Source of the DNA: a virus
Direction: 5' to 3' (one strand)
DNA length: 64,000 bases
Virus record (IMG/VR): IMGVR_UViG_3300020196_000016
Span: 18,595-82,594 of that record
Both the position numbers and the translations under genes were made by a program. Every line of letters starts with the position of its first letter. The first letter of the stretch is position 1. The notes beneath the pieces are model-generated. The model was not told the DNA's origin. It did no database searches and was given only the letters and a program-made list of their open reading frames with translations. This document shows positions 1-64,000 of the stretch, piece by piece.

Positions 1-90
1 TAATAGTTCGCTTGGACCATAACTATAACTTGAAACATATAAGAGCGTATCTCCACCAGATAGAAAAAGATCACCAATGTTATATTTCAT
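1..90 (-). CDS. GD-PVVK family small protein, 3' part cut by window edge
   Basis: Only the first 30 codons are in the window. They begin MKYNIGDLFLSGGD, the N-terminal signature of the small-protein family that fills this region. The ATG overlaps the TGA of the GIY-YIG gene upstream as ATGA, so the two are probably translationally coupled. Function unknown. Confidence 0.75.
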   Translation of the reverse strand, partial: MKYNIGDLFLSGGDTLLYVSSYSYGPSELL

Positions 91-872
91 TTTACAACTG
101 ATGTTTGAACTTCGCTATGTTTTTTGCGTTTTTTTGCTTCACTCAATTTCTTTTTATGTTCTTCGCTAAGTTTTTTACCAATATTTGCTTTCCTCAACTT
201 CTGTTTTGTTTCTTCGCTCATATTCTTATTTACTTCACTCAATTTCTTTTTATGTTCTTCGCTAAGTTTTTTACCAATATTTGCTTGACTTATTTTCTTT
301 TTTGTTTCTTGACTGAGTTTTCTGCCAGTCAACGCTTCACTTATTTTCTTTCTTGCTTCTTTGCTGGACATTCTGTCTTTTGCCGCTTCACTTATTTTTT
401 TTCTTGTCTCTTCGCTAATATTTCTCTTTGCTTCACTTATTTTTCTTTTTGATTGTTCGGTATGTTTTCTGCCTGTCAAAGCGACACTTCTTTTCTTTCT
501 TGTTTCTTCACTTATGTTTCTGCTTGCTTCGCTCATTTTCTTTCTTGTTTCTTCGCTGTGTTTTACACCAAGAGGAGAACCGGCAACTTTACATATGTTA
601 TAGCCTCTATCGTCTTCATAAGACTTATAATAATCTAAATAAACTTGCTCGTATGCCAATAGGTGTTCTGGGTTTGATACTTCTTCTATTATATCAAATG
701 TGAAACTTTGTTCGCCATATTTATTCCAGGCTTTTTGTAAGTGTTCGGAATGATGTTTTCCTTCTTTTAGATAATGCTTATGTTGGGACCATCTTTTATC
801 AATATTGACTGCCGAACCAATATAAACCTTGTTGTTTTTTATATTTTTTATTAAGTAAATGCCACTTTTCAT
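87..872 (-). CDS. GIY-YIG homing endonuclease with NUMOD3 repeats
   Basis: 261 aa. Residues 1-95 form a GIY-YIG nuclease domain: GIYLIKN near the N-terminus, VYIGSAVNIDKRWSQH with the catalytic Arg, and a downstream Glu in YEQVYLDYY. Residues 100-250 are eight or more short NUMOD3-type DNA-binding repeats of the form [HL]SEETRKK[MIL]SEA. This is the layout of free-standing phage homing endonucleases (Seg/Mob-like) that nick DNA and spread their own gene. It sits inside a run of GD-PVVK genes. Its last residues, SVVK followed by ATGA, look like the tail of that family, while the gene just upstream (902-1084) lacks its tail. This suggests insertion near the 3' end of a family member with capture of the final codons (inference). 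Confidence 0.92.
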   Translation of the reverse strand: MKSGIYLIKNIKNNKVYIGSAVNIDKRWSQHKHYLKEGKHHSEHLQKAWNKYGEQSFTFDIIEEVSNPEHLLAYEQVYLDYYKSYEDDRGYNICKVAGSPLGVKHSEETRKKMSEASRNISEETRKKRSVALTGRKHTEQSKRKISEAKRNISEETRKKISEAAKDRMSSKEARKKISEALTGRKLSQETKKKISQANIGKKLSEEHKKKLSEVNKNMSEETKQKLRKANIGKKLSEEHKKKLSEAKKRKKHSEVQTSVVK

Positions 873-901
873 ATAATTCTCCCTTATATGAGTAAGTAGT
901 T

Positions 902-1084
902 TTAAATTAATGTTCTGCCTTCTTGTTTACCATTGAGAAACTTGATGGTAATATATTTAACTGTTTTACCATCTGGATTGAATTCATCTGTATATTGAAT
1001 ATCAAGAACATAAATACAAGTTCCATCTTTGGTATACATAAGATCGCCAAGGGATAAATTTATTTTACTGGATAATACTTCCAT
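902..1084 (-). CDS. GD-PVVK family protein lacking the C-terminal motif
   Basis: 60 aa. It has LSLGDLMYTKDG then IYVLDIQY and a KYITIKFLNG strand, matching the first three strands of the family, but it stops at GRTLI without WKYxPVVK. The start at 1084 lies inside the last codons of the upstream member (25 nt overlap), so the true start is uncertain. The truncation coincides with the downstream GIY-YIG gene. Confidence 0.6.
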   Translation of the reverse strand: MEVLSSKINLSLGDLMYTKDGTCIYVLDIQYTDEFNPDGKTVKYITIKFLNGKQEGRTLI

Positions 1085-1254
1085 AATTTTTCTTCTATGA
1101 AATGATCAACTTGTTTTCTTTTCCAAGTTAATTCAACTGGCGGATTTTGGTTGAGATATAGGAGAAACTTTACATTATAGACATTTACAGCAACAGCAAT
1201 CATTTTTGCTTCGCTGGTTGTTTCTATAAATAAATCTCCTATACTATATTTCAT
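1060..1254 (-). CDS. GD-PVVK family small protein
   Basis: 64 aa. Starts MKYSIGDLFIETTSE and ends LWKYYPVK, so both diagnostic ends are present. The middle holds hydrophobic strands (MIAVAVNVYNVKFLLYL) without catalytic motifs. The ATG overlaps the stop of the upstream gene as ATGA. Function unknown. Confidence 0.8.
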   Translation of the reverse strand: MKYSIGDLFIETTSEAKMIAVAVNVYNVKFLLYLNQNPPVELTWKRKQVDHFIEEKLWKYYPVK

Positions 1255-1460
1255 TCTATATACTTGCCCACAATATCCTTTTCAACGAAATAATAGAACT
1301 CATTTACAAAACCACAAACAATCACTTTATATTCGTTTGTATCAGTTATCTTCCAGCGTTCCATGATAAGTACTGGCTTATCCTGAAATCGTTCAAGGTG
1401 GAGCATTTTACGAATTTTTACAACATCTCCAATAGCATATGCGTAATCAGTTGTGTTCAT
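1251..1460 (-). CDS. GD-PVVK family protein, divergent
   Basis: 69 aa. The N-terminus carries YAIGDVVKIRKM and the middle has strand-like segments (KPVLIMERW, YKVIVCGFV). The C-terminus ends GKYIE rather than PVVK, so this is a divergent member. Coupled by ATGA overlaps at both ends. Confidence 0.72.
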   Translation of the reverse strand: MNTTDYAYAIGDVVKIRKMLHLERFQDKPVLIMERWKITDTNEYKVIVCGFVNEFYYFVEKDIVGKYIE

Positions 1461-1690
1461 TTTTTCACCGGATAATACTTCCAGTTTCTGTGTGATATTG
1501 TATCTGGATTGAACATATGTTCTATGTTATCTGGATACATTATTCGTTTTCTCATTCGTATGCCTTTTGTTGGATTGAGAAGAATAAGAATATATTTTTT
1601 AGTATTACGTTCTTCGTCATACTGAACATCAGCCACATAATACACTTCACTATTAAGCAATACAAATAAATCACCTAAATTAATCTTCAT
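1457..1690 (-). CDS. GD-PVVK family small protein
   Basis: 77 aa. MKINLGDLFVLLNSEVYYVADVQYDEE at the N-terminus, a KKYILILLNP strand, and C-terminal RNWKYYPVKK. It closely parallels the 902-1084 protein (IYVLDIQYTDE), suggesting a recent duplication. The final codons CCGGTGAAAAA also form a GGTGAA ribosome-binding sequence for the next gene. Confidence 0.8.
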   Translation of the reverse strand: MKINLGDLFVLLNSEVYYVADVQYDEERNTKKYILILLNPTKGIRMRKRIMYPDNIEHMFNPDTISHRNWKYYPVKK

Positions 1691-1896
1691 TTCAATATGG
1701 CTTTAAAGTGTTCTAAAAATTCTGGTCTTTCTTTAAACTGTTTAAAAAGTTCATTTTTACTCATAAAAACACTTCTTACTTTCATAGTATGGGTATCATA
1801 ATATTCAAGTATTAGTTTGGTTCCTTTCTTTCCAACAATAGTAAAAGTTATATTATCTCTTTTTTGAAGAATAAGATCACCAACATTAAAATTCAT
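1687..1896 (-). CDS. GD-PVVK family protein, tail diverged
   Basis: 69 aa. Begins MNFNVGDLILQKRDNITFTIVGKKG with a following KLILEYYD strand. The C-terminus (HFKAILK) has lost the PV element. The ATG is preceded by GGTGAAAA inside the end of the upstream gene. Confidence 0.74.
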   Translation of the reverse strand: MNFNVGDLILQKRDNITFTIVGKKGTKLILEYYDTHTMKVRSVFMSKNELFKQFKERPEFLEHFKAILK

Positions 1897-2137
1897 TTTT
1901 CACCTTTGGAACAGGATAATATTGATTTAGATTATGTTTGCGTTTACCTTCTACTATGGAAAGCCATAGATTTATTGTTCTTTCATCCGATTCATCTATT
2001 CTTGTTTCACCGGTTTTCCATTGCCAGAATATCTTATAGTTTAACTTCTTGTTATTATCAATATCTATTATAATACCGATCTTTTCTACGAAAGGTATTA
2101 CGATCAGATCACCCCCATTATACTTGGTTTTAATCAT
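1886..2137 (-). CDS. GD-PVVK family small protein
   Basis: 83 aa. YNGGDLIVIPFVEKIGIIIDIDN at the N-terminus, then KIFWQWKTGETR, a version of the family's xVxWxDG strand. The end is QYYPVPKVKNEF, the motif with a short extension. ATGA overlap with the gene upstream. Confidence 0.78.
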   Translation of the reverse strand: MIKTKYNGGDLIVIPFVEKIGIIIDIDNNKKLNYKIFWQWKTGETRIDESDERTINLWLSIVEGKRKHNLNQYYPVPKVKNEF

Positions 2138-2358
2138 TTGACAACCGGAAAGTATTTGTATTTTCCTGCTTTTATATCTTCAGTCAACTTAACATCAATA
2201 ATAGCATATGGTAGCATGTCTGGAACTTCTTGTTTCTTGCTCACCATTAGATAGATCGCCTTGTCTCCGTACATGTATGTAGTAATATAATGTATAACAG
2301 CGATTGTGCCCTGATCACTAACTAACAGATCACCTATTTTGAACCTAAACTTTCCCAT
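2134..2358 (-). CDS. GD-PVVK family small protein
   Basis: 74 aa. FRFKIGDLLVSDQGTIAVIHYI at the start and KYKYFPVVK at the end. Here PVVK is encoded ccg-gtt-gtc-aaa, different codons from those at 4987 or 44618, so the motif is conserved as protein and not only as nucleotides. Overlaps both neighbours. Confidence 0.8.
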   Translation of the reverse strand: MGKFRFKIGDLLVSDQGTIAVIHYITTYMYGDKAIYLMVSKKQEVPDMLPYAIIDVKLTEDIKAGKYKYFPVVK

Positions 2359-2536
2359 TCTTTGTCAGTCTGCAAATCTCATAATGATCCCACAGCTTCT
2401 TCTCCCAGTTATTCATTTTATCATTTTGCCAGTTAATTTTATAGAGTGTGCAGTATTCTTTTTCCTTGACTTCAGTAATAATGCCAAGTGTATTGCTAAC
2501 CGGACAAGCAACGAGATCACCAATTTCATAATTCAT
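2345..2536 (-). CDS. GD-PVVK family protein, tail altered
   Basis: 63 aa. MNYEIGDLVACPVSNTLGIITEV then LYKINWQND, the GxI..V and xVxW strands typical of the family. The end is LWDHYEICRLTKNGKV, where WxHY is kept but PVVK is not. Immediately follows the stop of the 2536-2760 gene. Confidence 0.77.
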   Translation of the reverse strand: MNYEIGDLVACPVSNTLGIITEVKEKEYCTLYKINWQNDKMNNWEKKLWDHYEICRLTKNGKV

Positions 2537-2760
2537 TATTTCACCACGGGATAGTGTTGGAGAATATCGTCAGCGTAAATAATTCTATCGTTTAGTATAT
2601 GGACCAACTTTTCAAATCTAACAAAATAGGATTTTGCATCCAATGTATGAACACCTAATCCTACAATAAGCCCTACACTATTTTCATGTTTTGGCATAAA
2701 ACGCCAAAGTTCTGGTTTTAATACAACTAAATCGCCAACTTGATATTTTGGTTTATTCAT
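2536..2760 (-). CDS. GD-PVVK family small protein
   Basis: 74 aa. KYQVGDLVVLKPELWRF, then SVGLIVGLGVHTL and YFVRFEKL strands, ending ILQHYPVVK. A run of LxxL before the tail suggests a short helix. The last codons (ccc-gtg-gtg-aaa) supply a GGTGAAA ribosome-binding sequence for the next gene. Confidence 0.8.
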   Translation of the reverse strand: MNKPKYQVGDLVVLKPELWRFMPKHENSVGLIVGLGVHTLDAKSYFVRFEKLVHILNDRIIYADDILQHYPVVK

Positions 2761-2981
2761 ACACGAAACCTACAACAACCTTTCCGGCAAGTAAAAATCT
2801 TTTCTTTGTCCGGAACATGAACAAGAGCGGTTGACCAAGAGGTTTGCTGATCAATCATATATAATCTAACAAGTTCTTTATTTAATTCAATTTGTTGACG
2901 AAGCGGCCCAAGAGCCACTTTCAAATATGTATGATACATGTAATAGCCTATCATTAATATAAGTAGAGTTACAGAGAACAC
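2757..2981 (-). CDS. Small membrane protein
   Basis: 74 aa, GTG start at 2981 (an ATG at 2954 is possible). Residues 2-20 form one transmembrane segment (VTLLILMIGYYMYHTYL), followed by a polar stretch and a C-terminal CRKGCCRF. No family recognised. It ends in ATGA with the next gene, so it belongs to the same transcript as the GD-PVVK run. Confidence 0.6.
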   Translation of the reverse strand: MFSVTLLILMIGYYMYHTYLKVALGPLRQQIELNKELVRLYMIDQQTSWSTALVHVPDKEKIFTCRKGCCRFRV

Positions 2982-2992
2982 ATTAGTAACTA

Positions 2993-3220
2993 TTATTTAC
3001 AAACTGGGAAAACATAAGTTTTTTCATATGATTTGAATGTTTCTATTCTTTCGTTACTTTCAAGAGAATTTATATCTTTGAACCAACGCATTTTAAAAGG
3101 ATTATCTTTTGCAGGTTCGTATGCTTCAATATATCCAATATCGCTATCAGATTGTCCCTCTTTAAAAACAATGAGATCACCGACTTGATAATGGCTGTAA
3201 TCTTTTGTTGGGATTTTCAT
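2993..3220 (-). CDS. GD-PVVK family small protein
   Basis: 75 aa. YQVGDLIVFKEGQSDSDIGYIEAYEP, then FKMRWFKD, ending KTYVFPVCK. It has the strand layout of the family with Cys in place of the second Val of the tail. Confidence 0.8.
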   Translation of the reverse strand: MKIPTKDYSHYQVGDLIVFKEGQSDSDIGYIEAYEPAKDNPFKMRWFKDINSLESNERIETFKSYEKTYVFPVCK

Positions 3221-3222
3221 AT

Positions 3223-3426
3223 TCAGTCCAGTGTATCAAGTTCAGGAGTTTCAATCTCGTAACGGTTTCCAATATCATCAACAACAAGACACAAATTACC
3301 GCATTGTGAAACATCCTTCACAACACCAAACCTCATCTTGCGAATATAGTGAACTGTCTTTCCAAGTTTCACCTTCTCAAGAATATTCCAAGAAACACGC
3401 TTTTCCATCATATGGTGACTGATCAT
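3223..3426 (-). CDS. Possible distant GD-family / SH3-like small protein
   Basis: About 67 aa from the ATG at 3426, chosen because AAAGGAG precedes it; a longer frame to 3474 would run into the hairpin at 3463. KVKLGKTVHYIRKMRFGVVKDVS followed by NLCLVVDDIG resembles an SH3-like barrel. No GD or PVVK motif, so family membership is uncertain. Confidence 0.55.
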   Translation of the reverse strand: MISHHMMEKRVSWNILEKVKLGKTVHYIRKMRFGVVKDVSQCGNLCLVVDDIGNRYEIETPELDTLD

Positions 3427-3462
3427 ACTATTTTCTCCTTTATTGTTGAATGAAACGGCAAA

Positions 3463-3484
3463 TGCCCCGAACAAGATCGGGGCA
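3463..3484 (-). other. Perfect RNA hairpin in a gene gap
   Basis: TGCCCCGA, 6-nt loop, TCGGGGCA: an 8-bp GC-rich stem between the 3506-3709 gene and the 3223-3426 gene. No T-run follows on either strand, so a Rho-independent terminator is doubtful; a 3'-end stabiliser or processing site is equally possible. Confidence 0.55.
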
Positions 3485-3505
3485 AGTGCAAACTAACTTT
3501 ATTGT

Positions 3506-3709
3506 TTAGTGAACTGGAATGTTTTTGTGTGTATCCTTGAAAACAAGACAATACATATCAAGATACTTATTCCAGTTTTGTGCATCCTTTACAAGTTGTT
3601 CGTTTGTGGAGTTTTCATCCTCCTGAAGTTTCAAGAAAGTTTGACGCATAAGTGAACATTCAAGACCATTCACAAGATTGATAATACTATTAGCAGTTTG
3701 CTTATCCAT
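3506..3709 (-). CDS. Hypothetical protein
   Basis: 67 aa, mostly helical (SIINLVNGLECSLMRQTFLKLQEDE). Not recognised. An AGGAGATACTAT ribosome-binding region precedes the start. Follows the 3728-4186 gene in the transcript from the promoter at 4231. Confidence 0.6.
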   Translation of the reverse strand: MDKQTANSIINLVNGLECSLMRQTFLKLQEDENSTNEQLVKDAQNWNKYLDMYCLVFKDTHKNIPVH

Positions 3710-3727
3710 ATAGTATCTCCTATCTAA

Positions 3728-4186
3728 TCACTTAGCAAGGTAAATAACATGACCCACAACATACTGATTACCGATGTTGAGATCACAAAGCTGTTCCAAA
3801 ATCTTATTCTTCATCATTTCCATTGCAGCATGGTTATTGGAACGACGAGCATGATGATACAGCTTACCAAGAGAGATAATCGGGTTCTTATCCTTGTTAT
3901 CCAGTGTATCAAAATTGTTGATCGTGGCGTTCACATTCTGCTTTGCAGCGAGCTTGACTTCACGATCAGCAATATGCTTATTGGTTTCTTCCATCTGATC
4001 CTTTTCTGCCTTCTTTGACGCAGCAACGGTCGTCAGAGCAGCCATAAAGTAAGACATATTCTCCTTCATAGCCTTCAACGTATCATAATCCATCGCACGC
4101 AGATCGTCCATGGAAACACAAGCAAGAGTTTCAACCGCGTCATTCATCATATTGTTGGTCCCGTTGTTCGTGTTGGTGTTCGTCAT
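3728..4186 (-). CDS. Hypothetical helical protein
   Basis: 152 aa. An Asn/Thr-rich N-terminus (residues 1-15) precedes long helices with coiled-coil character (AASKKAEKDQMEETNKHI) and a HHARRSNNHAAMEMMKNKI segment. Not recognised. First gene after the strong promoter at 4231-4259, so probably abundant and early. More GC-rich codons than the GD-PVVK genes nearby. Confidence 0.7.
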   Translation of the reverse strand: MTNTNTNNGTNNMMNDAVETLACVSMDDLRAMDYDTLKAMKENMSYFMAALTTVAASKKAEKDQMEETNKHIADREVKLAAKQNVNATINNFDTLDNKDKNPIISLGKLYHHARRSNNHAAMEMMKNKILEQLCDLNIGNQYVVGHVIYLAK

Positions 4187-4230
4187 ATCTTACTCCATTA
4201 GTGCTGGGTGATCTGCCGTGGGTTCGCAGC

Positions 4231-4259
4231 ATTATAGCACGGCAAACGAAAAGACGCAA
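4231..4259 (-). promoter_or_regulatory. Sigma70-type promoter with extended -10
   Basis: Minus strand: TTGCGT, 17 bp, TATAAT with TGC just before the -10. Lies in the gap upstream of the 3728-4186 gene. The spacer is GC-richer than surrounding DNA. Confidence 0.88.
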
Positions 4260-4288
4260 GGATCAAGTGAACGCCGGGATTTAGTTGC

Positions 4289-4768
4289 TTATTTTACAAC
4301 TGGAAGGAGTTTCCAACGGAATTTATGAAATGTGGTATTCGAATAGTATTTGTTGAAAAGATAAAAAAGTTCCTTGGTGAAGCTATATTTTTCTACCTGT
4401 CCATTATCAGACCACATGATTTTAATATAATGATTAGTTTGTTTATCAAACCAAGCACAACGCCTTACACTCTTTCCAATAACAATGCCAACACGCTTTT
4501 TATTGCTATAACGCGTTTCTACACCTTCCTTGCGACCAATAACCATATCACCAATATGGAAATCACCAGCAGTAATAAACTTTGGATCACACAAACCGGG
4601 ATAGTAAGTGTATTCCAATCGTTCAACAAGATCGTCAAGTTCATCTACTGAACGACTGATAAGTGTTCCGGCACGAGTTTGTAGATAATAAATCTTATCC
4701 TTGTAATCAAGAACAATATAAGCCTTGTTCTTCTTGATAAATGTATCACCAAACTTATACTTGCTCAT
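4289..4768 (-). CDS. Two-domain GD-PVVK protein (tandem fusion)
   Basis: 159 aa, about twice the family length. Unit 1 (residues 1-67): YKFGDTFIKKNKAYIVLDY through YTYYPGL, an eroded first tail. Unit 2 (70-159): FHIGDMVIGRKEG, GIVIGKS, YIKIMWSDNG, ending FRWKLLPVVK. This is a duplication fused in one frame. PVVK is encoded cca-gtt-gta-aaa. Function unknown, but the fusion implies that the domain can work in tandem on one chain. Confidence 0.82.
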   Translation of the reverse strand: MSKYKFGDTFIKKNKAYIVLDYKDKIYYLQTRAGTLISRSVDELDDLVERLEYTYYPGLCDPKFITAGDFHIGDMVIGRKEGVETRYSNKKRVGIVIGKSVRRCAWFDKQTNHYIKIMWSDNGQVEKYSFTKELFYLFNKYYSNTTFHKFRWKLLPVVK

Positions 4769-4777
4769 AATATTCCT

Positions 4778-4990
4778 TTATTTCACCACCGGGTAATGAA
4801 TCCAAGACTTCCAAACAAGATTACTGGTAATCGTGATAGGATCATAATTATTGATCCTATTTGATCTTACATTTTCTACTCCATCAGACCATTCAACATA
4901 AATATTGTTTTGTATTTGTGTAATTTTTATAATTGTTCCTAAAATATTGCTTTTTGTATCGCGGAACAAATCACCAACTTGATAACTCAT
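4778..4990 (-). CDS. GD-PVVK family small protein
   Basis: 70 aa from the ATG at 4990, which overlaps the upstream stop as ATGA; a longer frame to 5020 would overlap that gene's end. MSYQVGDLFRDTKSNILGTIIKI, YVEWSDGVENVRS, ending WKSWIHYPVVK. One of the clearest members, with every diagnostic element present. Confidence 0.85.
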   Translation of the reverse strand: MSYQVGDLFRDTKSNILGTIIKITQIQNNIYVEWSDGVENVRSNRINNYDPITITSNLVWKSWIHYPVVK

Positions 4991-5223
4991 TTCACCACCG
5001 GAATATGTTTCCATCCCCAATATTCAACTTTATCTTTCAATTGTTTTGTACTCATTTGTTTTTTATGTGCATATTTTGCACCATCAAAATACTCAATACA
5101 ATGTTGGTATTGTTCGCCTTTACTAAATTGAAAAATTTTTGTAATATAACAAACTGAATCATCCGCCCTTATAAACATATCGCCAACAGAGAAGTATTTT
5201 GTTGATTTAAATTCTTGGATCAT
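4987..5223 (-). CDS. GD-PVVK family small protein
   Basis: 78 aa. FSVGDMFIRADDSVCYITKI, HCIEYFDG, then KQLKDKVEYWGWKHIPVVK. The ending ccg-gtg-gtg-aaa-tga places GGTGGTGAA directly before the next ATG, so the tail codons double as its ribosome-binding site. Confidence 0.85.
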   Translation of the reverse strand: MIQEFKSTKYFSVGDMFIRADDSVCYITKIFQFSKGEQYQHCIEYFDGAKYAHKKQMSTKQLKDKVEYWGWKHIPVVK

Positions 5224-5229
5224 ATTTTT

Positions 5230-5940
5230 TTACTGAATAATGTTAAGGTGTTTCTTTGCGACAGCCGATGCCTTATTCTTTGCAGCACCGTGAGCAGTAA
5301 AGCCAATCACATACTTACGATCAGAGCGAGAACAAAGAGCACCATTAACTCCACCGCAGTTAGAGCAGTTAGTCTTTTCATTATATTCAGCAGGACAACG
5401 AACAATCATATTGCCTGCTGGTGTCTTATCGTTCTTCCAATCGTTTGGCGTATCGTGGGGCATGATCGTGACGACCGGAGCAATATTCAGCGTCAAGTAT
5501 TCGTCAGCTTGCGCTGCGTTATTACTTGAAAGGTTGATCGTGAAACCATTATCGTTAGCATACATGATGCCGATATTGTTTTCAAGAATAGTTGGATCCT
5601 TGTGGGTATAAGCAAACCCACGCTTTCCCCTATTAGCATCAACCAACTTCTTCAACATTTCAAGATTAATATTTTCCTTGCTTCCCGGAAGATCGCCAGC
5701 AACACCATATCGCCAAAGCTGATTAGGCTTGATATTCTTAATCTGCTTCAAGAGAGCAGCAAAAGAAATACCGTTATCGTTCACACGATCCCAATGAATA
5801 CGAACCAATCCACCACGAGCATAACAACCACCATTATACAGGTGGCAGGAAGGGGGACAAGTGTTTCGGGAAACAATAACAGCAGGAATGTTTCCAATCT
5901 TTTCATTCTTGGAACGCGCAGTAAAACCAAACTTAATCAT
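5230..5940 (-). CDS. Cys-rich phage protein (CPPSCHLYNGGCYA signature)
   Basis: 236 aa from the ATG at 5940. The N-terminal half has GNIPAVIVSRNTCPPSC..GGCYARGGLVRIHW, a signature I associate with a widespread phage family of unknown function (DUF7227 in some databases, from memory). A second Cys set, CSNCGGVNGALC, lies near the C-terminus. The Cys pattern suggests metal or Fe-S binding (inference). It is the first gene after the promoter at 6019 and precedes a GD-PVVK pair. Confidence 0.75.
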   Translation of the reverse strand: MIKFGFTARSKNEKIGNIPAVIVSRNTCPPSCHLYNGGCYARGGLVRIHWDRVNDNGISFAALLKQIKNIKPNQLWRYGVAGDLPGSKENINLEMLKKLVDANRGKRGFAYTHKDPTILENNIGIMYANDNGFTINLSSNNAAQADEYLTLNIAPVVTIMPHDTPNDWKNDKTPAGNMIVRCPAEYNEKTNCSNCGGVNGALCSRSDRKYVIGFTAHGAAKNKASAVAKKHLNIIQ

Positions 5941-6018
5941 AACAAACTCCAATTTTGGATTGTTGATTGGTTGTTTATTTACCAGTTTGTGTTCTGTGAT
6001 CTACGTCTGACTTCCCGC

Positions 6019-6047
6019 ATTATAGCACGGAAAGACGAGAAAAGCAA
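6019..6047 (-). promoter_or_regulatory. Sigma70-type promoter with extended -10
   Basis: TTGCTT, 17 bp, TATAAT preceded by TGC on the minus strand, about 80 nt upstream of the 5230-5940 gene. The last seven spacer bases and the -10 are identical to those of the 4231 promoter. Confidence 0.88.
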
Positions 6048-6071
6048 GAGGGAATAAATGGATAACTTGGA

Positions 6072-6278
6072 TTAAGTTTTTACTGGAAAGTATTTCCAAC
6101 TTCCGTTTTTTAGATAATTATTGGTCATACAATACGCATCATATGGACCACGAACATATTTGCCTTCTTTATCGGGAAATTCAAGATATAATGTGCCGGG
6201 TCGTATTTTGACTAAATATAGCATGATAGTAGACATGCTATCTGTATATACAAACAAATCACCAACTTGATATTTCAT
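6072..6278 (-). CDS. GD-PVVK family small protein
   Basis: 68 aa. MKYQVGDLFVYTDSMSTIMLYLVKI, TLYLEFPD, ending NGSWKYFPVKT. ATGA overlap with the upstream member. Last gene before the 6019 promoter gap. Confidence 0.83.
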   Translation of the reverse strand: MKYQVGDLFVYTDSMSTIMLYLVKIRPGTLYLEFPDKEGKYVRGPYDAYCMTNNYLKNGSWKYFPVKT

Positions 6279-6520
6279 TGTAACACCTGATAATGAACAT
6301 AACCATCTCTTTCAACCATAATTTTAAGAGTTAGATATTCCTTTTGTGAATTAAAAGTTTTACTCAAACCATCTGAATGAGTATAATGATGTTGAAGATC
6401 ATAAGCAAAACATTTTAGATGTATTTTATATTCATACCCAATTAATGTTATAATTGCTTGTCCTCCGTTTGATTTATAAACAAGAATATCACCGATACTG
6501 AATTTAATTGATTGCGCCAT
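6275..6520 (-). CDS. GD-PVVK family protein, tail diverged
   Basis: 81 aa. IKFSIGDILVYKSNGGQAIITLIGYEY then a longer middle region, ending DGYVHYQVLQ: the aromatic pair is kept but PVVK is not. The start overlaps the upstream stop as TAATG. Confidence 0.75.
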   Translation of the reverse strand: MAQSIKFSIGDILVYKSNGGQAIITLIGYEYKIHLKCFAYDLQHHYTHSDGLSKTFNSQKEYLTLKIMVERDGYVHYQVLQ

Positions 6521-6660
6521 TATTTCACCAAAGAATAAATGGTATACTTAAAATCATTAATATTTCTCATCGTCTCTCGCTTACACGACTGACCAAATAC
6601 ACCAAAGACGGCAAGAAAGGTTAGAAACAAAAACCATCCAAATGCTTTACGAACATCCAT
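6520..6660 (-). CDS. Small membrane or lipoprotein-like peptide
   Basis: 46 aa. MDVRKAFGWFLFLTFLAVFG is a hydrophobic N-terminal segment, followed by VFGQSC, a weak lipobox-like site. Preceded by GGGTGAAATAT and ending in TAATG with the next gene. Not recognised; it could be a small inner-membrane or Rz1-like protein. Confidence 0.55.
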   Translation of the reverse strand: MDVRKAFGWFLFLTFLAVFGVFGQSCKRETMRNINDFKYTIYSLVK

Positions 6661-6665
6661 ATATT

Positions 6666-6857
6666 TCACCCAGAAATGATTTCAGCCCAATGAACAGTTA
6701 GATAATCTTGTAGTGCTTCTTCATCATCTTTATATACAAAACCAGGACTTACCTTTGCTGCTGTTGCTTTCTGGATTTCAATTGCTTCACGGATTGAAAC
6801 AATAATTTCTTCGAATCCATCTTCATTATCAGCAGGTTGAATATATCGAACTTTCAT
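6666..6857 (-). CDS. Hypothetical protein
   Basis: 63 aa, acidic. VRYIQPADNEDGFEEIIVSIREAIEIQKATAAK. Not recognised. Translated just after the C5 methyltransferase gene, 9 nt away, with an AGGAGAAAATAATG start region. Confidence 0.6.
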   Translation of the reverse strand: MKVRYIQPADNEDGFEEIIVSIREAIEIQKATAAKVSPGFVYKDDEEALQDYLTVHWAEIISG

Positions 6858-6866
6858 TATTTTCTC

Positions 6867-7691
6867 CTATGGAATAGAATTAAAAATATGAGCGATAACG
6901 TCTGCCGTCCAACCATTTCCAATCATCTTATAACGATGACAGTCGGCAACGTTGCTGGTATAGTTATCTGGAATAGTTTGGAGTCGTTCACATTCAATTG
7001 GAGTTAGACGACGCTTGAAACCAAGATCAACATAAATACCATCAGTTGGTTGTTTGTAATAACCAGCAATAAGTGTTCCACACTTGTCTTGGGTTCCATC
7101 ATAAAAGAAACCACGACCACGCTCTGTATTCATAACCCTATCAATCTTGGCTTGTGAAAGGGCATATTTCCGATCAGCATTTAGTTCAAGAATATCTTTC
7201 ATCTTGATATTTTTATCGTCTGGCTGATTGATGTTTGGAATATTAGTCCAATACAAACGAGGACGATTCTGTGCTGATACAAGTTTACTGTTGATTTCAA
7301 TAGGTTGAACACCCAATTCATCAGAAATAATATCTCGCCATTCCCGCTTCATCTTTACATTTTCGAGAAGAAAATAGGTTGGTTTAATTTCTTTCAAGAT
7401 ACGGGCATATTCCCAAAACAAACCACTCTTACCATTAAATCCTGTTCCACTTCCAGCAGTTGAAAATGACTGGCAAGGACTTCCACCAATAAGCAAATCA
7501 ATATTGGGAAGATTAGAGGAATTAATATCTTTTACATCTCCAAGGTGAATGGTCTTTGGATAGTTATGTTTAGCAACTTTGATTGCGTGTGAATCAATTT
7601 CTGCTGCGTAATAATCGGTGTATTCAATACCAGCACGATTAAGAGCAACTTGACCGCAACTCATACCATCAAAAAGACTTAAAACTTTCAT
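6867..7691 (-). CDS. DNA (cytosine-5-) methyltransferase
   Basis: 274 aa. It transfers methyl from AdoMet to C5 of cytosine in phage DNA. Motif I LSLFDGMSCGQVAL near the N-terminus, motif IV GGSPCQSFS with catalytic Cys around residue 74, motif VI FLLENV, motif VIII QNRPRLYW, and motif X GNGWTADVIAHIF at the C-terminus. Compact, with a short target-recognition region, as in stand-alone phage enzymes. No restriction partner is adjacent; both neighbours are small hypotheticals. It probably protects phage DNA from host restriction (inference). Confidence 0.94.
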   Translation of the reverse strand: MKVLSLFDGMSCGQVALNRAGIEYTDYYAAEIDSHAIKVAKHNYPKTIHLGDVKDINSSNLPNIDLLIGGSPCQSFSTAGSGTGFNGKSGLFWEYARILKEIKPTYFLLENVKMKREWRDIISDELGVQPIEINSKLVSAQNRPRLYWTNIPNINQPDDKNIKMKDILELNADRKYALSQAKIDRVMNTERGRGFFYDGTQDKCGTLIAGYYKQPTDGIYVDLGFKRRLTPIECERLQTIPDNYTSNVADCHRYKMIGNGWTADVIAHIFNSIP

Positions 7692-7692
7692 A

Positions 7693-7941
7693 TCACACCT
7701 TTGTAAATGATTTATTCAGATCACAATAACTTTCATCCCACCTTGAAGGTGTTGCGTTCTTTTGTGAAAGTAAAGTCCATCCAATATGAGTATCACCATA
7801 TACATCTTCAAACTCACCATAATGGGTTACAACAAAATAATCACCTTGATCTACATCTTCTTCTAAATCTTCATTCTTTCCAGCAGTAATCCTCATATCA
7901 TCTTTTGAACGGAGAATATCACCAACTCGGTATTTCATCAC
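7693..7941 (-). CDS. GD-family protein, divergent C-terminus
   Basis: 82 aa. MMKYRVGDILRSKDDMRI at the start; the rest is acidic and ends FTKV without PVVK. YFVVTHYGEFEDVYG may be the strand region. ATGA overlap with the upstream family member. The stop lies 2 nt from the methyltransferase start. Confidence 0.7.
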   Translation of the reverse strand: MMKYRVGDILRSKDDMRITAGKNEDLEEDVDQGDYFVVTHYGEFEDVYGDTHIGWTLLSQKNATPSRWDESYCDLNKSFTKV

Positions 7942-8147
7942 TTCACCACAGGATAGTGTTTATAAACATTATAATCAACAAAATATTTTAAATGATATCC
8001 AGCGAATACTTCTTCTCTGCTTTCTGATGGGATATAGAAAGTGTAATATATATCTTTATCGTCTCTATCTATATCAATAACAATAAAACTCCGGGTTCCT
8101 TCTTTGACACGGGTATCAATAAACATATCACCAATGTTGTATTCCAT
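7938..8147 (-). CDS. GD-PVVK family small protein
   Basis: 69 aa. MEYNIGDMFIDTRVKEGTRSFIVIDIDR, YYTFYIPS, then LKYFVDYNVYKHYPVVK. The tail codons cct-gtg-gtg-aag again provide GGTGAAG before the next start. Confidence 0.84.
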   Translation of the reverse strand: MEYNIGDMFIDTRVKEGTRSFIVIDIDRDDKDIYYTFYIPSESREEVFAGYHLKYFVDYNVYKHYPVVK

Positions 8148-8494
8148 TAGATACCACTTCTATTCTTGTAATCAACAGCATCAGCAACTTTGACGCAAGA
8201 ACCTTGTGTTTTATTGAGGTTTTTATACTTGGTACAGTTCGCAATATTATTAGTCATATTGGAACCCTTATTCTTCAACTTTGTAGCATTAATAAGATAT
8301 TCTGTAAGTCGTGGGTCTGAATTAATTTGCAGTTCGCTCGCCGTTTTGTGTCCGTAAATTGGAACACCCGTATATTTTACAGCAGTTTCGCCTTCTTCGC
8401 CACATTCAGCACATTGTGTATATTTACCACGAGCGTTCTTGTCCTTCAACTTTGGATCATATTCAAGACCACAAGTTTCACAACATAGAAACAT
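8147..8494 (-). CDS. Zinc-ribbon hypothetical protein
   Basis: 115 aa from the ATG at 8494; the longer frame would run into the promoter at 8530. The N-terminus CCETCGLEYDPKL..QCAECGEEGE forms a CxxC/CxxC zinc ribbon, followed by YTGVPIYGHKTASEL and a basic tail. Not recognised. First gene of its transcript. Confidence 0.68.
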   Translation of the reverse strand: MFLCCETCGLEYDPKLKDKNARGKYTQCAECGEEGETAVKYTGVPIYGHKTASELQINSDPRLTEYLINATKLKNKGSNMTNNIANCTKYKNLNKTQGSCVKVADAVDYKNRSGI

Positions 8495-8529
8495 ATAAAT
8501 ACCTCGTCGGATCTGTGGGGGATCGGGGT

Positions 8530-8558
8530 ATCGTAGCACACTAAACGAAGAAACGCAA
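8530..8558 (-). promoter_or_regulatory. Sigma70-type promoter with extended -10
   Basis: TTGCGT, 17 bp, TACGAT preceded by TGC, minus strand, upstream of the 8147-8494 gene. Confidence 0.82.
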
Positions 8559-8575
8559 GCGGAAGTAAATGCGGG

Positions 8576-8794
8576 TTACTTCTTTTTTATATTCTTTGAT
8601 CTTGGAAGGTACTTATAATCTTGTTTTAATATCTTGTTATTGAGTTCCCATTTGCTTATTTTTGTTTCTTTGCCTTCCCAAAGAACTTTTATATGCCTTA
8701 TTAATATTCCAACAACAAGACCACTTTTTATCTCTTTTGTATCAACTAATAAATCGCCTATATTGAATATTATTTTTTTAAATACTTGTTTCAT
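8576..8794 (-). CDS. GD-family small protein, basic
   Basis: 72 aa. IIFNIGDLLVDTKEIKSGLVVGILIRHIKVLWEG shows the GD, GxxVxxx and xVxW strands clearly. The end YKYLPRSKNIKKK replaces PVVK with a basic tail. ATGA overlap with the gene upstream. Confidence 0.78.
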   Translation of the reverse strand: MKQVFKKIIFNIGDLLVDTKEIKSGLVVGILIRHIKVLWEGKETKISKWELNNKILKQDYKYLPRSKNIKKK

Positions 8795-9117
8795 TTTCTA
8801 CCTGTTTCCCAAATCATTTGGTATTCAAAATTCTCTATCACTTTATCTTTAAGTAGATAAACACGAACATCATATCTGCCTGCTCTTACTGAATCAATAC
8901 TAAAACCTGGAATATCTATTTCTACATCTGTATATCTTGGATCAGTTCCTTTATGTATTGTTCGTTCATTAGAACATAAACCAAGTGATTTATCACTATA
9001 TCCACAAACATCTGGATATTTTGATTTTGTTTCAATATCAATAATGATAAGTGAATCAGTTTGTAATGAAATCCAAGCATTATTTACAAGAATTTCTCTT
9101 TCTTCTATCTTGATCAT
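8791..9117 (-). CDS. Hypothetical protein
   Basis: 108 aa from the ATG at 9117, preferred over 9165 because GAGGAAAGA precedes it. Predicted beta-rich (SLIIIDIETKSK, GRYDVRVYLLKDKVI) with CGYSDKSLGLC in the middle. Not recognised. Confidence 0.6.
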   Translation of the reverse strand: MIKIEEREILVNNAWISLQTDSLIIIDIETKSKYPDVCGYSDKSLGLCSNERTIHKGTDPRYTDVEIDIPGFSIDSVRAGRYDVRVYLLKDKVIENFEYQMIWETGRK

Positions 9118-9124
9118 TCTTTCC

Positions 9125-9340
9125 TCATTGTTGATTACACATACAAATTTTATGTCCGCAACCATTACAACCCTGCGATTCCTGTTGTTCTAATGTGTTT
9201 AATTTTTGTTCCCAATCAATATATTCCATTATTTCTTTAATAAATTCTTCTTTATTGCCCACTATCGTTTTCAACTTAAATGTTAAACTCTTTTGTCCAT
9301 AAGAGTCAAAAACTTTTATCATATATCTATTAGCACTCAC
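9125..9340 (-). CDS. Hypothetical protein with C-terminal Cys cluster
   Basis: 71 aa. A strand-helix start (MIKVFDSYGQKSLTFKLKTI) and a C-terminal CNGCGHKICMC, probably a metal site. Not recognised. Confidence 0.58.
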   Translation of the reverse strand: MSANRYMIKVFDSYGQKSLTFKLKTIVGNKEEFIKEIMEYIDWEQKLNTLEQQESQGCNGCGHKICMCNQQ

Positions 9341-9347
9341 TTGTTCC

Positions 9348-9641
9348 TCATAATGTTAAAATTCGTGGTCCCCAGTTTGTGATACTATCAAAGTGTTTAG
9401 CACTCGTCAAGATAATACTTTCATAGTGGGAATAGAATATAATATGATCTTCTTTTTCTTCCATCACCCAACTTTGATCTAATAGTTCTCGGAATAGTTT
9501 TGCTACTTCTTTATAGTTTTGAAATTTAAAACCTATAACGGCATCACCATCTCCACCTTCTTCTATAATAAGAGAATAAATCCAATCAAATAGTTTATGG
9601 TTTGTATTAAATGTTGTATTCCAAGGGGCAATATCAGTCAT
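9348..9641 (-). CDS. Hypothetical protein
   Basis: 97 aa, acidic. KLFDWIYSLIIEEGGDGDAVIGFKF and HIIFYSHYESIIL suggest a small alpha/beta fold. Not recognised. ATGA coupling with the upstream gene. Confidence 0.6.
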   Translation of the reverse strand: MTDIAPWNTTFNTNHKLFDWIYSLIIEEGGDGDAVIGFKFQNYKEVAKLFRELLDQSWVMEEKEDHIIFYSHYESIILTSAKHFDSITNWGPRILTL

Positions 9642-9868
9642 TTTGGGATATTCGCTTTCACAATATAGTTTTCACAATCTTCTTTTGATGTTGAAGCAAA
9701 CTCTGGTGTATATGTTGGAACCTTTTTAAATTCATCATATACAAGTTCCATAAGTTGTTTTAAGTTGCTATATTTATCTGGGTTCTTATAAAATGTATCA
9801 AATGCTGTATTTACAGCAACTTTAACATCTTGAACATAACAAAGTGGTTTTAGTGGAATATCAGTCAT
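9638..9868 (-). CDS. Hypothetical protein
   Basis: 76 aa, helical (AVNTAFDTFYKNPDKYSNLKQ). Starts MTDI like the following gene (9348-9641), suggesting that the N-terminal region was duplicated. ATGA overlaps on both sides. Not recognised. Confidence 0.6.
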   Translation of the reverse strand: MTDIPLKPLCYVQDVKVAVNTAFDTFYKNPDKYSNLKQLMELVYDEFKKVPTYTPEFASTSKEDCENYIVKANIPK

Positions 9869-10110
9869 TTATTCATCCATTCTTCAAGATCAACAATATC
9901 ATACCAATCGCGTTCTTGTCCATTCACAAATAGTTTTTTTCGTGTTTCTTTTGTTTGACCTTTTCTTGGACCCCTTAAAAAGTATTCGTCTATCTCTTCA
10001 AATTGGATTAGTTCTTCGGCTTCTTTATAAGAAGAATAACAACCAATCCAATCTTCTGTTCCTCTCCCTGGATAATAACCATAACCGGCAATCAATAAAA
10101 ACTTTTTCAT
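9865..10110 (-). CDS. Hypothetical protein
   Basis: 81 aa. KKFLLIAGYGYYPGRGTEDWIGCY then EAEELIQFEE and a C-terminal DWYDIVDLEEWM. The layout resembles small phage proteins of unknown role; no catalytic motif. Confidence 0.62.
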   Translation of the reverse strand: MKKFLLIAGYGYYPGRGTEDWIGCYSSYKEAEELIQFEEIDEYFLRGPRKGQTKETRKKLFVNGQERDWYDIVDLEEWMNK

Positions 10111-10349
10111 TATGTTTTCTCCAAAAGTTCAATTCTATTTTTAAGATTTTTTATTACTTTCTTTGTAAAACTTATTTCATTTACCATTTTTTCTAATTTT
10201 GTTTCTTGTTGTGCTAATGCTTTTATTGAATCTTCTAAACAAATATTTAATTGAGTTTCAGACCACTTTTCTAACTCTTTGGCTGTTATTTTTTCTGTTA
10301 GAAACTTATTATGAAGTTCTTGTATAAATTCATCGCTAAAAGAAGGCAT
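10110..10349 (-). CDS. Coiled-coil hypothetical protein
   Basis: 79 aa. Nearly all helix, with a long C-terminal coiled coil (KALAQQETKLEKMVNEISF then KKVIKNLKNRIELLEK). Probably oligomeric. Not recognised. Confidence 0.6.
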   Translation of the reverse strand: MPSFSDEFIQELHNKFLTEKITAKELEKWSETQLNICLEDSIKALAQQETKLEKMVNEISFTKKVIKNLKNRIELLEKT

Positions 10350-10351
10350 AG

Positions 10352-10684
10352 TTATTCTTTATCTCCAAACTTTTTCTTTAATCTTTCGTATTCTTTCTTA
10401 TCTTTTTCTTCTTTGTGTTGTTTTAGTTTATTTTTAAACCTTTTTGTTTTTTCTAACTCTTTCATTCTTTTTTGGTATTCTTTATCTGTTTCTTCTCTAT
10501 AACCTTTTATATGCCATTCTGCTGTTAGGTAGTCATCATCACTATACCAATCAACTATTAAATCGGTCCATTCACCTTTTGTTTCTGCTTCTTTTGCGGA
10601 TTGAAGAGAAGAAATAAGATTATCAATACCATCATCAGGATGGATAGTTCTGAATATATCATATACACGAATTTTATTGCTCAT
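10352..10684 (-). CDS. Hypothetical protein with basic helical tail
   Basis: 110 aa. The N-terminal half is alpha/beta (IRVYDIFRTIHPDDGIDNL, LIVDWYSDDDYLTAEW); the C-terminal 45 residues are a highly charged helix (KRMKELEKTKRFKNKLKQ). Not recognised. Confidence 0.62.
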   Translation of the reverse strand: MSNKIRVYDIFRTIHPDDGIDNLISSLQSAKEAETKGEWTDLIVDWYSDDDYLTAEWHIKGYREETDKEYQKRMKELEKTKRFKNKLKQHKEEKDKKEYERLKKKFGDKE

Positions 10685-10693
10685 TCTTTATCC

Positions 10694-10888
10694 TCAATAA
10701 TCATATACTTTACTGATATTAATAAACCATAAATCAAGTTCAGTTATTTCAAGAGCATCATAATAAAACCTATTAAAACCAAGATGTTCCTTTCTTCGGA
10801 ATTGTTTTGGAACATAGGTAATACAATAGTTCCAGTTATTGTGTGTAATACCGAAATATTGTTGTTTTATAGAACCAATAAGCTTCAT
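10694..10888 (-). CDS. Hypothetical protein
   Basis: 64 aa, rich in aromatics, ending LDLWFINISKVYDY. The start is preceded by GAGGATAAAGA, a ribosome-binding sequence repeated before the 10352 and 10694 genes and, with a changed 5' end, before 10898. Not recognised. Confidence 0.58.
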   Translation of the reverse strand: MKLIGSIKQQYFGITHNNWNYCITYVPKQFRRKEHLGFNRFYYDALEITELDLWFINISKVYDY

Positions 10889-10897
10889 TCTTTATCC

Positions 10898-11107
10898 TCA
10901 ATCATAATCCGGATAAGTCCAGATAAGCCAATAATCGCTATAATTTGTTACTCCCGACCAAGTGTTCTTTTTATGAGGGGGAATAAGAACAAATCTTGCA
11001 CATTCAATCTTATTAGTCCATTCGGCAAATTCTTCAAGAGTATCAAATTCAAAAATTTCATCTTCTGGAATATTACCATAACCATTATTAGCAAAAGTAA
11101 ATTTCAT
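10898..11107 (-). CDS. Hypothetical protein
   Basis: 69 aa. FEFDTLEEFAEWTNKIECARFVL then DYWLIWTYPDYD. The aromatic C-terminus parallels the 10694 protein. ATGA overlap with a 22-codon Cys-rich frame upstream. Confidence 0.6.
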   Translation of the reverse strand: MKFTFANNGYGNIPEDEIFEFDTLEEFAEWTNKIECARFVLIPPHKKNTWSGVTNYSDYWLIWTYPDYD

Positions 11108-11172
11108 TCTTTATCCTTTTTCAACGGGCAAGTATTACATACACAGAACATCCCATCAGGTTTTTTCATCAT
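11104..11172 (-). CDS. Putative Cys-rich microprotein
   Basis: 22 aa, MMKKPDGMFCVCNTCPLK then a short basic tail: three Cys in CxCxxC spacing. It overlaps the end of the 11156 gene and finishes ATGA with the 10898 gene, the local coupling pattern. Too short to be sure it is translated. Confidence 0.4.
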   Translation of the reverse strand: MMKKPDGMFCVCNTCPLKKDKE

Positions 11173-11440
11173 ACTGAATACATAAACCATATTGGTGACA
11201 TTCTTTCATTTTCTTATCAAATTCAGTTTCCACTCTATCTCTAATGGTATTTAAATCTACCGGCGTATGTTCCAATGTAGCATTAAAAAGATAAGACGGA
11301 TATAGATCTGAATATTTAAAGTTTGTTCCACACTCTTCGTTGATTATTTCTACAAATTTACCGAATGAAATATCACCAGTCAAGTATTTTTGTAGAGGAC
11401 CATTAATAAAAGATTTAATAAGTTCTTCTTTGTTCTTCAT
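11156..11440 (-). CDS. Hypothetical protein
   Basis: 94 aa, helical and acidic. LIKSFINGPLQKYLTGDISFGKFVEII then CGTNFKYSDLYPSYLF. Not recognised. Coupled to the small gene upstream by ATGA. Confidence 0.62.
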   Translation of the reverse strand: MKNKEELIKSFINGPLQKYLTGDISFGKFVEIINEECGTNFKYSDLYPSYLFNATLEHTPVDLNTIRDRVETEFDKKMKECHQYGLCIQYDEKT

Positions 11441-11592
11441 TCTCCACCATATTCCTTTGAAAGTTTATACTTATCTCCACTTTTCTCTATGATACCAAGT
11501 TGTTGAAGAAACTTCAACCTTTCTTCAAGAGATAGTTTTTTAAATGTTTCTAAACCTTTTAGGTTTTTTTGGTATAGTTCTTCTTTATTCAC
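11437..11592 (-). CDS. Small hypothetical protein (GTG start)
   Basis: 51 aa, MNKEELYQKNLKGLETFKKL with a LEERLKFLQQLGIIEKSGDKYKL segment resembling a small winged-helix fragment. The start is GTG at 11592, directly behind GGTGAAAT. It lies just past the terminator at 11601, so readthrough or an unseen promoter must supply it. Confidence 0.5.
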   Translation of the reverse strand: MNKEELYQKNLKGLETFKKLSLEERLKFLQQLGIIEKSGDKYKLSKEYGGE

Positions 11593-11600
11593 ATTTCACC

Positions 11601-11640
11601 AAAAAAGAATATAGGTGTAGATTTTTCACCACACCTATAT
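11601..11640 (-). terminator. Rho-independent terminator
   Basis: On the minus strand ATATAGGTGT, 12-nt loop, ACACCTATAT, then TCTTTTTT. A 10-bp perfect stem with a T-run, downstream of the 11681 regulator gene. Confidence 0.85.
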
Positions 11641-11680
11641 CCTATATCAATTTTGAATCAACCCAGAAAGCAAAATGCTA

Positions 11681-11995
11681 TCAGGGTGAAGGTGAAGAAC
11701 TCTCCGATGCCACACGATTGTTTTGATCGTTCTGTTCAACGGAAGATACATTCTCCGATGACGAGTTCGTAGGGGAAGCGACAATACCATAGATTTCATT
11801 GAAATCACTCCGCTTGAAAACACGAGAAGGACGACCGGGCTTTCCTGACTTCACCATAGCAATAGCTTCAATGTTCTTTTCATTAAACTTTTTCTGGATT
11901 GTTAGTCGTGTATGACCTGAAATCTTTTCAGCTTCATCAAGAGTGATCATTGTTTCATTCATATCACTCATTACGATTGTTGGAATCTTACTCAT
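11681..11995 (-). CDS. Putative HTH DNA-binding regulator
   Basis: 104 aa from the ATG at 11995, preceded by AAAGGAGA. TLDEAEKISGHTRLTIQKKF reads as a helix-turn-helix, followed by a basic GKPGRPSRVFKRSDF wing and a Ser/Asn-rich disordered tail. A single-gene unit between its own promoter (12039) and a terminator (11601), typical of a regulator. No sequence family assigned. The target is unknown, but the repeated promoters in this region are natural candidates (inference). Confidence 0.66.
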   Translation of the reverse strand: MSKIPTIVMSDMNETMITLDEAEKISGHTRLTIQKKFNEKNIEAIAMVKSGKPGRPSRVFKRSDFNEIYGIVASPTNSSSENVSSVEQNDQNNRVASESSSPSP

Positions 11996-12038
11996 ATTAT
12001 TTCTCCTTTGTTTTAGCAATCACAACTCTGGCAGATCA

Positions 12039-12067
12039 ATTTTAGCATGATCCTTGCTGGCTGTCAA
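12039..12067 (-). promoter_or_regulatory. Sigma70-type promoter with extended -10
   Basis: TTGACA, 17 bp, TAAAAT preceded by TGC. The perfect -35 overlaps the last bases before the 12069 gene stop. Drives the 11681-11995 regulator. Confidence 0.85.
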
Positions 12068-12068
12068 A

Positions 12069-12290
12069 CTAACCGTCAGCGATCTTATCAAGTGTATGCG
12101 GGAAGTGTTGGCCTTCTTTTTCCAATCTTTGCCAAAGAACAACAACATGATTATTTAGAACTTGAATCACAACACCAACATCATCCATATATGGAATATC
12201 TTTTGCTGGTGCTCTAATACCAACTTTCCTCAAATCATCATACGGCTTCAATCTTACAAGACAACCAACATGAAAATGTGTCTTCACCAT
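12069..12290 (-). CDS. GD-like SH3-fold small protein
   Basis: 73 aa. FHVGCLVRLKPYDDLRK, then DVGVVIQVLNNHVVVLWQR: the GxVxxV and VxVxW strands of the family with GC in place of GD. The tail is PHTLDKIADG, not PVVK. It belongs to the same sub-branch as the 18581 and 30404 proteins (VLW/VHWQ/VCWQ). Confidence 0.7.
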   Translation of the reverse strand: MVKTHFHVGCLVRLKPYDDLRKVGIRAPAKDIPYMDDVGVVIQVLNNHVVVLWQRLEKEGQHFPHTLDKIADG

Positions 12291-12320
12291 ACGGTATTCC
12301 TTGGAACAGAGATAAGGAAA

Positions 12321-12345
12321 GTGGAGCGTTGTTTAGACGCTCCAC
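12321..12345 (-). terminator. Hairpin terminator after the VWA gene
   Basis: GTGGAGCGT, 7-nt loop, ACGCTCCAC, a 9-bp perfect stem followed on the minus strand by TTTCCTTAT. The T-run is weak. Located 15 nt past the stop of the 12360 gene. Confidence 0.72.
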
Positions 12346-12359
12346 AATCCATTACACGA

Positions 12360-13625
12360 TTACTTACGCTGCTTCACTTCAACAGCGATAACCCGTTCAT
12401 TGGTCTTGAAGTACGGGTTTCGTGCATTATCTTCGTCAGTCATCCACATACGCTGACACTTTGACGGAATAGGCTTGGGAGCACACATATCGGTCAAGAT
12501 AATATGACCGTCAAAGTTCCGCTCATTCACAAATTTGGTGGGAGTATCAAAGTTCGTACCACCACAAAGAACACGCTCTGCCTTCTTCTTTTGACCCTTC
12601 TTCCAAACATAAACCTTATCTTCGGCAACACCATCATCAAATGGAATAACCGTGAACTCTGCAAGTTCAGCCAGATTATCAAGTTCAGCAAAGAACGTGA
12701 TAAGCATATTATCACTCACAGAACCCGACTGGTCAATACTGATCGCAATCTTTGCAGTACGATTCGTCTTGCGACCCGCATGAATATACGGGAAACGACG
12801 ATTGATCTTGCGAACACTATTCTGCTTATCTGCCTTCTGGCTGGTTTTGATAAAATACCGCAAGACCTTCTTCCAGTCAACCTTGGATTGAAGACGCTTG
12901 ATAATATCCTTACGCATGGACTGTGAGATCGTACCCCACGAACCAGAACGATTAGCCTCGTTTGCAGCTTCATTCATAGCTTGACGCAAACGCTCCTTTG
13001 CGAGTTCACGCACTTCTTGTGGAATGGGATTCTTTCCATCTTCACCCCATCCTTCATGGTCGTCAAAGCCACTACCATTACCTTCACCATCTTGTGGCTG
13101 TCCGCTTCCACCACCACCTTCACCATTACCTTGGCCTTCACCTTGACCATTACCTTGACCTTGTTCCTCTTGCTTTTCCTTGATCTTGTCAAAGTAAAAG
13201 TCAGCGGATTCACCGCGAACAAAATCAGGATATGGTGCCTTGCCGGGAAGCAAACACATATCCCAAAGATTCTTAATAGAATCCTTACATTCCTTTGGAA
13301 AAATCTCGCTGTTGATCGCAAGATCAGTAGCATGATTCCACATACGCATTTGCGACTTATCAGGCATACGTCCCGTGACGTGTTCCAGAATAAGATGCAT
13401 GAACTCGTGCTTCAACACGATCATAACTTCTTCATCACTCAACTTCTCAAAGAAGTCAGGATTGTAAAGCATCTCAAAGGTTCCCGAATCCGGGTTAATA
13501 CAAACACCGGCAGTCGGAATCCTATTGGTGGGATACTTTTCAATATGACGAGAAAGAGCCGCATAAAACGGTTCTTCCTTGAGATAACGAGCAAGATGAC
13601 GATTCAGATCATAGTTAGACGACAT
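12360..13625 (-). CDS. Metallopeptidase-VWA protein (DUF2201-like), MoxR partner
   Basis: 421 aa from the ATG at 13625; the longer frame runs through the promoter at 13678. Residues 1-150 are a metallopeptidase-like domain with HEFMH (about 73-77) and a nearby second His. Residues 151-200 are a Gly/Gln/Glu-rich linker. The C-terminal half is a VWA-type domain with MIDAS motif DQSGSVS (about 298-304) and a TDMCAP segment. Such proteins act with MoxR AAA+ ATPases in chaperone-like remodelling; a MoxR gene lies 2.5 kb upstream at 16173. Whether the peptidase is active is unknown. Its own promoter and terminator frame it as a single unit. Confidence 0.85.
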   Translation of the reverse strand: MSSNYDLNRHLARYLKEEPFYAALSRHIEKYPTNRIPTAGVCINPDSGTFEMLYNPDFFEKLSDEEVMIVLKHEFMHLILEHVTGRMPDKSQMRMWNHATDLAINSEIFPKECKDSIKNLWDMCLLPGKAPYPDFVRGESADFYFDKIKEKQEEQGQGNGQGEGQGNGEGGGGSGQPQDGEGNGSGFDDHEGWGEDGKNPIPQEVRELAKERLRQAMNEAANEANRSGSWGTISQSMRKDIIKRLQSKVDWKKVLRYFIKTSQKADKQNSVRKINRRFPYIHAGRKTNRTAKIAISIDQSGSVSDNMLITFFAELDNLAELAEFTVIPFDDGVAEDKVYVWKKGQKKKAERVLCGGTNFDTPTKFVNERNFDGHIILTDMCAPKPIPSKCQRMWMTDEDNARNPYFKTNERVIAVEVKQRK

Positions 13626-13677
13626 TGTCTTTATCCTATTGTTGCGGGTTTCTATCTGTGATCTACTGCCAGCCCCT

Positions 13678-13706
13678 ATCATAACACGGCACGGGAAAAA
13701 AGGCAA
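13678..13706 (-). promoter_or_regulatory. Sigma70-type promoter with extended -10
   Basis: TTGCCT, 17 bp, TATGAT preceded by TGT, minus strand, 53 nt upstream of the VWA gene start. Confidence 0.86.
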
Positions 13707-13730
13707 GCAGATTGTTCGGTTGTTATATAG

Positions 13731-13889
13731 TTATTCTTCGTCCGCTTCTGGATCTACTGGATGACCATACTGTTGAAGCACATTTTCAGCAATAGCCATA
13801 ATAATATCTAATGCTTCTGCTGAAGAATATGTTTCATCCTGTGCAACTTTAAAAATTTCCTGCAATGTTTCTACAACATCATCTTCCAT
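13731..13889 (-). CDS. Acidic hypothetical protein
   Basis: 52 aa from the ATG at 13889 with GGAGGAAT before it. A single helical unit (VVETLQEIFKVAQDETYSSA) with an acidic end, PEADEE. Not recognised. Confidence 0.58.
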   Translation of the reverse strand: MEDDVVETLQEIFKVAQDETYSSAEALDIIMAIAENVLQQYGHPVDPEADEE

Positions 13890-13890
13890 A

Positions 13891-14079
13891 TTATTCCTCC
13901 AATAGTTTGGGTTTATTGAAATTAGTATCAAAAAAAACAGTTTTATTTATTCTTTGTAATAAAACTACTACTTGCATATTGCCGTAATAATCTACTATTT
14001 CTTCAATAACAAATCCTAATTCTTTTTTACCGTCATACTTTATTTCAACTAGTTTATGCAGATATTTAGATTTCTTCAT
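13891..14079 (-). CDS. Small SH3-like protein, possible distant GD relative
   Basis: 62 aa from the ATG at 14079; upstream sequence is the tRNA-Ile gene. KLVEIKYDGKKELGFVIEEIVDYYGNMQVVVLLQR has the GxV..V and VVVL strands of the family but no GD or PVVK motif. Confidence 0.58.
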   Translation of the reverse strand: MKKSKYLHKLVEIKYDGKKELGFVIEEIVDYYGNMQVVVLLQRINKTVFFDTNFNKPKLLEE

Positions 14080-14081
14080 AG

Positions 14082-14158
14082 TGGTAGACCAGGTGGGAGT
14101 TGCACCCACGACATTCCGCTTATAAGACGGACTCTCTAACTAACTGAGATACTGGTCC
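14082..14158 (-). tRNA. tRNA-Ile (anticodon UAU)
   Basis: 77 nt with encoded CCA. Acceptor GGACCAG pairs with CTGGTCT, D arm TCTC/GAGA, anticodon stem TCCGT/GCGGA, loop CTTATAA giving UAU, T arm GTGGG/CCCAC. It reads AUA, a codon that AT-rich phage genes use freely and GC-richer hosts rarely do. Confidence 0.9.
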
Positions 14159-14161
14159 ATA

Positions 14162-14440
14162 TTATAGTTTGTGATAGTTGAAATAAAACTTTTCAAGATC
14201 AGTTGTGTAAATACATTTCATTTTCTGTGAATAGCATTGTACCAACTTTACATCTTTAAGAACATTTACATTTTGCGGAGATACAAGACCCATTACAATA
14301 ACAACATCATCTTTTTCCATTCTAATCAATTCAAAATTATTAGACGGCTTCAAGATATTATATTCATTATGACGAATCCAGAAAGAGCCGGGACAAACAC
14401 TATTCTGGAAAGTGCTTTTCATTCTATTCTTGCGTCCCAT
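14162..14440 (-). CDS. Hypothetical protein
   Basis: 92 aa, basic N-terminus MGRKNRMKSTFQNS, then FELIRMEKDDVVIVMGLV and KLVQCYSQKMKCIY strands. Possibly SH3-like. Not recognised. Its stop is 3 nt from the tRNA-Ile gene. Confidence 0.58.
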   Translation of the reverse strand: MGRKNRMKSTFQNSVCPGSFWIRHNEYNILKPSNNFELIRMEKDDVVIVMGLVSPQNVNVLKDVKLVQCYSQKMKCIYTTDLEKFYFNYHKL

Positions 14441-14447
14441 ATATCAC

Positions 14448-14681
14448 CTATTTTGCTACTGGATATACAATAACTTCTTTGTTTCTTACCCAATCATTTA
14501 GCAAAGAAAAGCCGACTTTATTATCTTTTGTCTGATCGTAATTATCATAATATTCCCAATGAAAAAGATAATATCCTCCACCATACCAATCATTGTTATT
14601 GATTCTATCAATTATAACACCATTGTATACCAGAAACATTGGATTGTTGACTATCACTAAATCGCCAACATCATATTTCAT
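14448..14681 (-). CDS. GD-PVVK family small protein
   Basis: 77 aa from the ATG at 14681, which overlaps the upstream stop as ATGA. MKYDVGDLVIVNNPMFLVYNGVIIDRI, YLFHWEYYDNYD, then FSLLNDWVRNKEVIVYPVAK. A clear member with Ala in the tail. Confidence 0.82.
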   Translation of the reverse strand: MKYDVGDLVIVNNPMFLVYNGVIIDRINNNDWYGGGYYLFHWEYYDNYDQTKDNKVGFSLLNDWVRNKEVIVYPVAK

Positions 14682-14887
14682 ACAGAAATAACTTTCCACT
14701 TTCCGAACTTGATAAGTTGCTTGATTGTGGATGGATCAGCACCCCACTCTTTATGATCTCCAACATTCCAAAGCATAATATAGTGATACAGCTTATCGTC
14801 CGGGACACGAAGAACAACACCGGTACCACCAGTATCACTTTGGATCAAATCACCAACTTTGATATTGAGATTATTGTTTTCAGTCAT
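14678..14887 (-). CDS. GD-PVVK family small protein
   Basis: 69 aa from the ATG at 14887. LNIKVGDLIQSDTGGTGVVLRVPDD, YIMLWNVGD, ending GKWKVISV: WK and a shortened PV remain. More GC-rich codons than the members at 1-3 kb. Confidence 0.8.
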   Translation of the reverse strand: MTENNNLNIKVGDLIQSDTGGTGVVLRVPDDKLYHYIMLWNVGDHKEWGADPSTIKQLIKFGKWKVISV

Positions 14888-14900
14888 ATTTAACCCAATA

Positions 14901-15239
14901 TTAGAAGTCAAAATCAAGAGAGCGATTCAAACGAATATTAAACGGAGTTTCCCAAGTTCCCTTTGATGTATAATCATTATCATCTTCACCAAGAACGTGA
15001 TATGAATAATCATCTTGATTAAGATCTTCAAGTTCTTCAATAAATTCATTTACTGCCTTGACTTCCGGATAATCATCATACCACTTTACATCGTGAAACT
15101 CAACAAGTTTCCAGCCATTACATTCATGAATCTTGGAACCATCAATAAAGTTAGCAGCAACACGATCTTCCATTGTCTTGATAAGTTCAGAGAACCTTTC
15201 ATCTTTGAGAGCAAGAAGAACATCACTACGATAACCCAT
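14901..15239 (-). CDS. Phage hypothetical protein (MGYRSD type)
   Basis: 112 aa from the ATG at 15239, where CCGGAGATAAT precedes the start; the longer frame is not credible. MGYRSDVLLALKDERFSELI then WKLVEFHDVKWYDDYPEV. Proteins beginning MGYRSDV are common in phages and plasmids, function unknown (from memory). Confidence 0.7.
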   Translation of the reverse strand: MGYRSDVLLALKDERFSELIKTMEDRVAANFIDGSKIHECNGWKLVEFHDVKWYDDYPEVKAVNEFIEELEDLNQDDYSYHVLGEDDNDYTSKGTWETPFNIRLNRSLDFDF

Positions 15240-15445
15240 ATTATCTCCGGTAGTTAGTGTTAAAGAAATGGTGGATATATCTAACGCTTTCCACCGAAAC
15301 GTCTTACCAGATATGGTATAATGATATAACGCCAAAGACACTTGACGGGAGAACACAATAATGTAGCCTACTATGCTAGTTGACTCCTATTCACATAGTA
15401 AGTATCATAAACACAGTCATGTCATAATCATGCTCATGTTTATAC
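15240..15445 (-). other. Gap between the MGYRSD gene and tRNA-Leu, no gene seen
   Basis: The stretch holds a 6-bp inverted repeat (ACTATG...CATAGT) and short direct repeats around CATAATCATG. No convincing tRNA, promoter with good spacing or coding frame was found. Confidence 0.4.
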
Positions 15446-15531
15446 TGGTGCCGAGAGTGGGACTTGAACCCACAAGATATTGCTATCAGAAGTTTTTGAG
15501 ACTTCCGTGTATACCATTCCACCATCTCGGC
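15446..15531 (-). tRNA. tRNA-Leu (anticodon CAA)
   Basis: 86 nt with a long variable arm and encoded CCA. Acceptor GCCGAGA pairs with TCTCGGC, anticodon stem GAAGT/ACTTC, loop CTCAAAA giving CAA, T arm GTGGG/CCCAC. Decodes UUG. Confidence 0.92.
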
Positions 15532-15562
15532 ATAACCCTATCTGTATAAGATAGGGTATTTT

Positions 15563-15825
15563 TTAGGCAAGAGTCAATAGGCAATTCTTAAAAATCTTTA
15601 CAACACGAATATCAGTAAAATCAACTACATCTCCACCCTCAAGAGCCACAATATTATCATCGGTTGTGAAAATCCAAGCAGCACCTTCATCACAAATAAT
15701 AACATCACCTGGCTCTGGTTCAGGAACTTATTGATTTGATTAATTTTAGTAAGCAGATCGTTATCTGCAATACTAACTCGGAATTGAATTTCTTTGAATG
15801 ACTTATTTTTTTGTTTATTGATAAT
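15563..15825 (-). pseudogene. Short gene split by an apparent -1 frameshift
   Basis: An AAAGGAG ribosome-binding site precedes a frame without ATG (ATT at 15825 is the nearest candidate). It reads INKQKNKSFKEIQFRVSIAD through KINQINKF. The next frame then continues PEPEPGDVIICDEGAAWIF, TTDDNIVALEGGDVVDFTD and ends at 15563. Together they make one plausible protein of about 87 aa. The switch lies near 15722-15726 (AAG-TTC-CTG read as CCT). It may be a sequence error, a decayed gene or a real recoding event. Confidence 0.5.
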
Positions 15826-15839
15826 ATAATACTCCTTTG

Positions 15840-15989
15840 TTAATAATATACCGACGCCAATTCTGGCCTGACATTCTCAATAACAATCTCATCTTCTGGA
15901 ACACTTACACTAATAACTCGTTCATGCTGAACGGTATCAGTATCACCGTGAACAAAAGAAGCGAGAAGAATAAAAAACTTACTAAACAT
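15840..15989 (-). CDS. Small secreted or membrane-anchored peptide
   Basis: 49 aa, MFSKFFILLASFVHGDTD at the start looks like a short signal sequence; the remainder is acidic (VPEDEIVIENVRPELASVYY). A strong AAAGGAGAAAGAG precedes it. Not recognised. Confidence 0.55.
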   Translation of the reverse strand: MFSKFFILLASFVHGDTDTVQHERVISVSVPEDEIVIENVRPELASVYY

Positions 15990-16013
15990 ATCTCTTTCTC
16001 CTTTATAATACAA

Positions 16014-16089
16014 TGGTGGATCGGGTGGGGGTCGAACCCACGACCAATAGATTAAAAGTCTACTGCTCTACCAACTGAGCTACCAATCC
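16014..16089 (-). tRNA. tRNA-Lys (anticodon UUU)
   Basis: 76 nt with encoded CCA. Acceptor GGATTGG pairs with CCGATCC, anticodon loop CTTTTAA giving UUU, T arm GTGGG TTCGACC CCCAC. Confidence 0.95.
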
Positions 16090-16091
16090 AA

Positions 16092-16121
16092 AAAAGAATC
16101 CGTTTTTATCACAGAACGGAT
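16092..16121 (-). terminator. Rho-independent terminator
   Basis: ATCCGTT, 10-nt loop, AACGGAT, then TCTTTTTT on the minus strand, between the MoxR gene and tRNA-Lys. Confidence 0.75.
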
Positions 16122-16172
16122 AAACTGTTTAGTGTTTTGCGGTTCAGAGTTTACACTAACAACTCCATTATC

Positions 16173-17234
16173 TCACTTCGGCTTCTTACCAGTCAGCAGT
16201 TCCGAAAGAAACTTGGAAGGCGAAGTTCCATCAACATTGATCTGGTGAAGAGCAGTAGTATTTTCCACCATACCCTTACCAAGAACATGCCACATCTTCA
16301 TAGCAGCTTCGGAAGGCAAGCTGATGAAATACCGTGCAAGATTCTCCAACTGATCCTTGGGCATCTTCTTTGCAAGGAAACCCTTGGCCTCAATCTTATC
16401 AATAAGAGCACAATGCTCAATGATACCAAACTTCTTCACCTTATCAAACTTACCATTGACGATAACGTCTTCGGGCGTAACCTGACGATCATACTTCTCC
16501 ACGAAGTCGTGAAGGGCAATCGCAGCCTCATAACCAACAAAACCAACTGCGATATTGCGAATATCCTTCATGTTGTTTTCGCTGAACATATCAGCAGAAG
16601 TCAACACATCATTACAACGCTTCCACGAACGACGAGAAGGATACACCTTATTGGGTTCAAAGTCACCCTTATGCTCAAGGTGTTCACGATTCAGATTGAT
16701 GAAATCGTAAACAAACTGATTAGTATTGTTCTTCGCCCAAGTGAGCCAATCTTCCACAGTAGGCGCAAGATCAAAGGTAGTCCACCGATCAAGTTCGGCG
16801 GGGTCCATCTCACCAACCTGATATTGTGCTCCGCTTTCGCCACCGTTGACAGCGGCAACAATAAGCGTATCGGGATGGAGAGTATGACCGTTCAGCTTAC
16901 GAGAATCAGTAAGTTCAAAGATACCTTGACGAACTTCAATAACTGCACGATCAACTTCATCAAGGAAGAGGAGAACGGCATTATTACACGCCATCTTGAA
17001 CCAGTCCGGGGGATTCCACTTGGTAGAATCACCGGAGATCACGGGCAACCCAACAAGATCACCCTCGGTCATCTGTGATGCACGGCGTTCAACAACCGGA
17101 AGATTCCTTTCCGCTGCAATCTGATACACAACTTGCGACTTGCCAATACCGTGACGACCACGGAGAAGAAGCGGCAACTTATTATCCAGAATCGGCTTAG
17201 CGATACGGAAGAAAGTATTGAAATCGAGCTGCAT
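16173..17234 (-). CDS. MoxR-family AAA+ ATPase
   Basis: 353 aa. Walker A GRHGIGKS (26-33) and Walker B LLFLDEVD (88-95), with an EGDLVGLP segment between them and a sensor region TLIVAAVNGG, as in MoxR-type ATPases. The C-terminal part is helical. MoxR proteins use ATP to remodel partners with VWA domains; the metallopeptidase-VWA protein at 12360 is the obvious partner. It has its own promoter at 17313 and a terminator at 16092, so the two partners are separate transcription units under very similar promoters. Its codons are GC-richer than those of surrounding small genes. Confidence 0.93.
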   Translation of the reverse strand: MQLDFNTFFRIAKPILDNKLPLLLRGRHGIGKSQVVYQIAAERNLPVVERRASQMTEGDLVGLPVISGDSTKWNPPDWFKMACNNAVLLFLDEVDRAVIEVRQGIFELTDSRKLNGHTLHPDTLIVAAVNGGESGAQYQVGEMDPAELDRWTTFDLAPTVEDWLTWAKNNTNQFVYDFINLNREHLEHKGDFEPNKVYPSRRSWKRCNDVLTSADMFSENNMKDIRNIAVGFVGYEAAIALHDFVEKYDRQVTPEDVIVNGKFDKVKKFGIIEHCALIDKIEAKGFLAKKMPKDQLENLARYFISLPSEAAMKMWHVLGKGMVENTTALHQINVDGTSPSKFLSELLTGKKPK

Positions 17235-17312
17235 TGTTTTCTCTCTCTAGTTTATCGTTATCTGACTTAGATCATCGTGCGGGATTGCCCGGTGATCTTT
17301 CCGACCCGTTGC

Positions 17313-17341
17313 ATCATAGCATGGATCGCGTTCGCTGTCAA
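17313..17341 (-). promoter_or_regulatory. Sigma70-type promoter with extended -10
   Basis: TTGACA, 17 bp, TATGAT preceded by TGC, minus strand, upstream of the MoxR gene. Confidence 0.9.
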
Positions 17342-17378
17342 CACACACTAACTTGCTTACAGTATAAAATACAGTAAG

Positions 17379-17453
17379 TGGAGCCAACGACAGGATTTGA
17401 ACCTGTATCTCGCACATTACAAAAGTGGAGTTTTACCGTTAAACTACATTGGC
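17379..17453 (-). tRNA. tRNA-Thr (anticodon UGU), imperfect anticodon stem
   Basis: 75 nt with encoded CCA. Acceptor GCCAATG pairs with CGTTGGC, D arm GTTT/AAAC, T arm ACAGG/CCTGT. The loop TTTGTAA gives UGU. The anticodon stem CCACT/TGTGC has mismatches at its first and last pairs (C-C and T-T), leaving three pairs, which is unusual. Confidence 0.82.
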
Positions 17454-17498
17454 GTGATTGGTGTTTTTATTAAGTAGAACACCAAAACTACAATACCA

Positions 17499-18209
17499 TT
17501 ACTTTTTCAAATGCTCAACAGCATAGTTAATATCTAAATGATTACCATATTCCGCACAAATACGCTGAACAACTTCTTTATCTTTCACCCATGCTTCTTC
17601 ATCATCCAGATCATAGTGACCGGGAGACACAACCTTGAAACCAACGGTATTACGATACCACCGTTCGGTGGGTGCTTCTTTGCCAAGAATAAACCAATTC
17701 GGAACATGCAAATAGTTTTCTGCAAGACGCTTGCCACCATAATCATAAACATCCAAGAACTGGATTTTTACAACTTGAGAACCACTCTCTTTGTTTGGAC
17801 TTCTGACGTCTTCAAAACTAATATCAATAACAAGAGCCATCTTGTCCTTTAGATCATAATGATAAAACCCATGATTATCATAACCAGAAGTATTATCAAC
17901 ACTAACAAGAGCACCGGGAGCAATACCCTTGTCCTTCACAATATTCCTATAGAACTTACGACGATAATCTTGATTGATATCAGCAACCACAATCATATCA
18001 CTCATGATATGAGAACAGGTCTTACGATTATGACCTTCGGTGTTGCAATATGAACACTTGCGGTGTTTCCCTCTTTCCAGTCGTGCCTTTTCATTTTGAG
18101 CGGAATAACTGTTTGGATTATTCTTGATGTATTCTTTGAGTTTGGGACAACCATTACGGTTATGACCAGATGCTCCACAATAACGACAATGAATTGAACG
18201 ACGATACAT
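17499..18209 (-). CDS. Zinc-knuckle protein with SH3-like central region
   Basis: 236 aa. Two CCHC zinc knuckles near the N-terminus: CRYCGASGHNRNGC and CSYCNTEGHNRKTC (CX2CX4HX4C), which normally bind single-stranded nucleic acid. The middle (GIAPGALVSVDNTSGYD, MALVIDISFEDV, VKIQFLDVYDYG) reads like an SH3/KOW-type barrel, possibly a remote relative of the GD family. A second protein with paired knuckles is at 31011. Driven by the promoter at 18268. A role in RNA or ssDNA binding is inference. Confidence 0.82.
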   Translation of the reverse strand: MYRRSIHCRYCGASGHNRNGCPKLKEYIKNNPNSYSAQNEKARLERGKHRKCSYCNTEGHNRKTCSHIMSDMIVVADINQDYRRKFYRNIVKDKGIAPGALVSVDNTSGYDNHGFYHYDLKDKMALVIDISFEDVRSPNKESGSQVVKIQFLDVYDYGGKRLAENYLHVPNWFILGKEAPTERWYRNTVGFKVVSPGHYDLDDEEAWVKDKEVVQRICAEYGNHLDINYAVEHLKK

Positions 18210-18267
18210 ATCGTATCCACCTTTCTACTATATTGTTTCTGCTTGTGATCTTGTGTGGGTTTCCAGC

Positions 18268-18296
18268 ATTGTATCACGAACGGTGGAAAACCGCAA
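18268..18296 (-). promoter_or_regulatory. Sigma70-type promoter with extended -10
   Basis: TTGCGG, 17 bp, TACAAT preceded by TGA, minus strand, upstream of the zinc-knuckle gene. Confidence 0.83.
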
Positions 18297-18324
18297 GCAC
18301 AAAGATCGGTTATTGTATTATTAC

Positions 18325-18591
18325 TTAATAAGAAGAATACCAGCGGTATGATTCATGTTCTTCTGCGCTCAAATGAGTTCTTTCATAGATAGATTTTTGT
18401 TCCAAGGAATATACAAAATTATCAACACAAAGTTCTATTGTTATTCCTTTACCTTGGATTTTGCCAGCAGCAGAAATAGGTTTGCCTTCCACGAAACTCT
18501 TATTCTCCAATACAAATTGGCCGTTAACATAATCTAATACAACTCCATCTCCGGTTGATTTGATAAAGTCTTCAATCTTTTTATGGAACAT
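18325..18591 (-). CDS. Hypothetical protein
   Basis: 88 aa, beta-rich (GVVLDYVNGQFVLEN, GKGITIELCVDNFVYSLEQ) with a short helical end. Not recognised. Overlaps the upstream gene by 11 nt. Confidence 0.6.
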   Translation of the reverse strand: MFHKKIEDFIKSTGDGVVLDYVNGQFVLENKSFVEGKPISAAGKIQGKGITIELCVDNFVYSLEQKSIYERTHLSAEEHESYRWYSSY

Positions 18592-18841
18592 TCTTTTTTA
18601 CCCTTAACTTTTTTAGTCTATTATGTTTGATAATTGATTTGCCACTTTTTGGAACAAACCTTTGCCAATGAACATTGATAAGCCAACAACTATTACCTTT
18701 TTTTACTTCTAAAACAACACCAATATCGTCTTTTTCATATTTATAAAAACGAACAAGCTGTAATGCTTTTGCTCTCATTTGCACGAAATCACCAACTTGG
18801 AATGGTGGTATTTCTTCTGAACTTTTATTTGTCTCACTCAT
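18581..18841 (-). CDS. GD-family SH3-like small protein
   Basis: 86 aa from the ATG at 18841. PPFQVGDFVQMRAKALQL, DDIGVVLEVKKGNSCWLINVHWQRF, then a basic end. It has the GVVLxV and VHW strands and groups with the 12069 and 30404 proteins. No PVVK tail. Confidence 0.76.
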   Translation of the reverse strand: MSETNKSSEEIPPFQVGDFVQMRAKALQLVRFYKYEKDDIGVVLEVKKGNSCWLINVHWQRFVPKSGKSIIKHNRLKKLRVKKNVP

Positions 18842-19091
18842 TAATTTTATAGCCAATTTCCTCAAAACACTTTTCGTGATTTAGATCTCCACGATATGAA
18901 CCGGGAAGTTCACACCAATCAACGATATTTCCCTTTTCATCAGCAGCAAACATATAAGTTTCTGGACCCATGAATGGAACTTGACTTACTGATGTAATAA
19001 CATATTTATGACCTTCAATCCTTGGTAATACTTCCCAAAGAAACTGATGATCATTAATACACTTAATTTTATTAGCAACTTTATTCGTCAT
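18834..19091 (-). CDS. Hypothetical phage protein
   Basis: 85 aa. QFLWEVLPRIEGHKYVITSV, GPETYMFAADEKGNIVDW, ELPGSYRGDLNHEKCFEEIGY. The pattern is familiar from other large phages but I know no function. Overlaps genes at both ends. Confidence 0.65.
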   Translation of the reverse strand: MTNKVANKIKCINDHQFLWEVLPRIEGHKYVITSVSQVPFMGPETYMFAADEKGNIVDWCELPGSYRGDLNHEKCFEEIGYKINE

Positions 19092-19212
19092 TGTTTACCT
19101 TGCCCCGCTTTCTATTTTTTGACAACCACTTACGATCTTTGTGTTTTCCTGCTCCGTTTTTCTTCCAAGCATGAACAGCAAAAACATTACGAGATTTAAT
19201 TTTGTTATTCAT
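19081..19212 (-). CDS. Small basic protein
   Basis: 43 aa, MNNKIKSRNVFAVHAWKKNG then KHKDRKWLSKNRKRGKV. Strongly basic, suggesting nucleic-acid binding. Its ends overlap the neighbouring genes as elsewhere in this array. Confidence 0.58.
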   Translation of the reverse strand: MNNKIKSRNVFAVHAWKKNGAGKHKDRKWLSKNRKRGKVNNDE

Positions 19213-19442
19213 TACTTGCTCTCCACGATATTATAATTATCCAGCTTTGTCCAATTTATATCAGTTGTTTCAAAGTTATTCATATTGTGATGCATCAACT
19301 TCTTGATACAAAACTCAAGAGGAATCTCTTGTGTAACCTTTCCATTATTTGGATCAGTTGTTACAAGAGTTGCCCTTGAAATAGGAACAAGAGAACCATT
19401 ATAAAGACGAACAAAAATAATATCTGGATTATAATTCTTCAT
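19212..19442 (-). CDS. Hypothetical protein
   Basis: 76 aa. DIIFVRLYNGSLVPISRATLV then IPLEFCIKKLMHHNMNNFE. Not recognised. TAATG overlap with the small basic gene downstream. Confidence 0.6.
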   Translation of the reverse strand: MKNYNPDIIFVRLYNGSLVPISRATLVTTDPNNGKVTQEIPLEFCIKKLMHHNMNNFETTDINWTKLDNYNIVESK

Positions 19443-19444
19443 AA

Positions 19445-19951
19445 CTACTCCGCAGTTTCGGGAATACGATAAGAAACATTAATACCATCAAGCAACTTTT
19501 CACGCTTTGCCATACGGAAAAAGTTTCCCCATCCAAGACTCTGCATTACAAGCCCACCATCACTCTCCTTCATAGTATAAAGTGTCCAGTTACAAGGAAG
19601 TGACCGCATACGACCAATAACCTTCCAATGTTCCCATCGGTTCTTACTATTTGGCAGATTGTGGTGAATAAATTTGGTTACACGAGAACTCCAAGAAAGA
19701 AACTGGAAGTCAAGTTCACTTGAAACAAGAAGTGAATAGATGCCAGTCACATCACCAGCACAAATAGTGTTAGGCTGCTTCTGTTTCTGCCAACTTTCAT
19801 ATCGTTCAGTACGAACAACAGGCTTTACAAGATCCTCTTTCATCTTTAGATGAAAAAAGTTGAACAGAGACTTTTCATCATTAAAGAAAATGATCTTGTT
19901 AGAACCCCTAACATCAATACAAAGGCTAGAAGGCTTCAAAGCATACTTCAT
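19445..19951 (-). CDS. Hypothetical protein
   Basis: 168 aa. LCIDVRGSNKIIFFNDEKSL at the start, a central FLSWSSRVTKFIHHNLPNS and later NWTLYTMKESDGGLVMQSLG. No known motif. AAAGGAGATACTAT precedes the start. Confidence 0.62.
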   Translation of the reverse strand: MKYALKPSSLCIDVRGSNKIIFFNDEKSLFNFFHLKMKEDLVKPVVRTERYESWQKQKQPNTICAGDVTGIYSLLVSSELDFQFLSWSSRVTKFIHHNLPNSKNRWEHWKVIGRMRSLPCNWTLYTMKESDGGLVMQSLGWGNFFRMAKREKLLDGINVSYRIPETAE

Positions 19952-19963
19952 ATAGTATCTCCT

Positions 19964-20062
19964 TTATTTATTATCAGCAAAATAGCGATCAAAAAAGATG
20001 AAAATCAACATACAAATTGTTGGAGAATTCAACAAGCAAAGTAGAATAAGAATGTTAAACAT
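19964..20062 (-). CDS. Single-pass membrane microprotein
   Basis: 32 aa, MFNILILLCLLNSPTICM continuing LIFIFFDRYFADNK: almost wholly hydrophobic. Preceded by a strong GGAGGAAAAT. Unknown role. Confidence 0.5.
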   Translation of the reverse strand: MFNILILLCLLNSPTICMLIFIFFDRYFADNK

Positions 20063-20073
20063 ATTTTCCTCCA

Positions 20074-20760
20074 TCAACGAAGAAACTTCATATGGCGTTC
20101 TTCAACCTCAATAGGCTTCATTTTACCATAGGGAAGAATTGAATAACGCTTTCCACCAGCAGAATGAGAACGTGGAAGAATACCAGCATTATCAATAACA
20201 ATAGCCGAGGTCCAAAGTCCGATAGGAGACTTATCAAGAGAAGAAGGAGCAACAGAATCACCAATCTTGAACTTTGGTGCGACCTTTGCGTTCACAACAT
20301 AACCTTGGGCGTATTTATTATTCATAAACTTATTCCATTGTTCCTCGCTTGGAACAAACTTATCATCAGACAAAATGCTTTCAACAAGCTTTTGATGATA
20401 TGGTGAACTGGTTGCGCGATAAACACCAGCAACAATCTTCATATTGTCGCGCATTTCATCTGTGAACTTATTAGCAAATTCAGTATGCTTTGCGACAGCA
20501 GCATCACTAAACTTATCTTCAATCCTCTTGAAAGAATTATACTGTCCCGCAGTAATACGATTGCGGACAGTAGCATATTCATTAATGCTGGTGAGAAAGT
20601 TCTTTTCCCAATCATTAAGTCCCGGCTTCGTGATGAGATCACGAATACGCTGCACAATACCGGGATTCGTCAGTTCTGCTTCATTGACTTCGGGGGTGAC
20701 TTGCTCCACTTGAACGGTATAGCGCGAAGGACGAACCGGAAAACGGCGATAATAAGACAT
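20074..20760 (-). CDS. Hypothetical protein with C-terminal SH3-like domain
   Basis: 228 aa. The N-terminal 150 residues are helical. The C-terminal 65 read FKIGDSVAPSSLDKSPIGLW, SAIVIDNAG, KRYSILPYG, the GD start and strand order of the small-protein family fused to a longer chain, but the end is HMKFLR. Driven by the promoter at 20794. Function unknown. Confidence 0.7.
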   Translation of the reverse strand: MSYYRRFPVRPSRYTVQVEQVTPEVNEAELTNPGIVQRIRDLITKPGLNDWEKNFLTSINEYATVRNRITAGQYNSFKRIEDKFSDAAVAKHTEFANKFTDEMRDNMKIVAGVYRATSSPYHQKLVESILSDDKFVPSEEQWNKFMNNKYAQGYVVNAKVAPKFKIGDSVAPSSLDKSPIGLWTSAIVIDNAGILPRSHSAGGKRYSILPYGKMKPIEVEERHMKFLR

Positions 20761-20793
20761 AATGATCTCCGCTGGGCTTGTGTAGGTCTGCCG

Positions 20794-20822
20794 ATTGTAT
20801 CAGAAACCGGCGAGGGCGTCAA
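20794..20822 (-). promoter_or_regulatory. Sigma70-type promoter with extended -10
   Basis: TTGACG, 17 bp, TACAAT preceded by TGA, minus strand, upstream of the 20074 gene. Confidence 0.87.
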
Positions 20823-20904
20823 CCATCGTCGCAAAAGCGGTATATCTTATGTTTTAACTTACAGATGTCTTCTTTAAGCATTTCGATAAAGACATAAAAA
20901 CTTG

Positions 20905-20939
20905 GAGCATATATAATTAATAAAAATATATATGCTCCG
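20905..20939 (-). terminator. Rho-independent terminator
   Basis: GGAGCATATATA...TATATATGCTCC, a stem of about 12 bp, followed by AAGTTTTTATG on the minus strand, 8 nt past the end of the 20947 gene. Confidence 0.8.
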
Positions 20940-20946
20940 TAGTTTT

Positions 20947-21582
20947 TCATGGTTTTTTAGTTTCTTTAAATAAACTGCTAAATATTCCTGTTTCTGTTGA
21001 TGTTTCTGTTCCTGTTTTTGGTTTTGGTTTTATTACTGTACCGTCAGTAGCAAGTTTTCCTCCGGATATTCCAGAAACTGCTCTTGTAGGTTCATCTCCG
21101 GATATAAATCTGGTTGGTAATTCTGCTACTGGATCTCTTGGTATCTGAAGTTTTATTTTGTCTAATTCTTTTTTTATATTTGAAGTCTTTAACATTATAT
21201 CATGTAGTCTATTAAATTCTTCTGGTGATATTTTAGAAACTTCTATAGCAATATGTGAATTATTAATTATATCTACCGCAATTTGTTGTAATTGTTCTAT
21301 AGTAGATTCTTGTTCTAAATTATCTAAATAATTACGAATTTTTAATAATGAATTTTTTGTTGCTTCTGAAAAATTTTTAACATTAAAACCTTCTCTTGGT
21401 ATTAATATGCTTAATTCTCCTAATAAACGACTAAGTTCTCCAGCTATAGCTGGTTGTTTTTGTATATTAGCTGGACGGCCACCTACTGTACCGCCCCCCT
21501 TAGGTCCTTCTTTTAATAAATTTCTCTGTTTTGTTCTTTGAACTTCTTCATTAATAAGCTTCTTTAATTCGTTTAAATCCAT
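20947..21582 (-). CDS. Hypothetical virion-type protein with N-terminal leader
   Basis: 211 aa. The N-terminus MDLNELKKLINEEVQRTKQR then NLLKEGPKGG resembles the helical leaders of other proteins in this window (63567, 46881), with an LxE site in LLKE. The rest is helical with a Thr/Lys/Pro-rich end. Not recognised. The terminator at 20905 closes the operon. Confidence 0.6.
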   Translation of the reverse strand: MDLNELKKLINEEVQRTKQRNLLKEGPKGGGTVGGRPANIQKQPAIAGELSRLLGELSILIPREGFNVKNFSEATKNSLLKIRNYLDNLEQESTIEQLQQIAVDIINNSHIAIEVSKISPEEFNRLHDIMLKTSNIKKELDKIKLQIPRDPVAELPTRFISGDEPTRAVSGISGGKLATDGTVIKPKPKTGTETSTETGIFSSLFKETKKP

Positions 21583-21600
21583 TTCTATTCCTCGCTTTAT

Positions 21601-21927
21601 CTATTTAGAACCTTTTACAACCTTTTGAACTAAAATTAATTCACTCGCATACATCCAAATTGAAGCATTGTTTCCAACGATATTCTTTCCAGTCCATAAA
21701 ACTAATATTTGTGGTTTTGAAGGAAAAAAATCATCGTTTCTTGCTGGAATTAATTCTCTTAATGTTCCGATCTTTTTTCGTAAATATTCTATATCATACA
21801 CATCATCAAAGCTTATTTTAACATCCATAACTAATCCACAACCAACTTCAAAATCGTAATCTTCAACAAGACGAACAAGATCGCCTATATCAAATTCGCA
21901 CAGCTGTTTGTTGATATAGTCAACCAT
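21601..21927 (-). CDS. GD-family SH3-like protein, long version
   Basis: 108 aa. CEFDIGDLVRLVEDYDFEVGCGLVMDVKIS, then an insertion (RKKIGTLRELIPARNDDF), and PQILVLWTGKN. The C-terminus is basic, QKVVKGSK. Longer than most members because of the central insert. Confidence 0.76.
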   Translation of the reverse strand: MVDYINKQLCEFDIGDLVRLVEDYDFEVGCGLVMDVKISFDDVYDIEYLRKKIGTLRELIPARNDDFFPSKPQILVLWTGKNIVGNNASIWMYASELILVQKVVKGSK

Positions 21928-21939
21928 ATATTAAATAGG

Positions 21940-23214
21940 TTAACAATCACCACCAATCCAATAGTTTAGTGTATCAATCATTTGTTGTGTGTGATAAGAT
22001 AAATAATCTAAAAATCCTCCACATCTTTGTGTTAAGTCCACCCACAATTGTTGATCTGAAATATCGTAATTAATAAAAGCGCCTATGATATAATTATTTT
22101 CTTCGCATTGTTGAACTACATTTTCAATACCTTGTTGGATATCAAGAAACATATCTTCCTGCATCAACTCATCACTAAATATCAATATTTTTTTATTATT
22201 TGACGACCAACTAACATAACCAATTGAATTTGGATCATTTGAGTTGTATGTAGCATCTAATTGTAATTCTACACCACCAGAAAATTGAAAGTTGTTTGCT
22301 GCTCTTATGGCGGCACATGCTGTTCCAGAATCAGTAAAATCAGATAATACTTTCATTTGATTGAATTCTGTTCCGTCAGCATATCCGATACCTATAACAG
22401 CAAATCTGCTATTTTGTAATACACCTTGTGAACTCCAAGAACAAAGAGCATCGGCAACACTTTCAACAATAAAAGACATAGAACCAGAATAATCAATAAT
22501 GAGAGCAAAATCTTTTTGTAATGAATCTGATTCTACTTCATCGGTAATTCCATCACAATCATCGTCATTATCATTACCACATACTTCTGGAATAGGTGTT
22601 CTCATATTTCTTATGCTGATAACACCATCAACACATTCTTTGTATCCTGCTCTACATTCACCAACATTTATTGTATCTGGATCTCCGGTATAAACATATC
22701 TTTCACCATCGGTAAAGATTGGATCTTCATAGGTATCTTCGTCAACACTCATATCACAATCGTTATCTTTTCCATCACAAACTTCTTTTCCATAAGTATC
22801 CGGATAAAGACATACCCATTCTCCACTTATACATTTTTGATCGGCATATCTACACACGCCAAATGAGATACAATTATTTTGATTAGAATAATATGGTCTC
22901 AATAATTCATAGCCAGAAAAATCATCATCAATCAAGCCATTACAATTATCATCTAAACTATTACAATCTTCTTCGTCTGGTTTTACTTCGCCCCAACAAA
23001 CAAGATTTCCACTTTCATCTCTATTTGTTAGGCCAGTGGAACATTCACCAATGTTTAATTTTCTGTATTCTGAACTATTAAAACTCAATAATACAATTTT
23101 GCCTTCTGAATCAACATAACAAGGATTACCTAATGTTTCAACCAAAATTTCTTGATCGCAATTGCAAGAACCAAAAATGGTAAATAATAATAGAAGAAAG
23201 CTATTTCTTTTCAT
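21940..23214 (-). CDS. MopE-like / VWA-domain lipoprotein
   Basis: 424 aa. N-terminal lipoprotein signal with LFTIFGSC as lipobox. Three Cys/Asp-rich repeats of MopE type follow: DCNSLDDNCNGLIDDD, VCDGKDNDCDMSVDED, VCGNDNDDDCDGITDE, probably Ca2+-binding. The C-terminal 190 residues are a VWA domain with MIDAS motif DYSGSMS and DSGTACAA. This build belongs to bacterial secreted surface proteins, notably of Deltaproteobacteria, and is very unusual in a phage. It would sit on the host envelope. Possible roles are altering the cell surface, superinfection exclusion or adhesion (inference). Its stop overlaps the start region of nothing downstream; the upstream neighbour at 23201 overlaps it by 14 nt. 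Confidence 0.85.
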   Translation of the reverse strand: MKRNSFLLLLFTIFGSCNCDQEILVETLGNPCYVDSEGKIVLLSFNSSEYRKLNIGECSTGLTNRDESGNLVCWGEVKPDEEDCNSLDDNCNGLIDDDFSGYELLRPYYSNQNNCISFGVCRYADQKCISGEWVCLYPDTYGKEVCDGKDNDCDMSVDEDTYEDPIFTDGERYVYTGDPDTINVGECRAGYKECVDGVISIRNMRTPIPEVCGNDNDDDCDGITDEVESDSLQKDFALIIDYSGSMSFIVESVADALCSWSSQGVLQNSRFAVIGIGYADGTEFNQMKVLSDFTDSGTACAAIRAANNFQFSGGVELQLDATYNSNDPNSIGYVSWSSNNKKILIFSDELMQEDMFLDIQQGIENVVQQCEENNYIIGAFINYDISDQQLWVDLTQRCGGFLDYLSYHTQQMIDTLNYWIGGDC

Positions 23215-23389
23215 CTCCCACTCCTGTTATATAATTTTTAACTTCTTCTGTTTGTTTGTTTAACCACTCTTTAATAATCTTATCAGCAGCTTCAGTATAT
23301 GTTAAGCCGCCATCACAATAAGTGCAGAAGGATTTCTTGCCGAGACAAATCATACATGTAGATTTAACGTATAATTTGCCGTCATTCAT
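23201..23389 (-). CDS. Small zinc-binding hypothetical protein
   Basis: 62 aa. CMICLGKKSFCTYCDGG gives a CxxC...CxxC cluster, like a half DnaJ zinc finger; the rest is helical. Overlaps the lipoprotein gene start, so co-translated. Function unknown. Confidence 0.62.
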   Translation of the reverse strand: MNDGKLYVKSTCMICLGKKSFCTYCDGGLTYTEAADKIIKEWLNKQTEEVKNYITGVGDEKK

Positions 23390-23391
23390 TT

Positions 23392-23757
23392 TTAGAATCT
23401 CTCTGGTTTGGAGACATATTCTATTTTTACTATCCCCTGTGTTTTTAATAGCTCTTGTCTTATTCTTAATAGAGCATTAACTACATCGACTTTTATATCT
23501 GGATCGGGTGATTTAAACGGATCAACATCAAATTTCATCTCAAGTATATTATAATCTAATAGCTTGGTGTTTTTATGTTGTTTTATGTTGATAATCGTAA
23601 CGCCCGTTTTGGCGCGTATATCAGATAATATATCTTCTTTCTTTCTTTTCAAATTACGATCAATAACCATAAGAACATTAATCTTCATTTGACTTGGATC
23701 AGCCAACTCGTTTAATGTAGTAGAATATTTTTTAAAACTTTCCAATAACTCTTTCAT
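23392..23757 (-). CDS. Hypothetical protein (possible virion component)
   Basis: 121 aa from the ATG at 23757; the longer frame runs back through a terminator. MKELLESFKKYSTTLNEL forms an N-terminal helix, then INVLMVIDRNLKRKKEDILSD, a beta-alpha-beta-like region. Similar proteins occur in other large phages, without known role (from memory). Confidence 0.65.
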   Translation of the reverse strand: MKELLESFKKYSTTLNELADPSQMKINVLMVIDRNLKRKKEDILSDIRAKTGVTIINIKQHKNTKLLDYNILEMKFDVDPFKSPDPDIKVDVVNALLRIRQELLKTQGIVKIEYVSKPERF

Positions 23758-23787
23758 ACAAGTAAATAGCCTTTCATAAGTGAAATA

Positions 23788-23818
23788 TAAAAAAAAAGGC
23801 GTGTACCAGACACGCCTT
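23788..23818 (-). terminator. Rho-independent terminator
   Basis: AAGGCGTGT, 5-nt loop, ACACGCCTT, then an unbroken run of 7 or more T on the minus strand. Follows the Hsp20 gene. Confidence 0.93.
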
Positions 23819-23865
23819 AGTGTAATTTGTGCCCCGGAGCAAAAACTATACACTATATATAATTA

Positions 23866-24225
23866 TTATCCAATAAATATACTTATTACCTTATCTCTAT
23901 TGTCTCTCGGCAACAAAGTGATGGTTAAAATACCATTTTTACAATCTGCCTTAATTTTCTTTGTATCAATACTATCAGTCAATTTCCATTGACGAGTAAA
24001 CTTTTTATTTTCTAAATCAGATGATAATTTTAAAATATTATCTGTAATTTCAAGCTTTAAATCTTCCTTTGAATATCCTGGAATAACAACCTCAATTTTG
24101 GTTGAACCATCTTTTTCTGTTTTTATAGAATCATAGATAAAAGTATCGTCGGAAATCTGTGTCTGATATGGAAAAGAAAAAGCATCATCTAACATTTTAT
24201 TTAATATTTTTGTTGTGTATAACAT
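23866..24225 (-). CDS. Small heat-shock protein (Hsp20 / alpha-crystallin)
   Basis: 119 aa. The alpha-crystallin domain spans about 30-119: IEVVIPGYSKEDLKLEITDNILKL, then GILTITLLPRD with the terminal IFIG resembling an IxI motif. An ATP-independent holdase that keeps unfolding proteins soluble. Forms a proteostasis group with glutaredoxin, GroEL, GroES and ClpP genes in this window. A terminator follows. Confidence 0.88.
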   Translation of the reverse strand: MLYTTKILNKMLDDAFSFPYQTQISDDTFIYDSIKTEKDGSTKIEVVIPGYSKEDLKLEITDNILKLSSDLENKKFTRQWKLTDSIDTKKIKADCKNGILTITLLPRDNRDKVISIFIG

Positions 24226-24234
24226 AATAAACTC

Positions 24235-24636
24235 CTATATTTTGTCTCCCTCTCCCCAAAAGAGAGGGTTTTGCCGATCATCGGTGATTAGTTGGACTAT
24301 CACACGATCATCTTTATACACAACATCATATTCACCAGTTATTTTAGAGACAAGGGGTTGAAGATTACCATATTTAGGTTTTTGTGGTTTTTTTGTTTTA
24401 CGAGCAGGTTCAGGCATATAATTTAAGTGTTCTAAACAACCATCAATTAATGCTTTACTCGTCATGCCTTCATCAAGTAGTTTTTTGTGGTCTACCTTTA
24501 GATAGGCGCAAACAACCCATTTTGTCGTTCCGAAACCTTCAATATTGTATACACTACTGCTATACAATCCATCTCGGGTTTCTTCGTCCGTAGCATATTT
24601 AGATTTTTTAATTGGGATAAAAGAACAGTCAATCAT
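24235..24636 (-). CDS. Hypothetical protein
   Basis: 133 aa. TKWVVCAYLKVDHKKLLDEG, PARKTKKPQKPKYGN linker, then GEYDVVYKDDRVIVQLITDD. Not recognised. ATGA overlap with glutaredoxin. Confidence 0.6.
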   Translation of the reverse strand: MIDCSFIPIKKSKYATDEETRDGLYSSSVYNIEGFGTTKWVVCAYLKVDHKKLLDEGMTSKALIDGCLEHLNYMPEPARKTKKPQKPKYGNLQPLVSKITGEYDVVYKDDRVIVQLITDDRQNPLFWGEGDKI

Positions 24637-24887
24637 ATTGTTTTGTTTTCTTTCAAATAGTTTTCTAAATCATCAGAACCGCCTATTAATTTAATAGCAT
24701 TTTGTTCGTGCTCTAAAATAATAGGAACTGTTTTGTGTCCTGTTTGCTGTTTAATTTCTTGTAAAAATTCCAAGTTCTTATCAACAACAACAACTATAAA
24801 AGGCAGTTTACTTTGTTCGAAAAGAGAAATTGCTTTTTTACAGAAAGGACAATCTGTCTTAACATAAACAGTATATTTTTTACTCAT
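24633..24887 (-). CDS. Glutaredoxin-like protein
   Basis: 84 aa. YTVYVKTDCPFCKKAISLFE contains the CPFC redox site; KTVPII carries the cis-Pro and GGSDDLENYL the glutathione-side GG-D element. Probably reduces the phage ribonucleotide reductase or other disulfides. Full length for the family. Confidence 0.92.
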   Translation of the reverse strand: MSKKYTVYVKTDCPFCKKAISLFEQSKLPFIVVVVDKNLEFLQEIKQQTGHKTVPIILEHEQNAIKLIGGSDDLENYLKENKTI

Positions 24888-24888
24888 T

Positions 24889-25158
24889 TCAATCTTTCAA
24901 TACTGTTTTTCTTTTTTGTGTTCCAGATAATAGTTTTTCTACTTCTAGTGGACTTCCAACCACAACAAACGAACCTTTTGTTGTTTCTATTCTAGCCAAT
25001 TTCATATTGGATTCATTTGAAAATTCTTCATTAATAGAAATAATGTGTTCTGGATTTACAAACAAATCTCTATAAATAAAACTGGAATTTACTACATTTC
25101 GACCCGAACTATCTTTCATAGTCGAGCCAACTTTTTGTGCTTCTGTTAATTTAATCAT
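24889..25158 (-). CDS. Hypothetical protein
   Basis: 89 aa. FIYRDLFVNPEHIISINEEF, MKLARIETTKGSFVVVGSPLEV, then a basic end. The pattern of loading a small beta barrel resembles phage proteins of unknown role. Not recognised. Confidence 0.6.
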   Translation of the reverse strand: MIKLTEAQKVGSTMKDSSGRNVVNSSFIYRDLFVNPEHIISINEEFSNESNMKLARIETTKGSFVVVGSPLEVEKLLSGTQKRKTVLKD

Positions 25159-25160
25159 AT

Positions 25161-25391
25161 TTACCTTTCTGTAAGTTCAATAACTTCGTTTTCTTCAATA
25201 TATCTCTCGCCAACATTGTCGACATAAGCTTTGATATAAGATTTGCTGTTTATTGTTTTTCTTTCTAAGAATATTCCTCTACATGGTTTATTCAATATAA
25301 TTCCAACTGGGATTCCATATTGTGGAACTTCATTAGCAACCAATATTCCTTCTCGCAACCATATTGGATCACCCGGAAGAGATATTATCAT
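25161..25391 (-). CDS. Hypothetical beta-rich protein
   Basis: 76 aa. GDPIWLREGILVANEVPQYG, GIILNKPCRG, YIKAYVDNVGERYIEENEVI: repeated strands that could form an SH3-like fold, but without the GD-start or PVVK of the local family. Overlaps the upstream gene by 23 nt. Confidence 0.58.
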   Translation of the reverse strand: MIISLPGDPIWLREGILVANEVPQYGIPVGIILNKPCRGIFLERKTINSKSYIKAYVDNVGERYIEENEVIELTER

Positions 25392-25707
25392 TTTTTTGAT
25401 CTTCTTTCTGCTCTATTTTACCATCAAATATATCATTTAAACCATTCACAACTGAAGCAACATCTCCAACTCTCATATCAATTTTAGAAAGCAGAACACG
25501 AACAGTATCCATTTCAGTCAATAGTCTTTTTAGTTCTTTTCTATGAGATTCATCGATCAAATCAAGACCGTAAAGATCCCTTTTAATTTGCGATACTTTT
25601 ACTTGTAGTAATGAAATATTTGATATCGCATCATCAAGCGTGATAGCAGAAATTTTACTTACATCTTCTAGATCAGAAGAGATTTGTAGTTTTACTTTTT
25701 GGCTCAT
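25369..25707 (-). CDS. Helical hypothetical protein
   Basis: 112 aa. Long amphipathic helices (LDDAISNISLLQVKVSQIKR, ELKRLLTEMDTVRVLLSKID) suggest a coiled-coil oligomer. Follows GroEL on the same strand; not recognised. Confidence 0.6.
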   Translation of the reverse strand: MSQKVKLQISSDLEDVSKISAITLDDAISNISLLQVKVSQIKRDLYGLDLIDESHRKELKRLLTEMDTVRVLLSKIDMRVGDVASVVNGLNDIFDGKIEQKEDQKNDNISSG

Positions 25708-25740
25708 AACACTCCTGTTGTTAAACTAACACAACCACAT

Positions 25741-27315
25741 TCACTTGTCAATGATCGCGAAGTTAGTTGTTATAAGTGTAGTTGCTACACTCGCAGCATT
25801 TTGTAATGCTATTCTGGATACTTTGGCTGGATCAATAACACCGTTTTCAAGAAGATTACAATACTTTCTTGTAGCAATATTATATCCATCACCCTTCTTT
25901 TTAACTCGTTCAATAATAACATCTGCCGATTCGTCAGCGTTCTTTAACATTTGACGGAGTGGTGCTTCAACAACTTGGGACATAATATTTAAAGCATTCT
26001 TTTGCTGTTCGTTTTCTAAACCAATCTCGCTTGGTTTTAGTTTACTGAATGCTTTAATTAATATAACTCCTCCACCGTCAACTATACCTTCGTCTTGTGC
26101 TGACCGAACAGCTTCAAGAGCATCTTCAATACGGTGTTTTGTTTCAATCATTTCTACTTCTGTTGTTCCGCCAACATGAATTGTGGCAACACCACTAGAA
26201 AGACGAGTAATTCTTTCTTGTATCTTTTCACACTCACCCATATCTTCTGTTATTTTAAATTCTTCACGAAGAGAATCAATACGTTCTGAAATAACCTTTC
26301 CATCACCTTCACCGCCAACAATTGTTGTCCACAATTTATTTGATTCAATTGTTTTAGCACTACCAAGATCAGCAAGTTTTACATCTGTTAAGCTCTTTCC
26401 AGTTTGTGCTGAAATAAAAGTTGCACCAACAGCAATAGCCATATCCTGGAGAGTGTTAAATCTATCTTTACCATATGATGGTGCTTTGATAGAAGCAACC
26501 TTCATGCTACCACGCATGGCATTTACAATAAGTGCTGCTAATGCTTCACCGAAAATATCATCAGCAACAACAATCAGTGGACGCTTTGCTCGGGCAGCAA
26601 GTTCAAGTGTAGGCATCAACTGGTTTATATCTTCTACACGTTCATCAGTAATAAGAAACATCGGACGTTCATGTTTCATTACACCAAGACGTTCATTTGT
26701 AATAAATTGTCCAGCAGCAATACCACCCTTGAAACGGAATCCTTCTACAATTTCAAGTGTTGTTTGTAATGATTTACCTTCTTTAATTGTAACTGCGCCG
26801 TCTTTGCCGGTTAGATCAACCGCTTCTGCGATCAACTTACCAATCGTTTTATCACCATTAGCGGAGATGGTAGCAACATTTTCTACATCTTCCAGCTTCA
26901 TTACAGGTTTGGACAGCGACTTAATCTTATCTGTTAAGGCTGATACAACTTTATCTATACCGCGCTTTAATTCAATTGGAGAAACACCAGCAGCAAGATA
27001 CTTTTGGCTTTCAACAAGAATAGAACGAGCCAATACAGTTGATGTGGTTGTTCCATCACCAGCAGTATTGGCTGTTTCTTCTGCTGCTTGCTTCATAATC
27101 TGAACAGCAACATTTGCAACTGGATCCTCTGATATATTAACAGCGCGGGCAACCGAAACTCCATCCTTGGTTGCGAACGGACGACGATCTTTTTCATGGA
27201 TGATTACTGTTCGACCTCGTGGACCCATTGTTGAAGCCACATTATCAGCCAGCAATTCAATTCCTTCTAATAGTTTTTGATTTAATGCTTGTTCTCGACA
27301 AAATACTTTACTCAT
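25741..27315 (-). CDS. groEL: Chaperonin GroEL (Hsp60)
   Basis: 524 aa, near full length (E. coli about 548), missing the Gly-Gly-Met tail. ATP-site motifs MGPRGRTVII, ATKDGVSVARAV and TAGDGTTTSTVLARSI are intact, and the C-terminal EGIVDGGGVILIKA is present. It should assemble into a folding chamber for phage or host proteins, probably with the GroES-like protein at 55583, 30 kb away. It has its own extended -10 promoter at 27335. Phage-encoded GroEL is known but uncommon; having both subunits is rarer. Confidence 0.97.
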   Translation of the reverse strand: MSKVFCREQALNQKLLEGIELLADNVASTMGPRGRTVIIHEKDRRPFATKDGVSVARAVNISEDPVANVAVQIMKQAAEETANTAGDGTTTSTVLARSILVESQKYLAAGVSPIELKRGIDKVVSALTDKIKSLSKPVMKLEDVENVATISANGDKTIGKLIAEAVDLTGKDGAVTIKEGKSLQTTLEIVEGFRFKGGIAAGQFITNERLGVMKHERPMFLITDERVEDINQLMPTLELAARAKRPLIVVADDIFGEALAALIVNAMRGSMKVASIKAPSYGKDRFNTLQDMAIAVGATFISAQTGKSLTDVKLADLGSAKTIESNKLWTTIVGGEGDGKVISERIDSLREEFKITEDMGECEKIQERITRLSSGVATIHVGGTTEVEMIETKHRIEDALEAVRSAQDEGIVDGGGVILIKAFSKLKPSEIGLENEQQKNALNIMSQVVEAPLRQMLKNADESADVIIERVKKKGDGYNIATRKYCNLLENGVIDPAKVSRIALQNAASVATTLITTNFAIIDK

Positions 27316-27334
27316 TTAAACCTCGGTTTAAAAC

Positions 27335-27362
27335 ATTATATCAACAGATTGTGGGAAGTCAA
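27335..27362 (-). promoter_or_regulatory. groEL promoter with extended -10
   Basis: TTGACT, 16 bp, TATAAT preceded by TGA, minus strand, 20 nt upstream of groEL. No CIRCE operator is visible. Confidence 0.85.
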
Positions 27363-27365
27363 GGG

Positions 27366-29222
27366 TTATTTTTCTTCTGGTGGCTTGCTTTGATCTTCTT
27401 CTGCTTGGAAGGCAGCAACATTTTCGCTTATAGTTTCGGCATTTTGAATTGCCTTGGTTCCAAAATCGCCCTCTTTTGCTTGTTCTTTTGAAGTCGCAAA
27501 GAAATTAACAAGATTTATATTTAATTCTTGAAATGCTTTAAGCGTGTTATTCATGCTTTCTGCTAAACCAGAAGCAATAGATAATTGTTGTTTATTATAT
27601 TGTTCTGGATTACCAAGATTTAATGGTATTTTATTTGGAATAAGTTGCCAAATGCCTTTAATTGGTATAGAAAATCTTCCTTGTTTTTTTTCATTTTCTT
27701 GTTCGTCTGAACTTTCTACTTCTTGTAATTGTTCTTCATTTTTTGTAGAAGGTTGATTTTGTGCGGCAGACAAAGCCGTTTCTAAACTAGTTTCATATTG
27801 TTTTGCTTTTTGAAGAATATCTGAAAGTGTTTCTAATTTTTGATTTGGCTCTTTAAGTTTTATCAAATCTTCCAATACGGCTCGACTACCATAAGTTGCT
27901 TGTGTTAAATTAGGAACATTTGTACCTCTAAATTCTGGTATTTTTGATAGAATGTTTAAAATATTTTTCAAACTTTCTATAAAACTTCTTTCTTCTACTG
28001 GTATGGAAACACCGGAACGACTTTTCTGTAAATAATTTATTTTATTCTCTTGGGTTGTTTTTTGTATAACTTCTGATGATGATTTTAACTGTTGTAGTTG
28101 TTGTTCGGCAATATCGGCAGGTATTGTTCTGCGACCCATTTGTATAACATTTTTTATTGGCTCTTTAACTGATGGTGTCTTTTCCGGCGTTAATATTGTT
28201 TCATATCCTAATTTGGTTAATTTTTCTTCATTTTCTGTATCAACAACAAGAATACCGCAAGCGCCTTCTTTTACTAGAATTAATCCTGTTGGATATGATT
28301 TAATAATTTTCCATTCATTAGCCGGTAAATGCTGTGGAATATTTGATATAAGTAATTCCGCAAATTCTAATGAATTATTTTCTCTATTAGTAGTTGAAAC
28401 AATATAAGTAATCGGTCTTCCTCTAGTGAGGGCTGCCGTATTTAAATTTTTTGCTGATCCTTTAATTGTAAAATTAGAATCCTTACCTGTAAACATCTTT
28501 AAGCTGTAATCCCAAACTTGTCCTTGCGATTCTTTCGTTACGTCCACAATCTGCTGATCTACTGAACCTAAAACCTTTGCTCCGGTTCCGATTAAAGGAC
28601 GAAGGATATATTCAAACAATTTACCCGGCTGTGCTGTAAAATAAGCAAGTTTTTTTAATAAATTTAAAAATATAAGAGCTGATATAGCTTTTCTTATATC
28701 TTTTGTCTCTACTGGATTATCTGCTGCTGTTTGTGTAAATTCATTTATTTTTTGAATTCTTAGTATCCAATTACCTTTTTCTGTTTCAAGATTACGAACT
28801 ATTCTTGCTATCAGCTTGTTATCTTCGCTTTCCTCTTTCATTTCAGAGTTTGTGATTAATGAAAATATATCTGGAACTTCTATAGTATAACTCTGTGCTT
28901 TTTTTGTTGCTTCATCTTCTCCAATCAAAGCTTCTGTAGATACCCGTAAATGTGGTTGTTTTCCAAAACCATGCTCTTTTGACATCTCATTATAAGAACT
29001 TCTGCTATTACCATTAGCATGATGCGCAACGCCTATTCCTTGTCTAACATTCTCAGGAATAGCATTTGAAACATTGTTTTCACCAAATTTCGTACCGTAT
29101 GGACCGGTTTGCTCGTTCAATACATTATCGATCTCTTCCAATAATTCATTCCAACCAAATTTATTTGATTTGGTTTTAAACTTTTCATCTATTAGCGCAC
29201 CTATATCCAGCGGTTTTTTCAT
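27366..29222 (-). CDS. Large protein with possible PD-(D/E)XK nuclease-like core
   Basis: 618 aa, not firmly recognised. The N-terminus (WNELLEEIDNVLNEQTG, to about residue 40) resembles a cleavable LxE leader. Residues 195-260, QPGKLFEYILRPLIGTG, QQIVDVTKE, DYSLKMF, KGSAKNL, resemble a PD-(D/E)XK arrangement with E204, D226 or D228 and K242. The C-terminal half is helical with Gln/Glu-rich linkers. Possibly an internal virion protein. Not confirmed: alternatives include a structural protein with no activity. Promoter at 27335 sits just past its stop. Confidence 0.55.
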   Translation of the reverse strand: MKKPLDIGALIDEKFKTKSNKFGWNELLEEIDNVLNEQTGPYGTKFGENNVSNAIPENVRQGIGVAHHANGNSRSSYNEMSKEHGFGKQPHLRVSTEALIGEDEATKKAQSYTIEVPDIFSLITNSEMKEESEDNKLIARIVRNLETEKGNWILRIQKINEFTQTAADNPVETKDIRKAISALIFLNLLKKLAYFTAQPGKLFEYILRPLIGTGAKVLGSVDQQIVDVTKESQGQVWDYSLKMFTGKDSNFTIKGSAKNLNTAALTRGRPITYIVSTTNRENNSLEFAELLISNIPQHLPANEWKIIKSYPTGLILVKEGACGILVVDTENEEKLTKLGYETILTPEKTPSVKEPIKNVIQMGRRTIPADIAEQQLQQLKSSSEVIQKTTQENKINYLQKSRSGVSIPVEERSFIESLKNILNILSKIPEFRGTNVPNLTQATYGSRAVLEDLIKLKEPNQKLETLSDILQKAKQYETSLETALSAAQNQPSTKNEEQLQEVESSDEQENEKKQGRFSIPIKGIWQLIPNKIPLNLGNPEQYNKQQLSIASGLAESMNNTLKAFQELNINLVNFFATSKEQAKEGDFGTKAIQNAETISENVAAFQAEEDQSKPPEEK

Positions 29223-29239
29223 TAATCACACCTCTTAAC

Positions 29240-29953
29240 TCAAATAATTATGTCTGCGAGTCCATATTTGACCGCTTCTTCGGCAGAAAGATAGATATTT
29301 ACTTTCTTTTCAAACAATTTCTTGATAAAAGTAACACTCATTTTTGTTTCTGCTGCAAGACACTTGATATACTGTTCTTGTGTATGCTGGATTTCAGCGA
29401 TTTCATTTAGCATTTCATGCTGCGGACCAGCGGTTCCTGCACTTACTTGATGAACCATTACACGACAATGACGACCAATTTTACGCTTTCCTTTGGTTCC
29501 ACTTGCAAGGAGAAGTGTTCCAGCACTCATAACTTGACCAAGACCAAGAGTTTCAATGTCACAATCCTTGCGAACCATTCGCATTGTATCATAGATACCA
29601 AACATATCACTTGCACTTCCACCCGGTGTAGAAATTACAAAATTGATAGGCTGTGATACTTCATCAAATTTTACATCAATACCAGCATCCATATCCTCGT
29701 CTGCAATAGCTTTCTCAAGCTTCTTTTTCTGTACTGCTGTAAGTGGACGTGGTACGCTTTTCATTCGTGTATCATGGAGGTGGAGAAGGCTATATACAAC
29801 AAGTTCTGCCTTCTCTGTATCAAGCTGACCATACAATCCAATCTTACGAGAACCTTTTTGTTCTGGTTCTGAAAGTTGTTTGATTGTATTCATGAAATCA
29901 TCTTCCGATAGCACATTATCTTTTGATTTCTTTTCTGTTGGCTTTTTACGCAT
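29240..29953 (-). CDS. ClpP-family serine protease
   Basis: 237 aa from the ATG at 29953 (AAAGGAAATAT before it). INFVISTPGGSASDMFGIYD gives the oxyanion loop, GQVMSAGTLLL the nucleophile Ser (about 143), and RVMVHQVSAG the catalytic His (about 168). The core is normal for ClpP; the N-terminal 45 residues are a charged extension. Possible roles are maturation or degradation of proteins with a Clp-type ATPase of the host. A prohead-protease role is also possible, as some phages use ClpP-fold proteases (inference). Confidence 0.9.
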   Translation of the reverse strand: MRKKPTEKKSKDNVLSEDDFMNTIKQLSEPEQKGSRKIGLYGQLDTEKAELVVYSLLHLHDTRMKSVPRPLTAVQKKKLEKAIADEDMDAGIDVKFDEVSQPINFVISTPGGSASDMFGIYDTMRMVRKDCDIETLGLGQVMSAGTLLLASGTKGKRKIGRHCRVMVHQVSAGTAGPQHEMLNEIAEIQHTQEQYIKCLAAETKMSVTFIKKLFEKKVNIYLSAEEAVKYGLADIII

Positions 29954-29970
29954 ATATTTCCTTTTGTTAA

Positions 29971-30153
29971 TCAAACTTCAATATCGTCTTCATCATCATC
30001 AGCAAAATTGTTGTAGGCAACTGTCAGATCGCTTAGTAATTTAGAATGACGATCATCTAAATGTGGTTTTTCTTCTAGCCACTCAATAAATTCAGAAAGA
30101 GTTCTGGCAACTCCATTCCATTGAGCTAAGTTTCCAGCCGTAATCTTTTTCAT
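29971..30153 (-). CDS. Hypothetical acidic protein
   Basis: 60 aa. NLAQWNGVARTLSEFIEWLE and an acidic end FADDDEDDIEV. Not recognised. Followed directly by ClpP. Confidence 0.6.
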   Translation of the reverse strand: MKKITAGNLAQWNGVARTLSEFIEWLEEKPHLDDRHSKLLSDLTVAYNNFADDDEDDIEV

Positions 30154-30162
30154 TTTCTCCTC

Positions 30163-30384
30163 TTAGTTTTTAAGTTTACTGTAATCTTCTCTTGGTAGGA
30201 AAGCAGCTTTACTTGCTTTGTGTGTTAGGTAATTAATAGTTGTTACAAATGGTATGTAATAACCTTTACCTTCAATTATTTCAAGATACTCAACAAAGTC
30301 GGAACATAAACTATATTCAAGTAGTTCAAAAAATTCATCTTCCGACATTTTGACGCCTTCTTTACCTTCCCACCACCACATCAT
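30163..30384 (-). CDS. Hypothetical protein
   Basis: 73 aa, or 61 from an inner ATG at 30348. MWWWEGKEGVKMSEDEFFEL then FVEYLEIIEGKGYYIPFVTT. This type is seen in other large phages; function unknown. Confidence 0.6.
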   Translation of the reverse strand: MMWWWEGKEGVKMSEDEFFELLEYSLCSDFVEYLEIIEGKGYYIPFVTTINYLTHKASKAAFLPREDYSKLKN

Positions 30385-30403
30385 ATTAGCATAGTTTCCT
30401 CAT

Positions 30404-30616
30404 TTAATCAAGTGCTCGTTCTATAACTTCTAAATCTATTGGTGATTCTTCTGACACACAAGTTAATTGCCAACAAACAGTTATAGAATTTTCACCCCAT
30501 CTGTCTGCCCTAACATCTAATACAACTCCCAATCCATGTGGAGTTTTTTCATTCCAATTTGGTTTTACTAAATCTCCTACACAAAATAATTCATTTCTAA
30601 ACTTTTTGGATTGCAT
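30404..30616 (-). CDS. GD-family SH3-like small protein
   Basis: 70 aa. FCVGDLVKPNWNEKTPHGLGVVLDVRADRWGENSITVCWQ: GD start, GVVLDV and TVCW strands. The tail is VIERALD. Close to the 18581 and 12069 proteins, a sub-branch without PVVK. Confidence 0.78.
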   Translation of the reverse strand: MQSKKFRNELFCVGDLVKPNWNEKTPHGLGVVLDVRADRWGENSITVCWQLTCVSEESPIDLEVIERALD

Positions 30617-30842
30617 TTGTTACTACCATCTCCAATGTTTTATCTGTCCTCTGGGTTTTTAGGGTTACAAAGGGATAACCATGTTGATAATATATATTAG
30701 TAATTAGGTATGCATATTCAATTGCATTTCCTTCTCCATCAGTTAACTTGACTAAATCTCCTTTATTGAGATTGTTTTTTCTATCAATCCTCAAATTGAA
30801 CTGCGAAAATTTTTCCGTCTGAACCTTTGTGTTTAAATTCAT
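30597..30842 (-). CDS. GD-family small protein, start uncertain
   Basis: Up to 81 aa; the ATG at 30842 overlaps the upstream gene by 59 nt, so a later non-ATG start near 30795 is likely. NNLNKGDLVKLTDGEGNAIEYAYLITNIYY then YPFVTLKTQRTDK. No PVVK tail. Confidence 0.62.
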   Translation of the reverse strand: MNLNTKVQTEKFSQFNLRIDRKNNLNKGDLVKLTDGEGNAIEYAYLITNIYYQHGYPFVTLKTQRTDKTLEMVVTNAIQKV

Positions 30843-31029
30843 AGTATTTTTTTATCTTTCCGGAATTACATAAATGTATTGTAACCATTTTAGCGTTTGG
30901 TCCCACGATAACACCTATCTTTGGTGAAAGCATAGCAGGAATGAATTTCCCGCCATATCCGACAGAGTGAAGAGCAGTGTTCAATCGCTTGATATACTCA
31001 AGAAATTTATTTATTTTTTCATCTTGCAT
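30784..31029 (-). CDS. Hypothetical protein
   Basis: 81 aa. A helical N-terminus (FLEYIKRLNTALHSVGYGGK) and strands PKIGVIVGPNAKMVTIHLC. Possibly SH3-like in its second half. Overlaps both neighbours. Confidence 0.6.
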   Translation of the reverse strand: MQDEKINKFLEYIKRLNTALHSVGYGGKFIPAMLSPKIGVIVGPNAKMVTIHLCNSGKIKKYYEFKHKGSDGKIFAVQFED

Positions 31030-31508
31030 GTGCGAGAATTATGTCCTTTCTGGTTACATAACGAACATGTTCGCTGTCCTTTCTCCTCAACAATAGTAGC
31101 AACAGGAGTTGTTGTTTTGATTGCTACTGATTTACGATGAAAATCACGGCAAGTTGCCGCATTATGACCTGGCTGTTTGCATTTAGAACAAACACGAACA
31201 GAAGGCGCAGCTTGTTCGGCTACGCCTTCTCCTTTTATTTCTTTTTTTGCTCGACCTTCACGATCAAGGACTTTTAGGTTGAAATCCTTGAATTTCTTGA
31301 TCCATTCTTCCCACTTTTCTGTATCTGGAAATTTCTTTACAAAGAATAGAATCTGGCCGTCATTGTTCCAGCCTTCTCCAGATTCATTCCAATCTTCTAG
31401 TGATTTTTCTACAATAGAACGATTTTTGCCATCTACGTTATTTACTTGAATACGGTATATGTGGCCTTCATCATCTGCTGTAAATTTCCATGCTGACGCG
31501 GTGATCAT
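31011..31508 (-). CDS. Protein with two C-terminal zinc knuckles
   Basis: 165 aa from the ATG at 31508; the longer frame runs through the promoter. Residues 1-95 are an alpha/beta domain (AWKFTADDEGHIYRIQVNNV, GQILFFVKKFPDTEKWEEW). The C-terminus holds CCHC knuckles CSKCKQPGHNAATC and CSLCNQKGHNSRTC (CX2CX4HX4C). Such knuckles bind single-stranded nucleic acids. Shares this feature with the 17499 protein, where the knuckles are N-terminal. Confidence 0.83.
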   Translation of the reverse strand: MITASAWKFTADDEGHIYRIQVNNVDGKNRSIVEKSLEDWNESGEGWNNDGQILFFVKKFPDTEKWEEWIKKFKDFNLKVLDREGRAKKEIKGEGVAEQAAPSVRVCSKCKQPGHNAATCRDFHRKSVAIKTTTPVATIVEEKGQRTCSLCNQKGHNSRTCKMKK

Positions 31509-31527
31509 CCTACCTCCAATCTCTGCA

Positions 31528-31556
31528 ATCCTACCACGGGTCGGTCGGGCTGTCAA
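31528..31556 (-). promoter_or_regulatory. Sigma70-type promoter with extended -10
   Basis: TTGACA, 17 bp, TAGGAT preceded by TGG, minus strand, 20 nt upstream of the zinc-knuckle gene. Confidence 0.85.
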
Positions 31557-31615
31557 CCGCAAAGGAAAAGCCGGGAAAACCCCGGCCTCGCCTGATTTCT
31601 TTATTTAACTGAGAT

Positions 31616-32398
31616 TCAACGTTTATTTTTTGATTCTTTTACAAGGCGGGCAGCAACACGACTTGTTAATCTTTCTACCATTTCTTGCATTTGTTCTTCT
31701 TCGTCACCTTCTGGTGGCGCGTCACCTTCTGGTGAAGCTTCTTCGTCACCTTCTGGTGAAGCTTCTTTGTCACCTTCATCACCGCGTGAAATATCCATTT
31801 GAACTCCATATTGGGATGCCATATTTTTTAATGTATCCAACATGTTGTTGATTAGATCTTTCATTTTTGAAGCGTGTTCTGGACTTTCACCGGCAGCATC
31901 ACTTGAAGTATCAGCGCCTTCTGGTGCTTCTGGAGCATCCATTTCTTCTTCCATTTCAGCTTCGTTATAACCTTCTTCCAGTGATTCACTTACAACTTCG
32001 AATTCACCACGATTTGGTTTACGATCACTGGCATTTGATTTGCCACCGGTTTCATCAGCGACACTTACATTACCTTTACCAACTGAATGATGTGTTCCTG
32101 CTTTTAGTGGCTTCATTGTTCCCGGTGATTTAACAGATTCAGCACCATCGATTCCTTGTTTTGGCTTTGCAACACCTTTAACTTTTTGTTTTGGTGAACC
32201 GGGACGGCCTTCACTTTCTTTACCTTCTTCTGTTACATCGCCCTCTTCAACAACTTCTTCTTCAAGGGCTTCTTCTTCTAATTGACCTTCTTCTTGTTTA
32301 TAATCTGATTCTTTCAAGAATTTATCGGTTAATGGCTGTAGATTAGCCAATTTCATAAAGCTGCGGATTGTGCTTTCTTCTAATAGTTTCTTACTCAT
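31616..32398 (-). CDS. Acidic low-complexity protein, possible head-core component
   Basis: 260 aa, very rich in Glu, Asp, Gly and Pro. The N-terminal helix (LLEESTIRSFMKLANLQPLT then FLKESDYKQEEG) has LxE sites. Near the C-terminus short repeats of the type SPEGDEEA occur, matched by about 27-nt DNA repeats at 31690-31770. The composition resembles scaffold or prohead-core proteins, but no family was recognised. The end VERLTSRVAARLVKES is helical. Confidence 0.6.
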   Translation of the reverse strand: MSKKLLEESTIRSFMKLANLQPLTDKFLKESDYKQEEGQLEEEALEEEVVEEGDVTEEGKESEGRPGSPKQKVKGVAKPKQGIDGAESVKSPGTMKPLKAGTHHSVGKGNVSVADETGGKSNASDRKPNRGEFEVVSESLEEGYNEAEMEEEMDAPEAPEGADTSSDAAGESPEHASKMKDLINNMLDTLKNMASQYGVQMDISRGDEGDKEASPEGDEEASPEGDAPPEGDEEEQMQEMVERLTSRVAARLVKESKNKR

Positions 32399-32466
32399 TA
32401 CGTATCTCCCTTAAAAATAAAGAAATCTAGTTGTAAATAGTACTTTATTTAATGAAATACAAAAAA

Positions 32467-32904
32467 TTATTGTTTATCAACCAATCTTTCCAATAATTTT
32501 GATAAAATCATTTGATCTTTGCTAATTTCTTTATTTTGTCTCACCATATCTTCAAGCAATTTTGTTTGTATTTCACTATTTTTAGCCAATATATTTATTG
32601 CTTTTACATTTTCATGAAGGGCTTCTTCTAATGAACGGCGAACATACCAAATTTTAACACCATCTTCGTCATTTTTATCGTGCCAGTCATACATAGTTTT
32701 GTTTGTCTGAACAAGGTTATCTACCTTTATATCTATTTTTTCAACATGATTGCTGATTGACCTAACACTATCAGTCATTTGGTATATTTTATTGTCTGTG
32801 TTTTGTAAGTTCTTTTCTTTTAACCAAGAAAATAATTCTCTCGCTGCTAATGCGACAAGTGTAACCAATAAAGCACCATTTGCTACAATTATATTGTTAT
32901 CCAT
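32467..32904 (-). CDS. Membrane-anchored coiled-coil protein
   Basis: 145 aa. A single N-terminal transmembrane segment (IVANGALLVTLVALAARELF) followed by two coiled-coil stretches (DSVRSISNHVEKIDIKVDNL and ILAKNSEIQTKLLEDMVRQN). Layout resembles inner-membrane anchored phage proteins such as i-spanin or lysis modulators, but it lies far from the lysis genes. Function unknown. Confidence 0.62.
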   Translation of the reverse strand: MDNNIIVANGALLVTLVALAARELFSWLKEKNLQNTDNKIYQMTDSVRSISNHVEKIDIKVDNLVQTNKTMYDWHDKNDEDGVKIWYVRRSLEEALHENVKAINILAKNSEIQTKLLEDMVRQNKEISKDQMILSKLLERLVDKQ

Positions 32905-32955
32905 TGAGAAACCCTCCGAGAGAAATCAAGGAACAATATAATTAGTTTGTAATTA

Positions 32956-33192
32956 TTAATCCAACAACTTTAGGGTCTTGGTAATTTTCTGAATTGCTTT
33001 GTCTTGTATTTGTTTGATACGAACAAAACTAACACCCATTATATCTCCAATTGTTCGTAAATCCATCTCGCCATTCTGTTCTATAGCAACAAAACAACAG
33101 TTTAAACTTTCTTGATGTTCAACCCAATAACGACAATCTGTATTGGGACAAACTGTATTTAATTCTACACATTTTTCACTACATTTTTTCAT
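32956..33192 (-). CDS. Sigma region 4-like HTH protein with Cys-rich N-terminus
   Basis: 78 aa from the ATG at 33192. The C-terminal part, MDLRTIGDIMGVSFVRIKQI then KAIQKITKTL, matches the pattern of sigma70 region 4.2 (IGxxxGVSxxRVxQIxxxAxxK). The N-terminal CSEKCVELNTVCPNTDC is a likely zinc site. It is too short to be a full sigma factor. It may bind -35 elements or RNA polymerase as a small regulator (inference). Confidence 0.68.
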   Translation of the reverse strand: MKKCSEKCVELNTVCPNTDCRYWVEHQESLNCCFVAIEQNGEMDLRTIGDIMGVSFVRIKQIQDKAIQKITKTLKLLD

Positions 33193-33202
33193 GTTGTTCC
33201 TC

Positions 33203-34219
33203 TCATATGTCGCTTGGTGAATAGGAGAAGACAACATCTTCTACGGCAGGACAATTATTTAATATTTCTTGCCTTATGAAATCAAGGAATTTATCTTCGT
33301 ATTTTAAATTTTGTAATACATTATTCTTGTATAACTTCCAAGTATCCACTTGTTCCAATATATCAGTTTTATTAATGATTAAATCACTTACACCATTTAT
33401 ATTGGCTGCTTTGATTAGCATATCAATATTCAAGAAATCAACTTGACGGGGTCTTCCGGTTGTTGCTCCGTATTCCTGGCCCACTTCACGGATTTTATTA
33501 AATATTTCTCCGTCTGGCTGGAATTTCTTTGCCCCAACATAAGTTTGATATGCTTTGGCTACACCATACACATGACGGATTGATGATGGTGGAATTCCAT
33601 TAGATACAGCACCACCAACATTACAAGTTGAGGATGTTACGTATGGATAATCACCCCAATCAATATCTAATCCAAATCCCTGTGCTCCTTCAAATAGGGC
33701 AACAACGGGCAAAGAAGAATTAAAAAACTCTTCATATATATCAGTTAATTGGTATTGATCTGTTGTTGGTATATTTTCAAATCTAATACCTTTACGATCA
33801 TATTTATCACGATACGCTGGACCATTACCTTTACGGGTTGTTCCTATTGCTGTATCCACACCATCTTCTTCAAGATGTTTATTAGAAATAACATTTACTC
33901 GTTTATCTATAAACAAATTTCCTTTTACTTTTATCCCAGCTTCTTCTAAATCACCTATCTCTTTTTGTAGAAGAGTGGGACTTACAACACACCCAGGACC
34001 AATAATGGAACGAACTCCTTTTAATACGCCAGATGGAACAGCGTGAGTTATAACTTTTTTACCTTCGTGATAAATTGTATGACCTGCGTTATGTCCTCCA
34101 CCAAATCGGACACAATGGGTATATTCACTTGATTTTAATAGTGAATGCGTAACCTTGCCTTTACCACTATCACCAAATTGTAAATCAACAACAACATCAG
34201 CCAATAACTTTTTTTTCAT
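33203..34219 (-). CDS. purA: Adenylosuccinate synthetase family (PurA-like)
   Basis: 338 aa, the short archaeal/phage size class (E. coli PurA 432). It joins IMP and aspartate with GTP on the way to AMP. FGDSGKGKV carries the catalytic Asp (about 16), with Ser replacing the usual Glu of GDEGKGK; GGGHNAGHT has the catalytic His; TTRKGNGPAYRDK, EGAQGFGLDIDWGDYPYVTSS and TGRPRQVDF are further family blocks. The same size class includes PurZ, which makes 2-aminoadenine precursors. The retained Asp favours PurA, but PurZ cannot be excluded by eye. Pairs with the IMPDH/GMPR-family gene at 35417. Confidence 0.85.
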   Translation of the reverse strand: MKKKLLADVVVDLQFGDSGKGKVTHSLLKSSEYTHCVRFGGGHNAGHTIYHEGKKVITHAVPSGVLKGVRSIIGPGCVVSPTLLQKEIGDLEEAGIKVKGNLFIDKRVNVISNKHLEEDGVDTAIGTTRKGNGPAYRDKYDRKGIRFENIPTTDQYQLTDIYEEFFNSSLPVVALFEGAQGFGLDIDWGDYPYVTSSTCNVGGAVSNGIPPSSIRHVYGVAKAYQTYVGAKKFQPDGEIFNKIREVGQEYGATTGRPRQVDFLNIDMLIKAANINGVSDLIINKTDILEQVDTWKLYKNNVLQNLKYEDKFLDFIRQEILNNCPAVEDVVFSYSPSDI

Positions 34220-34554
34220 AAACCTGCCTCTTCATCAAAAAGATCGTAAATGTCGTCTATTTCATCTTTATCTAGACCAAATTTACGCATCTCTATTTTA
34301 CCTTCTTCTATCTCCAAGTCAAGCACTTCTTCTTTCCATTGAGCGTATCCTTTGCTCTTGCGATATGCTTTTAAGAATTCACGGAGGTTTGGTTCGTCTT
34401 CCAAGAAACCTTTAATAATAGCAATAAAGAACTCTTTTTTAGTGAGTTCTTCATGCCGTAGTTTTATCATTAGACGAGCATATTCGCCGTCTATTGTTTC
34501 AAAACATACCTTACAAGGAACAGCTCCAGCAGGAGGCTTTCTTTCTTCACTCAT
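34216..34554 (-). CDS. Hypothetical protein
   Basis: 112 aa. PAGAVPCKVCFETIDGEYAR with a CxxC, a helical middle, and an acidic C-terminus (LDKDEIDDIYDLFDEEAGL). Not recognised. ATGA overlap with purA and 8-nt overlap with the HNH gene. Confidence 0.62.
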   Translation of the reverse strand: MSEERKPPAGAVPCKVCFETIDGEYARLMIKLRHEELTKKEFFIAIIKGFLEDEPNLREFLKAYRKSKGYAQWKEEVLDLEIEEGKIEMRKFGLDKDEIDDIYDLFDEEAGL

Positions 34555-35209
34555 TTTTGTTTGCTTCTTCTAATAGTTTTTTATAATATTCGCCAACAGC
34601 TATTATTTCTTCTGGTGTGGCATTATTTTTTATTATATTTGCTTTGCTTGATACAACAATAACATTGTCTTTCACATATCCCTTTTGTGGAATAATACGG
34701 TCTAATGATGGAGAATTTGGTTGTATTGTTTTTTTGCCGATTCCTACTTCAAGTGGAATGCCAAGAATAGGACATACTGCTGGTATAGTGATATCACTTT
34801 CATCTATATCAAAGGGTAAGTTTTTTTGTTTTGCTCTGTTACGAGCATGTCGTATCATCTCTTTTTCCGGATTGTTTTGATAGTATAGTTTCTGCTGTTC
34901 TTTCACTTTTTCCAAATTGTTTTGATAGTATAGTTTCTTGCGTTCTCTCTCTTTTTCCGGATTGTTTTGATAGTATAGTTTCTGCTGTTCTTTCACTTTT
35001 TCCAAATTGTTTTGACGGTATAGTTTCTGCTGTTCTTTCACTTTTTCCAAATTGTTTTGATAGTATAGTTTCTTGCGTTCTTTATATTTTTCCGCATTGT
35101 TTTGATACCATATTTTCTTTTGTTCCTTGAGACACGGCTTACAGACATTTTTGCCTTCATAAAACTCACTATCATCTTTTTCCATATTACATTTAATACA
35201 ACATTTCAT
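34547..35209 (-). CDS. HNH-type endonuclease with tandem 17-residue repeats
   Basis: 220 aa. Residues 1-30 hold CCIKCNMEKD..CKPCLKEQ, a zinc site. Residues 30-115 are five or six repeats of the form YYQNNxEKxKExxKL, encoded by 51-nt DNA repeats. The C-terminal domain (CPILGIPLEVGIGKK, SPSLDRIIPQKGYVKDNVIVVS) matches HNH-like phage endonucleases in which the DR, KGY and N residues form the metal site. Probably a free-standing mobile endonuclease placed between small hypothetical genes. The repeats may extend its DNA contacts. Confidence 0.8.
   Translation of the reverse strand: MKCCIKCNMEKDDSEFYEGKNVCKPCLKEQKKIWYQNNAEKYKERKKLYYQNNLEKVKEQQKLYRQNNLEKVKEQQKLYYQNNPEKERERKKLYYQNNLEKVKEQQKLYYQNNPEKEMIRHARNRAKQKNLPFDIDESDITIPAVCPILGIPLEVGIGKKTIQPNSPSLDRIIPQKGYVKDNVIVVSSKANIIKNNATPEEIIAVGEYYKKLLEEANKNE
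34880..35120 (-). repeat. 51-nt tandem repeats inside the HNH gene
   Basis: Nearly identical 51-nt units carrying TTTTTCCAAATTGTTTTGAT on the plus strand repeat about five times, encoding the YYQNN repeats. Two subtypes alternate (GCTGTTC and TTGCGTTC versions), suggesting unequal recombination. Confidence 0.88.
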
Positions 35210-35218
35210 ATAAAATCT

Positions 35219-35413
35219 CTATGCTTCCGATGAATTAATAATATCGGCAAACGCATCAATAAATTTATCTCGTAATTTTTCATTCTTTTTAATTTCTTCT
35301 TGATTGTTCTCTTGTATTGAAGCGTGTAAGCGTTCAACGATCTCGTGATACATCATAACACCAAGAAGATTATCAAAACTTTCAAAATCTTTGGAATACT
35401 TCTGTTTTCTCAT
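35219..35413 (-). CDS. Hypothetical helical protein
   Basis: 64 aa. FESFDNLLGVMMYHEIVERL then DKFIDAFADIINS. Not recognised. Followed after 9 nt by the HNH gene. Confidence 0.58.
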   Translation of the reverse strand: MRKQKYSKDFESFDNLLGVMMYHEIVERLHASIQENNQEEIKKNEKLRDKFIDAFADIINSSEA

Positions 35414-35416
35414 ATA

Positions 35417-36454
35417 TCACTTCCGATTCAAAATATGTGTAAAGCTTTCACCTAAACCGGCACTTGTCTGTTGAATAAATTCAACTTTGCCAGCAAGTTC
35501 ATGAAAGTTTCTTGCACCGGCATATGAATAACCACTCTGAATATTTCCATGAATATCTTGAAGGATTGGAACAACTGAACCTTTGTGTTTGATAAAAGTT
35601 GAAATACCTTCTGGTGCTGAACTTTTACCACGCCAATCAGTTTGTGCTTCACGGGAAGCCATACCACGATAGTTCTTCATCTTTACACCATCGCTATTGA
35701 TAAATGTTTCTCCTGGACTTTCATCTGTTCCGGCAAGCATACTTCCACACATTACAAAGTGAGCACCAGCAGCAAATGCTTTTACCATATCTCCACTATT
35801 TTTAATTCCACCATCTACAATAAGTTTTGTTTTTCCACTCTTATATGCTTGTGTCTGCACACAATCAAAAATAGCAGCAAGGTTTGGAACACCAAAACCT
35901 GTTTGTAGGCGTGTTGAACAAATACTTCCACCACCAATACCTACACGAATACTATCGGCTCCCCAATCACTTAAATCTTGGAAACCTTTACCAGTTGCTA
36001 CATTTCCAGCCATAAGATGGAACTTATAATGGCTTGGATGATTTTTAATCTTTTCTATTGCTTCTTTTACATTCTGGTGATGACCATGTGCAACATCAAC
36101 ACAAACAACATCAACACCCCATTTTATAAGTTCACTTGCTCTCTCATAGAAATCACCAGTTGAACCAACAGCAGCACCAACAAATTTAGCACCAGCTTCT
36201 TTTGCGGCAGTTACAAGTTTGCCTTGTTGTTCAATAGAGTTATAGCGATGAATAATACCAAGACCACCAGCTTTGGATATAGCAACAGCCATATTTACTT
36301 CTGTTACTGTATCCATTGGAGATGAAATAACTGGAAGTGATAGTTGAATTTTTGGATCTAAATTAATCCTCAAATCAACTTCAGTACGACTTGTAATGGT
36401 ACTAAATTTTGGTATCAACAACATATCATCAAATGTCAGAGCTAATTGGATCAT
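35417..36454 (-). CDS. IMP dehydrogenase / GMP reductase family enzyme (GMPR-like)
   Basis: 345 aa TIM barrel. TFDDMLLIPKFST, SSPMDTVTE, GGLGIIHR, VDVAHGH, and GIGGGSICSTRLQTGFGVP with catalytic Cys are family blocks; DGGIKNSGDMVKA and GYSYAGARN close the barrel. There are no CBS domains, the length equals GMP reductase (347 aa in E. coli), and the segment between RGMAS and PEG is short with no Arg-Tyr dyad, which IMP dehydrogenase needs. GMPR (GMP to IMP) is therefore favoured, but the label needs a tree. With PurA it would route guanine nucleotides into adenine. Confidence 0.88.
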   Translation of the reverse strand: MIQLALTFDDMLLIPKFSTITSRTEVDLRINLDPKIQLSLPVISSPMDTVTEVNMAVAISKAGGLGIIHRYNSIEQQGKLVTAAKEAGAKFVGAAVGSTGDFYERASELIKWGVDVVCVDVAHGHHQNVKEAIEKIKNHPSHYKFHLMAGNVATGKGFQDLSDWGADSIRVGIGGGSICSTRLQTGFGVPNLAAIFDCVQTQAYKSGKTKLIVDGGIKNSGDMVKAFAAGAHFVMCGSMLAGTDESPGETFINSDGVKMKNYRGMASREAQTDWRGKSSAPEGISTFIKHKGSVVPILQDIHGNIQSGYSYAGARNFHELAGKVEFIQQTSAGLGESFTHILNRK

Positions 36455-36704
36455 TTTTTTTCTCCATGAGTTCTTGTACTAATTTTGTAGCCTTGTCCCA
36501 GCAAACTGGGCAATATAAATGTACTTTTTCGGCTTCCTTTTTAACGACAACAAACCAAGACTGAACTTGTTCTCTATTCTTTCTATCAAAAGGAGAGTTA
36601 CAAGTCAAGCAACAATCTGGTAGACGATCAAACATATTTAATTTCTGTTTGAGGTCTTTTTGTTTATCTTTGTGTGATTTAGTTTTATCTTTTATTGGTT
36701 TCAT
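36429..36704 (-). CDS. Zinc-finger hypothetical protein
   Basis: 91 aa. A Lys-rich N-terminus (KDKTKSHKDKQKDLKQK), then CCLTCNSPFDRK and YCPVCWDKA, a CxxC/CxxC finger. Not recognised. Overlaps both flanking genes. Confidence 0.62.
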   Translation of the reverse strand: MKPIKDKTKSHKDKQKDLKQKLNMFDRLPDCCLTCNSPFDRKNREQVQSWFVVVKKEAEKVHLYCPVCWDKATKLVQELMEKKNDPISSDI

Positions 36705-38131
36705 TTATCACTCACAGAGAAAATTTTATCAAAATCACACTCTAAAGAATCACAACATTTTATATTGTTTTTTAAAATATATAATATTTCTGATTCTTTT
36801 AGAGAAGGGTCTGCATCGATAGATAGTTTTTTTAATCTTTCTATGGTTTTCATAACATTATCTTGTAAAATATCAATTCCATAAGTTGTTAATAATATAT
36901 CTTTTACAGATATATTATTTTTTAATCTTTTATTAAAAATACCAACTAAAAAATTACCATCTCCACATGATGGATCTAAAAAAGTTTGACTTTTATCGAT
37001 CCAATTTTTAGTATCTAAAAGTTCCAGAATTTCATTAACTAATATTAGTGGCGTATAAACTTCTCCATATTCCTTAATTCTTTGTTGAGAAATAGTTTTA
37101 CTTTTGTTTTTATTTTTAATTTGTTTTTTATCTTTATTCAGATAGTCTATTTCTTCGTTTGTTAAATTAAAATATTTAAATATATCTTTATCATTATATT
37201 TTTTATTCAAAGGAAATAATGGAATAGATGAATATACTATTTCATTTCCAAATCCAGACCATTTTGCTGTTTTAAAAATATACTGCATAAGTCTACAATT
37301 TAAAAAATTTTTTAAATTTATTCCTTCTTCATCAGAGTCAACTAAAATATAATATCCCATATCTGTACAACCTAGATTTCCAGAATCATAAAATGCTTTA
37401 AAATAACCACTTCTAGACCACATAACTTTCTTTTTGTTAGAAAAATCTTGTTGTTTAGAAGAATACCAAATTTTATTATTTGTATGAAATACAGGAAATA
37501 TATGTATATCAGTTTTTACTTCTGATAAACTGATATTTATTTTCTTTTTTAAAAGTTTATTTTTCTGAAAAAGTAGATTTTTCTTTTTTTCTTCATCTAC
37601 GCAATTTAATATTCTTTCTTCATATTTATGAAGTTTTTTTTGTTTTAATATTTCAGCTCTTCTGATTACGTTATGACATGTCACATAGTCATAATTAATT
37701 TTAAATTTTGGAATATCTGAAAACATTACTTTTTTATGAATTTGATATGAAATATCACAAAAATCATTTGATATCCATGATATGCTATCATCGATATCGA
37801 TTTGATAGTTTTTATTAAAAGAAACAATATCAGTTTTAATATTGTTTTTTGATTTCTTCATAAAAAAGTGACTGAATGTACTTCCTATATCCGGGAAGTA
37901 TTTTTTGGTATCTAAATTTAAATAAATCAAATCTGATTTTTTAAAAAGATCCAAAACTTTATTTGATGGCGAACCCCATGATTGAGGGGTTATCCAGCCA
38001 ATATGACCATTTTCTTCAAGCCAATCATTAAAAGCTTTTAATGTAAAATCGATCCATATTTTATGTTGAGTTTTATTTTTTGTTATATTATTCTGAAATG
38101 GTGGATTACCAAATATATTATTAAATTTCAC
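36701..38131 (-). CDS. Circularly permuted N6-adenine DNA methyltransferase (R-M system)
   Basis: 476 aa. The protein starts with the catalytic motif IV, FNNIFGNPPFQNN (about 3-13), followed by IGWITPQSWGS and a target-recognition-like middle with YFKAFYDSGNLG. The AdoMet half comes last: KEYGEVYTPLILVNEILELL, then FLDPSCGDGNFLVGIF (motif I) and NNIKCCDSLECDFDK. Ordinary enzymes of this type run GEVYTP - DPSCGDG - NPPF, so the order here is a clean circular permutation: the C-terminus ends where the N-terminus begins. Three nt downstream of the 38135 gene, a probable restriction partner. Confidence 0.85.
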   Translation of the reverse strand: MKFNNIFGNPPFQNNITKNKTQHKIWIDFTLKAFNDWLEENGHIGWITPQSWGSPSNKVLDLFKKSDLIYLNLDTKKYFPDIGSTFSHFFMKKSKNNIKTDIVSFNKNYQIDIDDSISWISNDFCDISYQIHKKVMFSDIPKFKINYDYVTCHNVIRRAEILKQKKLHKYEERILNCVDEEKKKNLLFQKNKLLKKKINISLSEVKTDIHIFPVFHTNNKIWYSSKQQDFSNKKKVMWSRSGYFKAFYDSGNLGCTDMGYYILVDSDEEGINLKNFLNCRLMQYIFKTAKWSGFGNEIVYSSIPLFPLNKKYNDKDIFKYFNLTNEEIDYLNKDKKQIKNKNKSKTISQQRIKEYGEVYTPLILVNEILELLDTKNWIDKSQTFLDPSCGDGNFLVGIFNKRLKNNISVKDILLTTYGIDILQDNVMKTIERLKKLSIDADPSLKESEILYILKNNIKCCDSLECDFDKIFSVSDK

Positions 38132-38134
38132 TTA

Positions 38135-39277
38135 TCACTCCAATATGTTCTTTAACGAAACCCAAGTATTTATTGATGTATTAATTTCTTTACTTTTTTT
38201 AGGTCTTCTCTGACCCCATTCCAAATCGATTTTTTCTTTAGTATGAAACTGCTTACCATTATACCGATCTTTTGGACAATGCCAAGCACCATTTTTCTGG
38301 AGAGTAAAAGGAACAGAAATTTTTAAATATTCTTTTTCGTGATCATGAAATAAAAATGTTACTGTCTGATTATCATCACACAATATAGATAGAGAACAAA
38401 AATCAGAATTAATTATATTAATAAAATTTTTAAAACATTTATTATTTAATGAAGAAACAAACTCCTGTTTTCCAATTAATAATATTTCTTCTTTTCCATC
38501 TAATCCAGACATTTTAATTAATTTATCTTTTAAAGATTTTTTATCTATACTTGATTCGTTTAGAAGACTATAAACTTTTTTTGCTGCTTGCGTGCCATAA
38601 TTATTACAATCTTCTTTCCATTTTTTCTCTATATTTATCCAATTATTAGCTTCACTATTATTAACATAATAATCACGAATCTGTTCTTTTATTATTTCTA
38701 AATCGTTAATTGTAGTTTTAACATTTTGCAAATTTTTACTATCAAATATAAGATCTCTCATATTTTTAGAATTTGCTCTACCAGGATAAAAAGTTTTATT
38801 ATTAATTGGATTAGTAAATTTTCCAACTCCTTTAGCTGAATCGAGAAAAATATTACATAAAAAAGATACCCAAGTTCCACTACAAACTTGCATACTTTCT
38901 TTTATTCCATTTTGATAATTTTTAAAAGAAAAATCAATTACACTATTATCTTCAAAAAGAACTTGAAAATCTGTTTTTTTAGATTCATTCCTAGCTTGTT
39001 TTTCGACACAAATAATGTCAAATTTTATATTTTTGTTTTCATAAATTTGATCACAAAATTTTGACAGTATACAATCGACATTTCTTTTATATTCACTTTC
39101 ATTAAATTTTGACTCAATATTTCTAGATTTAATATAATTTAAAAATTCAGTATTTTTCTTATCATAAGAATTTGTAAAATTAATATTATTTTTTTCTAAA
39201 TATTCTTGTGATTTTGCGACAAAATATAACTCACAAGCATCTTGAATATAGTGTTCTTCTTTTTGACCTGCACTCAT
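38135..39277 (-). CDS. Candidate restriction endonuclease of the 36701 system
   Basis: 380 aa. The segment ESKKTDFQVLFEDNSVIDFSFKNYQNG (about residues 100-125) matches a PD-(D/E)XK nuclease core, with Asp before the first strand and a DFSFK second strand, the Ser-x-Lys variant seen in restriction enzymes. The remainder is not recognised. Gene order endonuclease then methyltransferase, 3 nt apart, and unusually AT-rich codons shared by both, support one imported R-M unit. The enzyme family assignment is inference. Confidence 0.66.
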   Translation of the reverse strand: MSAGQKEEHYIQDACELYFVAKSQEYLEKNNINFTNSYDKKNTEFLNYIKSRNIESKFNESEYKRNVDCILSKFCDQIYENKNIKFDIICVEKQARNESKKTDFQVLFEDNSVIDFSFKNYQNGIKESMQVCSGTWVSFLCNIFLDSAKGVGKFTNPINNKTFYPGRANSKNMRDLIFDSKNLQNVKTTINDLEIIKEQIRDYYVNNSEANNWINIEKKWKEDCNNYGTQAAKKVYSLLNESSIDKKSLKDKLIKMSGLDGKEEILLIGKQEFVSSLNNKCFKNFINIINSDFCSLSILCDDNQTVTFLFHDHEKEYLKISVPFTLQKNGAWHCPKDRYNGKQFHTKEKIDLEWGQRRPKKSKEINTSINTWVSLKNILE

Positions 39278-39297
39278 AAAATCCTTTATAAAATTAA

Positions 39298-39789
39298 TTA
39301 TAGTTTATTACTCATTGAAAATATATCTGGTTGTGATGGTGGTTTCTTTGGATTACCAAACTCAACAACCATTGATGGAAATGGTGCTGAATTCTTCTGT
39401 CCTCCAAATTTTAATCGGCCTTTGATAAAAGAAATGCTCTTCACAAGAACTGGATCCATACAAAATTCATGGAACCACTTTGTGTCTGTTCTTGCTGGCA
39501 GCAACATTACAACTGTTGTGTTTCCAGAAATAACTTCGTGATATGCTTTACAAACCCAATCATATGTTTTGCTATATGGTGGATTGATAAATACAGTTTC
39601 ACCTTTCCAGCTTTGTGCTAATCCATTTTCTTTTATTGTATAATGTTTAGCACATTTATTATTTGTTCCATCACTTGCCGGATCAAGTGTGAAATTATAT
39701 TTCTGATTCAATTTGTCAAACATATTCTGTGGAGTAGTCCATTCATCACTCTTATGACTAAACAATACATCCATATCTTTTTTCAACAT
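39298..39789 (-). CDS. Phage DNA N6-adenine methyltransferase (Dam-type)
   Basis: 163 aa. DEWTTPQNMFDKLNQKYNFTLDPASDGTN is the N-terminal AdoMet region, and ETVFINPPYSKTYDWVCKA holds the NPPY catalytic motif. VVMLLPARTDTKWFHEF and IKGRLKFGG complete the small phage Dam family. It is a solitary enzyme and likely protects phage DNA or marks it. The start lies in the end of the HNH gene upstream. Confidence 0.93.
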   Translation of the reverse strand: MLKKDMDVLFSHKSDEWTTPQNMFDKLNQKYNFTLDPASDGTNNKCAKHYTIKENGLAQSWKGETVFINPPYSKTYDWVCKAYHEVISGNTTVVMLLPARTDTKWFHEFCMDPVLVKSISFIKGRLKFGGQKNSAPFPSMVVEFGNPKKPPSQPDIFSMSNKL

Positions 39790-40307
39790 ACCTCACCAAC
39801 ACTTTCTTGTTTTAACAAATGCTTTTTTATAAAGGTTTGATTTTCTTTTAAGGAAACCCAACGCAAATTTTCTATATTGTTATTAAGTGGATTGTTATCA
39901 ATGTGATCTACAACACAACTTTCTCTTATGAATTTTCTCGCACTTTCTGGTGTGATATCCCATTCATTTTTTGGAATAGGAGGATAATCATCAATAGATT
40001 TAAATGTTTCTATTACAAGTCTGTGAACTGAAATAGTAATTCTACAAGTTTTAGCTTTCTTACTTTCTCTTCTATATTCAAAATCTTGATATAGATCGAT
40101 AGGTATACACAGAGCTATTGATTGTCGAGCACCCTTAAAAGAACCTTTTCCAGTTGGAACTTCATTTTGTTTTTTTAAAACAAAACCTTTTTTATTCCTA
40201 ATCCTACCAAGATTAGAAACTTCATATCCCGGTAATACTTTTTTATTCTTTATTGCCGGTTTCCATATTTCTTCTTCACTTATTAGTGTCTGTGCTGCCA
40301 AATCCAT
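39783..40307 (-). CDS. NUMOD4-HNH homing endonuclease
   Basis: 174 aa. EIWKPAIKNKKVLPGYEVSNLGRIRNKKG is a NUMOD4 DNA-binding motif. The C-terminal HNH core reads CVVDHIDNNPLNNNIENLRW. This is a typical free-standing phage homing endonuclease. Its start lies 32 nt inside the dut gene end, so it seems inserted at the boundary of dut and the Dam methyltransferase. Confidence 0.92.
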   Translation of the reverse strand: MDLAAQTLISEEEIWKPAIKNKKVLPGYEVSNLGRIRNKKGFVLKKQNEVPTGKGSFKGARQSIALCIPIDLYQDFEYRRESKKAKTCRITISVHRLVIETFKSIDDYPPIPKNEWDITPESARKFIRESCVVDHIDNNPLNNNIENLRWVSLKENQTFIKKHLLKQESVGEVC

Positions 40308-40773
40308 TGCTACCTCTGCTACTTATAGCGATATTATCCCGATAAAGTTCGGCGCTGTCAACTGAAATCGGACGAACATGGATTACTGGAAATAATACCG
40401 CTTGTGCGATTTTATCACCGGGTTTAATCATTTGTGGATTTCTTCCAACATTATGTAGGATAATCACAACTTCTCCATCATATCCGGGATCAATTACACC
40501 ACCACCAACAAGAAGTTCTTTTTTAGAACTTACACTACTGCGGTTCTTGATTTCAAGACAAAAACCATGTGGAACAGCAAATCGCAGTCCTGTTCGTAAT
40601 TTCATGCTTTGACTCGGCATGATTACAATACTTCCAGCTGGCATATTCTTTTCTTCATTATGTTCGCCTAATTTTACATCGGGAGAAAAGAAAAGATCCA
40701 ATCCAACATCACTTGGATTTGCTCTGGTTGGAGGAAAAACATTATCGTGAACTACGGCATATTCTAATAGCAT
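40276..40773 (-). CDS. dut: dUTP diphosphatase (dUTPase)
   Basis: 165 aa from the ATG at 40773, chosen since GGAG lies 7 nt before it and the upstream stop overlaps as TAATG. Hydrolyses dUTP to dUMP, preventing uracil in DNA and feeding ThyX. The five motifs are visible: SDVGLDLF (1), KNRSSVSSK (2), GGVIDPGYDGEV (3), MIKPGDKIAQAV (4), and C-terminal SRGSNGFGST (5). Confidence 0.95.
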   Translation of the reverse strand: MLLEYAVVHDNVFPPTRANPSDVGLDLFFSPDVKLGEHNEEKNMPAGSIVIMPSQSMKLRTGLRFAVPHGFCLEIKNRSSVSSKKELLVGGGVIDPGYDGEVVIILHNVGRNPQMIKPGDKIAQAVLFPVIHVRPISVDSAELYRDNIAISSRGSNGFGSTDTNK

Positions 40774-40961
40774 TACCATTCTCCCTTCTTAAATTCCATA
40801 TTGTAAAGACCAAAATCTTCGCTAACGCGAACAAGCATAACAACTGGTTTACATTCATATAAAAGTGTTGAAAAATCAATACCCATCATATTTTCACTAA
40901 CAACTTCTTTTTCTGCTTCCATGCGTGCCTTTCTAATTCCAGCAAACAAAATATCGTTCAT
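40773..40961 (-). CDS. Hypothetical protein
   Basis: 62 aa. ILFAGIRKARMEAEKEVVSE then FSTLLYECKPVVMLVRVSED. Not recognised. Coupled to dut by TAATG and to the small gene upstream by ATGA. Confidence 0.62.
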   Translation of the reverse strand: MNDILFAGIRKARMEAEKEVVSENMMGIDFSTLLYECKPVVMLVRVSEDFGLYNMEFKKGEW

Positions 40962-41137
40962 GAATTTTCCACCTTCTTTTTAAGTTCAGAACACATACGA
41001 TTTAAATTTTCAATATTTCGCATATGTGATTGTGGATCAATATATTGCGGAGAAGTGAGAGCATAATTATATGCTTTCATTGTTCTATCGACATTAATAA
41101 AAAATGAGAGTAGCTTTTCTTTTAATTCTTTATCCAT
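40958..41137 (-). CDS. Small helical protein after the polymerase
   Basis: 59 aa, MDKELKEKLLSFFINVDRTM then YIDPQSHMRNIENLNRMCSE. Preceded by GGTGAAATAA formed by the end of the polymerase gene. Not recognised; the position suggests co-expression with the polymerase. Confidence 0.6.
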   Translation of the reverse strand: MDKELKEKLLSFFINVDRTMKAYNYALTSPQYIDPQSHMRNIENLNRMCSELKKKVENS

Positions 41138-41142
41138 TTATT

Positions 41143-44100
41143 TCACCCAATTAGTTTAAATGATTTACCGATAGACCTTGTGCTAAATCCCCAATCTTCC
41201 TGATAGTCAAGTTTTGCGACGTATGGATGATTGAGGTGGATTACGTCCTTCTTTGGATCATAACTCCAACATTTAATTTTTGTTACGATGTTTGTTTCAT
41301 CAATCGCTTCTACAATCAAATAATGTTTTCCATTCTTTGTTGTTTTCTTTTCAAGACCTTTTGGAATAAACCAGCAAATACCAAGTTCCGCATCATATTC
41401 TCCAAGTGGCGGAACCATCTTTTCAGCAAGTTTCTTTTGGACTTCGTCCGATACAATCATATTGATAGGATACACACCTGTCAACTCCAAAGTGTTGAGA
41501 ATTTTTTCGTCTCTTGTAAAATCTCCTTCGGGAGCATAAGTTTTAATATTCTCTGTGAGATTATCTGGCTTGCGAGGACGATCAACAGCAATAGCAGACC
41601 AAAAATGTTTTGCTCCAGTAAAACGACTATCCATTAAGGATACAAGAGCTTCGCTGCGGCAAAGAGCATCAACATTCTTTTTATTTAGTTTACTATAACT
41701 GATTCGTGGATGAAAAAGGAATTCTTCAATCGTCTTGAAAGGACGATGATCCAGAATTTCTTTAATCGCAGCATCACCTACACCTTTAATAGCTGAAAGC
41801 GGCTGTATTAAGGTTTTTCCATCTTCACTAATCTCCCATACATTTCCGGACTTATTTACATCAACCGGCTGAACGATAAATCCAGCAGCTTTTACAATAT
41901 TTACTGCTTTTTCTTTCTTGCTATCCGGCTGACTATCGAGATAAGCAGCAAGCCATTCACTTGGATAATAGTTATACAACCAAGCACATTGGAATGAAAT
42001 AATAGAATAGGAAACGGCATGAGATTTATTAAAGCCATAGCCAGAGAAGTAAATAAACTTCTGCCATAGTTTCTCACCAATCTCTTTACCAAGTCCCCTA
42101 TCTATACAACCATTAATAAACTTGTCGTGTAGCTTTTCTTTTACTTCTGCTTCTTTTCCTGTGCCTTTCTTGGTCAATACTTTTCGGAGAGAGTTGCCCT
42201 CGTCAAGAGAAATATCACGACCAAGTTTATGAGCGAGAAGAGCAATTTGTTCTTGGAAGACGAGATATCCATATGTTTCGCTTGTCGCCTCTTTGATTAG
42301 TTCATGTTCGTATACAACATCGTCAGGATTATGCTTGCTTTCAGCAAATGATTTATCAACACCGGCTGAAAGTGGACCGGGACGGAAAATAGAGGTAATA
42401 GAAGAAATATCAACGATATTATTTGGTTTTACACGCTGACAAAAATTCTGTGCTCCACTTTCTGTGAATTGGAATACGCCAGCCCATTTACCGGCATGAA
42501 AGATATTTTCATACACATTCTTGTCGTTCATATCAAGAACATCTGGATGTAGATTTTTCATATAGAAATCTTTTACATCGTTGAATGTTGGATTCTTGAT
42601 ATTCTTGTGGCGACGAAGAATATGTTGAACACATTTCTCAATCATGTTAAGAGTTTCAAGACCAAGAACGTCAAACTTAATAAAACCCATAGGTTCAAGG
42701 TGACGGACGTTTTGACCTTCACTCCAAGGTGTTTGACGAACACCCTTGCTATTGATTAGTGGCATCCATTCATCAAGATTTTCACCAACTACAATACCGC
42801 CAGCATGACGAGAAGCTGAACGGATTGAACCATGTAGCTGTTCAATATGTGTCTTAATGTGTGGATATGTAGAGAGGAATGTTTGAAGGCTTGGCGAATA
42901 TTTCATCACTTCTTCAAATGTTGGATTATAAATACCAGCAGTAATTCCATGCTCCGCTTTCGCAAGTGGTGTAGCTTCAAGCAACATTTTGTTCGTTACG
43001 GCATTTACTTCTTGGAAATCAACACCATAGAACTTACTAATATCCTTGATAAGTGAACGCAGTTGTAGTGTATTCCAATTTGTAATTGGAACAACATTAT
43101 TCTGACCCCATTCATCAATAAGGTTCTGCTTTAATCCCATCGCATCGCTTACATCATAATCAATGTCGGGATAATCTGTTGCTGTTTTGGAAAGAAAACG
43201 CTCAAATTGGAGTCCGTGCTTAATTGGATCAACTTGTGTAATTCCAAGAACATAAGATACAAGAGCACCAGCAGCAGAGCCACGACCGGGACCAGTAATA
43301 TAACTTTGATTAGCGCGATCAGAAATCGCTTTCATGGTCAAGAAATATTTAGCAAATCCACGTTCCTTGATCACATCAAGTTCACGCAATAGCCGATCAT
43401 GATATTCTTTATTACTCCACTTTTTCATATCTCGCAAACCTGCTTCGGCAAGTTCATCAAGCACTTGTTCAGCAGTTTTATCTTTTGGAAGAATAAAGTT
43501 TGGAAGACGAACAGTATTATCTGGAATAAAGTTTTCAATACGATTGTGGGCGATATTCCATGTTTCCTCAATTGTATTGAGGATGAAAGCATCATCGTAT
43601 TTTACACCACACTTGGCTGAATACTTTTTATACGCTTCCCACATCTGATCGCCATTCTTGGGATATAGAGTATATTCCATATCATCAACGCTATCAGGAA
43701 GTGCAGTATCCATATTCTTGCTACCAAGAAAGCCAAGTTTCTTATAGATTTCTCGGTCTTTCCAAGCACCGGGAGTTGGATAATGACTATCTCCAGTAGA
43801 AATAACTTTGATACCGAATTCTTCACAAATTCGGATAATCAATTTATTCAATTTATGCTGTTCCTGGATACCATTCCATTGAACTTCGCCATACCAACGA
43901 TCACCAAAAATATCAATCATCTTGCGTGATGTTTCACGCATAGCATTTAAAACAACATCTTCGCCATTTTCCCAGTTTTCCCAAAAGTCATTAGCATACA
44001 CTCCACCCAAACAGGCAGAGGCGGCAATAATACCTTCATTATATTTCTTTAGAAGTTCATAATCAATACGAGGAAAACGATAATAGTTTTCATCTGAAAA

Positions 44101-44599
44101 ACTCTTTGAAATAAGAGTGAAAAGATTGTTTAGACCTTTCTGGTTCTGTGCGAGAAGGACGAGATGAGAACGCCGATTGAGAACACTCTTTTTAGTCTTC
44201 TTTGTCTCTTCTTCGTTTTCAACGATTGCGCCTGTGATCTCCTCGTCCTCTTTTTTGCTTTTTGTTGTTTTTTCAATTTCTTCCTTATCTTTCCGCCATT
44301 GGGCAATAGATGGATGAAAGTACATTTCACAGCCATAAATTGGCTTGAAATCCTTTTCTTCCTTTTTCATCTTCTTGGCATGAAGAACTTGATATGAAAG
44401 TCCATTCATATTTCCGTGATCGGTTAGTGCGAGAGCATCCGAACCATTAGAATATGCGAAATCCATATGTTCATCTGGATAACCCAGACCATCAAAAATG
44501 GCACCATTAGGAAAAGCCCGAGTGTGCGTGAAGTCCAACGAACTTGATACGCGAAACGAGCTTTTCCTTGATGCCTCCTTTCTCGTTAATAGGGGACAT
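41143..44599 (-). CDS. dnaE: DNA polymerase III alpha subunit (DnaE-type), +1 frameshift near the start
   Basis: Phage replicative polymerase, about 1151 aa if read through. From the ATG at 44599 (AGAGGTTAAATAT before it) the frame reads MSPINEKGGIKEKLVSRIKF then VGLHAHSGFS and meets TAA at 44507-44509. The +1 frame continues NGAIFDGLGYPDEHMDFAY. FVGLHAHS plus FDGLG is the normal start of the PHP domain, so both parts belong to one gene. DHGNMNGLSY follows. Polymerase blocks: TGPGRGSAAGALVSYVLG, DYPDIDYD, GYGFNKSHAVSYS, and a helix-hairpin-helix AIKGVGDAAI. An internal start without the PHP N-terminus is possible but would drop a metal ligand set. Sequence error is the simplest alternative. 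Confidence 0.88.
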
Positions 44600-44617
44600 A
44601 TATTTAACCTCTTTTGT

Positions 44618-44803
44618 TTATTTAACTACGGGAAAATATTTTGTGTTTGGATATATTTTAAACATATGATCTAATTCATAAGTCCAAAGTTTCATGCTAC
44701 GTTTATCTGCTTGTAGCACAATATACTTCTTTTTTTCTCGGCTCACAATAGTCCAAACAACGCCATTGTGGACGATAACATCCCCAACTTGATATCTGGA
44801 CAT
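44618..44803 (-). CDS. GD-PVVK family small protein
   Basis: 61 aa. MSRYQVGDVIVHNGVVWTIVSR, KYIVLQADKR, then YELDHMFKIYPNTKYFPVVK. PVVK encoded ccc-gta-gtt-aaa. It lies next to the polymerase gene, far from the main array, with TAATG-type coupling to the gene upstream. Confidence 0.84.
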   Translation of the reverse strand: MSRYQVGDVIVHNGVVWTIVSREKKKYIVLQADKRSMKLWTYELDHMFKIYPNTKYFPVVK

Positions 44804-45171
44804 TATACTTCGCTTTTGCCAGACCAGTCAATAGTAAGAATTTGTGTTTTGTGATTGGTCACAACAAAAAATTCTTTGTACTTTGTTTTAAACTCTTTTG
44901 CTAATTCAAAAAAACATGCTTTACTCAATTTGCTGCAATCATACTCAAAAGTATTTTTGCCTTGAGCAGCATATTTTTTTATGTAACGAGCCATATCATT
45001 AATGTATAGAGGAATATTCTTTAATTCGCTTTGACTAATTGGCTTTTCAGCTACAATAAGTGCTTGACGAGCTTTTTTTGCTGTTTCTTTGATTTTATCA
45101 AAGTCAAGATCGTCCTCCATTGTTGGAGTGCGAGCCATTAACTTTTTTTCTTCTACTGTTGCCATTTCCAT
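44803..45171 (-). CDS. Hypothetical protein
   Basis: 122 aa, helical. DKIKETAKKARQALIVAEKP then CSKLSKACFFELAKEFKTKYKEF. Basic, possibly nucleic-acid binding. Not recognised. Confidence 0.6.
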   Translation of the reverse strand: MEMATVEEKKLMARTPTMEDDLDFDKIKETAKKARQALIVAEKPISQSELKNIPLYINDMARYIKKYAAQGKNTFEYDCSKLSKACFFELAKEFKTKYKEFFVVTNHKTQILTIDWSGKSEV

Positions 45172-45188
45172 AATTCCTCCAAAAGTAA

Positions 45189-46124
45189 TTACTCTTCTAA
45201 GTCGGCTTTATCCACAGCAACTGGACTCCATTCATGATATTTAAAGAACTTTGGCCTATATACTAATTTACTGTTTTCGGAACGCATAAATTCTTGATAG
45301 TTTTTCCACGAATCTATGCGCGAATACCATGCGGTTTGACCCACGTTGTTGCCCTCAAGTGTAGCACATCCGAACACCTTGTCAAGCGGGAAGGAACGAG
45401 CACTATATTGTTCTGATGCTGGAATATACTCTTGTGTTATACGTCGTGTTTGTTCATTGAATACAACATTTTTATACATTCCTGTGCCTTCACTTCTTAT
45501 AACTCTGCGAAATTTTTTAAAATCTTCTTTATCAAAGGTAAATGGTAAATATTCACCATCACGAACAGTTCTACCGTCGTGCTCCATATAAAAATTACTT
45601 GGAGAACTTATCAAAGAACGATTTTGATAGATTGAATCAAGTGAAACAATACCATATGGAAATGAGACAAAATATTTGTCTGGAACAATCCAAGAACTAA
45701 TTGTTTTTGAAATATGAAATGCACGTAACGAACCATATATAACACTCCATGCTAAACAGTCTCTACGCTCACGATCTTTTGGATGAATTGGCACATAATA
45801 TATCGATGTTTCTTTTACTTGATGTTGTGCCATTCGCTCTTTAAATCTTGATTGCAAGAGAGAACCATATTCGAAAATCCAATCACCTATACGGTCGCGT
45901 AAAATGGGCTGCATTTCACGATGAGCAACGATCCATATGCTTTCACAACCAGCATAGGTACATTGAAGGACGGCATTTTCTACTGCTGTTAAATTATCAG
46001 CAACTGGCATAAGACAATCATGCCATGGAAATTTAAAGTCAAGTTTTTGACCTGCTACTGGAATAATACCTGCGAGATGAAAAGCTGTAACGTCTTTTTT
46101 ACCATCTTGTATATCAGTCAACAT
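45189..46124 (-). CDS. Sugar-nucleotidyltransferase-like protein
   Basis: 311 aa. FHLAGIIPVAGQKLDFKFPW then CLMPVADNLTAVENAVLQCTYAGCESIWIVAHR follows the start of nucleotidyltransferases that activate sugars: an AGxxxPxxG-like loop, a P-(V/L)-(A/L) strand and CxxAGCxxIWIV. The signature GGxGTR is not exact, so activity is uncertain. It could supply activated sugar to the glycosyltransferases at 51-53 kb, or be a structural relative. ORF overlaps the 46114 gene by 11 nt. Confidence 0.6.
   Translation of the reverse strand: MLTDIQDGKKDVTAFHLAGIIPVAGQKLDFKFPWHDCLMPVADNLTAVENAVLQCTYAGCESIWIVAHREMQPILRDRIGDWIFEYGSLLQSRFKERMAQHQVKETSIYYVPIHPKDRERRDCLAWSVIYGSLRAFHISKTISSWIVPDKYFVSFPYGIVSLDSIYQNRSLISSPSNFYMEHDGRTVRDGEYLPFTFDKEDFKKFRRVIRSEGTGMYKNVVFNEQTRRITQEYIPASEQYSARSFPLDKVFGCATLEGNNVGQTAWYSRIDSWKNYQEFMRSENSKLVYRPKFFKYHEWSPVAVDKADLEE
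45358..45385 (-). promoter_or_regulatory. Possible internal promoter
   Basis: TTGACA, 16 bp, TACACT preceded by TGC, minus strand, inside the 45189 gene. It matches the extended -10 type used elsewhere and would drive the polymerase gene region. Being within coding sequence, it may be chance. Confidence 0.4.
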
Positions 46125-46872
46125 AAGGGCTTCCTAGCATATCTGTAATCTTTTTCATTTGATCGCTTTTTGTTTCTTTTCTTTCAATCAAAATTTTATC
46201 TTCTTGTTCTCGTGTATCAAAAATATATTCACGCTTTAAAGTTGTTGTTTTTAATCTGTGGGTTCTACAACCTTTTTTTAATTGTTCTACTCTACCAACA
46301 ATACCATTTTTTTTCAAGACGTCTTCTGTTTTCATTCTCGCAACAACAATCCCATATTCTTCACTATTAAGTTGCGCTTGTGTAAGCGAGGAGATAGAAA
46401 CAATATCAGACATTCGTTCATTAATCATAGTATAAAAACTATTGATAAAATCTTCATTAGTTTTTATGTTATTTATTGTTTGTATATTTGATGATTGTAT
46501 ATTTTCTAATTTTATATAATCAAATACACGCAGCTTTTCTGTTGGCTGAATTTCATCGTATCTAAATATATTTTTATACTGGATTTCTACTTTATAAGCT
46601 GTTTTACCAAAAATAGTTATCTTTTTGTCTTCGTCTAAACGATAATTACCAGCTTTTAAACCTATTGGATTTAAACCAGCATATGAAAGATAATAACTTA
46701 ACTTGCTCCATATTCTTTCTTTATTGGAGCCGCGTGGATCATTGTCCAAGTGAAAAGGAATTTGAGGGTTTACCATTATTAGTGGTATTCCCTCAACATA
46801 ACTATGAATAAGTGCTTCTAATGTTCCGCCGAGAACTATTGTGTCGTATTCAAGTTTTTCTAACTTATACAA
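46114..46872 (-). CDS. Hypothetical protein
   Basis: 252 aa. LEYDTIVLGGTLEALIHSYVEGIPLIMVN resembles a Rossmann-type strand-loop-helix but no known family follows. The middle contains RAFD-like KLRVFDYIKLE and a basic C-terminus (KKGCRTHRLKTTTLKREYIF). Overlaps the nucleotidyltransferase-like gene, so probably in one operon. Confidence 0.6.
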   Translation of the reverse strand: MYKLEKLEYDTIVLGGTLEALIHSYVEGIPLIMVNPQIPFHLDNDPRGSNKERIWSKLSYYLSYAGLNPIGLKAGNYRLDEDKKITIFGKTAYKVEIQYKNIFRYDEIQPTEKLRVFDYIKLENIQSSNIQTINNIKTNEDFINSFYTMINERMSDIVSISSLTQAQLNSEEYGIVVARMKTEDVLKKNGIVGRVEQLKKGCRTHRLKTTTLKREYIFDTREQEDKILIERKETKSDQMKKITDMLGSPYVD

Positions 46873-46880
46873 TCTACACC

Positions 46881-47477
46881 TTATCGTATCTTTTCAAATT
46901 TATCTTGTTTTTCTTTTTCACCAGAGAAAAATATAGCAACATTATGTAGTTTTTTTGAACTATCACTTCCTACATCATGCCATCTTTTCATAAATTCGTC
47001 AATAGAAACAATGCCGACTTTATTGTAGAGTGATGGATCTCGTATATATAAAGTTTTTTCATCGATGCCAATTAGAACAGCATAATGGCCATCTTTCCAA
47101 TCTTTTTCCCATTTTGGGCTCTTTTCATCTGACCATGCTTGAAAATTTAATATAACAGGATTTCCAGCATTAATAGATTTTTTTAATTCTGATATATCTG
47201 TATTTTCTTTAACTCTGCAGTTAAGACCATGTTTTTTTGCAACTTCTTTTATTTTTGCTAAAGAAGTGCCGTCTTGACTATTTGTGTTAAGTTCTTTTGA
47301 TAGTTCTTTTTCGTTCTTTTCATATAAATCATAAAATGATAAAATTGCAAGCAAACTTGCCGAACCACAACTATAATCGTTAAATTGGCGTATATCTGGA
47401 ACATCAAGAAGTTTTGGTTTCTTCTTTGGTTCTTTTTCTTCTAAAAATCTACGCCATTCAGTTAAAAATTCTTTCAT
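46881..47477 (-). CDS. C39-like cysteine peptidase with capsid-targeting-like leader
   Basis: 198 aa. The N-terminus MKEFLTEWRRFLEEKEPKKK matches the leader of the 47744 protein almost exactly. The peptidase domain reads VPDIRQFNDYSCGSASLLAIL with catalytic Cys (37), GHYAVLIGID with His (131) and IRDPSL with Asp (147), the order of C39-like peptidases that trim leader peptides after double-Gly or similar sites. There is no membrane or ATPase part, so it is a free peptidase. Targets unknown. The FLEE site would allow removal of the leader by a prohead protease (inference). Confidence 0.82.
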   Translation of the reverse strand: MKEFLTEWRRFLEEKEPKKKPKLLDVPDIRQFNDYSCGSASLLAILSFYDLYEKNEKELSKELNTNSQDGTSLAKIKEVAKKHGLNCRVKENTDISELKKSINAGNPVILNFQAWSDEKSPKWEKDWKDGHYAVLIGIDEKTLYIRDPSLYNKVGIVSIDEFMKRWHDVGSDSSKKLHNVAIFFSGEKEKQDKFEKIR

Positions 47478-47480
47478 AAA

Positions 47481-47747
47481 TTAAATAGACTTTTTATTTT
47501 TATAAAGATATTTGTAATAGCCAATTATAGATAAAAGAATAAGATTAAAAACATAATTTACAATAAGAGGCAAAGAATAACGTTCAAACCATACATAAAT
47601 TATTGTAAATATTTCACCAAAAAACCATAACCAAAATAGACCATGACTAAAGCCGTCAGCATGTTTTTGTTTTAAAGTATCAATAACTTGTGGCAAAGCA
47701 CAGATAGCAAAACAAAAACTTCCTAACCAACCAATTACTTCCATCAA
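47481..47747 (-). CDS. PQ-loop / SemiSWEET-like membrane protein
   Basis: 88 aa, three transmembrane helices: IGWLGSFCFAICALPQVIDT with the ALPQ kink, then GLFWLWFFGEIFTIIYVW and LPLIVNYVFNLILLSIIGYY. This matches the bacterial SemiSWEET unit (about 85-95 aa, three helices, PQ motif in the first), which dimerises to carry small sugars. Unusual in a phage. ATGA overlap with the C45 gene upstream and 3 nt from the C39 gene downstream, so one operon. Substrate is unknown. Confidence 0.82.
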   Translation of the reverse strand: MMEVIGWLGSFCFAICALPQVIDTLKQKHADGFSHGLFWLWFFGEIFTIIYVWFERYSLPLIVNYVFNLILLSIIGYYKYLYKNKKSI

Positions 47748-48805
47748 TAATTTACCTCAATATAATCAGTTTTACAAGGATTTCCATCGCCATAAAAAAA
47801 TTTTCTTTTTGTTGGTAAAAATATTACTGAAAACACTGTTGCACTTTCATTTTTATCTTTTGTATGCCGACAAAGACCACCTTCGCCATGAGAAGATAAA
47901 ATCTCTTTCATTTTATCAATTCGCATATCTTCTTCTAAATCTTCGCCCATGCCAATAGCTTTTTTCAATCTTTTTATTGAATCTTTTAATGACTTTCCTT
48001 CACGACCTTCTTTTGATTTTAACCAAAGAAAATGATTGGTATGAACATCAACTCCATCTTTATGATTTACTTTTTTTTCTTTTTCTGCACTACCCTCAAG
48101 TGTTATTATTTTACCGGTTTCATCGCTAACAACATTAGCAAATGCACTTGCACGTTTTGGATGAAGCAATAAAGATTCTGCCTCTTTTAATGTTTTAGAA
48201 AATAAAGCTTCCATATAGAGCATCATTCTTGGAATACCTGGTGTTGTATCGTTTGCGTCGACTTGACAACCAGAAAAAACAAGACCAACATTGTTTACAC
48301 CAATTGAAGGTACACCTCTAGTAAAAGAAGCATATATTGTTGGTTTATTTTTTATTTCTAATTTTATTAATCTTGAACCATCTCCTGGTCTTTCATCATT
48401 ATTGTGACCCATAATAACGTTATCACCGTCTTTAACAAAGACATCGGTGCAACCTTCGTCTTTTAATTTAGTTTTATCTTTTTCTTTTGCAAACCACAAT
48501 TCTTCATACCACATACCAAATGCTTCATCTGGTTTTATTTCAGCACCTTCTGCTAAACCTTCAATAAATTCATATGTAATCGGAGTATGCTGTTTAGAAA
48601 GTTTTTTACCTTTTTCCATCCAATCACTAAAATCTTCTATTAGTTTTTCAATTTTATAAGCTTTAACTGCATTGTTTATCTGTTTTTTAAGTATTTTACC
48701 AATAGAAGAGCCAGCTTCATGTGCTGAAGCTGATTTAATTTCTTTTAATGGTCTTGTTTTACCTTCTTTTAAGAATTTACGCCATTCAGTTATAATTTCT
48801 TTCAT
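47744..48805 (-). CDS. C45-like acyltransferase/peptidase with the same leader
   Basis: 353 aa. Leader MKEIITEWRKFLKEGKTRPL (LxE site FLKE). The C45 (penicillin acyltransferase, Ntn-hydrolase) core: an N-terminal helical part, then DEGCTDVFVKDGDNVIMGHNNDERP with the nucleophile Cys at about 119 after the self-cleaving Gly-Cys bond, GVPSIGVNNVGLVFSGCQ, ANVVSDETGKIITLEG, DVHTNHF, and RHTKDKNESATVFSVI. The family cleaves or forms amide bonds on acyl amino-acid derivatives or peptides. Substrate unknown. Very unusual in a phage; the shared leader suggests it enters the virion (inference). Confidence 0.82.
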   Translation of the reverse strand: MKEIITEWRKFLKEGKTRPLKEIKSASAHEAGSSIGKILKKQINNAVKAYKIEKLIEDFSDWMEKGKKLSKQHTPITYEFIEGLAEGAEIKPDEAFGMWYEELWFAKEKDKTKLKDEGCTDVFVKDGDNVIMGHNNDERPGDGSRLIKLEIKNKPTIYASFTRGVPSIGVNNVGLVFSGCQVDANDTTPGIPRMMLYMEALFSKTLKEAESLLLHPKRASAFANVVSDETGKIITLEGSAEKEKKVNHKDGVDVHTNHFLWLKSKEGREGKSLKDSIKRLKKAIGMGEDLEEDMRIDKMKEILSSHGEGGLCRHTKDKNESATVFSVIFLPTKRKFFYGDGNPCKTDYIEVNY

Positions 48806-48813
48806 AACTCTAA

Positions 48814-49437
48814 TTAGAGTCCAAAAGCAGCTAATGTATGCTCAAATTCTCCACATTCTTTTACAAGTTTCAACATTTCTTGTGCGATTTCGCGAATTTC
48901 TACTTGTGCTGCCTCATCATTACGCAGACGCTGGAAATGTACAAATGAACGCATATTGAACATTACATCAAATGTAAGCTGTGTTGCATATGGAAGATAA
49001 AAACGAGCACTTTCTTTTGCTCGCTTACGACCAAGTGTTGGTGTTAGACGAGTGAGAGCAGCGTGATATTTTTCTAAACTTTGTATACAATGATTTTGTA
49101 ATAGAAGCTGTTCGTGATTTGGCCAATCATCGGGAACATAATATTTATCGTCTTTTAGTTCTTTATATCTCGCACTCTCACAGTTGATAGAAACACCAAT
49201 ACGGTGTTTCAAAAAATGAATATGGCTTGCGATTTCGGCTGTTACGAGAAAGTGAATTGATGACTTTTCAAATGGTGTTTCATGACCGTTTTCAGCAAGC
49301 ATTTTCAATAGTGCTGGAATACGGTTTTGTTTTTCTTCTGTTAATTCACGAGAAGTGGACGTCCAGGCCGACATTGCATGAGAACTGTCGCTTCCATAAG
49401 TTCCAATAAGTTCAATGGTGTTTGTTCTATTTATCAT
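48814..49437 (-). CDS. thyX: Flavin-dependent thymidylate synthase ThyX
   Basis: 207 aa. Makes dTMP from dUMP using FADH2 and methylene-tetrahydrofolate. The HRIGVSINCESARYKEL block matches the ThyX signature (RHRx7S), with the upstream ENGHETPFEKSSIHFLVTAEI region and C-terminal NMRSFVHFQRLRNDEAAQVEIRE. Works downstream of dut and the reductase. Overlaps the 49434 gene by the start codon. Confidence 0.95.
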   Translation of the reverse strand: MINRTNTIELIGTYGSDSSHAMSAWTSTSRELTEEKQNRIPALLKMLAENGHETPFEKSSIHFLVTAEIASHIHFLKHRIGVSINCESARYKELKDDKYYVPDDWPNHEQLLLQNHCIQSLEKYHAALTRLTPTLGRKRAKESARFYLPYATQLTFDVMFNMRSFVHFQRLRNDEAAQVEIREIAQEMLKLVKECGEFEHTLAAFGL

Positions 49438-49745
49438 TTTTTCCTCTTATTTTCTAGGACTTTCATGGCTTCTTCCATACTATAAAGCCAATTCATTCTA
49501 TAGTGAGCTTCTCCCATAGCAATACTATAGGCAACATAGAACTCATCTTTATGTGTCTTTCTATTTTTAATATAAATTCGCAAGGTATCATATGGTACTC
49601 TTAAATACCAACGATAACGCCATAGTTTAACATACCACTTTTGATCTTGGAAGCGATTACTCATTCTTGCAGTAAGACCACCATGTGGTGGAGATGAAAC
49701 TTTATTTATGAGTTCTTTAAACTTTTTTCTTTGTTTTGGAGTCAT
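49434..49745 (-). CDS. Basic hypothetical protein
   Basis: 103 aa from the ATG at 49745; an ATG at 49775 is possible. TPKQRKKFKELINKVSSPPH then WYVKLWRYRWYLRVPYDTLR, strongly basic. Not recognised. Ends in ATGA with thyX. Confidence 0.58.
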   Translation of the reverse strand: MTPKQRKKFKELINKVSSPPHGGLTARMSNRFQDQKWYVKLWRYRWYLRVPYDTLRIYIKNRKTHKDEFYVAYSIAMGEAHYRMNWLYSMEEAMKVLENKRKK

Positions 49746-50301
49746 ATTCAGAGTATTCCCAAAATATTTGTTCATTTCTTTTATAAAATTTTAAATTATC
49801 TGTATTTTGTTTATCAATAAAATGTTTATCTTCTAAAGTAAAATAATTGTTTGGAAGAAGAGCAAATTGACCATTATCCAAATTTATTAATGATAGCGGT
49901 TTGTGTTCTTGTGGATATCTAGAATATCCATCCGACCAATCAATTACGATTCCGGTGTGCCTTCCCGGCACATCGCATTTAAAAAGATTGACTTTTAAAC
50001 CGTCAAGAAACTGTAAATGATTTGAAGTTATATTTTCTCCCATACCTCCCCATGGTTCTAGGATATTTTTATCTTCATTGTTTTCTACTTTTTCTTTTGT
50101 TGATAAAGCAAATAATGGTAATCCAGTCCAATGTGCCCCTGTCTCTAGCACAACATGTGTTAACATGTGTTGTCCTGGTTTAGAATAAAAAGAATGTAAA
50201 ATACATTCAGTTTTGCCGCTTGGCATTTTTTCACCAAGATAACAATTATCTACATAACAATAAAAATGATAAGGTAAACTTACATGGTGACTTATTTTCA
50301 T
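49717..50301 (-). CDS. Hypothetical protein
   Basis: 194 aa. SLPYHFYCYVDNCYLGEKMP, HSFYSKPGQHMLTHVVLETG and PGRHTGIVIDWSDGYSRYPQE. The His-rich middle could bind metal. No family recalled. ATGA overlap with the GD-PVVK gene upstream. Confidence 0.62.
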   Translation of the reverse strand: MKISHHVSLPYHFYCYVDNCYLGEKMPSGKTECILHSFYSKPGQHMLTHVVLETGAHWTGLPLFALSTKEKVENNEDKNILEPWGGMGENITSNHLQFLDGLKVNLFKCDVPGRHTGIVIDWSDGYSRYPQEHKPLSLINLDNGQFALLPNNYFTLEDKHFIDKQNTDNLKFYKRNEQIFWEYSEYDSKTKKKV

Positions 50302-50543
50302 TTCTTTCTCACCGGCATATACTTCCAGGTTCCATCACCGATCCACTTATTCATCTCTTCCAAAGTATAATAATCACCTGCAGCTGGATTCGGGTTTAGC
50401 CAAAATACTCCATACATTGTTCTATATTTGATATCTTTAGAGTATTCTTTATCTGTATTGATATCATATATATATCCAATATTTTCTACGCCTTTTTCGC
50501 TGTAGTCAAGTACTAAGTCCCCTAAATTTGGTTTCTTTATCAT
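50298..50543 (-). CDS. GD-PVVK family small protein
   Basis: 81 aa. KPNLGDLVLDYSEKGVENIGYIYDI, YGVFWLNPNPAAG, then MNKWIGDGTWKYMPVRKK. All family elements are present with a basic final extension. Isolated from the other members. Confidence 0.82.
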   Translation of the reverse strand: MIKKPNLGDLVLDYSEKGVENIGYIYDINTDKEYSKDIKYRTMYGVFWLNPNPAAGDYYTLEEMNKWIGDGTWKYMPVRKK

Positions 50544-50733
50544 ATTTATTCTGCAGTTCTTTTGCTAAGGATAAGAGATTTTTTATTACCTCTGCTCCTT
50601 GTGTTGTTATGTCTCCATCTTGAAGCAGATGAGAACAAGCAACATCAACAACGTACAAGAACTCTTTTAAAGAGTCAAGATCTTTTTTGAGGTTTTCGTT
50701 TTCTTCAAGAAGAAAGTTATACATTACACTCAT
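50506..50733 (-). CDS. Helical hypothetical protein
   Basis: 75 aa, coiled-coil N-terminus (MYNFLLEENENLKKDLDSLK). The ATG at 50733 overlaps the stop of a 15-codon leader frame as ATGA. Not recognised. Confidence 0.6.
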   Translation of the reverse strand: MSVMYNFLLEENENLKKDLDSLKEFLYVVDVACSHLLQDGDITTQGAEVIKNLLSLAKELQNKYDKETKFRGLST

Positions 50734-50777
50734 CCGGCGGGCCTCTTTTCAAGTTTCCAAACGATATAACTTCCCAT
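50730..50777 (-). CDS. Possible 15-codon leader peptide
   Basis: MGSYIVWKLEKRPAG, preceded by AAGGAGATAATAAT, ending ATGA with the 50506 gene. It may be a translation-coupling leader rather than a functional protein. Confidence 0.4.
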   Translation of the reverse strand: MGSYIVWKLEKRPAG

Positions 50778-50819
50778 ATTATTATCTCCTTAAAAAGCAC
50801 GATCCGTGGTGCTCTGGCG

Positions 50820-50848
50820 AGCATACCACGGACCAAGCGAGTGATCAA
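50820..50848 (-). promoter_or_regulatory. Promoter with overlapping inverted repeat
   Basis: TTGATC, 17 bp, TATGCT preceded by TGG. An 8-bp inverted repeat, TCCGTGGT and ACCACGGA (50804-50833), spans the -10 and start region, a typical operator layout. Confidence 0.78.
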
Positions 50849-50867
50849 ACGAGCAGAAGGAGTTAGT

Positions 50868-50969
50868 TTATTTCTTTCCTTCTTTCTTAGCTTTTTTCTT
50901 TTCTTGTTTTTCTTTTGTTGTTAGTTTTTGTTTATTGTTTTTATTAGTTTTTTCTTGACCTTTACCCAT
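50868..50969 (-). CDS. Lys-rich microprotein
   Basis: 33 aa, MGKGQEKTNKNNKQKLTTKE then KQEKKKAKKEGKK. AAGGAGAAATAT precedes the start. Possibly DNA or RNA binding. Not recognised. Confidence 0.6.
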   Translation of the reverse strand: MGKGQEKTNKNNKQKLTTKEKQEKKKAKKEGKK

Positions 50970-50979
50970 ATATTTCTCC

Positions 50980-51786
50980 TTATAAATCGTAAGCACCTCT
51001 CCAATGACAAACAACCAAAGTTGCTTCATCTATTCTTGATCCACCACATTTTTCATTATCAATTATTTTATTAAGAAATAGATGATCTTCATTTAAACCT
51101 TCTAATCTTTGATAATTTTGGTCTAATATCATTGTAGAGTCTGTCCAAGTTGTTTTTATATTTTTTCTATGAGATATAGAAGAAGAAGAACATCTTATAC
51201 GGTTTTTTTCAAAATTTTCTTTAAAGAATAAATCTTTTATTCCATAAGTTAATAAATTTACTGATTCTTTGTTCTTTATTTTTTCTTCTATTTGTTTTTT
51301 TCTTTCTTCTAGATTTTCAGACCACTTTAAAACTGTTGAATGTACGTATCTAATTGGATTGTTTATCCACAATAAACTTTGTGGTGCTTTTTCCCAAGCA
51401 CCATTTAATACCATTAAATGATTTGGTAATATTAAATCATCAGTATCAAGATAACAAATTATATCACCAGTTGCTAAATAACATCCAACACCACGAGGAA
51501 AACCTCTAAAATTATAAGTTGTTTTTTTATCATCTTTTTCAATGTTGTTCGTTAGTTTTTCTTCTTTTTTATCCAAATAAACAAATCTTATTAATGGATT
51601 GTCTTTATAGAAAGAATCATATAATTCTTTTGTTATATTACAACCATCAGAAACTATTATAAGCTCTTTATCTTCGTGAATTTGAGATAAAAAACTACTA
51701 ACAGATCGTATAAATTTTTCTTTAGGTCTACTACGCGCACCTGGATAATCGCCTAAATAAGATTGCATAACTACTGATATTTTCAT
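50980..51786 (-). CDS. Glycosyltransferase family 2
   Basis: 268 aa. GT-A fold: ISVVMQSYLGDYPGARSRPK, ELIIVSDGCN, FPRGVGCYLATGDIICYLDTDDLILP with DxD in DTDD, and LWINNPIRY. It uses a UDP-type sugar and metal ion. The acceptor is unknown: host envelope, virion or modified DNA bases are all possible. Preceded by a second glycosyltransferase at 51794. Confidence 0.85.
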   Translation of the reverse strand: MKISVVMQSYLGDYPGARSRPKEKFIRSVSSFLSQIHEDKELIIVSDGCNITKELYDSFYKDNPLIRFVYLDKKEEKLTNNIEKDDKKTTYNFRGFPRGVGCYLATGDIICYLDTDDLILPNHLMVLNGAWEKAPQSLLWINNPIRYVHSTVLKWSENLEERKKQIEEKIKNKESVNLLTYGIKDLFFKENFEKNRIRCSSSSISHRKNIKTTWTDSTMILDQNYQRLEGLNEDHLFLNKIIDNEKCGGSRIDEATLVVCHWRGAYDL

Positions 51787-51793
51787 ATATACC

Positions 51794-52960
51794 TCAAGAA
51801 TTCATCGCTTTATCTATCAATCTTTCATATCCACGAATATTCTCTGGATTTTGAATACTATAACGATATGAAAAATTTCTTGATTTTTTTAAATATTCTT
51901 CATTTTGATGTTCATTGCTATCAAAGTATTCAGCAACATAAGCAAGGTGCTCAACAGCTGTCTTAACATCGTTTTCTTCATAATACCAGCCCAGTTCTTT
52001 CATCATTGGACTATTATGAACAACTGGATATCCCATCCAAGATGCGTCGAGATAAAGATAATTTAATTCATTTTGGTTTTGATGTGATAGAACAATATCT
52101 GTATGCTGTTGTAGAGCCCAAACAATTGGATATCTTGCTTCAAAAAACATTTTTTGAGCTTTATATACGTCTAAATCTTTTACGAAATTAATTAAATCTT
52201 TTTTTAATTTAATTTTATCAGCAGAAAATAAATAACATCGTTCAATTGTATCAGGATGTTTTCGAAATAATTGCTCATTAATTATGATAGGCATTACACT
52301 AGTTTTAACCACATTAATATTTGGTTCCATGCTACAAATTCTTTTTTGTTTTTTACCAGATGGAGTATATTTTCCTGTATGAATATTATTTTGTTGTTTT
52401 AATAATTTATCAATATGACTCTGAATAAATCTTGGATCCCAAATATATGGACCAACAACAACTTCCGCGTCATACATTGTTTCAAAAAAATATTTATCTC
52501 TTTTATAATAATGTTCAGAAATCCAAATTAAACTTATGTTATTTTTGTTTCTAGCATAAACATTTCTAGCTTCAGAATTATCTTTGAATAAAATGGTTTC
52601 ATTAAAAGTGGATAATTCTGGTCCCATTATATGTTTGACTAGTTTTTTACCTTCTTTTTTTAGAACCTGACAGGTACTTTCCGACAAAGAACCTTGAGCT
52701 ATGACTATTAAATCACATTTTTCCAAAGATTCTTGCAATGTTATCATGTGATGAATATAAGGTTTAAATTCATCGTTTATATTTTCTTTCTTTGGTTCGT
52801 TTGCGGTATTAATTATATAAGCCACCTCAACGTTTCGACATTTTTCGTATATATCTCTCAATATTAAAACGTTTTGTCTTATACCGTTTGAAAATAAACT
52901 ATCACTGTAGTCAGTTACAGCTATTGTTATTCCAATTCTAACTTTTCTTTCTGTTTTCAT
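51794..52960 (-). CDS. GT-B type glycosyltransferase-like protein (DUF2827-like)
   Basis: 388 aa. VRIGITIAVTDYSDSLFSNGIRQNVLILRDIY at the start and a C-terminal part with LYLDASWMGYPVVHNSPMMKELGWYYEEN, the donor-site half of GT-B enzymes. The pattern recalls DUF2827 proteins, often annotated as glycosyltransferases (from memory). Acts beside the GT2 enzyme; the sugar is unknown. Confidence 0.7.
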   Translation of the reverse strand: MKTERKVRIGITIAVTDYSDSLFSNGIRQNVLILRDIYEKCRNVEVAYIINTANEPKKENINDEFKPYIHHMITLQESLEKCDLIVIAQGSLSESTCQVLKKEGKKLVKHIMGPELSTFNETILFKDNSEARNVYARNKNNISLIWISEHYYKRDKYFFETMYDAEVVVGPYIWDPRFIQSHIDKLLKQQNNIHTGKYTPSGKKQKRICSMEPNINVVKTSVMPIIINEQLFRKHPDTIERCYLFSADKIKLKKDLINFVKDLDVYKAQKMFFEARYPIVWALQQHTDIVLSHQNQNELNYLYLDASWMGYPVVHNSPMMKELGWYYEENDVKTAVEHLAYVAEYFDSNEHQNEEYLKKSRNFSYRYSIQNPENIRGYERLIDKAMNS

Positions 52961-52977
52961 AAAAAATCTTACTTGCC

Positions 52978-53445
52978 TTAATTAGTTTTAAAATATAGTT
53001 CAGCTTCGGATTCTCGACGTTTAGTTAAACCACGCAATGCTTTTCCAGCAGCTTTATTCCATTTTAAAAATTCATCGCGTATTGTTGGATCAAGTGGATT
53101 AGTATTTACTTTTTTAAGTAATGTAGATGATTTTAATGCTCCTACTCCAACATTATAAGCAAAACAAACAAGAGCGTCAAATTGGCTTTGCGTTATATCA
53201 TCTCTGGTATATGTATCAACATGCTTTTCAAATGTTGTTAATACATGTAATAATAATTGTGTCGATCGTTCTTCGGTTATTGCTGGATCGTCTATTTTTA
53301 CTTTTGCCCCATATTCATAAAAGGTTGAACCATATCCGATTGTTGGAACATTTGCGGGACAAAGATATGGTTGAGCGCAGAAGCCTTCAAACTTCTTTAT
53401 AAGATCAAGAGCAGATTTTGATACTTTTGTTATTTTTTGAGTCAT
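52978..53445 (-). CDS. Lysozyme-type endolysin (GH24)
   Basis: 155 aa. FEGFCAQPYLCPANVPTIGYGS holds the catalytic Glu and a TIGYG strand; the T4 Asp position is Cys (YLCPA), a change also present in other phage lysozymes. DALVCFAYNVGVGALKSSTLL and GLTKRRESEAELYF are further family blocks. Cuts peptidoglycan at cell lysis. No signal peptide, so a holin must release it. Ends the cluster of lysis-related genes at 53-54.5 kb. Confidence 0.93.
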   Translation of the reverse strand: MTQKITKVSKSALDLIKKFEGFCAQPYLCPANVPTIGYGSTFYEYGAKVKIDDPAITEERSTQLLLHVLTTFEKHVDTYTRDDITQSQFDALVCFAYNVGVGALKSSTLLKKVNTNPLDPTIRDEFLKWNKAAGKALRGLTKRRESEAELYFKTN

Positions 53446-53509
53446 ATGTTTTATTTCTATGTCTCCTTTTATAAATATGGCGAGAAACAGTAATAATATT
53501 AATTTTTCA

Positions 53510-53539
53510 AAAAAGAAACCTACCTTTACAGATAGGTTT
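53510..53539 (-). terminator. Rho-independent terminator
   Basis: AAACCTATC, 6-nt loop, GGTAGGTTT with one bulge, then CTTTTTT on the minus strand, after the M15 peptidase gene. Confidence 0.78.
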
Positions 53540-53559
53540 ATATCATACAGAAGGTTTTG

Positions 53560-53982
53560 TTAACCTATCGTTATAACTTGTTTTCTATTACCGGATGAAT
53601 TCCAACTTACATGAACCCAGCCACTATCTGGAATACCTGGTTTGTAGTATTCCAATATCAACTGATCGAAATTTAAATTATTTTTGATCCAGCAAAACAA
53701 TATTTTGTTATCCATTCCTGGAATTTCTATATCTGCTGCTTGACCCGTTAGGTGTTGACTATTTCTTGCTCCACCAATAGCTTTATTTAGTTTTGGACCA
53801 CGATAACCACTATTCACAACAACAGGACGACCGAAATTAATTCGGATTTTTTCTAGCACATTTTCACAAAGCTGCTTTAAGTTTTCTATCTCTTTTGGTC
53901 CTGGCGTATTTTCAATACCTTTTCTTTCACCAGTTTGAGACTTTGTCATTTCTTGCAAAGAAAAATGTTCACTTAGTTTCAT
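53560..53982 (-). CDS. Peptidase M15-type peptidoglycan hydrolase
   Basis: 140 aa. FGRPVVVNSGYRGPKLN, then SQHLTGQAADIEIPGMD with zinc His and Asp and GWVHVSWN with the last His, matching M15_3 D-Ala-D-Ala carboxypeptidase-like enzymes. Short, with no signal. Acts on the cross-linked peptide and would aid lysis together with the GH24 lysozyme. Overlaps the lipoprotein gene by 14 nt. Confidence 0.92.
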   Translation of the reverse strand: MKLSEHFSLQEMTKSQTGERKGIENTPGPKEIENLKQLCENVLEKIRINFGRPVVVNSGYRGPKLNKAIGGARNSQHLTGQAADIEIPGMDNKILFCWIKNNLNFDQLILEYYKPGIPDSGWVHVSWNSSGNRKQVITIG

Positions 53983-54388
53983 CTTTTAACTCCCCATATT
54001 CGTCTAATAATGGTTCTAGCCAATGATTATCCCACCCACATTTTAGTGAATGTTCATTGCAAGTATAGCCATATTTTTGACCTAATTCAACATGATAAAG
54101 TTCATGTATAACACATTCACCAATATATTTGTCATTCATTATGATCATACCACGATTACCAAAATCTTTATTTCCAGTACGAGCAATATAACATTCAAGA
54201 TTTGGCATAGGCTGTTTATTTTTACACATAAAATCTGTTCTATAAACAACTTCTGATATATTTTCCATTTTTTCTAATGCTATATCTAATGCTAACTCTC
54301 CATATTGTGGTTTAGAACAATCAATAAATTTAGGTCCAGTTTGTGTACATGCATTTAAAAATAATAAAGTTATTAATAATTTTTTCAC
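53969..54388 (-). CDS. Lipoprotein with HExxH metallopeptidase-like motif
   Basis: 139 aa, GTG start at 54388. LLITLLFLNACTQ is a lipoprotein signal with lipobox LNAC (Cys14). HELYH at about 95-99 within VIHELYHVELGQKYG matches the HExxH zinc motif of metallopeptidases. It lies among lysis genes, overlapping a 38-aa membrane protein upstream. An envelope peptidase or a modified outer spanin is possible; activity unknown. Confidence 0.72.
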   Translation of the reverse strand: MKKLLITLLFLNACTQTGPKFIDCSKPQYGELALDIALEKMENISEVVYRTDFMCKNKQPMPNLECYIARTGNKDFGNRGMIIMNDKYIGECVIHELYHVELGQKYGYTCNEHSLKCGWDNHWLEPLLDEYGELKDETK

Positions 54389-54501
54389 TTATGTTTTTTG
54401 CTTGCTGCTTCTGCTATAGCAAGTATTCCTATGCTGATAATCCACACTGGTATACTTGACAAAAGACTTGCCATCAATATGTATAATCCAAGATGTTCCA
54501 T
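54385..54501 (-). CDS. Single-span membrane peptide, holin or spanin candidate
   Basis: 38 aa, MEHLGLYILMASLLSSIPVW then IISIGILAIAEAASKKHK: one long hydrophobic segment and a basic end. Overlaps the lipoprotein start, as small lysis proteins often do. Lies just after a TATATA promoter-like run. Function inferred only from position. Confidence 0.5.
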   Translation of the reverse strand: MEHLGLYILMASLLSSIPVWIISIGILAIAEAASKKHK

Positions 54502-54507
54502 ATATAA

Positions 54508-54536
54508 TATATACTCTCAGTCCCAAAATCTGTCAA
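54508..54536 (-). promoter_or_regulatory. Possible promoter before the lysis cluster
   Basis: TTGACA, 17 bp, TATATA on the minus strand; the ATG of the 54385 frame follows the -10 by 6 nt, so transcripts would be almost leaderless. Overlaps the end of the small upstream frame. Weak TG element, so only moderate. Confidence 0.45.
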
Positions 54537-54624
54537 TAGTTTCTAAAATACCAATAAAATCATGCAACGGATCACCACTACCATCTGTGTTAACTGAAAT
54601 CTGTGTTTTAATTTTATTATTCAT
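54517..54624 (-). CDS. Small hypothetical peptide
   Basis: 35 aa, MNNKIKTQISVNTDGSGDPL then HDFIGILETIDRFWD. AAGGAG precedes it and the ATG overlaps the upstream stop region. Not recognised. Confidence 0.5.
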   Translation of the reverse strand: MNNKIKTQISVNTDGSGDPLHDFIGILETIDRFWD

Positions 54625-55196
54625 GTAAAACTCCTTGTTTTCTTTCCTTCTTCACAAGAATCGCAAAGTGTGCGAATCCAACCGCCTTCTCTTGCTTTCC
54701 CAGGAACACCACAATCTTCACAAGTTATTGCGCTCATGGATTCAGCCATAGCAATAACTCCACTACAAAATTCATCTCCACCACTACTATAAACTCGTAG
54801 TGTTCCAAACTTTTCTTTGATTTGTGTAAATACAAGTTGTGTTGGTGGCTTATGAAATTCTTCACGAAATTTTTTACCTTCTACATCTCGCTTTACATAT
54901 TCTTCTGACTGTTCATCGTTCCATCCAAGACGCTTTTTGAAATGATACTTTAGGTTTGTAGGATTTCCATTGATCGCCTGACGCAGAGCACGATTGTATC
55001 CACGAACTCTGGCGGTGTTTTGACGAGTTTGTGTAATGTGGCCTTGAATCAAACCACACATACGCTTTATGATGGGAAACCAACCTGGACCACAATCTAG
55101 TCCCCAACACATGCAAGTCTGTGTCATAGGTAGATTTCGTTCTGCAAACAATTTTGGATACTTATCGTAAAGTTGTTGTTCAAGTTCTTGCTTCAT
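54621..55196 (-). CDS. Zinc-ribbon hypothetical protein
   Basis: 191 aa. Cys-containing N-terminal part (MTQTCMCWGLDCGPGWFPII), a basic middle, and a C-terminal ribbon CEDCGVPGKAREGGWIRTLC then DSCEE. FTQIKEKFGTLRVYSSGGDE is typical of a phage family of unknown role seen in many large phages (from memory). Confidence 0.72.
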   Translation of the reverse strand: MKQELEQQLYDKYPKLFAERNLPMTQTCMCWGLDCGPGWFPIIKRMCGLIQGHITQTRQNTARVRGYNRALRQAINGNPTNLKYHFKKRLGWNDEQSEEYVKRDVEGKKFREEFHKPPTQLVFTQIKEKFGTLRVYSSGGDEFCSGVIAMAESMSAITCEDCGVPGKAREGGWIRTLCDSCEEGKKTRSFT

Positions 55197-55579
55197 TATT
55201 TTTCCTCCGTAATCAATTCAAAATGAGCTATTTTTCCTTTTACAAAATAAGCAGAATATTCAATATACAAATCAAGATCTGTATCCCAATGATAAAAACG
55301 AACTTCTCCAGTATGGTTAAGTTTTACTGGTTGTTTTGGTACTTGTTTTAGGGCACCAATCCAACTAAGTTTATCCCATGATGGGTCTTTATAGTATGGT
55401 CGTTCTTCTTCTGGGACAATATCCCAATTAAAAAAATGATGAACTAACTCACCATCTTTTGTAATGACATATTTGTCAAGACAATTGACCAAACTTTTTG
55501 TTTGAAATACCTCATCTTGATACTTCGCATGTTTCTCAGGAAGAGGATATTCGCAAGTTAGTTCATCATACATTCCCAT
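55196..55579 (-). CDS. Phage hypothetical protein (MGMYDE type)
   Basis: 127 aa. MGMYDELTCEYPLP at the start is a common phage signature (MGMFDxxxCxxPLP), then ELVHHFFNWDIVPEEERPYY and VRFYHWDTDLDLYIEYSAYF. Function unknown. Confidence 0.72.
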   Translation of the reverse strand: MGMYDELTCEYPLPEKHAKYQDEVFQTKSLVNCLDKYVITKDGELVHHFFNWDIVPEEERPYYKDPSWDKLSWIGALKQVPKQPVKLNHTGEVRFYHWDTDLDLYIEYSAYFVKGKIAHFELITEEK

Positions 55580-55582
55580 ATT

Positions 55583-55852
55583 TTAATCCCTCAAAAGACC
55601 AATAACAAAATTTTCTTTACAAGTCAAAAAAGTATTTTCACCAAACTTTGCTTCTTCAACCATATTACCTTCAACAAGCACAATCTGTCCGACAGAAACA
55701 GATAATACACAGTCATTTGCCTTATCAAGAACACGATAGGCAACATTATCTGGTCGTTTCGTTGAACCAGCAAAAAATAGTTCTTCTTTCTTTTCTTCTT
55801 CTTTTTTTACAACTTCCAATACAAGTCGTTTATTTCGCGGTTCCAATTTCAT
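55583..55852 (-). CDS. groES: GroES-like co-chaperonin
   Basis: 89 aa from the ATG at 55852, chosen because GGAG lies 7 nt before it. LEPRNKRLVLEVVKKEEEKK, YRVLDKAND, SVSVGQIVLVEG and FLTCKENFVIGLL follow the GroES barrel: the N-terminal strand, mobile-loop region (ELFFAGSTKRPD) and terminal strand. It should cap GroEL, phage-encoded at 25741 or host. 30 kb separate the two genes, so they are not an operon here. Confidence 0.84.
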   Translation of the reverse strand: MKLEPRNKRLVLEVVKKEEEKKEELFFAGSTKRPDNVAYRVLDKANDCVLSVSVGQIVLVEGNMVEEAKFGENTFLTCKENFVIGLLRD

Positions 55853-55854
55853 CC

Positions 55855-56136
55855 TCATACTCCAACTTTAAGCTTGTTCTTGATTACACTGATAAATTCC
55901 TCAAAATCTTCAAGATCCTCGCCCTTCTGTGCCATACGATAAGCACGAAGCAGCTTACTCTGATCTTCTCGTGAAAGAAAGCTATTATCAGCGTAATGCT
56001 TTTTTAGTGCAAGCTTGTGTTCACGATAAGGCTCAATTGCCTGCTCAATCTCATTAAGAGTTTTGAGATAATTTACAATATGTTCTTCACGGGTCAATTT
56101 TTTATCGTTTTGCTCAAGTGTCTTTAGGTCAGTCAT
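55855..56136 (-). CDS. Hypothetical helical protein
   Basis: 93 aa from the ATG at 56136 (AGGGAGAATATA before). HIVNYLKTLNEIEQAIEPYR then SREDQSKLLRAYRMAQKGED. Not recognised. Lies between groES and the hairpin that follows the reductase gene. Confidence 0.62.
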   Translation of the reverse strand: MTDLKTLEQNDKKLTREEHIVNYLKTLNEIEQAIEPYREHKLALKKHYADNSFLSREDQSKLLRAYRMAQKGEDLEDFEEFISVIKNKLKVGV

Positions 56137-56152
56137 TATATTCTCCCTAATA

Positions 56153-56176
56153 GAAAGCGCCCCGATCAAGGGACGC
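56153..56176 (-). terminator. Hairpin after the reductase gene
   Basis: GCGTCCC, 6-nt loop, GGGGCGC then TTTC on the minus strand. It may end reductase transcripts. It would also be the 5' end of transcripts from the promoter at 56182, so a 5' stabiliser is equally likely. Confidence 0.6.
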
Positions 56177-56181
56177 CTCCA

Positions 56182-56209
56182 AGTTTAGCAGGTTTTCAAT
56201 CGGTGTCAA
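56182..56209 (-). promoter_or_regulatory. Promoter between the reductase gene and the groES operon
   Basis: TTGACA, 16 bp, TAAACT preceded by TGC, minus strand. The -35 overlaps the reductase stop codon. Confidence 0.72.
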
Positions 56210-58275
56210 GTCACGACACAAGCACCACCTACACAAGCAGCTTCACCAGATAAATTTGTATAATCTTGATCTTCTCTAATCAGATCAATATCAACACTTA
56301 CTAATTGAGACATTCTTTTATTATATTCTGCTTCTCCAATATCTTCAAATGGCGCCTGGTGATAAGTGTGGTCGCTATGAGGTAGAAGTGAAATAGCAGC
56401 ATAGCTATCTTTATTCTTCCACATCCATTCAGTAACTTGTGCCCATTCATGATTACGAACTGAAACAGTAATAGAAACGTTGTGTGTGTTATCGCCTCTA
56501 CGATGACCACCTTGAATCCAATCAAGATATACTTTCTTCATCCGTTCAAGTTGTTGAATTGCTGTTTCTTTTCTTGTAATAGATCCTTCGGGTGCTCGCT
56601 GTGGCAATGTTAGAATTGCATTGTTCTTGTTAAATGTATCATCTTCAAGAAGTTCTGGATGAAACATTTTTAGATAACCATACATTGTTTCTGTCTTTAA
56701 AAGACGCATACGACGAAGATAAAACTCATTGTGCCATGCATGAATACCAGATGAACAGCCAAGAACACAAGAAGTTGTTCCACTTGGTTTTACAGTTGTT
56801 ACACGGGCAGCTTTATTGATACCAAGAATTTTAGCCATACGTTCATTTTCTTTTGTTGCCGCTTCTGCTGCCGCAGCCATATCAAGAGCCAATACTTTAC
56901 CACTTGCAATACCAGTCATACCAATACCAAGTAGTGCTTCTTTTTCTGTTGTTTTACGCCAAATATCACGCAAATAATGAAAATCAGTATATGAAGCTTG
57001 AAGCGTTCCAATGAAAGCAGCAGCTTTTACACGATTTTCATAATCAGCTTGATCTTGTATATCGCTTGCGTTGATTTCACAAAGATTACAGAATTGATTT
57101 GTTCGCAGGCCGATTTCACCACATGGATTTGTGCCCCAATCTGGGTTATTTGTCCAGAATATACCTGGTTCACCAGCTTTGCTTTCTTCGGTAATTTTCA
57201 AGATACGTTCAAAGTCAGCTTTTTTGCGCATTTTATGACGAACAAGAACAACACTATTATTTGCACGACCACGCTGTTCTTGAACATAAAACCACGGAAC
57301 AATACCGTTATCTAAATAGAATGGAATATCATGCTCACCAACATCAGCCTCAACTGTGCGGACTCCATAGGCAGGGTCATTGTAGGCTATTTTAACGCGT
57401 TTATAAGTGGTGTTTGTTGCTTCATCAACAGTACGAATTTCTAGTTTAACTTCATTACCATATTGATCATGTTTTATTAGCGTAACAGATTCATGTGATA
57501 CAAGTTTAAAATTACTCTTGCAAGTAAGCATTGATTCATCATCAATATCAAATAGAGAAATCATTGCTGAACGACGAATACCACCAGCAAGAACAGCGTC
57601 TGCCAAATGACAAAGAATATCGTGAATCTGAACTGAGCGGAGTTGTTCTCCATTTTCTACACTATCAAGAATACCACGAACATTCTCTAATGCACGCTTT
57701 AATGGTTCTGAACCTGGAGCTTTACCACCACCGGTTTTAATTGGTGTGCCTTTTGCGCGAATTGAAGAATAATCAAAACGGACTTTTGGTGAATTTGGCT
57801 GCATGTATGACTTCATCAATACCTTTACAGCATCAGCCCAACCTTCGATGCTGTCACCAACAAGAAATTTCTTTTCTCCCCGTGTTGGTTTTGTTACTGG
57901 TGGTAGTTTTTCAATGTGTTTTTTCTGTACCGAATAACCTACTCCACAACCTGCAAGCAAGAGGAACATAGTTTCACTAAAACTATGAATATTATCAATA
58001 TGCTGAAATGAGCAATTGTAAATACGTGAATTGTTTACTTCAATTGCTTTTCCACCAAACTGCATGGAACGCATTGAAGGAAGAACTTTTTTATCATACA
58101 CAAATTTGTATGCTTCTTCAATCTGATCTTTTAGATCAGGAAATTTAGCAACGTGCATTGCTTTATTACGATCAACGAGTTCAACCCAATTTTCACGACG
58201 ACCAAGTTTCTCGTCAAATTTAGCATATCGTGAAAAAACCGTTACGTCTGATAATATTTTGCTTGCTTTATCCAT
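56206..58275 (-). CDS. nrdJ: Adenosylcobalamin-dependent ribonucleotide reductase (class II, monomeric)
   Basis: 689 aa. Reduces ribonucleotides to deoxyribonucleotides using vitamin B12. RIYNCSFQHI (Cys88), NPCGEIGL (383-387), PSGTTSCVLG and the C-terminal CVGGACV redox pair are the reductase signatures; it lacks an ATP cone. An extra 70-residue block between SNFKLVSHESVTL (about 257) and IVPWFYVQEQRGR is not present in the usual family and has no intein motifs. Needs cobalamin from the host or medium. Downstream genes form the groES operon. Confidence 0.93.
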   Translation of the reverse strand: MDKASKILSDVTVFSRYAKFDEKLGRRENWVELVDRNKAMHVAKFPDLKDQIEEAYKFVYDKKVLPSMRSMQFGGKAIEVNNSRIYNCSFQHIDNIHSFSETMFLLLAGCGVGYSVQKKHIEKLPPVTKPTRGEKKFLVGDSIEGWADAVKVLMKSYMQPNSPKVRFDYSSIRAKGTPIKTGGGKAPGSEPLKRALENVRGILDSVENGEQLRSVQIHDILCHLADAVLAGGIRRSAMISLFDIDDESMLTCKSNFKLVSHESVTLIKHDQYGNEVKLEIRTVDEATNTTYKRVKIAYNDPAYGVRTVEADVGEHDIPFYLDNGIVPWFYVQEQRGRANNSVVLVRHKMRKKADFERILKITEESKAGEPGIFWTNNPDWGTNPCGEIGLRTNQFCNLCEINASDIQDQADYENRVKAAAFIGTLQASYTDFHYLRDIWRKTTEKEALLGIGMTGIASGKVLALDMAAAAEAATKENERMAKILGINKAARVTTVKPSGTTSCVLGCSSGIHAWHNEFYLRRMRLLKTETMYGYLKMFHPELLEDDTFNKNNAILTLPQRAPEGSITRKETAIQQLERMKKVYLDWIQGGHRRGDNTHNVSITVSVRNHEWAQVTEWMWKNKDSYAAISLLPHSDHTYHQAPFEDIGEAEYNKRMSQLVSVDIDLIREDQDYTNLSGEAACVGGACVVT

Positions 58276-58279
58276 GTTA

Positions 58280-59668
58280 TTATTCTCCCTTTAATTCTTT
58301 CTGTTCTTTTCTGTGTTTGGCGTATCTTTCTTTTAATTTCTTGGCTTGATCTGCTGCAGCGTTTTTATTGATTTCATCAACAGTTTCATTTGTTGGTTCC
58401 ATCACTTTAATTGCTACATTTGATGTATCCATGAAAATTGGTAAAACTACTCCATCTGGACCATTTCTATTTTTTGCTATAAAAATACGACCGGTATTGT
58501 TTTGTTTGTGAGTTGCAGTTCGGGAAAGACTGAAAATAAAATCAGCAACGAAACATTTATTGAAAGCTTCACTAATACTTTCCATAGTTACTACTTCTGC
58601 GTTCAGACCTGAACGGTTTGTTTGTGAAGCTGTCCAAAGAGGACACTTGAACTCTGCTGCAATTCCACGTAATTCTTCATAGATGCCTTCAAGTTCATTT
58701 CTTTTCTCTCTTTGCGCGGTTACAGGTTTTAACAAATCACCATAATCAACAACAACCATATCAACTTTAAAGTCTCGTTGTTCCAGTTTTTTAAGATGAT
58801 TTCTTAATGTCTCCGTTGATACCGATTTCGTCGGATATTCTTTAATTATAAGCTTGCCGGGAATCTCTCTCACTTTTTCAAAAACTTCTTCTTTTGCGAG
58901 ATTTAGACCTTTTAATGGAAAGCCAGTCAAACAACTATCAAAACGGCGCCCAATAACTGTATCTCCAAGTTCAAGAGTATAATAAACAACATTTCGTCCT
59001 TGTTTCATCGCTTGTGCAGCAAGATGAACCAATGCCATACTTTTACCAGCACCGGTTGGAGCAACAACAACACCTAATTCTCCTTTTCCATGACCGCCTT
59101 GAATGAAATTATCTATAACATCCCATCCTGTTGAAATTGGATCACGGGCTTTTAATTTATATCGCTCTTCAAAGTGTTTCATGAAGTCATAACCATGCTC
59201 ATTATCAAGTCCAAGTTTAAGAGCACCGTTAATAATCTTTGAAACTTCGTCAAATGAAGAGTTTTCCATCAAGCCAACACTTTTTAACATTGCCTCTTTT
59301 AATTTTTGTTTTTTACAGAAATCAAGACTTTTATCTTTTACATATTCATCTTCAATATCTTCAATTGTGCCGGCAAGAACACGAGCAAAGAAATCACGAA
59401 CCTGTTTCTGCATCACAGGTGTTTGTTTTTCAAGTTCTGAACGCAGAATTGTTTCTACGGTTGAACGGTTTGGAAAACAACCATAAGTTGTATTATATTT
59501 AAATACATAATCTACAAACACTTGTAGATATTTTAATTCAAAAAAGCTTATATCCAATACTTCACTAATCTGTGAAGCAAATACAGAGTCATCCAATATT
59601 AATTGGACTAATTTCTCTTGAAACTCTTTTCCAAAAGAGCCAAGTGATGGTTCATTTTTTATAGCCAT
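58280..59668 (-). CDS. Replicative DNA helicase (DnaB / gp41 type)
   Basis: 462 aa RecA-fold SF4 helicase that unwinds DNA at the fork. N-terminal helical region (1-150), then Walker A APTGAGKSMALVHL (about 215), DMVVVDYGDLLKP as Walker B, LWTASQTNRSG as the H3 segment, and FIFSLSRTATHKQ with the later RIFIAKNRNGPDG arginine region. Just downstream of the 5' nuclease and upstream of the reductase, on the promoter at 59689. Confidence 0.93.
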   Translation of the reverse strand: MAIKNEPSLGSFGKEFQEKLVQLILDDSVFASQISEVLDISFFELKYLQVFVDYVFKYNTTYGCFPNRSTVETILRSELEKQTPVMQKQVRDFFARVLAGTIEDIEDEYVKDKSLDFCKKQKLKEAMLKSVGLMENSSFDEVSKIINGALKLGLDNEHGYDFMKHFEERYKLKARDPISTGWDVIDNFIQGGHGKGELGVVVAPTGAGKSMALVHLAAQAMKQGRNVVYYTLELGDTVIGRRFDSCLTGFPLKGLNLAKEEVFEKVREIPGKLIIKEYPTKSVSTETLRNHLKKLEQRDFKVDMVVVDYGDLLKPVTAQREKRNELEGIYEELRGIAAEFKCPLWTASQTNRSGLNAEVVTMESISEAFNKCFVADFIFSLSRTATHKQNNTGRIFIAKNRNGPDGVVLPIFMDTSNVAIKVMEPTNETVDEINKNAAADQAKKLKERYAKHRKEQKELKGE

Positions 59669-59688
59669 ACGCTCCTCAGAGGAAAGTC

Positions 59689-59717
59689 AGCATACTTGAT
59701 CCAGACACGGTCGTCAA
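59689..59717 (-). promoter_or_regulatory. Helicase promoter bracketed by inverted repeat
   Basis: TTGACG, 17 bp, TATGCT, minus strand, overlapping the end of the 59714 gene. A perfect 9-bp inverted repeat (AAGTCAGCA at 59684-59692, TGCTGACTT at 59720-59728) brackets it, a possible operator or a large terminator loop. Confidence 0.78.
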
Positions 59718-60682
59718 GGTGCTGACTTGTAATCACTAATTATACGGTTAAATGTTGTAAACAACTCATTTAAGTTTAAATCCGCAAAACCATCAAGAAT
59801 AGAACATTTCAAGAAGTCTGTTTTATTAAATTCTGGTTGGAAATTTTCTAAAACATAATCAGTTTTATTCTGTGCTTGAAGCGACATATTTGGTTGATAC
59901 AGCTGCATAATTTGATAGTTTAGATACACTTTATCTTTGTCTGATAGGATATTTTCAAAGATTTTTCCATCTCCCTTATTCACTTCACATTTCTCCAAAA
60001 TATCGTCAACTGTATATCGCTCTTGTTCGGCAAGAATAGGAAATTTTTTTGCTAAACTTGTTAAACCAACACCCCTAACACCTTCAAGATTATCACTTTT
60101 ATCGCCCGCAATTGATCGGGCAAGAGCAAAGTTATTTGGGTGAATACTAAATTCTTCAACAACACGATTTTTATTTAGTATTTCATCTTGAACTGGACGC
60201 ATAAGTATTGTTTTATCATCCAGCAACTGAATAAAATCTTTATCACTGGATACAATCACTTTTACGTAATCTTTGTGATCTTTATGTTGAACGACATAGG
60301 AAATAAGATCATCTGCTTCAACATTTTCTTCCATAAGCTGAACTACCGGACATAGATTTAAATATTCAAATGTTTTTAGTTGCTGCCAGATACGATTTTC
60401 AAATTCTTGTTTTTCATCCAAGACCTTTACATTTCTGTTGAGGCGTAGTGGATTTCTACCTTCTTTGTAATCCTTGTGTAAGGCTTTCTTTTTACGGCTT
60501 CCGCCAGGACCATCCCAAGCAAAAATAATTTTGTCTGGTTTTGTATCTCGGCTTATCTTTTGCAGAGATTTAAAACTTCCAACAATACCGCCGATTGGTT
60601 GTCCCTGTTTAGAAATAGAAGGATTTACTACATAAGAACGAATGAACAAGTTCAATGCATCAACAATTAATATTTTTTTCAT
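59714..60682 (-). CDS. 5'-3' exonuclease (PolA-type / flap nuclease)
   Basis: 322 aa. Metal-binding Asp/Glu cluster: ILIVDALNLFIRS, IIFAWDGPGGSRKKK, EENVEADDLIS, VIVSSDKDFIQL and DKSDNLEGVRGVG, which is the helix-three-turn DNA-binding loop. This is the order of PolA-type 5' nucleases (T4 RNase H type). It removes primers or flaps during replication and sits beside the DnaB helicase gene. Confidence 0.92.
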   Translation of the reverse strand: MKKILIVDALNLFIRSYVVNPSISKQGQPIGGIVGSFKSLQKISRDTKPDKIIFAWDGPGGSRKKKALHKDYKEGRNPLRLNRNVKVLDEKQEFENRIWQQLKTFEYLNLCPVVQLMEENVEADDLISYVVQHKDHKDYVKVIVSSDKDFIQLLDDKTILMRPVQDEILNKNRVVEEFSIHPNNFALARSIAGDKSDNLEGVRGVGLTSLAKKFPILAEQERYTVDDILEKCEVNKGDGKIFENILSDKDKVYLNYQIMQLYQPNMSLQAQNKTDYVLENFQPEFNKTDFLKCSILDGFADLNLNELFTTFNRIISDYKSAP

Positions 60683-60685
60683 AAA

Positions 60686-61564
60686 TTATATAAAACTCTT
60701 TAAAAATTCAAAAGACATTCTTTTTCGATATTTTCCATTTTTCATTAAAGATTTAAAATTAGTAAGATAAAAATCTTTTGTCTTATTTCTCCACTCAGTA
60801 ATATTTTTATTAATTAATTTACAATCTAAATCATTTTCTGAATAAAATAAAGAATAATTTCTAGATGTATGTTTTAAAAATTTATCTCTATTAAAATTAT
60901 TATCTAAAGGTCTAATGTTTATATTTTCTACAGATGTTTTGTCAATTGCTGAAAAAATATAATTACCGTAAGAAACGTTGAATTTAATTTTTGTACTTCC
61001 TTTATTAGATTCTACCTTTTCTATCTCTTCTCCATTTACGTAAATTTTATGTTCTGTTTCGTATGGAACAAAATATGCAACTCCGACAGGTGAATCGGTA
61101 TCGGAAAAAAGCTTATAATCTAATTTATCCCATGCTAATAAGCGGTTTCGAAACATTTTTGTTCCATAATATGTCGACGGAATTATAGCTGAAACATAAT
61201 CGCAATTTTCAAGCATTAACTCTAAGCAATCTAAATATAAATCTTCATTTTTAAGTGATAAATTTTCACCTTTTCTTTTCATAGCATTTTTTGCTAAATA
61301 AGGAGGATTAGTTATACAAATTTTAAAATTTTTTGGAAAATTAGAAATAGTATCTCTTTGAATTATATCATTTCTACCTGGAATTATATCATAAGCTTTC
61401 CATTTATGATTAGAGAAAAAATTAGTTATATTACCACTTCCAGCAAAAGGCTCTAAAATATCTTCTCCTTTTGGGAGCATTTCATTCCAAATTTCAAAGG
61501 CGTTACCCTTAAATGGATTTATTATTGTGTAATATTGTCCTAGTATCTGCTTCTGACTGAGCAT
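60686..61564 (-). CDS. N6-adenine DNA methyltransferase of a candidate R-M pair
   Basis: 292 aa. GQYYTIINPFKGNAFEIWNE is motif X-like, DILEPFAGSGNITNFF is motif I, and ICITNPPYLAKNAMKRK is motif IV (NPPY). The later half is a target-recognition-type region with AYFVPYETEHKIYVNG. AT-rich, unlike its neighbours. The start lies inside the 61509 gene (56-nt overlap), so the two are co-translated, as in compact restriction-modification units. Confidence 0.9.
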   Translation of the reverse strand: MLSQKQILGQYYTIINPFKGNAFEIWNEMLPKGEDILEPFAGSGNITNFFSNHKWKAYDIIPGRNDIIQRDTISNFPKNFKICITNPPYLAKNAMKRKGENLSLKNEDLYLDCLELMLENCDYVSAIIPSTYYGTKMFRNRLLAWDKLDYKLFSDTDSPVGVAYFVPYETEHKIYVNGEEIEKVESNKGSTKIKFNVSYGNYIFSAIDKTSVENINIRPLDNNFNRDKFLKHTSRNYSLFYSENDLDCKLINKNITEWRNKTKDFYLTNFKSLMKNGKYRKRMSFEFLKSFI

Positions 61565-62261
61565 ATTTAATTAGCCTTTCTTGAAATTCCACGTGGTTAA
61601 CTATCCAGATATTATCTTTTTGTTTTCGAAGGAGATTATTTTTTTTATCTTCATCTCCGTCTACAAGAACAACATAAAGTTTTTCTTTTGGCTCATTTGT
61701 TGCCCAATTTATAAAATCATCTGCTTCTTTTTCAACATTATCTTGATGGCCTCCAATTCCAACAACAACTTTCGCAAAAATATATCCCAAAATTTGCTTT
61801 TCATCATACCGACTTTTAATTAAACCGTCAATAGTTTTTAAATAAACATCGCTATTTTTAAGTTTCTTTTCGGTATCCGCAGCATTTATGACGCCTCCGG
61901 AACGCAAAGGTCTAAGTGCTTGCTTACCTCTTGTTGGAATTGCTTCTACTGTGATTTTATCTTTTAAAAATTCACCTATACCATTTATAATTTTTTTTTC
62001 TTCTATGCAGCCTTGACGAGATGCGTTTATACATATAACACAAGATACTGTGTAAGCATATCCTTCGTTTTCTTTGCAGATTTTTAGAAGTGAATCTTCA
62101 GATAAGTTGTTCGGATGATATTTTAAATATCTTTCTAAAGATTTTTTATTATAAGATTGTAATTGTTTAAAAGACTTGATGTTTTTAAATTGTTTAAAAA
62201 CTAAATTTATATTATTTTTATTATTATTTTCACGTTCATTTATTGCATCATAAGTAAACAT
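61509..62261 (-). CDS. Hypothetical protein, candidate restriction endonuclease partner
   Basis: 250 aa. Helical N-terminal region, SCVICINASRQGCIEEKK, then TVEAIPTRGKQALRPLRSGG and YIFAKVVVGIGGHQDNVEKE with LYVVLVDGDEDKKNNLL. It overlaps the methyltransferase by 56 nt, the usual place of a restriction partner. No catalytic triad could be assigned with confidence, so the role rests on context only. AT-rich codon use matches the methyltransferase. Confidence 0.5.
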   Translation of the reverse strand: MFTYDAINERENNNKNNINLVFKQFKNIKSFKQLQSYNKKSLERYLKYHPNNLSEDSLLKICKENEGYAYTVSCVICINASRQGCIEEKKIINGIGEFLKDKITVEAIPTRGKQALRPLRSGGVINAADTEKKLKNSDVYLKTIDGLIKSRYDEKQILGYIFAKVVVGIGGHQDNVEKEADDFINWATNEPKEKLYVVLVDGDEDKKNNLLRKQKDNIWIVNHVEFQERLIKYAQSEADTRTILHNNKSI

Positions 62262-62282
62262 ATATTTCCTATAATTTTAAAT

Positions 62283-62310
62283 ATAAAAATCCCCACTTTG
62301 CAGTGGGGAT
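62283..62310 (-). terminator. Rho-independent terminator
   Basis: ATCCCCACT, 4-nt loop, AGTGGGGAT, then TTTTATATTT on the minus strand, past the stop of the 62322 microprotein and before the R-M unit. Confidence 0.9.
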
Positions 62311-62321
62311 CATATCATACT

Positions 62322-62417
62322 TCATTTCTTTTTGCGATTCTTTTTACGAGCTTTTCTTTTAGCAGAACCCTGTTTTCTGCGTCCTTTACGGGGTCTGTTT
62401 TTTGCGGGCCACGGCAT
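62322..62417 (-). CDS. Arg/Lys-rich microprotein
   Basis: 31 aa, MPWPAKNRPRKGRRKQGSAK then RKARKKNRKKK. Very basic, probably nucleic-acid binding. Preceded by AGGATAAT. Similar tiny basic proteins occur in large phages (from memory). Confidence 0.6.
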   Translation of the reverse strand: MPWPAKNRPRKGRRKQGSAKRKARKKNRKKK

Positions 62418-62425
62418 ACATTATC

Positions 62426-62617
62426 CTACCTTTCTTTGTGATTAAATCCAATTTCTACAACAAAATCTGGTTTACCAGAACAATCCATAAACTTTACACT
62501 ATTTTTATCAAGAACTATTCCTTTTTGATAACACCACATTTTTAGTGCTTCAAATACTTCGTCTTGATTAAAAGTATAAAGACCTTCACTTGTGTTTTTA
62601 TCAAACTTGCTATTCAT
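62426..62617 (-). CDS. Hypothetical protein
   Basis: 63 aa. DEVFEALKMWCYQKGIVLDK then KFMDCSGKPDFVVEIGFNH. Not recognised. Second gene of the transcript starting at 63149. Confidence 0.58.
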   Translation of the reverse strand: MNSKFDKNTSEGLYTFNQDEVFEALKMWCYQKGIVLDKNSVKFMDCSGKPDFVVEIGFNHKER

Positions 62618-62623
62618 ATGTTC

Positions 62624-63119
62624 CTATGCTGCAATAAACTCATTTACAATAAACTTACCGTGGTGTGCATCACCATATCGTTCAAGGAAATGGTTTGTAA
62701 TATTACTTGGACGACCGACAAGACCGATCATATCACGATTCTTAAGAGTGTTCACTTCTCCCAGATCATCAACATATACAACTCGGGAAACACCTGCGTT
62801 CTTTAGGGCATGCTGACAGAGCGGACAAGGCTTTCCGTTCTTGTTTTGACGAGCATACGGGCACGAAGTGTTATTAAAACGATAAATATAAATTTTGCTA
62901 CCACTTGCTCGTTCTCCCATCTTGCTCAACAGATCAATTTCAGCATGCATAGAACACTTGAACACACTCTTGTTTCGTGAATAACGACGCTTATTGACGC
63001 CGAAGTTAATAATCTTGCCACCCTTGACACCAAAGGCAACAATCTGATGCTGGAGAGTATCATCCCGAAATTGGGATGCAATATCTTCAGCGAGGTACTA
63101 CAAAATCAAGATACTTCAT
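62624..63119 (-). CDS. Cytidine/dCMP deaminase family protein, +1 frameshift at codon 10
   Basis: From the ATG at 63119 (TAGGAGCCTGAT before) the frame reads MKYLDFVVPR and meets TGA at 63087-63089. The +1 frame continues EDIASQFRDDTLQHQIVAFG and runs to the end, total about 164 aa. Zinc-site motifs: SMHAEIDLLSK (HAE) and PCPLCQHALKN (PCxxC). dCMP deaminases supply dUMP for ThyX. A stop codon exactly at the shift is also seen in the polymerase gene. The promoter at 63149 sits 30 nt upstream. Confidence 0.84.
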
Positions 63120-63148
63120 GGTATCAGGCTCCTATGTTGGTTGAACCA

Positions 63149-63177
63149 AGCATAGCACGCGATCCGTGGGCTGTCAA
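63149..63177 (-). promoter_or_regulatory. Sigma70-type promoter with extended -10
   Basis: TTGACA, 17 bp, TATGCT preceded by TGC, minus strand, upstream of the deaminase gene; the -35 overlaps the stop region of the 63174 gene. Confidence 0.86.
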
Positions 63178-63524
63178 TCTGCGGGGACGAAAACATTTTT
63201 AAATTCATTTGGTAAGAGGTTGAATTGAATTAATTTAGCTTTTATTGTTATTAGATTTTTTGTTATTGCTTTATGTATTCTGTGGTGTCCATCAAGAATA
63301 TATATTATATTTTGCTTATCATCTACAAGAATTAATATTGGATATTTTAAATTTGCTGCTTGTATTTTAGTTTGTTCTTGTAAGTTATTATCCCAAGAAA
63401 GCAAATATGGAATTAATTGTTTAATAGATATATTTTTTTCTGGAAGATGTGAAGAAATATTTAATAAATCAGATAAATTTATTTTATTTCCGTCTTTTTC
63501 CCAAAATGTATTGTTTGTACTCAT
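63174..63524 (-). CDS. ParB/sulfiredoxin-fold-like protein
   Basis: 116 aa. PILILVDDKQNIIYILDGHHRIHKAITKNLITI matches the ParB N-domain pattern: a strand, a DGHHR nucleotide-binding box and an alternating helix. Short, with no DNA-binding HTH. It may be a small nuclease-like or regulatory protein. The AT-rich codons match other accessory genes here. Confidence 0.72.
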   Translation of the reverse strand: MSTNNTFWEKDGNKINLSDLLNISSHLPEKNISIKQLIPYLLSWDNNLQEQTKIQAANLKYPILILVDDKQNIIYILDGHHRIHKAITKNLITIKAKLIQFNLLPNEFKNVFVPAD

Positions 63525-63536
63525 ATTTTAACAAGA

Positions 63537-63556
63537 AACCCGCATTTCTGCGGGTT
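63537..63556 (-). terminator. Rho-independent terminator
   Basis: AACCCGCA, 4-nt GAAA loop, TGCGGGTT, then TCTTGTT on the minus strand, after the 63567 gene. An 8-bp perfect stem with a stable tetraloop. Confidence 0.82.
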
Positions 63557-63566
63557 CTTTGGTTAA

Positions 63567-63938
63567 TTATTTTGATTTTTTATTTTCATAAACAGTTTTA
63601 GGACTGTTAGGATTGTTTCCGCGTTCCATATCAACTTCTCTTTGGATTAGATCGATAAGAGCATTCCGATTAACTCTTCCATCTGGATCCATAACTTCTT
63701 TTGGTAATTGTGGTAGTATTTGTTTAATTTTTTCAATTGTCGCCGTATCTCTCGTTGGTGTTCCACCTGCTTGTATATTTTTTACCATATCAGCAAATGC
63801 CGATGCACTTACTCCTTGACTTGAAAATTTTTTCATTAATTGAAATAATTCGTGAGCAGGACTAGAAGTTGGTTGTCCCATCATCTCTTCCAATTCTTCT
63901 TTAATTATCTGCTTTAATCTATCTCGTGTTAATTTCAT
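63567..63938 (-). CDS. Hypothetical protein with helical leader
   Basis: 123 aa from the ATG at 63938, preceded by GGGAGAAAACAC; the longer frame to 63995 is not credible. The start MKLTRDRLKQIIKEELEEMM is a basic-then-acidic amphipathic helix with IxE/LxE sites, as in head-packaged phage proteins. The rest is helical (ELFQLMKKFSSQGVSASAFA). A terminator follows at 63537. Not recognised. Confidence 0.62.
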   Translation of the reverse strand: MKLTRDRLKQIIKEELEEMMGQPTSSPAHELFQLMKKFSSQGVSASAFADMVKNIQAGGTPTRDTATIEKIKQILPQLPKEVMDPDGRVNRNALIDLIQREVDMERGNNPNSPKTVYENKKSK

Positions 63939-64000
63939 GTGTTTTCTCCCTACAAACATTAAATAGTCAGTGTTGAACGTCTTCGCCCTTCCCATCGGGG

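What the first reader, a model, noticed from the sequence alone, without database searches (positions are those of the whole stretch)
46881..48805. Same leader on two unrelated enzymes: candidate virion-targeting signal
The C39-like peptidase begins MKEFLTEWRRFLEE and the C45-like enzyme MKEIITEWRKFLKE, nearly identical for 14 residues although the enzymes differ. Both end in LxE, the cleavage pattern of T4 prohead protease; T4 internal proteins carry a similar short N-terminal capsid-targeting sequence. Looser leaders with LxE or IxE occur at 20947, 27366, 31616 and 63567. These enzymes may be packed in the head and injected.
Basis: inference. Interest (0 to 1): 0.68.

Follow-up and report, generated by a model that had tools for sequence, protein, structure and literature searches.

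The report
Shared capsid-packing tag on phage enzymes
Two unrelated enzymes in this phage begin with the same 14-residue tag; the tag recurs on about 140 unrelated protein families in related uncultured phages and looks like a detachable label that packs proteins into the virus head for delivery into the host cell, as the tag on phage T4's internal proteins does.

Summary
MKEFLTEWRRFLEE (C39-like peptidase) and MKEIITEWRKFLKE (AAT/C45-like enzyme) are real and not chance. Scans of IMG/VR show the leader is widespread: 349 proteins on 185 contigs, 140 cargo families, up to 8 genes per contig, often in 2-4 kb cassettes. Between leader genes of one genome, similarity starts at the ATG and stops at [LI]xE; upstream and body DNA are at background. 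When E14 is lost, a displaced [LI]xE is usually kept. Conserved W8, F11, L12 and E14 line up with T4 capsid-targeting residues 4, 7, 8 and 10. All 11 genuine-leader contigs of 150 kb or more that were tested encode a gp21-type (S77) prohead protease; 17 of 17 capsid proteins from such phages carry L[KR]E at the T4 gp23 cleavage site. Cargo includes ADP-ribosyltransferases, GNATs, a kinase, SAM lyase and methyltransferase. Most likely: a T4-type capsid-targeting sequence, trimmed by the prohead protease, for virion-injected effectors. Not shown: packaging, cleavage, injection; this fragment lacks the protease gene. Of the looser leaders, 20947 and 63567 belong to a second recurrent class, 31616 is doubtful, 27366 unsupported.

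The parts
47436..47477 (-). leader MKEFLTEWRRFLEE of the C39-like peptidase; predicted cut after LEE
   Evidence: helix 2-14 in the model (low confidence)
46881..47477 (-). C39-like cysteine peptidase with leader, 198 aa
   Evidence: PF13529 1.7e-16; C37, H131, D147 invariant in three orthologues
48764..48805 (-). leader MKEIITEWRKFLKE of the AAT/C45-like enzyme; predicted cut after LKE
47744..48805 (-). AAT/C45-like Ntn-hydrolase-type enzyme with leader, 353 aa
   Evidence: PF03417 1.9e-14 over residues 126-336; autocleavage not tested
47481..47747 (-). PQ-loop membrane protein without leader, between the two leader genes; absent from that place in relatives G043, G044, G045
   Evidence: PF04193 3.8e-14; spacing of the pair in relatives
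20947..21582 (-). 211-aa protein with class-2 leader MDLNELKKLINEEVQRTKQRNLLKE
63567..63938 (-). protein with class-2 leader MKLTRDRLKQIIKEELEEMM (start inferred inside the listed ORF)
31616..32398 (-). acidic 260-aa protein with a possible third leader type, STIRSFMKLANLQPLTDKFLKE; doubtful

Best explanation
The 14-residue leader is a capsid-targeting sequence that works like that of T4 internal proteins. It forms a short amphipathic helix (L4/L5, W8, F11, L12) that binds the prohead core, so that a protein carrying it is built into the prohead. The phage's gp21-type (S77) prohead protease then cuts after [LI]xE (LEE for C39, LKE for AAT), leaving the mature enzyme inside the head; it enters the host with the DNA and acts at the start of infection. 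The leader is a modular address label reused on many effector genes. Shown here: recurrence on unrelated cargo, sharp boundaries, selection on the peptide, S77 protease and LxE-type capsid sites in leader phages. Inferred: core binding, cleavage, injection, and what these two enzymes do in the host.
For: 349 leader proteins, 185 contigs, 140 cargo families; leader similarity follows the genome more than the cargo (0.68 vs 0.61 vs 0.55; 0/500 permutations). Positions 11-14 left free in the scan are still [FY][LI]xE: E14 in 55/62, 89/125, 26/34. Displaced [LI]xE in 65% of the rest vs 6-31% in control windows. Same-genome pairs: DNA identity 0.28 upstream, 0.74 leader, 0.28 body; third codon positions differ most. 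Reversed-pattern control 0 in 13 genomes; one match in 257 Gb of cellular genomes. S77 protease in 11/11 tested genuine-leader contigs of 150 kb or more. L[KR]E at the T4 gp23 cut column in 17/17 capsid proteins. T4 targeting residues 4 and 7 and processing residues 8 and 10 (PMC9026906; sequences) match W8, F11, L12, E14. Effector-like cargo. Close relatives keep both leader genes.
Against: No S77 or S78 protease in the window's own 82.6-kb fragment. Per-base S77 density in leader contigs is no higher than in random contigs. The window C39 leader would have Lys after the cut, rare among leaders. A family of 199-aa proteins keeps the helix but not an early LxE. About 35% of proteins lacking in-place [LIVM]xE also lack a displaced [LI]xE in residues 11-22. 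No virion proteomics.
Confidence: 0.8

Rival explanations
1. The leader targets proteins into the prohead, but they are core or assembly proteins that act during head building or are degraded, rather than injected effectors.
For: Most cargo families have no recognised function; one 375-aa leader protein lies near the S77 gene on a 7.6-kb contig.
Against: Recognisable cargo is host-directed chemistry: ART-PolyVal, GNAT, kinase, SAM lyase, zeta toxin, DNA methyltransferase; cargo sets differ between genomes, unlike conserved core genes.
Confidence: 0.12
2. The shared start is a by-product of recombination copying a 5' gene end (start region, translation signal), with no function as a peptide.
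For: Leader DNA of the window pair is 37/42 identical; synonymous differences (39%) are fewer than for independent codons (60%), so some copying is recent.
Against: Upstream DNA is at background (0.28-0.35) and similarity stops at LxE; changes fall mostly in third codon positions; displaced LxE retained.
Confidence: 0.04
3. The leader is a different address: a membrane-binding helix, a degradation tag or a tail- or compartment-targeting signal.
For: An amphipathic helix could bind membranes; the targeting partner is unknown.
Against: Does not explain the conserved LxE end, S77 protease in all near-complete leader genomes or the match to T4 CTS residues.
Confidence: 0.04

Closest known systems
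Capsid targeting sequence (CTS) of T4 internal proteins IPI, IPII, IPIII and Alt
   Same: Short N-terminal leader shared by unrelated proteins, aromatic-x-x-F-[IL]-x-E core, ends in [LI]xE, in phages with a gp21-type protease; displaced cut site as in IPI
   Different: Four residues longer than the IPII/IPIII leader, invariant WR, genome-specific dialects, about 140 cargo families instead of a handful; no demonstrated packaging; sequence homology to the T4 leader not shown
Propeptides of giant phages phiKZ and SPN3US
   Same: Head proteins trimmed after xxE by a gp21 relative; two SPN3US paralogues share a 15-residue start (PMC5694885)
   Different: Mostly long propeptides and S/AxE motifs; not one short tag on many unrelated enzymes
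Polyvalent proteins of phages and plasmids
   Same: Proposed co-injected effectors (PMC5512222, listed); ART-PolyVal domain found among leader cargo
   Different: Polyvalent proteins fuse many domains in one chain; here small separate proteins share one tag

Membership tests
T4-type capsid targeting sequence | Short N-terminal leader common to otherwise unrelated proteins | tested here: met
   140 cargo families
T4-type capsid targeting sequence | [LI]xE protease motif at the leader end | tested here: met
T4-type capsid targeting sequence | Counterparts of targeting residues 4, 7 and processing residues 8, 10 | tested here: met
   By alignment from the cut site: W8, F11, L12, E14
T4-type capsid targeting sequence | gp21-type (S77) protease in the same phage | tested here: inconclusive
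   Absent from the window's fragment; present in 11/11 near-complete leader genomes, including a DnaE relative, G158
T4-type capsid targeting sequence | Capsid protein cut at the same motif | tested here: inconclusive
   Site L[KR]E present in 17/17 leader-phage capsid proteins; cutting not shown; window phage capsid gene not in the fragment
T4-type capsid targeting sequence | Protein packaged, trimmed and injected | not testable with these tools
   Needs virion mass spectrometry and infection assays
Peptidase C39 | Papain-like C39 domain with Cys, His, Asp | tested here: met
   activity not tested
AAT / C45 acyltransferase family | AAT domain | tested here: met
AAT / C45 acyltransferase family | Autocatalytic cleavage before a nucleophile Cys | not testable with these tools
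   A GCT motif is present; cleavage needs experiment

The most novel reading that the evidence does not exclude
A large clade of uncultured T4-like phages uses interchangeable N-terminal address labels (at least two classes, with genome-specific dialects matched to each phage's own head core) to load well over 100 families of host-modifying enzymes into the virion, so that a phage's injected effector repertoire can be read from sequence alone.
Probability: 0.6. Interest if true: 0.85.

Novelty: new variant of a known kind. Interest (0 to 1): 0.72.

Why it matters
Injected virion proteins are hard to recognise from sequence and are known from few model phages. A readable tag ending at a protease site would mark hundreds of candidate injected effectors in uncultured phages, many of which may be early takeover or anti-defence proteins, and makes the long-standing question of what phages inject besides DNA directly testable.

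Tried and rejected
S77 and S78 searches in the window's own record found nothing, uninformative for a fragment. S77 frequency as an enrichment test was dropped: 9/50 random contigs carry it and per-base rates are alike. A composite two-leader query against cultured phages gave no match (weak test, short query); the AAT enzyme has no match among cultured phages. The leader DNA pattern is absent from T4, RM378, immuto, Mel-JY01 and LR756508, so no cultured carrier of this dialect was found. The motif strings searched occur in no held paper; no virion proteomics was found in the Baltic Flavobacterium phage paper tried, which does not name immuto. Pattern hits MKELLKEWSDSG in G050/G051 were judged not genuine leaders and left out of the protease count. 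27366 was rejected as a leader. The ClpP-like protein at 29240-29974 was considered as maturation protease and set aside because leader relatives have S77.

Full report
Observation. The enzymes are unrelated by Pfam. Leader DNA is 37/42 identical, the following 42 nt 16/42. The window is part of an 82,594-base linear viral record; a strict leader occurs on no other ORF of it. An all-against-all comparison of N-termini in the record recovers the pair, while the same comparison at residues 41-54 returns no cluster.

The leader is widespread. A degenerate DNA pattern of the leader found 63 stretches with 89 ORFs in IMG/VR. In these sets E14 is present in 55/62, 89/125 and 26/34 distinct proteins, position 11 is mostly F/Y, position 12 mostly L/I/V, and variability rises sharply from position 15. 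Of 54 proteins without [LIVM]xE in place, 65% have [LI]xE in residues 11-22 (e.g. KYVLTEG, REVLNEA, KLLNES), against 6-31% in seven downstream control windows (that pooled set includes hits of the first pattern, which forced E14, so the in-place rates are taken). After widening: 349 proteins, 185 contigs, 140 cargo families, up to 8 leader genes per contig. The reversed pattern gave no match in 13 genomes where the true pattern gave up to 9. In 257 Gb of bacterial and archaeal genomes the strict pattern occurs once.

It is a peptide-level unit. For 358 same-genome pairs with unrelated cargo, DNA identity is 0.28 at -30 to -11, 0.35 at -10 to -1, 0.74 in the leader and 0.28 in the body; differences are commonest at codon position 3 and rarest at position 2; 39% of codons for the same residue differ, against 60% expected for independent draws. 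Leaders are thus copied between genes to some extent and held by selection on the peptide. Leaders resemble other leaders of the same genome on unrelated cargo (0.68) more than leaders of homologous cargo in other genomes (0.61) or unrelated pairs (0.55); 0 of 500 label permutations reach the observed value (pairs are not independent). Co-adaptation to each phage's own head core would give this; recombination within genomes may contribute.

The protease side. T4 work defined the CTS as the first 10 residues of IPIII, with targeting mainly at residues 4 and 7 and processing at 8 and 10 (PMC9026906). The T4 sequences were fetched: IPII and IPIII start MKTYQEFIAE, IPI has a longer start with ITE. 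Aligned from the cut site, T4 Y4, F7, I8, E10 fall on W8, F11, L12, E14; this is a pattern match, not proof of homology. S77 genes occur in 30 of 95 leader contigs, mostly fragments, and in all 11 genuine-leader contigs of at least 150 kb that were tested. Random contigs carry S77 in 9 of 50 with similar density per base, so this is a necessary condition met, not an enrichment. Seventeen S77-positive leader phages share a gp23-type capsid protein, and all 17 have L[KR]E followed by A, S, Q, T or N at the column of T4 gp23 LTE-A; that this is the gp23 cut site is established knowledge.

Link to the window phage. Its fragment has no S77 or S78 match. Close relatives G044 and G045 (DnaE 91-95%) and G043 (AAT 73%) keep the AAT-C39 pair, both with leaders and directly adjacent, so the PQ-loop gene looks like an insertion in the window phage. 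More distant DnaE relatives (62-64%) carry cassettes of 3-5 leader genes within a few kb, and G158 (161.7 kb) has both a cassette and S77.

Cargo. Among 106 representatives, Pfam and PHROGs recognise ART-PolyVal (3), GNAT acetyltransferases (3), AAA/polynucleotide-kinase-like proteins, zeta toxin, SAM lyase, protein kinase, C5 DNA methyltransferase, NUDIX, M23 peptidase and an RNase T-type exonuclease; most are unassigned. This is chemistry expected of injected takeover or anti-defence proteins, as with T4 Alt and IPI (established knowledge). The substrates of the C39 and AAT enzymes are unknown. An AlphaFold model of the C39 protein from three sequences puts a helix at residues 2-14, then a low-confidence linker, then the enzyme domain (pLDDT of the leader is low).

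Other leaders. Unbiased N-terminal clustering finds a second class (MKITK.QLK.IIKEEL) on 9 genes in G019 and 7 in G001, none at control positions; a gene with such a start lies just after the S77 gene in G019 and one gene further in G001. The window's 20947 and 63567 (start 63938) fit it. The cultured Flavobacterium phage immuto has its own repeated starts: FDLKKFL.ENKLT.NS..L.E on four genes and a RMQKLAGIITE-like start on two; the window's 31616 resembles the latter weakly. immuto is thus a culturable test case.

Verdict. The sequence evidence strongly supports a leader that works like a T4 CTS; formal membership stays open because packaging and cleavage are not shown and the window fragment lacks the protease gene. 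What is new is the scale, the dialects and the breadth of cargo; no paper in the held library contains the motif strings searched.

Noticed in passing
G019:14521-14892, G001:16814-17200; window 20947-21582 and 63567-63938: A second N-terminal leader class (MKITK.QLK.IIKEEL) on 9 genes in G019 and 7 in G001, one of them beside the prohead protease; two window genes fit it.
   Followed up: partly
NC_055915 (Flavobacterium phage immuto) 1803, 103806, 117631, 118632, 25060, 111675: A cultured phage with its own repeated N-terminal leaders ending in LxE/IxE on different proteins.
   Followed up: partly
L001 about 10800-15500: A stretch of 55-61% GC in a record otherwise about 30% GC, with foreign-looking ORFs: possible chimeric assembly or insertion.
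   Followed up: no
L001 about 16600 to window about 14500: About a dozen small ORFs (64-82 aa) sharing a MKY.[IV]GDL[FI] start, probably a small paralogous family.
   Followed up: no
G153:53480 (L477): A leader ORF of exactly 14 codons, MKLLFENWRRSLNE, followed directly by a stop, in a leader cassette.
   Followed up: no
L522:4812 (CP070825.1): The only match in cellular genomes, MKEIITEWRKYLAEANRKTN in a Candidatus Aminicenantes MAG; chance, prophage or misbinned phage not decided.
   Followed up: no
L001:676-2337 and a leader-bearing protein among the A2 representatives: phrog_36119 matches a window-record protein without the leader and one leader-bearing representative, as expected if the tag is modular.
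   Followed up: no
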